From a virus: DNA of 20,152 bases. Below, in pieces: positions 1 through 20,152 of this stretch (the first letter of the stretch is position 1; every line of letters begins with the position of its first letter). The translations under genes were made by a program, and so were the position numbers. The notes beneath the pieces were generated by a model. That model was not told where the DNA came from, did not search any database, and saw only the letters and a list, made by a program, of their open reading frames with translations. The stretch is taken from positions 1 through 20,152 of the IMG/VR virus record IMGVR_UViG_3300005613_004101. The stretch is one strand, 5' to 3'.

Positions 1-2
1 GT

Positions 3-206
3 GATAATACGTATCCAAATGATACTAATAATACTGAAAATATTGCTAAAAAATTAATAGAAAAAAAATATGGATATGTAATTCATGAGTTATCCTCAAA
101 TACTATTTCGAAACTACCTAAACATACTTTAATTGAGAATTACGTTTACTACCCTTATTTTGAAAAAAATATATATCAACTGAAAGAAAAAAATTATTTG
201 TGGTAA
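3..206 (+). CDS. C-terminal fragment of an unidentified protein (5' truncated)
   Basis: The frame reading through codons from base 3 stays open from the window edge to a TAA at 204-206, giving 67 residues that end in KNYLW. The fragment is rich in Asn, Lys and Tyr and shows no motif I recognise. The stop lies one base before the ATG of the fucose synthase gene, so it was probably the preceding cistron of the same operon. Its position suggests a sugar-related or methyltransferase-type function, but that is only inference from neighbours. The true start lies outside the window. Confidence 0.6.
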   Translation, partial: DNTYPNDTNNTENIAKKLIEKKYGYVIHELSSNTISKLPKHTLIENYVYYPYFEKNIYQLKEKNYLW

Positions 207-207
207 T

Positions 208-1104
208 ATGAGATTAATAACAGGGAATGGATTGGTTGGGTCGGCATTAAATGGTGATGTAAAAATTTCCTCACACCATTTTGATTTAAGAAACACAGAA
301 AGTGTTAAATCAATGTTTAAATTTTATCAACCAACAGAAGTTATACATACCGCAGCAAAGGTCGGAGGATTGGGTTCAAATATGAAATATAAAGGAGAAT
401 ACTTTTATGATAACATAATGATGAACACCAACGTAATTGAACAATCAAGAAAAAATGGTGTTAAGAAACTAGTTACATTCTTATCAACATGTGTGTTCCC
501 CGACAACGTAGAATATCCCCTCACAGAGGGAAAAATACACTTAGGTGAACCCCACACATCAAATAATGCATATGCTTACGCAAAACGAATGGCAGACGTT
601 CAAATCAGGGCGTATAGAGAACAATATGGACTTCAATATAAGTCAGTTATACCAACAAACATATATGGACCAAACGATAACTTCTCATTAGAACATGGTC
701 ACGTAATGCCGATGTTGATACATAAAATGTATTTGGCACAAAAAAATAATACCCCTTTTGAAGTATGGGGGTCAGGAAAACCATTAAGAGAATTCATTTA
801 TTCAAAAGACGTTGCAAGACTCACAGAATGGGTTTTGGAAGAATACAACGAAGATGAACCAATTATACTTACAACTTCACAAGAAATATCAATTAGAGAT
901 TTAGTTGATTTATTGGTAGAAGAGTTTAATTTTAAGGGTGAGGTAATATTTGATACAAGTAAACCTGAAGGTCAATTTAGAAAACCATCAGATAATTCAA
1001 AAATCAAACATTACTTACCTGGCTTTAAATTTACACCAATTGAGGTCGGAATTAAAGAAACGGTAAATTGGTTTATTGAAAATTATGAAACAACGAGAAG
1101 GTAA
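208..1104 (+). CDS. fcl: GDP-L-fucose synthase (GDP-4-keto-6-deoxy-D-mannose epimerase/reductase)
   Basis: This is an extended short-chain dehydrogenase/reductase that would convert GDP-4-keto-6-deoxymannose to GDP-L-fucose with NADPH. The N-terminal dinucleotide-binding loop is ITGNGLVG (residues 4-11). AAKVGGLGSN (49-58) matches the AAxVGGI signature of the family. LSTCVFP (92-98) carries the catalytic Ser93 and Cys95 equivalents, Tyr122-x3-Lys126 is the YxxxK pair, and His165 in GHVMP matches the substrate-contacting His. The protein is slightly shorter (298 aa) than bacterial versions (about 310-320 aa), with a minimal N-terminus, but no key residue is missing. The ATG at 208 sits directly after the upstream stop. 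The 3' end overlaps the dehydratase gene by 20 bases, and the two enzymes catalyse consecutive steps, which strongly supports the call. Confidence 0.93.
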   Translation: MRLITGNGLVGSALNGDVKISSHHFDLRNTESVKSMFKFYQPTEVIHTAAKVGGLGSNMKYKGEYFYDNIMMNTNVIEQSRKNGVKKLVTFLSTCVFPDNVEYPLTEGKIHLGEPHTSNNAYAYAKRMADVQIRAYREQYGLQYKSVIPTNIYGPNDNFSLEHGHVMPMLIHKMYLAQKNNTPFEVWGSGKPLREFIYSKDVARLTEWVLEEYNEDEPIILTTSQEISIRDLVDLLVEEFNFKGEVIFDTSKPEGQFRKPSDNSKIKHYLPGFKFTPIEVGIKETVNWFIENYETTRR

Positions 1105-2086
1105 AGTTGCCTTAATTACAGGTATTAACGGACAGGACGGTTCGTATTTAACAGAATTTTTATTAGAAAAAGGATATGAGGTATGGGGAACCGTTAAAAG
1201 AAATTCTGTTTCAGAAAATCAAACAAATAGATTAGGTGAAACATATTACCAAGTTAAAAATAATTTGGAATATGTTGATATGACAGATTTGTCATCATTA
1301 GTTAGAATAATTCAAAAATGTAAACCTGATGAAATATATAATCTTGCTGCACAATCTCACGTTAGAATATCTTTTGACCAGCCCATCTATACGGCAAATG
1401 TTACGGGTATCGGTGCTCTTAATCTCTTAGAGGCAGTAAAACTTATCGACCCCACCATCAAAGTTTATCAAGCATCATCTTCTGAAATGTTTGGTAACAA
1501 TATTGATGATGATGGATATCAGAGGGAGACAACCCCTATGAATCCAGTATCCCCCTATGGATGTTCAAAAGTATTTGCATATAACATCGGAAGAAACTAC
1601 CGCAATTCATATGGTATGTTTATCTCAAACGGAATTTTATTTAATCACGAATCACCAAGACGAGGTACCAACTTTGTCACCAATAAGGTTGTTAAAACTG
1701 CGGTGGAGATTAAGAAAGGGTTAAAAGATGAATTGGTATTGGGTAATATGGATGCCACAAGAGATTGGGGACACGCAAAGGACTATGTCGAGGCAATGTG
1801 GTTAATTCTACAACAAGACACACCAGATGACTTCGTATGTTCTACAGGGATATCACATTCGGTTAAGGATTTGGTAGAATATGTTTTTGGTAAATTAGAA
1901 TTGGATATTAATAAACATGTTAAAGTAAATGAAAAATATTTTAGACCTGAAGAGTTAAAAGACTTAAAAGGTGATAGTAGTAAATTAAGAAGTAAAACAG
2001 GATGGAAGCCTAATTATACATTTGAAAGTATGTTAGACGAGATGATTGATTATTGGATGAAACAATTACCGTCTTTAATTTATTAA
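1085..2086 (+). CDS. gmd: GDP-mannose 4,6-dehydratase
   Basis: Extended SDR enzyme that dehydrates GDP-D-mannose to GDP-4-keto-6-deoxy-D-mannose, the substrate of the upstream fucose synthase. Visible features are the NADP-binding loop TGINGQDG (12-19), NLAAQSHVRISFDQP (86-100), the active-site segment SSSEMFG (131-137, Ser/Glu), Tyr158-x3-Lys162, and the substrate-binding ESPRRGTNFVT stretch (189-199). I chose the ATG at 1085 (333 aa) rather than an in-frame TTG at 1076. The ATG places the glycine-rich loop at the usual distance from the N-terminus, and the other genes here start with ATG. The start lies inside fcl, so translation is probably coupled. All catalytic residues are present, and the length is slightly below the roughly 350-370 aa of cellular enzymes. 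Confidence 0.95.
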   Translation: MKQREGKVALITGINGQDGSYLTEFLLEKGYEVWGTVKRNSVSENQTNRLGETYYQVKNNLEYVDMTDLSSLVRIIQKCKPDEIYNLAAQSHVRISFDQPIYTANVTGIGALNLLEAVKLIDPTIKVYQASSSEMFGNNIDDDGYQRETTPMNPVSPYGCSKVFAYNIGRNYRNSYGMFISNGILFNHESPRRGTNFVTNKVVKTAVEIKKGLKDELVLGNMDATRDWGHAKDYVEAMWLILQQDTPDDFVCSTGISHSVKDLVEYVFGKLELDINKHVKVNEKYFRPEELKDLKGDSSKLRSKTGWKPNYTFESMLDEMIDYWMKQLPSLIY

Positions 2087-2096
2087 TAAAAAATTT

Positions 2097-2810
2097 ATGG
2101 CAAATAGAACTAGAAAAACTGAGGAGAACTCAAAGATGACTAAAAAAGATTTAATTAACAATATCATAGGAAAAAAACCAAGAAACAAATTTCTTTCAGA
2201 TAGTCAGAGAGAATATTATGATATTTTAAAAGAAAGTGAGATTACGGTATGTACGGGACCTGCGGGTGTTGGTAAATCGTATATCGCAATGAAAGCTGCG
2301 GTTGAACTTTTAATGGACCCTAAAAATTCTTATGAGAAAATTATTATTGTAAGACCTGCGGTTGAGGCAGAAGAAAAATTGGGTTCACTACCAGGGAATT
2401 TGGAAGAAAAGTTGGACCCTTATATTTTTCCATCGTATTACCTTTTGAATAAAATTATAGGTAAGGAAACAAGAGAAAAATTAAAAGATAATGACATTAT
2501 TGAAGTTTTTGCTCTCGCATATATGAGGGGTATGAACATCGATAATTCAATTCTAATCTTTGAGGAGGCACAGAACTCAACACCCTCACAGATGAAACTA
2601 CTATTGACAAGAATCGGGTTTAATAGTAAATTTTTCATATCAGGTGATATCGAACAAACCGACCGATATAAAGATAAAACGCAATCGGGACTTTATGATG
2701 CGGTAAATAGATTTCAAGAAATGGATGGTATTGGAACATATTCTTTTGAAAACAAAGATGTTATTAGAAATCCTTTGATTAGTAAGATTTTAAATAGATA
2801 CGACCAATGA
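2097..2810 (+). CDS. phoH: PhoH-family P-loop ATPase
   Basis: A 237-aa PhoH-like protein, a family very common in tailed phages of aquatic bacteria. The Walker A motif is GPAGVGKS (54-61). IIIVRPAVE (82-90) followed by a LGSLPG turn is characteristic of PhoH. Walker B is ILIFEEAQN (152-160), and SGDIEQTD (182-189) plus the C-terminal RNPLISKIL (224-232) complete the family pattern. The cellular homologue is a phosphate-starvation ATPase; the phage role is not settled, and related proteins are linked to RNA metabolism. The gene begins 10 bases after gmd and ends in an ATGA overlap with the next gene, so it belongs to the same transcript. Residues 1-30 are a basic, probably disordered extension. 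Confidence 0.95.
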   Translation: MANRTRKTEENSKMTKKDLINNIIGKKPRNKFLSDSQREYYDILKESEITVCTGPAGVGKSYIAMKAAVELLMDPKNSYEKIIIVRPAVEAEEKLGSLPGNLEEKLDPYIFPSYYLLNKIIGKETREKLKDNDIIEVFALAYMRGMNIDNSILIFEEAQNSTPSQMKLLLTRIGFNSKFFISGDIEQTDRYKDKTQSGLYDAVNRFQEMDGIGTYSFENKDVIRNPLISKILNRYDQ

Positions 2811-3460
2811 GAATAGCTTTTGATGTAAACGGAGTATTAAGGGACACTTTTTTAAAGTCAGAACAGATATATCAAAAATTTTATATTGATGAGTTTGACC
2901 AAGAAAAAACTTCATCTTTTAACGAAGAAACTGAAGAATTTGAGGAAGATAAAATCAATGATGAAGAATTTGAATATTCCCTTAATTTACCTGTTACTTC
3001 ATTAGATAATTTGGAGGAACATTTTAAGTTTCCAAATAAAGATGATTTATTTAATTTTTTCTATATCGATTTTCCGATGCAAATATTCGGACATGCACCA
3101 TCAGTTAGTGCAAACACATTCAACATATTAAATGAAATATATGAAGAACTAAGAGATGACCACGAGGTGTTGGTGGTGTCTGATGAAATACAAAAGTCAA
3201 AACCTGCAACACTATTTTTCTTATCCAAATATGGATGTTTGGTTGAAAAAATTAAATTCTATTCTAACATTACAATAAATGATATGTGGAATGAGGTGGA
3301 TATTCTTATTACCGCGAATCCAAATTTAATAAAAAATCCTTTACCAGGTAAAACTATTGTAAAATATGAGACATCTTATAATGAAGATGTAAAATCAGAT
3401 TACACAATAAAAAACCTTAAAGAGGTTAAGGATTTATATGAAAAACTAAAATTAAAGTGA
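2807..3460 (+). CDS. HAD-superfamily-like protein with degenerate active site
   Basis: The N-terminus, IAFDVNGVLRDT (3-14), lines up with HAD motif I (hhhDxDGxL), keeping nucleophile Asp6 but with Asn8 where the general acid/base Asp normally stands. VLVVSDEI (121-128) fits motif II with Ser125, and Lys130 or Lys132 could serve as the motif III lysine. VDILITANPN (164-173) occupies the motif IV position, but the usual metal-binding Asp residues are replaced by Thr169-Ala170. An acidic insert (about 30-60) sits where a cap domain would be. This is probably a phosphatase or nucleotidase relative that has lost, or strongly altered, catalysis. The start overlaps the phoH stop (ATGA). The fold assignment is moderately sure; a substrate cannot be inferred. 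Confidence 0.6.
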   Translation: MRIAFDVNGVLRDTFLKSEQIYQKFYIDEFDQEKTSSFNEETEEFEEDKINDEEFEYSLNLPVTSLDNLEEHFKFPNKDDLFNFFYIDFPMQIFGHAPSVSANTFNILNEIYEELRDDHEVLVVSDEIQKSKPATLFFLSKYGCLVEKIKFYSNITINDMWNEVDILITANPNLIKNPLPGKTIVKYETSYNEDVKSDYTIKNLKEVKDLYEKLKLK

Positions 3461-3759
3461 TGTTAGAAGTATTAGGGGAAAGTTATTACATAGATTTTGG
3501 TGAGTTGGAAAATATAATCAATATTCCAAAACCAGAAAAGAAAATTGAAATTGATAAAGAAGATGGTATTCTTGATGAAGAAGGTCAACATATTAGTATT
3601 GTAAAATACGAGACCATAAAAATGATGTTGGAGGTGGTTTTAACTGAAAGAGAAGAAATGGATGAAAATTTGGGCATACATAACTCAAAAAATTTAAGTC
3701 TTCCCTTTAAAATTGCTTTTAATACATTATTAAGATACAGCATAATTAAACATTTATAA
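3460..3759 (+). CDS. Small acidic protein of unknown function
   Basis: A 99-aa protein that I do not recognise. It opens with MLEVLGESYYIDFGELENII, has a charged middle (about 25-45) rich in Glu, Lys and Asp, and ends with an amphipathic segment FKIAFNTLLRYSIIKHL. No signal peptide or membrane helix is seen. I prefer the ATG at 3460, which overlaps the previous stop as TGATG, over the in-frame GTG at 3457; such stop-start overlaps recur through this operon and favour coupled translation. The next gene begins one base after its stop. Codon use resembles the neighbours, so the gene is likely real. Confidence 0.7.
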   Translation: MLEVLGESYYIDFGELENIINIPKPEKKIEIDKEDGILDEEGQHISIVKYETIKMMLEVVLTEREEMDENLGIHNSKNLSLPFKIAFNTLLRYSIIKHL

Positions 3760-3760
3760 C

Positions 3761-4825
3761 ATGGACGAACAATTATTAAAAAAAGTAGAGCAATCTATTC
3801 AAAATTTAGAGGATAAGTCCGTCAGGATTTATTTTTTGGTGCAAGACACCAAAGGAAACGCCAAGGCAGGTATTAGACATATCTATGAAATTGCTTTGAC
3901 ACTTAAAAATAATGGGTTTAACCCGATGATTATTCACGAAGGTAAGGAATACACTGGCGTTGGTGAATGGTTAGGTGAACAATATATGGAGTTACCACAC
4001 TTCTCAATCGAAGGCCAAAATCTACAGATTTCACCTGAAGATTTTATTGTGGTACCTGAAATCTACGGACACGTATTGGAGCAAGTATCAAATTTACCAT
4101 GTGGTAAAATTGTTATGTGCCAAGCTTACGACCATATGTTGGAGACATTACAACCAGGTAAAACATGGGCCGATTATGGTTTCTTAAAGGCAATTACAAC
4201 AAATGAAAAACAATTGGAATACATTAAATCGGTTATCAAAAATGTAACATTTGATATTATTGAACCTTTAATACCTGAAGTGTTTACTGCAAAAGAAAAA
4301 CCATCAAAACCAATTATCTCCATTCATACTCGTGAACAAAGAGATACGATGAAAATTATCAAAACTTTCTATTTGAAATACCCACAATTTAGATGGATTA
4401 CTTTCCGAGATATGAGAGGTTTGAACCAAGAAGAATTTTCTGAATATTTAAAAGATTCTTTTGTTTCAGTATGGGTTGATGATACATCAGGATTTGGAAC
4501 ATTCCCAATCGAATCTATGGCATGTAAAACACCTGTAATTGGTAAGGTACCAAACATGAAACCAGAATGGATGATGGAAGGAAATGGAGTATGGACTTAT
4601 GAGTTAAATCAGATACCTGATATTATTGCAGATTTCATTCAGAATTGGTTGGAGGATAATATCTCTGACGGTTTATATGAAGAAGGTTTAAATACCGCAT
4701 CTGCATTTCAAGACCGTACAGAATTTGAAAGTTCAGTGATTTCAACATTTGAATCATACTTGGATACAAGAAAAGAAACTTTTGTAATGCAAGTGGATAA
4801 ACTTAAAGTAACAGAAGAAAAATAA
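3761..4825 (+). CDS. GT-B fold glycosyltransferase (GT4-like)
   Basis: A 354-aa protein with two Rossmann-like halves. The N-terminal half has a first strand RIYFLVQD (22-29) and the loop GNAKAGIRHIYEIALTL (32-48), resembling the GG(I/V)xRhhhELAxxL acceptor-side segment of GT4 enzymes. The C-terminal half carries ISIHTRE (186-192) and the nucleotide-sugar motif GFGTFPIESMACKTPVIG (244-261), the equivalent of the GFGL-x-xxEAMAxGxPVI signature with the donor-binding Glu251. It probably transfers a sugar from an activated nucleotide donor. The gene lies one base after the preceding stop and six bases before a second glycosyltransferase, downstream of the GDP-fucose pair. A fucose or deoxyhexose donor is plausible but not shown by the sequence. 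Confidence 0.82.
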   Translation: MDEQLLKKVEQSIQNLEDKSVRIYFLVQDTKGNAKAGIRHIYEIALTLKNNGFNPMIIHEGKEYTGVGEWLGEQYMELPHFSIEGQNLQISPEDFIVVPEIYGHVLEQVSNLPCGKIVMCQAYDHMLETLQPGKTWADYGFLKAITTNEKQLEYIKSVIKNVTFDIIEPLIPEVFTAKEKPSKPIISIHTREQRDTMKIIKTFYLKYPQFRWITFRDMRGLNQEEFSEYLKDSFVSVWVDDTSGFGTFPIESMACKTPVIGKVPNMKPEWMMEGNGVWTYELNQIPDIIADFIQNWLEDNISDGLYEEGLNTASAFQDRTEFESSVISTFESYLDTRKETFVMQVDKLKVTEEK

Positions 4826-4831
4826 TAGAAG

Positions 4832-5638
4832 ATGGAAGATAAATTAAATGTATCAGTAATATTACCTGTTAACTCAACAAAATCTAAAGGGTTTGATGAG
4901 TATTTTAAAAACAGCATCATGTCTATTCAAAATCAAACAACACCTGTTGATGAGGTGGTTATTGTACACAGTGATGAAGAATCATTGGTATCATATTTGA
5001 ATGATTTTGAATTTAGCGGATTAACCGTAAATATGGTTAAAAACACAGGTAAAACAGATTTTAGTTCTCAAATTAACTTAGGTGTTGAGAACGCAAAAAA
5101 CGATTGGGTATCAATCTTAGAATTTGATGATGAATACGCAACAATATGGTTTAAGAATGTAAAAAGATATCTTGACGCGTATTCTGATGTTTATGGATTT
5201 TTACCTTTGGTTGTTGATGTTGATGAAAAAGGTACTTTCGCAGGATTTACCAACGAGGCAACATTCGCAGCGAATATGAACACAGAAATTGGTTATCTAA
5301 CCAATGAAGTCTTACTTAATTACCAAAACTTCCAAACAAGTGGTATGGTAGTTAAGAAATCATTATTTGAAGATTACGGAGGATTTAAACCGTCAATGAA
5401 ACTGACCTTTGTTTATGAGTTCCTACTCAGACTAACTTACAATTCAGTTAAGATTATGACAATTCCACGTATCGGTTATAAACATATGAATATGAGAGAA
5501 GGGTCCATTTTTTGGAATTACAAAAATGGTGAGAATAAGATAACTGAGGATGAAGTAGCATTTTGGATTGAGTCGGCAAAAAGAGAACACTTTTTTACTG
5601 AAGATAGGAACATAAAATATGAACCAGAAAATGCTTAA
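4832..5638 (+). CDS. GT-A fold glycosyltransferase (GT2-like)
   Basis: A 268-aa GT2-type enzyme. The first strand is NVSVILPVN (6-14), followed by IMSIQNQTTPVDEVVIVHSD (29-48), the classical SIlxQtxxxxEvIVVdD pattern. NTGKTDFSSQINLGVENAKN (71-90) matches the NxGxxxARNxGixxAxG segment. WVSILEFDDEY (92-102) contains the DXD-like metal/donor-binding site. A later segment, SGMVVKKSLFEDYGGF (residues about 170-186), is the usual acceptor-side region. No membrane helix is present, so the protein is soluble or peripheral. It directly follows the GT-B enzyme and overlaps the sigma factor gene through TAATG. Donor and acceptor are unknown. Confidence 0.85.
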   Translation: MEDKLNVSVILPVNSTKSKGFDEYFKNSIMSIQNQTTPVDEVVIVHSDEESLVSYLNDFEFSGLTVNMVKNTGKTDFSSQINLGVENAKNDWVSILEFDDEYATIWFKNVKRYLDAYSDVYGFLPLVVDVDEKGTFAGFTNEATFAANMNTEIGYLTNEVLLNYQNFQTSGMVVKKSLFEDYGGFKPSMKLTFVYEFLLRLTYNSVKIMTIPRIGYKHMNMREGSIFWNYKNGENKITEDEVAFWIESAKREHFFTEDRNIKYEPENA

Positions 5639-6399
5639 TGTTTACCGAATCTTTAAGTGGGCAATCTACACCGAATCAAGAAAAAGAAGTAAAGAGGAGA
5701 GGTAGAAAACCTAAAAATAATAATTATTTTGATGTGCGTGAGGAGACTGCGGTTAGAATGTTTTTAACCGCGTCTACCTACACGGAAAAAAACGAAATCT
5801 ACGATGAGTATTTGCGTGCACCTTTGGATAAGATGATTGAATCCATAATTCGTAGATACAAATTATATCGTAAAGATATGGATTTTCGTGAAATTCATCA
5901 TGATACTCATTCATTTTTAATAACAAAAGTAGACAAATTTAGACCAGCTAAAGGTAAAAAGGCATATTCTTATTTTGGTACTATATGTAAGAACTATTTA
6001 ATGGGTCAAATTATAAAAGACCAAAAAGAGCAAAATAGAAAGATTTCATATGAGGACATTACTTCTAAATTAGAAAATAGACCTGATATGATTTACTATA
6101 TTGAAAATGAAAAAATAGAACCAACAGAAGTTATTACAAAATTTATCGATGAACTAAATGAATATATTGAAAACAATGACTTAAACAATAACGAATTAAA
6201 ATTAGGTTATGCTTTGATGGAATTATTTGAAAATTATAATCAAATATTCATTGGTACCGATAACAATAAGTTCAATAAAAACATTATTCTTTTATCACTC
6301 AGAGAAATGACAAATATGTCAACAAAAGAAATCAGGACCTCAATGAAAAAATTTAAAAACCTTTATTACGAACTAACCAAGAGACTCAATAACCTTTAA
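5638..6399 (+). CDS. Late-transcription RNA polymerase sigma factor (T4 gp55-like)
   Basis: A 253-aa protein resembling the reduced phage late sigma factors. A basic N-terminus with RRGRKPK (20-26) is followed by a sigma-70 region-2-like core (about 55-130): an EYLRAPLDKMIESIIRRY helix, then KVDKFRPAKGKKAYSYFGTI (97-116). This core matches the KFDPxKGxxFxtYa element that binds the clamp helices and melts the -10 region. A helical C-terminal part (about 150-253) ends in a segment of region-4 type size, ALMELFENY to MSTKEIRTSMKKFKNLY, where a degenerate helix-turn-helix is possible. In T4, gp55 recognises TATAAATA with the sliding clamp and gp33. The recurring TATTTATA elements in this window are candidate targets. 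The ATG at 5638 overlaps the previous stop. Confidence 0.8.
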   Translation: MFTESLSGQSTPNQEKEVKRRGRKPKNNNYFDVREETAVRMFLTASTYTEKNEIYDEYLRAPLDKMIESIIRRYKLYRKDMDFREIHHDTHSFLITKVDKFRPAKGKKAYSYFGTICKNYLMGQIIKDQKEQNRKISYEDITSKLENRPDMIYYIENEKIEPTEVITKFIDELNEYIENNDLNNNELKLGYALMELFENYNQIFIGTDNNKFNKNIILLSLREMTNMSTKEIRTSMKKFKNLYYELTKRLNNL

Positions 6400-6414
6400 A
6401 AACTGAATATTAAA

Positions 6415-6422
6415 TATTTATA
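6415..6422 (+). promoter_or_regulatory. Putative late promoter element TATTTATA before the 125-aa gene
   Basis: The 8-mer TATTTATA followed by GTTATG lies in the 26-base gap after the sigma gene, only three bases before the ATG at 6426. It is one of four identical copies, all in intergenic space and all oriented alike to the downstream gene. If transcription starts 4-7 bases after the box, this mRNA would be leaderless. The promoter function is inferred from recurrence and position. Confidence 0.4.
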
Positions 6423-6425
6423 GTT

Positions 6426-6803
6426 ATGGCAAGACCTAAGAAAAAAGAAATCGTTTTAAGTAAAGACTCTGTTTTGGCTTTACTACAAGAAATCTACAAC
6501 GAGTTGGTGGAACAGAGAACTACTGCGGTTAGAATTCAAAACAAAATGCTTGCCATGTTAAAGGACCCTGAAGATATGACAGTTATTGGTCCTGTTATCA
6601 AAGAACAACAAAAAATAATAAACGATACCATCGAAAAGAAATTGTCATTATCTAAACTCCAATCCACAATATGGGAAAAATCTTCAAATCAAAATGAAGA
6701 ATCATTCAGTTTATCTGACATGGATGATGATGTCCTTCAAACATTAATACAAAAAGATTTAGATAACGACAAAGAAAAAGGTGATGGTTATAAATTAGAT
6801 TAA
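6426..6803 (+). CDS. Small helical protein of unknown function, MARPKK N-terminus
   Basis: A 125-aa protein that starts with MARPKKKE, a basic AT-hook-like stretch. It continues with predicted long helices (about 12-48 and 58-90, heptad-like Leu/Ile spacing), and ends with an acidic tail DMDDDVLQTLIQKDLDNDKEKG. I do not recognise a family. It is the first gene after the late sigma factor and sits three bases before the 654-aa virion-type protein gene, so a role in tail or baseplate assembly is plausible. The same MARPKK start occurs in the unrelated 14390 gene. Confidence 0.7.
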   Translation: MARPKKKEIVLSKDSVLALLQEIYNELVEQRTTAVRIQNKMLAMLKDPEDMTVIGPVIKEQQKIINDTIEKKLSLSKLQSTIWEKSSNQNEESFSLSDMDDDVLQTLIQKDLDNDKEKGDGYKLD

Positions 6804-6805
6804 CC

Positions 6806-8770
6806 ATGGCATTAGAATCGTTACCAGGTACTCAAGAAATCAAAAGTAAGGTTAAGAGCTATTCTACACAAAACGAAACTTTAGAGAATAGTAAATTAAT
6901 CAAAGACATTCAAAAAGGTGCGTCTTCATTTGATTTATCAAAGAGTGAGGCAATGAAAACATTAAATGATGTTGGTGCCGATGTGAAACAACGAGCTCAG
7001 GAACAAATAAAAACTGTTTTTGATGATTTAGTTGACCTATTTAAAGAAACCATACCATCAAATCCTGCTGAAGGTTCTAAAACCGTAGACTTCTTAATTA
7101 AACAAGTATTAAGTGCGAGTCAAAACACAAAAAGTCGTTTAGGTGAAATTGTTGCGGATGAAGTAATGAAAACCGCAGGTTGTTCAGAAGAACAAACTTT
7201 TGACCCAAGTGATAAAATATATATTAGAGTTAGCCAAATTGACATTAGAAATCTATTAAAAAACGACCCAAACGAAGGGTCGTGGGATGTTAGATATGAA
7301 AAAGGTACACCTCAAAACGGAGTATTACCTTTTCAAATGAACAGAGAATTATATAGATTAACACAAAATCAAGGTCAATATTTTAGTTCTCAATATGGTG
7401 GTACATATGTCGGAAGAACTGGTAATCCATTAATGGATATTAGGTATGTTAATCAAAGACCACTACAAAACGGTTCAATTGAATTTGGTGACTTTTTTGA
7501 AATAGATATTTCAAATAGAATTACAGGTAATAACTTATCTGATTTTTTAAGGGATTATTACGGGTCAATAGATATTATTGATTTTAACGCAATAATCGCA
7601 GAAATAATGAATATATTAACAAACTTCATCGATATTTCTGCAGGATTTTCAAAAACTGAAATTGAAGGTGAAAGTAATTTTGGTAAAATCATACAAAGAA
7701 TTTTAGGGTTATGTTTTGATTCAAGAGAAGAAATTGATGTACAGGGTACCGCTAAACTATCTCAATTAGATAATCTCGATGATTCATTTTTTGAAATGTC
7801 TTCCTTTGATTTAAAAAATATTGAAGAAGAAATTGACAATATAGTTAAAGGTGTAACTGAATTTGAGGATTGTGGTAAAATAAAATTTCCTGTTGATACA
7901 GAATCCATAACAAATCAAGTTAGAGAAGTTATAGATATTGATGACTCAAATGTAGAGCAAAAAATAGATAAGTTTATTAGTTCTGTTGAGAATATTTCAA
8001 ACAATCAAAAATGGCAATTAACAGTACCAAATGGATTAAACATTAATGTAGCAATAAAAAATGATTTATTAAAAAATATTCCAAAAGGTGTTTTATTATC
8101 AATAATATCACCAAAAATGTTATTAGGTTTAATGGTTATTTTAAGTGCTATTAGACCTCAGTTTATGGTTAGCTTAAGAATAGATTCAATCAAAGATTTT
8201 ATTGATAATTTTAAAACATTTATAGTTGAGACTATGAGTAAAATTGCATCAGTTTTTGTGGAAGAATTATTTGAATTAATTAGAAAAAATATTAAAGTGT
8301 TGGTTGAAACTATATTATTGGAAATAATTAGAGAATCAAAATCAAAACAAATTCAAATAATAACTACAGTTGTTTTCTTAATATTACAAACAGTTTCAGG
8401 CATTATTGATTATAGAAAATGTAAAAGTTTAGTTGACGAAATATTAAGTTTACTTAGCTTAGCAGGTGCAGGTGCCGGAGTTTCAATACCATCTTTTGCA
8501 CTTGCGGGTAGTTCAGTATTAGGTGGATTTTCACCAACAAGAGCTATGGCTCAAGTTACCGAAAACTTACAAAGTTTAGGATTACCAACAGGTGATTTAC
8601 CAAGTGGAGCGCCAAATGTTGCGTTACAAGCCCTTCAAGAACAAATAAAAGGTACATATGAAGAACAAGTTAAAAACGGAAAGGTTGAAGTTTTCATACC
8701 ACCATTAGCAGTCCCACCAGTAGTTGCGGGTCTAACAGCCCCTGGTAGAGGAGTAGGTAAAGCTTTTTAA
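6806..8770 (+). CDS. Large probable virion structural protein
   Basis: A 654-aa protein I cannot assign to a named T4 gene. Residues 1-130 are helical and polar. A beta-rich central part (about 135-240) contains Tyr/Gly/Asn segments such as FSSQYGGTYVGRTGNPLMDI. Two strongly hydrophobic stretches lie at about 427-456 and 515-535. The tail is Ala/Gly-rich (552-580) and then Pro/Val-rich (630-648, IPPLAVPPVVAG). The position, directly before a coiled-coil protein and the gp5-like baseplate gene, argues for a tail, baseplate or ejected membrane-interacting protein. The hydrophobic segments could be buried helices or could insert in the host membrane during infection. The ATG at 6806 follows the previous stop by two bases. 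Confidence 0.75.
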   Translation: MALESLPGTQEIKSKVKSYSTQNETLENSKLIKDIQKGASSFDLSKSEAMKTLNDVGADVKQRAQEQIKTVFDDLVDLFKETIPSNPAEGSKTVDFLIKQVLSASQNTKSRLGEIVADEVMKTAGCSEEQTFDPSDKIYIRVSQIDIRNLLKNDPNEGSWDVRYEKGTPQNGVLPFQMNRELYRLTQNQGQYFSSQYGGTYVGRTGNPLMDIRYVNQRPLQNGSIEFGDFFEIDISNRITGNNLSDFLRDYYGSIDIIDFNAIIAEIMNILTNFIDISAGFSKTEIEGESNFGKIIQRILGLCFDSREEIDVQGTAKLSQLDNLDDSFFEMSSFDLKNIEEEIDNIVKGVTEFEDCGKIKFPVDTESITNQVREVIDIDDSNVEQKIDKFISSVENISNNQKWQLTVPNGLNINVAIKNDLLKNIPKGVLLSIISPKMLLGLMVILSAIRPQFMVSLRIDSIKDFIDNFKTFIVETMSKIASVFVEELFELIRKNIKVLVETILLEIIRESKSKQIQIITTVVFLILQTVSGIIDYRKCKSLVDEILSLLSLAGAGAGVSIPSFALAGSSVLGGFSPTRAMAQVTENLQSLGLPTGDLPSGAPNVALQALQEQIKGTYEEQVKNGKVEVFIPPLAVPPVVAGLTAPGRGVGKAF

Positions 8771-8772
8771 TT

Positions 8773-8970
8773 ATGGATACAGAAAAATTAAGAAAAATAA
8801 TAACAGAAAGGGAAAGTAGACCCAATAGTGACTTAATAAAGGCTATGGATTTTTTACAGGAAGATTTTAATGAGACTAAAAAAAATCTTGTAAAACTTAG
8901 TAGACACTTAGACGGTGTTGAAAATTTATATAATCAACTACTTAAAGAGTACAAAAAAAGAGTAAAGTAA
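8773..8970 (+). CDS. Small coiled-coil protein
   Basis: A 65-aa, highly charged protein. Residues about 25-62 show regular hydrophobic spacing (FLQEDFNETKKNLVKLSRHL and LYNQLLKEYKK), consistent with one long amphipathic helix or a coiled coil. It starts two bases after the previous stop and ends one base before the baseplate gene, so it is probably cotranslated. It could be a chaperone or small baseplate component; no specific family is recognised. Confidence 0.7.
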   Translation: MDTEKLRKIITERESRPNSDLIKAMDFLQEDFNETKKNLVKLSRHLDGVENLYNQLLKEYKKRVK

Positions 8971-8971
8971 G

Positions 8972-10552
8972 ATGGCGGGAAACGATAAAGCATCATTAAA
9001 TAAAATTCTATTTGAAGGAGAATGTCTTAATAATGTTGACCCTCAGGGGTTAAAGAGAATACGTGCTAAAGATTTATCACAAAATGAAGGTGATAAGGAA
9101 AAATCATTAGAATTTACAGATTGGGATAATAACGACCCGTTTATTTACCGACCGTTACTACCTTTTTCACTTGCACAAGTTCCTGAAGTTGGTGAATATG
9201 TTATCTTATTCTACGCTAATTTAAATCAAAAAAGTACAAAAAATAAGTTTTACCTTAACGGTATACATTCTTCACCTACAAAAGTGGATAATGAACCTCG
9301 TGAAGATGCCAATGAAGTGACCGACATGGGTCCAAGAAATAAAAAGTCAGTAACATTATATAATACTGATGGTACCGCAGTAGACCCAAATATTGAAGGT
9401 GTTTGGAGTTCACCTACAGATATTTCAATAGATGGTAGAGGTAATACCGATATTGTTGTTAAAAAGAATAGTGTTGAGTTAAGAGCGGGTAAGACAACAA
9501 TAGATTTACAAGCTAATAAGTTACCAATAAAAAATGATGAAAGAGCATTTCTCCAACTAACACAATTCAATAAAAAAACTACCTTTTCTAAAGGTAAAAA
9601 ACTTTATACTTTAAATTATTTAGATAAAGATATTAAGAAGTTGGTTGAATATAATGTTATAACCACAAATAGTAATCAAGATTCACATACTGGGTCGATT
9701 TACATTTATAACTTTAACCCAAATGATGAAGCAAATAAATTAAAAATTAATACCAAAAATTTTGATATTAATAGTGATGTCGAGAGTTTAAAGGGTGTAC
9801 CTGAAGTTCAAATAGATTTTAGCGCATTTCCTGAACAAAAGGTTATTAATTTAGTAAATGAAACCTTCAAAGCATTAATTAAGGGAGATTTCAATATTAT
9901 TAAGTCAAATCCAGAATATTCAACAGTAACTATTAATACAGGGTTACCTAATTACAAGGTAGATGCAAATAACAAATATCCATTTTATTTTAGACCTCAA
10001 CCATCGTTATATAATATAATCTCACCAGATTCAACAGCAACCACAAAACAAAGATTATTTGTCGGTAGGTTAATGGCACAGATTAAAGCAACGCCAAGTG
10101 ATTTAACAGGTGGTTACGGATTAGTATATGATGTTAAAGGAGAAAAAATACAACAGACGGTACCTTTTGAACCAAAAAAAGAAGTTGTAATACCCAATAT
10201 TCAACAACAGATTAAAAATACTGTGGGTATTATGGGTAGTGATACTTTATATTTATTGTCTCATAAATCTCAAAAGATATCTACAGGTAAAATTAATCTG
10301 AAAGATACGTTGTCAGGAATAAGTGAAACAACAGTTGCCACGGAAATTGAACCGAAGACATCTTCAATGGTTAGAGGTGAAGAGTTAATGGATTTATTAA
10401 ACATAATTGTTAAGTTTTTATTGAACCATGTTCATGGTTATCATGGTCTCCCACCTGACCCAGTTTCAACTGATGGAGTTAGTAAAGACAAACTTTTTGA
10501 AGAATTATTAAACGCGGAGAAGATTTTAAATAAGTATATTCGGATTAACTAA
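8972..10552 (+). CDS. Baseplate central hub/spike protein, gp5-like OB-fold type
   Basis: A 526-aa protein whose N-terminus resembles the OB-fold domain of T4 gp5 and related spike proteins. GECLNNVDPQGLKRIRAK (16-33) matches the GxVxnxxDPxgxGRvkV strand pattern. FIYRPLLPFSLAQVPEVGEYVILFY (57-81) matches the second part, where the conserved glycine loop precedes a strand. No gp5-type lysozyme domain is visible after it. The middle (about 130-460) is beta-rich with many Asn, Thr and Lys. The C-terminal part has LNHVHGYHGLPP (484-495), a His-rich conserved element also known from other T4-like phages, and ends in a helix. It probably forms the central spike of the baseplate. Exact equivalence to gp5 is not certain. 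Confidence 0.68.
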   Translation: MAGNDKASLNKILFEGECLNNVDPQGLKRIRAKDLSQNEGDKEKSLEFTDWDNNDPFIYRPLLPFSLAQVPEVGEYVILFYANLNQKSTKNKFYLNGIHSSPTKVDNEPREDANEVTDMGPRNKKSVTLYNTDGTAVDPNIEGVWSSPTDISIDGRGNTDIVVKKNSVELRAGKTTIDLQANKLPIKNDERAFLQLTQFNKKTTFSKGKKLYTLNYLDKDIKKLVEYNVITTNSNQDSHTGSIYIYNFNPNDEANKLKINTKNFDINSDVESLKGVPEVQIDFSAFPEQKVINLVNETFKALIKGDFNIIKSNPEYSTVTINTGLPNYKVDANNKYPFYFRPQPSLYNIISPDSTATTKQRLFVGRLMAQIKATPSDLTGGYGLVYDVKGEKIQQTVPFEPKKEVVIPNIQQQIKNTVGIMGSDTLYLLSHKSQKISTGKINLKDTLSGISETTVATEIEPKTSSMVRGEELMDLLNIIVKFLLNHVHGYHGLPPDPVSTDGVSKDKLFEELLNAEKILNKYIRIN

Positions 10553-10553
10553 G

Positions 10554-10561
10554 TATTTATA
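10554..10561 (+). promoter_or_regulatory. Putative late promoter element TATTTATA before the 490-aa gene
   Basis: TATTTATAGTAAAAG begins directly after the baseplate gene and lies 12 bases before the ATG at 10574. It is identical over 10 bases (TATTTATAGT) to the element before 6426 and, on the opposite strand, before 16475. The promoter call is inferred from this recurrence and consistent orientation. Confidence 0.5.
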
Positions 10562-10573
10562 GTAAAAGAATAT

Positions 10574-12046
10574 ATGTCAGTCTTTAAATCATATTTTAAT
10601 AGAAACAACACTCTCGTTTATAATTCATATTCTAACACGGGTAGAAACCCCGTTGTTGAATTATTTTTCGGACGAGTAGATAACGTATTACTACCATTAG
10701 GTTATAGTCGTTTTATCTTTAATATTGATTTAGCTGGTCTACAACAAAAAATTTCTGACGGTGTTATTTCTACAGGTTGTTCCAAAACAATGACCCATAC
10801 GTTAAGAATGACCAACACGTCTGCATTTGATGAAGAATTACTTAATGATAAGTGGTCAAACGGAAGAAGAAGAGCAACATCATTTGATTTGGTATTATTT
10901 AGAATACCTAAGGTGTCAGGTACAACAGGAAATCCTCAATCATGGGACGAAGGTGTTGGATATGATTATTATGACTTTAATCAGGACCTACCAACGGACA
11001 AATCATTTTCAGAAAGACCTTCAAATTGGTTTGAAGCCAAGACCGTAACAAATTGGTCATATAATGGAATTTATGACAACCAAAACGGTCAGTCGATATC
11101 AGGACTTAATTTCTCAGGATTAACCATTGTGGATACACAACACTTTGAGTTTGGTAATGAGGATATTGAGTTTGATATGACAAACGAAATTAACAACATT
11201 CTAACGGGTTCAACAACGGGTGTTACAGGATGGGGTATTGCTTTCTACCCTGAGGTTGAGAATATTACAGGTTTAACAGAAAACTATTCAGTCGGATTCT
11301 TTTCTCGTCACACTCAGACTTTCTATGAACCTTTCTTAGAGACAACATATAATGATTTAATAGAAGATGACCGCAACATATTCTACGAACAAAGAAAAAA
11401 CAAACTTTATCTATATTCTTATAATTTTGGAGTTCCTCAAAATTTCGATAGTTTACCCACTGTTGACATACTTGATTTAAATGGGGACCCCGTTCCTAAT
11501 TTTACGGGTTTAACCACCTGTCAGGTTACCAACGGAGTTTATGAAGTTGAGATTGACGGATTAACCGCAGATACCACACCGTGTATGTATTACGATGTGT
11601 GGAAGGGATTATCCATTAATGGTGTGAGCATCAACGATGTTGAAAATGAGTTTGTTATTAATGATTTATCAAACTTATACCAAATCGGTTCAACAACAAA
11701 CGAACCATCGATATACGGATTTGATTATTATGGTATTAAACAAGATGAAAAAATATTGGGTAATGATATTCGCAAAGTGGGTGTTATTATCAAAAAGGCA
11801 TATACGACAAACGAGGTATTAAATAAGGTTGAGGCTTATTACCGAGTTTATGTAAGGGAGGGAAAAACGGAAGTTCAGGTTCAGGATTGGACCAAACTAA
11901 ATCGTACTCCTGACGGTCATTATTTTATGTTTACAACAGAAGATAAGATACCTAACGAATATTTTATTGATATGAAAGTGATTACTGACCGAGAAGTTAA
12001 CACTTATAAAAGAACCCTCAAGTTTCAAATTGTGAACAGAAAATGA
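10574..12046 (+). CDS. Beta-rich virion/appendage protein, possibly with a DNRLRE-like domain
   Basis: A 490-aa protein with few long helices. Residues about 1-285 look like a jelly-roll carbohydrate-binding-type fold. NTLVYNSYSNTGRNPVVELF opens it, YSRFIFNIDLAGL resembles the 'sllrFdLs' strand of DNRLRE/CBM96 domains, and IEFDMTNEINNIL with GWGIAFYPE resembles the 'DVTxxVxxW...GwxI' element. SRHTQTFYEPFLETTYND is the closing strand. Residues about 285-490 look like two Ig-like beta modules (for example VDILDLNGDPVPNFTGL and VEAYYRVYVREGKTEVQV). It follows the baseplate gene behind its own putative late promoter, so a baseplate wedge, tail fibre or decoration role is likely. No named family is certain. 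Confidence 0.72.
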   Translation: MSVFKSYFNRNNTLVYNSYSNTGRNPVVELFFGRVDNVLLPLGYSRFIFNIDLAGLQQKISDGVISTGCSKTMTHTLRMTNTSAFDEELLNDKWSNGRRRATSFDLVLFRIPKVSGTTGNPQSWDEGVGYDYYDFNQDLPTDKSFSERPSNWFEAKTVTNWSYNGIYDNQNGQSISGLNFSGLTIVDTQHFEFGNEDIEFDMTNEINNILTGSTTGVTGWGIAFYPEVENITGLTENYSVGFFSRHTQTFYEPFLETTYNDLIEDDRNIFYEQRKNKLYLYSYNFGVPQNFDSLPTVDILDLNGDPVPNFTGLTTCQVTNGVYEVEIDGLTADTTPCMYYDVWKGLSINGVSINDVENEFVINDLSNLYQIGSTTNEPSIYGFDYYGIKQDEKILGNDIRKVGVIIKKAYTTNEVLNKVEAYYRVYVREGKTEVQVQDWTKLNRTPDGHYFMFTTEDKIPNEYFIDMKVITDREVNTYKRTLKFQIVNRK

Positions 12047-12300
12047 AAAGAGTAAAATTAACAGAAGCGGAATTGATTGAAATCATCACTCGTGTTATTA
12101 ACGAGAAAAAGAAAAGTAAAACTAAAAAGAAAAAAGATACCACATTATGTGCTCGTGGTAAAAGTGCCGCTAAGGCCAAATTTGAGGTATACCCATCTGC
12201 ATATGCTAACGGTTATGCTGTTCAAGTATGTAAGGGAAAGATGCCAGGGTTGGACGGAAAGAAAAGATGTTCAGGAAAGTATTGTTCTGGTAAAAAATAA
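12043..12300 (+). CDS. Small basic protein with putative capsid-targeting N-terminus
   Basis: An 85-aa, very Lys-rich protein. Residues 1-21 form an amphipathic segment containing KLTEAELIEI and ending in RVINE. It is 13/21 identical to the N-terminus of the otherwise unrelated protein encoded at 16475-15342. A Lys-rich linker (22-35) leads to a compact Cys-containing domain, LCARGKSAAKAKFEVYPSAY followed by ANGYAVQVCKGK. This is a pattern I recognise from many uncharacterised phage and large-virus proteins. The start overlaps the previous stop (ATGA). By analogy with T4 internal proteins, residues 1-21 may target the protein to the prohead and be removed after VINE, leaving a DNA-binding basic protein. 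That role is inference. Confidence 0.75.
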   Translation: MKRVKLTEAELIEIITRVINEKKKSKTKKKKDTTLCARGKSAAKAKFEVYPSAYANGYAVQVCKGKMPGLDGKKRCSGKYCSGKK

Positions 12301-12312
12301 TTTTTATATTTG
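12282..12312 (+). promoter_or_regulatory. Bacteroidota-type promoter before the 63-aa gene
   Basis: TTG at 12282-12284 and TATATTTG at 12305-12312 are separated by 20 bases. They fit the -33/-7 consensus (TTG or TTTG, 17-23 bases, TAnnTTTG) of Bacteroidota housekeeping promoters. The ATG of the next gene lies 22 bases after the -7 box. The -33 part lies inside the preceding coding region. This suggests expression by unmodified host polymerase. Confidence 0.6.
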
Positions 12313-12334
12313 CTTAAACTCATAAAAAAACAAA

Positions 12335-12526
12335 ATGAAGGCAAATCAGATTACCTACCAATTAATCAAAAAGAAAAAAGACGGAACTGAAAAAGTGGTT
12401 CATGAAACTCAATCATCATGCGTCGAAAAAGCAATGGATTACTTCTTTATTATGAAGCCAAAAGCTTACGATAGTAAAAAATATAGAATCGGTATTAAAC
12501 CAAAACCTGTGTTTGTGTTAGACTAA
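12335..12526 (+). CDS. Small basic protein of unknown function
   Basis: A 63-aa Lys-rich protein with alternating strands, TYQLIKKKKDGTEKVVHE, then a helix SCVEKAMDYFFIM and a C-terminal strand YRIGIKPKPVFVLD. No family is recognised. It has its own host-type promoter, unlike the structural genes around it, which hints at early expression and perhaps a host-takeover role. Its last nine bases overlap the 3' end of the opposing cupin gene. Confidence 0.65.
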   Translation: MKANQITYQLIKKKKDGTEKVVHETQSSCVEKAMDYFFIMKPKAYDSKKYRIGIKPKPVFVLD

Positions 12527-13066
12527 TTTCTGAATTAACCATTTATATCCAACATCACCACCATGTGATAACCACTCAACATATTCTTTGTGTTGTTCAG
12601 GCTTCCCTTTAAAGTTTTCATTAAGAGATATGGATTTCATTTTTCCGTCAAAAAACTCTTTTAAAACTTTCATATCTTCTTTTGTCACATAACCCTTCTC
12701 AATTAAGGATTGTGTAAAAGTGTTTACGTTTTTGGACTTTCTTCCATACATAATACCCTTTTTCATTTCAATCATTACTGGTTTTGGTATTCTGTATTTT
12801 CCATTATTCTCAATAATGGAAATTTTAAGGTCACCAGTCCCTTTAATTACTCGGTGATATGTCTCTTTAGGGATAAAGTATTTTTGTCCTTCTTGCAAGT
12901 CCTGAGGTAGTTCCTCGTCCATTTGTAACTTCCATCCCTTACCTGACTCAACAAAAACAATACGGTCGTGTTGGTCTTTGTGCCATTTTAATTCACCTGA
13001 GTCAACAGATTCAGAGAATACTCTTCTAAATGTATTATGTGATATGTTTTGTTGTTTGTATACCAT
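12518..13066 (-). CDS. Cupin-fold protein
   Basis: A 182-aa protein whose first 90 residues read as a cupin barrel. ELKWHKDQHDRIVFVESGKG carries His and Asp/Glu positions of cupin motif 1, and GQKYFIPKETYHRVIKGTGD carries the motif 2 Pro and His. A single metal or sugar site is therefore possible. The remainder is helical and Lys-rich, including a KEDMKVLKEFFDGKMKSISL segment and a conserved-looking HKEYVEWLSHGGDVGYKWLI C-terminus. I start it at the ATG at 13066, which forms a TAATG overlap with the stop of the upstream fusion gene, rather than at an in-frame TTG at 13072. Translation is probably coupled to the fusion protein. Substrate and role are unknown; similar cupins occur in T4-like phages. 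Confidence 0.75.
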   Translation of the reverse strand: MVYKQQNISHNTFRRVFSESVDSGELKWHKDQHDRIVFVESGKGWKLQMDEELPQDLQEGQKYFIPKETYHRVIKGTGDLKISIIENNGKYRIPKPVMIEMKKGIMYGRKSKNVNTFTQSLIEKGYVTKEDMKVLKEFFDGKMKSISLNENFKGKPEQHKEYVEWLSHGGDVGYKWLIQKLV

Positions 13067-14301
13067 TACCAAAATCTTCCTGAGACATTCTTACCGAAAT
13101 CTTTATGGGCTCTACACGCCCAATAACCTGCTTTAGTTTTATCTTTTTTCTTTACACATTGGTGTCTTGCTGCGAATGACTTACGAGCTGCAGGGTCATT
13201 CCATTTGGCAGTCATTACTGGTGAACCATAAGATACCTTCTTAATCTTACCCGTTTTTGGATTACGAACATATACATACCATTTTTTAGACCCACCCGTT
13301 TTTGGTTTGTTTAACTCAACTTTCTTTCCTTTATATTCGGCCTCTGATAAACCAAATATTTTTTTAGCTGTAGGATTTAAATCAGAAGGTTTAATAAGTT
13401 TAGCAGGTATGGTTTCTGTTTTAGATATTAATGATTTTTGAGCTCTATGGTTTCCATCTAATATCCATAGAATTTTACCATTTTCATCTACCATAATTAA
13501 AATAGGATATTGAGACGATACTTCCACTTGAGAAATTCTCTCAATCTCCTCAGGATTATTATCCCAATTTAGGACAATATTTGCTAATTTTTTTGTGGGG
13601 AAGTTTATAATTTTAATGTCTTTTGTGAGTTCTAAAATATCTTGAAGTGTTATTGTATCCTCACCGCTTGTCCAAGACGTATCTTCCCCTTGTTCATTAA
13701 TCATTGGAAAATCTAAAGGTAATCTTTCACCATTATATATAAAGAATTTACCTCTTTCAGATTCCAATATTTCAATATCTTCTTCAGACCAATTACCATA
13801 ACCCTTCTTATATAATTCACGAGCCTCATTAATTACCTTAAAGTATTTTGGACTACCGTATCTAAAAACGTTTTCAGTTAATGAAATTTTATTATCAAAA
13901 TGGTATTTTAAATCTTCAGAGATAACAGGTTTGTTGTTTTCCAAAACCAAATTAACCAATCGGTCAACCGCTTCATTCTTCTTTTTCTTTTTGTAATTTT
14001 TCACTTTAATACGTGTTGGCTTTTGACCTTTACCTGTTTGGGGGTCTTTCTTTTCTTTTTCACGTTTTCTACGACAAGCCGAGTCTTTTTCTGATTGACT
14101 CATCTTACCCGCAACACCAGCACCTCTACATACAGGGTATGCACCCTTATCAGCATCTTTTCTACCACAAGGAGGGTGACCACCACCTTTTTTCTTTTTA
14201 CAAATATTCACCCACGGACCCTTAGGTTGAGAAGAACCTTTTTTCTTTTTCTTTTTTCCAAACCACACGGCCAAATCTTCGGATAAAATATATTCACTCA
14301 T
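13066..14301 (-). CDS. Fusion: DUF5872-like N-terminus, ParB-like domain and basic virion C-terminus
   Basis: A 411-aa protein with three parts. Residues 1-110 are Cys/Lys-rich: LAVWFGKKKKKKGSSQPKGP (10-29), then WVNIC, HPPCGR, AYPVCRGAGVAGKMS, a pattern I associate with DUF5872. The middle (about 120-320) contains YPILIMVDENGKILWILDGN followed by HRAQ (265-288). DGNHR matches the DGxHR box of ParB/sulfiredoxin-like folds, which include nucleases and kinases. The C-terminal 70 residues (WYVYVRNPKTGKIKKVSYGS, then ARKSFAARHQC and KAGYWACRAHK) match a basic module common in T4-like marine phage virion proteins. VINE-Ala occurs at 156-160, the same tetrapeptide as in two tagged neighbours. It is probably packaged in the head; enzymatic activity is inference. 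Confidence 0.78.
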   Translation of the reverse strand: MSEYILSEDLAVWFGKKKKKKGSSQPKGPWVNICKKKKGGGHPPCGRKDADKGAYPVCRGAGVAGKMSQSEKDSACRRKREKEKKDPQTGKGQKPTRIKVKNYKKKKKNEAVDRLVNLVLENNKPVISEDLKYHFDNKISLTENVFRYGSPKYFKVINEARELYKKGYGNWSEEDIEILESERGKFFIYNGERLPLDFPMINEQGEDTSWTSGEDTITLQDILELTKDIKIINFPTKKLANIVLNWDNNPEEIERISQVEVSSQYPILIMVDENGKILWILDGNHRAQKSLISKTETIPAKLIKPSDLNPTAKKIFGLSEAEYKGKKVELNKPKTGGSKKWYVYVRNPKTGKIKKVSYGSPVMTAKWNDPAARKSFAARHQCVKKKDKTKAGYWACRAHKDFGKNVSGRFW

Positions 14302-14323
14302 GCTTGATTATTCCTATAATTTG

Positions 14324-14340
14324 TTTATCTATTAGATAAA
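14324..14340. promoter_or_regulatory. Palindromic divergent promoter/operator candidate
   Basis: TTTATCTA-T-TAGATAAA is a perfect 8-bp inverted repeat with one central base, in the gap between the divergent genes 14301- and 14390+. On the minus strand it lies in TATTTATCTAATAG, close to the TATTTATA late element, 33 bases from the ATG at 14301. On the plus strand it reads TGTTTATCTATTAG, 58 bases before the ATG at 14390. It could be a bidirectional late promoter or an operator. Confidence 0.5.
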
Positions 14341-14389
14341 TATAACTGAGAATAAACTTTTCACATTAAAATTAAAAAATAGTAAGAAA

Positions 14390-14803
14390 ATGGCCAGACC
14401 AAAGAAAACAGAAACATCGGAAGAAACAAAAACTCCGACAACTCGTAAGACAAGAACTAAAAAAACAGAAACCGCCCCTGTTGAAGAACAAGTGAATCAA
14501 GTATTAGAAGAAACTCCTGAGACTGTAAATACTCAAGAAACTACTGAAGAACAACCAAAACCAGTTGGTACGTTGTTTAATGTAATCAACTATAACAACA
14601 CGGGTGATTTGGACCGTTTTATCCAAAACCTAACTCCTGACCAAGCATTGTACTGTGTAGTACAAGCGGCAAGAGCGGCACACAAAAGAAGTGCATATGG
14701 AATGGAAGAATCTGAAGTGGTTTCAAAAGCAATTAGAGTATTAACTACTCCACCTGCTGAACAACAACAGGAAGTTCCTGAACCTGAAGTTCACAAAGCG
14801 TAA
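14390..14803 (+). CDS. Protein of unknown function with disordered Thr/Glu/Lys-rich N-terminus
   Basis: A 137-aa protein. Residues 1-60 are low-complexity Thr, Glu, Lys and Pro (MARPKKTE, then TRKTRTKKTETAPVEE) and probably disordered. Residues about 61-118 form a helical domain (LFNVINYNNTGDLDRFIQNL, TPDQALYCVVQAARAAHKRS, EESEVVSKAIRVL). The last 15 residues are Pro/Glu/Gln-rich. It shares only the MARPKK start with the 6426 gene. The leader is A-rich (AAAAAATAGTAAGAAAATGG) without a Shine-Dalgarno sequence. A strong terminator follows immediately, so it is probably a monocistronic unit. A head-associated or DNA-binding role is possible, but no family is recognised. Confidence 0.75.
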   Translation: MARPKKTETSEETKTPTTRKTRTKKTETAPVEEQVNQVLEETPETVNTQETTEEQPKPVGTLFNVINYNNTGDLDRFIQNLTPDQALYCVVQAARAAHKRSAYGMEESEVVSKAIRVLTTPPAEQQQEVPEPEVHKA

Positions 14804-14822
14804 GAAATTAAAATTTGTTAAT

Positions 14823-14849
14823 GGGGACCTTTTTGGTCCCCCTTTTTTT
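14823..14849 (+). terminator. Rho-independent terminator after the 137-aa gene
   Basis: GGGGACC-TTTTT-GGTCCCC forms a 7-bp GC-rich stem (14823-14829 and 14835-14841). One further C and a run of seven T (14843-14849) follow. It begins 20 bases after the stop of the upstream gene. The stem is identical to that of the terminator at 16520-16537 on the other strand. Confidence 0.9.
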
Positions 14850-14866
14850 GCCCAAAAAAAAATATT

Positions 14867-15052
14867 ATGACAAAACAAGAAATAATTTCAAAAGTCGTTA
14901 AAAATGAAACAATAATGAGAAAGGCAATGTCTAATGGACACAAACCATCAACAAGTGATGAGTTTCAACCTTTACGAATTGAAAACGAAATTTTAAGGTG
15001 TATGTATTTTGGTGAAGATTCACCTCATTGTAGAAGAATTTATTCAAAATAA
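14867..15052 (+). CDS. Small protein of unknown function
   Basis: A 61-aa protein: MTKQEIISKVVKNETIMRKA, then a central HKPSTSDEFQPLRIENEILR and a Cys-containing end (CMYFGEDSPHCRRIYSK). Two Cys and one His near the C-terminus could bind a metal, but two or three ligands are too few to be confident. It begins 17 bases after a terminator with no obvious promoter of its own, so it may depend on read-through. No family is recognised. Confidence 0.55.
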   Translation: MTKQEIISKVVKNETIMRKAMSNGHKPSTSDEFQPLRIENEILRCMYFGEDSPHCRRIYSK

Positions 15053-15053
15053 G

Positions 15054-15085
15054 TTTGGTAGTCTAATTTTTTATCACTATATTTG
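15054..15085 (+). promoter_or_regulatory. Bacteroidota-type promoter before the lipoprotein gene
   Basis: TTTG (15054-15057) and TATATTTG (15078-15085) with a 20-base spacer match the full Bacteroidota -33/-7 consensus. The ATG of the lipoprotein gene is 17 bases beyond. The promoter lies in the 50-base gap after the 61-aa gene. It implies transcription by the host housekeeping sigma factor, unlike the TATTTATA sites. Confidence 0.72.
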
Positions 15086-15102
15086 TTTTATATAAAAACA
15101 TT

Positions 15103-15345
15103 ATGAAGAAACTATTTTACATATTAACAATCACTGTCGTATTAATTTCTTGTGGACAAGTAAAACAAGACAATGGGTTATGTCAACCTGATGAGTATTA
15201 CTCCAATCCCGACACTTCATCACCTGTTTATGATTCTTTTGTGTTTGGTCAAGTTGTAGATACAATATCTGAACCAATTAAATTTGATAGTTTAGGTTTG
15301 GTAAAAGATAGTATTAGATTTGATTCGTTAATGAATGTGGATTAA
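15103..15345 (+). CDS. Small lipoprotein
   Basis: An 80-aa protein with a type II signal peptide. A KK N-terminus is followed by the hydrophobic stretch LFYILTITVVL (4-14) and the lipobox LISC with Cys17, so the mature protein would be lipid-anchored from Cys17. The mature part (about 64 aa) contains an imperfect repeat: VYDSFVFGQVVDTI (42-55), IKFDSLGLVKDSI (59-71) and IRFDSLMNV (71-79). It has its own host-type promoter and is convergent with the OmpA-like gene, sharing the TTAA that provides both stop codons. A small phage lipoprotein could act in superinfection exclusion or as a spanin-like lysis protein. The sequence does not decide between them. Confidence 0.75.
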   Translation: MKKLFYILTITVVLISCGQVKQDNGLCQPDEYYSNPDTSSPVYDSFVFGQVVDTISEPIKFDSLGLVKDSIRFDSLMNVD

Positions 15346-15360
15346 CTCCCACATTCATTA
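15329..15360. terminator. Hairpin spanning the convergent stop codons (candidate bidirectional terminator)
   Basis: TAATGAATGTGG (15329-15340) and CCACATTCATTA (15349-15360) form a perfect 12-bp stem with an 8-base loop that holds both stop codons. It lies entirely within the coding ends of the lipoprotein gene and the opposing OmpA-like gene. There is no long T tract on either side, so termination is inferred only from the hairpin and the convergent arrangement. Confidence 0.5.
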
Positions 15361-16475
15361 TTACCAAAACCTTTGATTACTTTGTCGGCACAGGCATCTA
15401 ATGAACCAATATAGACAACCTTCTTTGACCCTCTGGTTAGTTTAGCAGATGGGAATCCCGCATATACACATTTACGATTACCCTCATCTCCATTATAAAT
15501 TGTCACATAAGGAATGTCCGCATGAACATCATCAACGGCACCTTGAATTGCAATGTCAATACTAGTTGATTTTATTTCTAATATCTTTTGTGCAACTTGA
15601 GGATTTAATTTAAATGCACATTCTCTATTAACATTAGTTTCTATAGGTGAATTTGTTGCTATTGGACGTTTAGTTCCCCTTATTATTCTATTTTTTGTAA
15701 TATATAAAGGACCTGGATTCCAATTGGCAACTTCATTACTATGATTAACTTTACCATTATTTTCAATAAATGGTCTGTTATTAAGATTTGCTCGACCGAT
15801 AACAATACCATTTAGTAATATGTTAAAAACCGCTTTGTTACAAAAATGTCTACTCGTACCTTTAGGTAATTTTTCTTCTTTATATGCAACACTTATAGTT
15901 AAATTGACTATACAGTCAAAATTGGCAATCGCCTCAACAGTTATTCTTACAAATTGATGAGGTTTATATTGTTCAAAGAAAGTTTTACATTTTTGACTTT
16001 CCCTACCACCTGCTTCTTTACCACAATTTTTTTGATATTCTTCTCTACTATAATCGGGACCACCAATAATAGGTGTTATTTTAAATTCAGGTACCTTATC
16101 TAAATTACCCGATTGGACAGCACCTTTATAGTAGTCAGTGAATAATTTTTTAATTGATTCACCCCTCATTTTAGCCAAATCACCAGAATTTAACTGTTTT
16201 CTATTATTTTCGGCATCATAATTAGTAACCTTAGATTCACCTACCTGAATATCAAATTTTATAATTGAACCTCTGTTCTGTTTTATAAAATTATCAATCG
16301 ACTGTCTTTGTTTATCTAAATTAGCCTTAACCTCTTTGGGTAATTGATTTACACTGTGAAAACCAGCGTTCCAAGTCCCTTCCATATTAACGGTTATTTT
16401 TTTCTCCTCCTGTTCATTAATAACTCTACGAACTATTTCTTCTAAATCAGTCTCCGTTAATCTTATCTTTTTCAT
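15342..16475 (-). CDS. OmpA-like-domain protein with putative capsid-targeting N-terminus
   Basis: A 377-aa protein. Residues 1-21 contain RLTETDLEEIVRRVINE and match the tag of the 12043 protein (13/21 identical, both ending in VINE at 18-21). Residues about 35-185 resemble an OmpA/MotB-type peptidoglycan-binding domain: LDKQRQSIDNFIKQNRGSII, FDIQVGESKVTNYDAENNRK, then LNSGDLAKMRGESIKKLF, the 'N..LS..RA..V...L' helix. It is an atypical version with a Cys-containing insertion (150-163). Residues 187-377 are beta-rich with several Cys and match nothing I know. There is no signal peptide, which is unusual for an OmpA domain and fits virion delivery rather than host secretion. A TATTTATA element lies 20 bases upstream. 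Confidence 0.68.
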   Translation of the reverse strand: MKKIRLTETDLEEIVRRVINEQEEKKITVNMEGTWNAGFHSVNQLPKEVKANLDKQRQSIDNFIKQNRGSIIKFDIQVGESKVTNYDAENNRKQLNSGDLAKMRGESIKKLFTDYYKGAVQSGNLDKVPEFKITPIIGGPDYSREEYQKNCGKEAGGRESQKCKTFFEQYKPHQFVRITVEAIANFDCIVNLTISVAYKEEKLPKGTSRHFCNKAVFNILLNGIVIGRANLNNRPFIENNGKVNHSNEVANWNPGPLYITKNRIIRGTKRPIATNSPIETNVNRECAFKLNPQVAQKILEIKSTSIDIAIQGAVDDVHADIPYVTIYNGDEGNRKCVYAGFPSAKLTRGSKKVVYIGSLDACADKVIKGFGNNECGS

Positions 16476-16495
16476 AATTGTGTTTAGTGTATTAC

Positions 16496-16503
16496 TATAA
16501 ATA
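16496..16503 (-). promoter_or_regulatory. Putative late promoter element TATTTATA before the OmpA-like gene
   Basis: Read on the minus strand the site is GATATTTATAGTAATAC, 20 bases before the ATG at 16475. It lies between the terminator of the capsid gene and this gene, exactly where a new promoter is needed. The TATTTATAGTAA core agrees over 12 bases with the site at 10554. Confidence 0.55.
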
Positions 16504-16510
16504 TCTTTAA

Positions 16511-16537
16511 ATAAAAAAAGGGGACCAATTGGTCCCC
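16511..16537 (-). terminator. Rho-independent terminator after the major capsid gene
   Basis: On the minus strand the hairpin is GGGGACC-AATT-GGTCCCC (16537-16520) followed by a run of seven T (16519-16513). It begins 23 bases after the capsid gene stop. The stem is the same seven base pairs as in the plus-strand terminator at 14823. Confidence 0.92.
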
Positions 16538-16560
16538 TTTGTTATTGAATTTAAGATATA

Positions 16561-18330
16561 TTATCTTAAAGAGTTCAAGTCGAATGTACGAACACCATCA
16601 ACAACGATTCTACCGTAGAAACGGTTGTTAACCATTTTCTTAGCGTATCTAGTCATGATACCCTTGATTGGTGTAAAGTTGAATGGATTGTACATTGTTG
16701 GTGTCAACTGTAATGGTACATATGGTGCATAAACGTAACCTGTATCCAATAAAGAAGAACCTTTATGACCCATCAATACAGTGTTTGGTGGGAAGTAAGG
16801 GTCACGGTAAACTTGATATCTACCTGATAACGTACCTACTCTCTCAATACCCATATTGTATTGGTCTTGGTCAGGTGCTGCGTTTGATACGTGGAAGTAT
16901 TCCAAGTCATCGAAGATTGCAGAAATTTCAGAAGAAACTACAATCCAGTTAGCACCACCTCTAAGTGTTGATTTATGGATTTGAGCTGAAATCTGATTGA
17001 TTGCAGTAATCAATGTTTGATTCCAATCCTTTTGGTTGTAGTTTACAGAACCGTTAGAAATTCTCTTCCATCCGTTGTAGTCCCAACGTAATGTCCAAGC
17101 CGCACCTTTTCTTAAGTCTCTTAAGATTTCACGGTCAATTTCTGCCGCAACTTGCTCAGATAATAAAGCTGTTAATTCAGCCTCAGCGTCGATGTTGTGG
17201 AATGCAGAAACGTCTTGTGCCAATTCTGGAGACCATTGTGCTCTTAATTTTCTTTCTGTTACAGAAACTGTTACTGACTCAAGGTCAAATGATACTTCAC
17301 CGATTCTATCTTCGAATTCCATATCTTTGTAAATTCTGTACTTAGCAACTAATGTGTCATATAAACCACCAGCTGCGAAAGTTTGTCCTGTGTAACCATC
17401 TAAAGATGTAGAACCAATAGCTGCAGGTGAAGAAACATCTACAGATAAGTAAATCTTACCATCAGTAGTACAAATATCATCATACTTACCACCTGGGAAA
17501 GTTGTTGATGATTGTTGTCCATATTCAACAATACCTTTACCGTATTTCTGAGTTACAACATTAAAGTTGTAGAATACAGAACCACTGTAAACTTGTAATG
17601 AAGACAAGAACTCTTCAGTGTCTTGCTCGTTACCGTTAGGTCCAATTAATTTACCTTGACCATCACTAGTGAAACCAGTCATTTCAACCAATATTTGTCT
17701 GAAACCACCCGCAGGTGTTGTAGTTGCACCTGTATAGAAATCGTCTGCACCTACTCTTGTTAATGATGCACCATTCCAAATAACAGGATATAATGTAACA
17801 CCAGTTTTCGCTGAGTATGCTCCTTTTGAGTAGTCAAATAAACCTGCTGGGTCTTCATCTGGTTCACCACCTTCATAGAAACGGTCATACAAGTTCTTAC
17901 TTGTGCTTGTGTAACCTGTACTTGGGTCAGTTGCAGTGTTATTTGGTGCTCCGTAAGGTTGGAAGTGATTTTCTAAACCATCAACAGTTACTCTGTCCTG
18001 AATTTTAGGTACAAAGTAGAACAATTTACCGATTGGTAAGTTCATAGCTTGTACAGATACGATATCATTAGCTAATAATTTAGAGAAAACTCTTCTAATG
18101 ATAGGGAAAACTACAGTTTCAAATGAACCTGAGTTATCTGAAGCAGATGCTTCGTTAATTAGGTGAGATGCTTGGTTCTCATATAATTGAGCCATGTTCT
18201 CTTTTACGTGTCCTTTAAGACCTTCTAGGAATCCTAATTTATCCCATTTGTTAATTGTGTCTTCTTTGATAACTTTCAAGTGCTTAAGACCGATGTTACC
18301 AACAAGACCTGATTCTAATAATGCTCCCAT
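16561..18330 (-). CDS. Major capsid protein (T4 gp23-like)
   Basis: A 589-aa T4-type HK97-fold capsid protein. A helical N-terminal prodomain (1-60: TINKWDKLGFLEGLKGHVKE, MAQLYENQASHLINE) is followed by a predicted maturation cleavage after Glu60 in LINE-ASAS. This is directly comparable to T4 gp23, which is cut after Glu65. FPIIRRVFSKLLANDIVSVQ and AMNLPIGKLFYFVP match the start of the mature gp23 core. VSVTERKLRAQWSPELAQDV is the conserved central segment, and the C-terminus has GYVYAPYVPLQLTPTMYNPF, FTPIKGIMTRYAKK and FYGRIVVDGV. It is longer than T4 gp23 (521 aa), mainly through a Gly/Thr/Tyr-rich region at about 110-320 that is probably surface-exposed. It follows the core gene after 30 bases and ends at a strong terminator. 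Confidence 0.95.
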   Translation of the reverse strand: MGALLESGLVGNIGLKHLKVIKEDTINKWDKLGFLEGLKGHVKENMAQLYENQASHLINEASASDNSGSFETVVFPIIRRVFSKLLANDIVSVQAMNLPIGKLFYFVPKIQDRVTVDGLENHFQPYGAPNNTATDPSTGYTSTSKNLYDRFYEGGEPDEDPAGLFDYSKGAYSAKTGVTLYPVIWNGASLTRVGADDFYTGATTTPAGGFRQILVEMTGFTSDGQGKLIGPNGNEQDTEEFLSSLQVYSGSVFYNFNVVTQKYGKGIVEYGQQSSTTFPGGKYDDICTTDGKIYLSVDVSSPAAIGSTSLDGYTGQTFAAGGLYDTLVAKYRIYKDMEFEDRIGEVSFDLESVTVSVTERKLRAQWSPELAQDVSAFHNIDAEAELTALLSEQVAAEIDREILRDLRKGAAWTLRWDYNGWKRISNGSVNYNQKDWNQTLITAINQISAQIHKSTLRGGANWIVVSSEISAIFDDLEYFHVSNAAPDQDQYNMGIERVGTLSGRYQVYRDPYFPPNTVLMGHKGSSLLDTGYVYAPYVPLQLTPTMYNPFNFTPIKGIMTRYAKKMVNNRFYGRIVVDGVRTFDLNSLR

Positions 18331-18360
18331 TTTAGTATTTTTTAAATTTTATTTTTATTT

Positions 18361-19731
18361 TTATTTTTGAATCTTATTCATCAAATCCTTCATTCTTAAG
18401 AATTGTGGATTTTCATATGTCTTAGATTCGATAAGACTTGAAGCCGAACCTTTAGAAGGTGATTTTTGTACTTTAGCCTTAACTGATTCAGTTACAACTG
18501 AAGAACCTTCTTTAGATGCCAAATCTTCTTTAATTGTCTTATAAAGACCTTTAGATTCCTTAATAGTTTCTGCGGAATCAAAACGTCTTAAAATGTTTAT
18601 TTTTTCTTGCTTTGTTGTCGAATGCTCAGTGAACAGTCGAGTAGCATATGCTAAGTTTGAATTGAAGACTGCAACCTCGTTAAGTTTTTCCTTAAAGATG
18701 TTAAGTGCCTTACGGTACTCTTCATTCTTTTCTCTTAACTGAGCAACTTCTCTTTCAAGTGACTCATTTCTTTGTGCTGGTCTCTTTAAAGACTTAGGGA
18801 AACCTTGAGGTTTTTTGTTAGTTGCACGACCATTAACGTTAGAACGAACAGAAGATTCAGTATATTCACCTTCTCTTGTTTCGAAATGTGCGTCGTCTCT
18901 TCTTGCTTTCTTAGAATTTAAATCCTTGTCTGCAATTTTACCACGTCTCATTCCTAATCTTTCGTCTTCACGGTCATCATAACCCTGACCTTCTTTCATT
19001 TCCTCTTCGTCAGATTCATCTTCAGATTCATCTTCCATTTCGTCTTCTTCACCAAGTTCAATTTCGTAAACAACTTCGTCTTCTTCTTCCATTTCATAAC
19101 CTTCTTTGTATTCGCCTTCCATTTCTTCTTCGTCAGCGATTACCTCTTCTTCTTCATCACCTTCCATTTGAATTTTGTACTCAGCATCAGTCTCATCGTC
19201 CTTCAATGTGATTTCATCATCATCTTTGGTTACGATAATACCGTCTTCGTCACCCATTGCTTTGAAAACCTTAAGGATTTCTTCGTCAGATGCGTCGGTT
19301 AAGTCTAATGGTAAAAGAACTTCATCTTCATCGTCTACTTCCATGTCATCACCTGGTAAGTCCATCATTAGCATTTCATCAGAATCCATTTCCATTTCGT
19401 CATCATCCATGTCCATTTCCATGTCCATTTCATCAGACTCCATTTCATCTTCATCTTCTACTTCCATGTCTTCCATATCCATTTCAGGTTCCATATCTTC
19501 TTGTTCAGTCATTTCTGACTCTTTTTCCATGTTTTCACCTTCCATAGCTTCTGCAGACATTTCATCTTCAATCTCAATTTCTTCTTCAGATAGAGATTCT
19601 TTTACTAATTCACTGATTTCTTCCTTCATAGTAGAAGCAAGTATTCCTTTTGCATTCTCCGTTACGGCTTCTTCCAAATTTTTCATTTGTAATAGTGCCT
19701 CTTCAACTAGATTGTGTTTTTTTTCTGCCAT
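18361..19731 (-). CDS. Prohead core scaffold protein (T4 gp22-like) with large acidic insert
   Basis: A 456-aa protein in the gp22 position, directly before the capsid gene. The C-terminal part carries the recognisable core-protein segment: a coiled coil at about 322-352 (LEREVAQLREKNEEYRKALN), then NSNLAYATRLFTEHSTTKQE (357-376), KINILRRFDSAETIKESKGL and YKTIKEDL. The N-terminal helix (7-48) is also scaffold-like. Between them, residues about 49-250 are extremely rich in Glu, Asp and Met with DMEME-type repeats. A more ordered patch (146-189, DASDEEILKVFKAMGDEDGI) interrupts this region. T4 gp22 is 269 aa, so the insert explains most of the extra length. The protein should form the prohead core and be degraded by the head protease during maturation. 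Confidence 0.87.
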   Translation of the reverse strand: MAEKKHNLVEEALLQMKNLEEAVTENAKGILASTMKEEISELVKESLSEEEIEIEDEMSAEAMEGENMEKESEMTEQEDMEPEMDMEDMEVEDEDEMESDEMDMEMDMDDDEMEMDSDEMLMMDLPGDDMEVDDEDEVLLPLDLTDASDEEILKVFKAMGDEDGIIVTKDDDEITLKDDETDAEYKIQMEGDEEEEVIADEEEMEGEYKEGYEMEEEDEVVYEIELGEEDEMEDESEDESDEEEMKEGQGYDDREDERLGMRRGKIADKDLNSKKARRDDAHFETREGEYTESSVRSNVNGRATNKKPQGFPKSLKRPAQRNESLEREVAQLREKNEEYRKALNIFKEKLNEVAVFNSNLAYATRLFTEHSTTKQEKINILRRFDSAETIKESKGLYKTIKEDLASKEGSSVVTESVKAKVQKSPSKGSASSLIESKTYENPQFLRMKDLMNKIQK

Positions 19732-19772
19732 TTTAGTATTTTAATTGCAAAAGTTTATTGTATAGTTTTTAT

Positions 19773-19780
19773 TATAAATA
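19773..19780 (-). promoter_or_regulatory. Putative late promoter element TATTTATA before the core/capsid operon
   Basis: On the minus strand the site reads GCTATATTTATAATAAAA, 41 bases before the ATG at 19731. It is the only candidate promoter in the 144-base gap between the core gene and the preceding minus-strand gene, and lies downstream of that gene's terminator. It would drive the core and capsid genes together. Confidence 0.55.
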
Positions 19781-19824
19781 TAGCGATATACAAAAAAGTT
19801 GTTTTTTTAATATTAATGGCAAAA

Positions 19825-19850
19825 AAAAATCGGGTATTAACCCGATTTTT
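19825..19850. terminator. Bidirectional Rho-independent terminator
   Basis: AAAAATCGGGT-ATTA-ACCCGATTTTT is an 11-bp perfect inverted repeat with a 4-base loop. Read on the minus strand, the T run follows the GC stem, and the site lies 26 bases after the stop of the small gene at 20085-19876. The structure is symmetrical, but no plus-strand gene runs into it. Confidence 0.85.
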
Positions 19851-19875
19851 AAAATTATCTTATAAAGAGACGATA

Positions 19876-20085
19876 TTATTCAAATACCTCATCAATCTTA
19901 CTTTCAACACATGCGGTAATTCTCCATTCGTATGTAAAATCTTTGAACCTTTCAGTTACTTTTGACTCCACATCTGTGACGTTATAACCTCTAACTAATT
20001 TTTCTTCTCTGATTTTTTTTACCCTACCTGAGTTTTCGTCAGGAAGGTCATACTGTAATTTTGCAACAAAATATTTTTCGTCCAT
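19876..20085 (-). CDS. Small DUF4494-like protein
   Basis: A 69-aa protein: YFVAKLQYDLPDENSGRVKK followed by IREEKLVRGYNVTDVESKVT and a short final strand. The sequence resembles DUF4494 proteins of Bacteroidota and their phages (short beta strands around an 'EqyLVdaxsftEAEaritee' segment, here EKLVRGYNVTDVESKVTERF). Function is unknown. It sits between an upstream minus-strand gene and the core protein gene and ends before a strong terminator, so it is transcribed separately from the core and capsid genes. The match is from memory of the family pattern and should be treated as moderate. Confidence 0.7.
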   Translation of the reverse strand: MDEKYFVAKLQYDLPDENSGRVKKIREEKLVRGYNVTDVESKVTERFKDFTYEWRITACVESKIDEVFE

Positions 20086-20104
20086 AATGTTTTTTTTATT
20101 AGGT

Positions 20105-20152
20105 TTAATAACCTAAATAATCGGAAAGTTTTTTCATTAAGTCAACACTTTT
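20105..20152 (-). CDS. C-terminal end of a gene running in from beyond the window
   Basis: On the minus strand only one frame is open from the window edge. It reads KSVDLMKKLSDYLGY and stops with TAA at 20107-20105; the other two frames meet stops within five codons. It would be the gene before the small DUF4494-like gene. In T4-like head modules the portal (gp20) and prohead protease (gp21) precede gp22, so one of these is possible, but 15 residues are too few to tell. Confidence 0.5.
   Translation of the reverse strand, partial: KSVDLMKKLSDYLGY

Follow-up and report, generated by a model that had tools for sequence, protein, structure and literature searches.

What is an enzyme-like domain doing between the basic modules of a protein encoded close to a gp23-type capsid gene? 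The question is raised by a 411-residue modular protein encoded in a 20,152-nucleotide stretch of viral DNA (IMG/VR record IMGVR_UViG_3300005613_004101), the whole of which is referred to here as the window (Table 1). The gene is real, since full-length relatives, 87% identical, occur in other viral contigs.

Table 1. Features of the window considered in the text. A slash within a motif marks a predicted or proposed cleavage point.
Feature	Coordinates	Strand	Basis or remark
411-aa modular protein	13066..14301	-	whole ORF, stop included; ATG start
N-terminal leader MSEYILSE/D, residues 1-8, predicted cut after E8	14278..14301	-	motif count and model
Basic Cys/Lys-rich head module, residues 9-129, PHROG 23735- and 12753-like	13915..14277	-	ISE129/D at end
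Conserved small folded module, residues 130-203	13693..13914	-	ends INE203/Q; alignment and model
VINE/A, cleavage site of the preliminary description, residues 155-160	13822..13839	-	within helix 151-165; VINE/A itself at 156-160
Swappable ParB/Srx-fold module (predicted), residues 204-320	13342..13692	-	INE203/Q to LSE320/A
DGNHR motif, residues 282-286	13444..13458	-	invariant in 31 aligned sequences
Basic C-terminal module, residues 321-411	13069..13341	-	PHROG 7595; edge test 12/12 contexts
Cupin-like gene, start overlapping modular-gene stop	12518..13072	-	Pfam Cupin_2 3.9e-5, below cut-off
85-aa basic protein, shared leader MKRVKLTEAELIEIITRVINE/K	12043..12300	+	
377-aa protein, shared leader MKKIRLTETDLEEIVRRVINE/Q	15342..16475	-	
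gp23-type major capsid protein, N-terminal site HLINE/ASAS	16561..18330	-	Pfam Gp23 8.8e-73
Acidic protein, prohead core/scaffold position	18361..19731	-	position and composition

A preliminary description of this DNA saw the protein as a fusion of three parts: a DUF5872-like head, a central ParB/sulfiredoxin-like (ParB/Srx) domain and a basic C-terminal module. The modular fusion is borne out and the three parts are real; an extra conserved module (about residues 130-203), retained in phages immuto and Melnitz, must however be placed between the head and the centre. In gp099 of immuto, a Flavobacterium phage, LDE/G links this module to the C-terminal one. The head module itself is predicted to be mostly disordered. 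Its assignment to DUF5872 had to be given up, because a Pfam search with the 411-residue protein returned nothing at the cut-offs, DUF5872 (PF19197) included; DUF5872 does appear, below cut-off, in related polyproteins that carry PHROG 23735 as well. PHROGs 23735 and 12753 match the head weakly, and the 23735-type family also occurs within L125 and L126. The C-terminal module matches PHROG 7595 and the centre PHROG 17560, and all of the families matched are of unknown function.

What kind of domain is the centre? From an alignment of 31 viral sequences, AlphaFold2 gave a confident model of residues 204-320 (pLDDT 91.5, pTM 0.83), and the leading Foldseek matches in the PDB (Srx, SbnI, ParB, Noc, PadC, KorB and SerK) all belong to the ParB/sulfiredoxin superfamily. 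The best VIA-align Z score was 7.4, to Srx (6ky4). TM-scores against solved folds were modest (0.4-0.5), so the assignment depends on the agreement of the match list. Among the BFVD matches are phage proteins, from Psa21 and EL, that bear the name ParB/Sulfiredoxin, and independent support comes from the same domain in L124, which matches a PHROG ParB-like partition family (1.5e-5). The ParB/sulfiredoxin-superfamily fold claimed in the preliminary description is confirmed at the level of structure prediction and comparison, and it is the fold of sulfiredoxin, SbnI, SerK and Osa. Sequence homology to these solved proteins is nevertheless not detectable: a sequence-profile search of the PDB with the central domain gave no match, nor did the Pfam models, and one scan of genome contigs yielded no bacterial or archaeal homologues of the module.

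The DGNHR box, expected in the central domain, is where it was said to be, and its residues, together with those of TIPAK, are invariant throughout the alignment; the conserved Arg of the superfamily's pocket motif is thus present in all 31 sequences. In sulfiredoxin, the catalytic Cys lies in GGCHR, to which we take DGNHR to be equivalent. Every aligned member has Asn at the position of this Cys, which argues against a sulfiredoxin reaction.

The ParB/Srx module is a swappable cassette. It is absent or replaced in most of 80 viral relatives while the neighbouring modules persist: in the short forms, which account for most of the 80, residue 203 is joined seamlessly to about residue 318, and some other relatives have a different insert at the same site. 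A scan with the ParB domain alone found 46 loci, in which the domain can stand, in proteins reaching about 1,200 residues, beside other enzyme-like modules, among them M23 peptidase, peptidoglycan-binding, cytidylyltransferase-like, DUF192 and nucleotidase-like modules and, as a weak match below cut-off, ART-PolyVal. In L076, the modular protein has the body of the 85-residue basic protein of Table 1 as an N-terminal fusion. The family can also take a further insert of about 200 residues at residue 122; an insert of this size with a hydrophobic stretch (SICDSKKFC...FIRLMPWFIPQIAVAGMF) lies at about that position in L009, L010, L012, L022, L030, L039 and L047. A domain with CKYGANTKWCTT, in L042 (3170-4534) and also in L094, is another swappable insert.

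The modular gene lies downstream of both the gp23-type capsid gene and the acidic core-like gene, the product of which matched no family in the Pfam and PHROG scans. In long records of the window type, the modular gene is, by coordinates, 0.5-3 kb downstream of that for the major capsid protein (MCP). The MCPs of this phage group carry LINE/A, and a Peptidase_S77 of the gp21 type was found in 10 of 22 related records, which are all those with a full gp23 gene. Most records with VAE linkers, including one of 143 kb with T4-like leaders (G016), gave no gp21 or gp23 match; closer queries also returned nothing, which in the absence of a positive control shows little. On the other side, a cupin-like gene immediately follows the modular gene in 60 of 65 loci, and likewise in immuto and Melnitz. 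As a separate observation, a 244-residue protein encoded upstream of the protease gene in another genome (L163; G001 60531-61262) has ten [LIV][NSTA]E motifs and is possibly a prohead core protein that is cut to small pieces.

The T4 gp21 head protease cuts after L/I-X-E (PMC9026906). How are such motifs placed in the modular protein and its relatives? The pattern [LIVM]xE stands exactly at the N-terminal edge of the ParB module in 22 of 23 distinct upstream contexts, compared to 2.2% of background positions in the same proteins; the nominal P is about 1e-35, but the contexts share ancestry and the value overstates their independence, so that it should be read as far above chance. At the edge of the C-terminal module, the pattern is found in all 12 contexts. 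Within the window's own family it is conserved at E320 (30/30 relatives), E203 (15/15), E8 (23/24 relatives having those columns) and E129 (23/30). The motif thus lies at the predicted processed ends, as it does in gp21-processed proteins. In the model of the full-length protein, pLDDT falls below 50 through nearly all of residues 1-125 and again at 198-214 and 319-326; the last two stretches are the linkers that contain the predicted E203 and E320 cuts, and E8 is also in a low-confidence region.

The preliminary description proposed that the head protease could release the central domain at VINE159/A, and that it may be delivered to the host. The idea of a released and delivered protein is consistent with where the gene lies and with the motif counts, but the site does not serve as the main one. 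E159 is invariant among relatives and lies in a helix of the conserved module, where a cut would, on the model, split a folded unit and is less likely; E203 and E320 are in linkers, and the predicted release sites were moved accordingly. The likeliest sites, judged from motif and model, would be INE203/Q and LSE320/A, exactly at the two module edges. It counts against the cleavage model that so short a pattern as [LIVM]xE is found within folded modules too (E159, E180 and E273). Whether the linker motif strictly co-varies with the site of the capsid itself was considered as well and is not clear: in G011, the capsid has IVAE/A and the module edge LNE/S.

Could the protein simply be part of the head? 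The basic modules might remain in the virion, where they would stabilise or fill the head or bind DNA, beside an inert ParB/Srx domain, the IxE motifs serving only to clear propeptides. The very basic and largely disordered head module, the proximity of capsid and core genes, the lack of a ParB module in most relatives, and the T4 core proteins, which are cut into fragments that are mostly lost (PMC9026906), all suit such a structural role. We consider it unlikely, however, because the inserts comprise a variety of folded, enzyme-like domains, and the invariance of the DGNHR and TIPAK residues suggests that the ParB module has retained a function.

Less probable still is a protein that is never cut, in which the LNE and VAE linkers are merely conserved ends carried by recombining modules. 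Module exchange is clear, and a common linker would aid homologous exchange. It is difficult to see, though, why only the aliphatic P3 and the Glu P1 should then be conserved in the edge linkers, as they would be in a protease site, while the rest varies (VNE, IDE, ITE, LNE, LKE, LAE, IQE, VAE, MAE and VTE), or why these residues should recur at the site of the capsid protein itself and in the T4-like leaders. That the protein is a true ParB, active in replication or partition in the producing cell and not delivered, is very improbable: the fold and the PHROG match of L124 would suit it, but the gene is in a head gene cluster, the domain is found inside multi-module proteins, and no HTH domain or parA neighbour was recognised in the ORF or in the eight window proteins scanned (Pfam and PHROGs).

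The best reading, and one that we hold to be probable, is a head-packaged, protease-released and injected cassette polyprotein: swappable modules that are each bounded by an apparent head-protease site suggest a kit of interchangeable proteins that is packed, cut and injected. The computed fold, module swapping, motif placement and gene setting are the grounds on which we infer packaging, cleavage, injection and activity. The modular protein would be made late, together with the capsid, as the precursor of internal head proteins, and would enter the prohead core. There the phage's gp21-type protease would cut after [LIVM]xE at E8, E129, E203 and E320, freeing a ParB/Srx-fold protein of 117 residues, along with basic pieces, to be injected together with the DNA. 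With cut sites at its edges, a module could be acquired, dropped or exchanged and the others left undisturbed. The freed domain may bind nucleotide and act at an early stage on nucleotides or on the nucleic acid of host or phage; by analogy with its superfamily, it would most likely be an NTP-dependent nicking or switch-like protein. If the cassette reading is true, it predicts which mature fragments should exist, and these can be checked directly by proteomics.

How does such a precursor compare with known systems? The leader ends in an IxE-type site, like those of T4 IPII and IPIII, and the modular protein would share with T4 IPI-III and Alt a gp21-type protease, packaging with the capsid and injection (PMC9026906). 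The T4 proteins have propeptides at their ends, whereas the modular protein has several tandem swappable modules with predicted edge sites. P1 DdrB, which has a ParB domain, is among the polyvalent proteins described in phages and plasmids (Iyer et al. 2017, PMC5512222). Like these, the family contains proteins of many modules, which include ParB/Srx, ART-like, peptidase and nucleotide-enzyme domains and are encoded close to late head genes. It is the relatives that combine several unrelated domains in this setting; in the window protein, a single enzyme-like domain is recognised. For polyvalent proteins, zincin peptidases embedded in the chain have been proposed to bring about release (PMC5512222), while the edges here match a head protease acting in trans. 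Compared to both the T4 internal proteins and the polyvalent proteins, what would be new is that the head protease frees the modules at their edges. Phages of the phiKZ/SPN3US type also have a Glu-specific head protease, propeptides and ejected proteins, but their capsid lineage differs from that of the window phage, and strings of swappable modules are not described for their ejection proteins in the excerpts of PMC10052503 and PMC9026906. A solo relative of the domain, Psa21 gp219, adjoins an annotated internal head protein. PA5oct gp343 contains a distant relative and was recorded as structural by ESI-MS/MS; a neighbouring recombination protein in PA5oct carries the same note, so the support from gp343 is weak.

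Other genes of the window's group carry a different leader, MKKIxRLTExDLxRIVxRVIxE, which is common to unrelated genes and present on two in the window (Table 1); the modular protein starts with MSEYILSE/ and not with this sequence. A pattern scan of IMG/VR that left the Glu unspecified (loci L177-L256) placed the leader within 15 residues of the start in 99 of 102 matches, and all 99 of these have Glu two residues after the Ile. The leader is joined to 93 distinct protein bodies, which fall into 67 unrelated clusters; of 16 long contigs carrying the leader, 12 also have genes for both S77 and gp23. In cultured phages, tblastn gave no match for a 23-residue consensus, a weak test at that length, and no paper containing LTESDL was found in the literature searched. 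We regard the shared leader ending in IxE as a candidate capsid-targeting signal.

Perhaps, then, environmental T4-like phages have a general system of injected-protein cassettes, with protease-site edges on the modules and a shared leader that targets dozens of unrelated cargoes; on balance we lean towards this broader proposal. The shared leader would then be, by analogy, the counterpart of the T4 capsid-targeting sequence, published as the first ten residues of IPIII (PMC9026906). Such a system would supply a sequence rule for which phage proteins enter heads and where they are cut. The rule would apply to large groups of uncultured phages, in which delivered proteins cannot otherwise be seen, and would give access to a large catalogue of injected proteins, many of them of unknown fold. 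T4-IP-like leaders themselves are found in G016, where five consecutive genes (L171, 73134-78767) begin, in order, with MRAKEFIVE/, MRAKEFIVE/, MRATEFITE/, MRANEFITE/ and MRYTEFIIE/, close to the MKTYQEFIAE/A of T4 IPII and IPIII; the second of the five contains the ParB module. Elsewhere in G016 (96538-99733, minus strand), other genes have MKINELI or MKINDIL near their starts.
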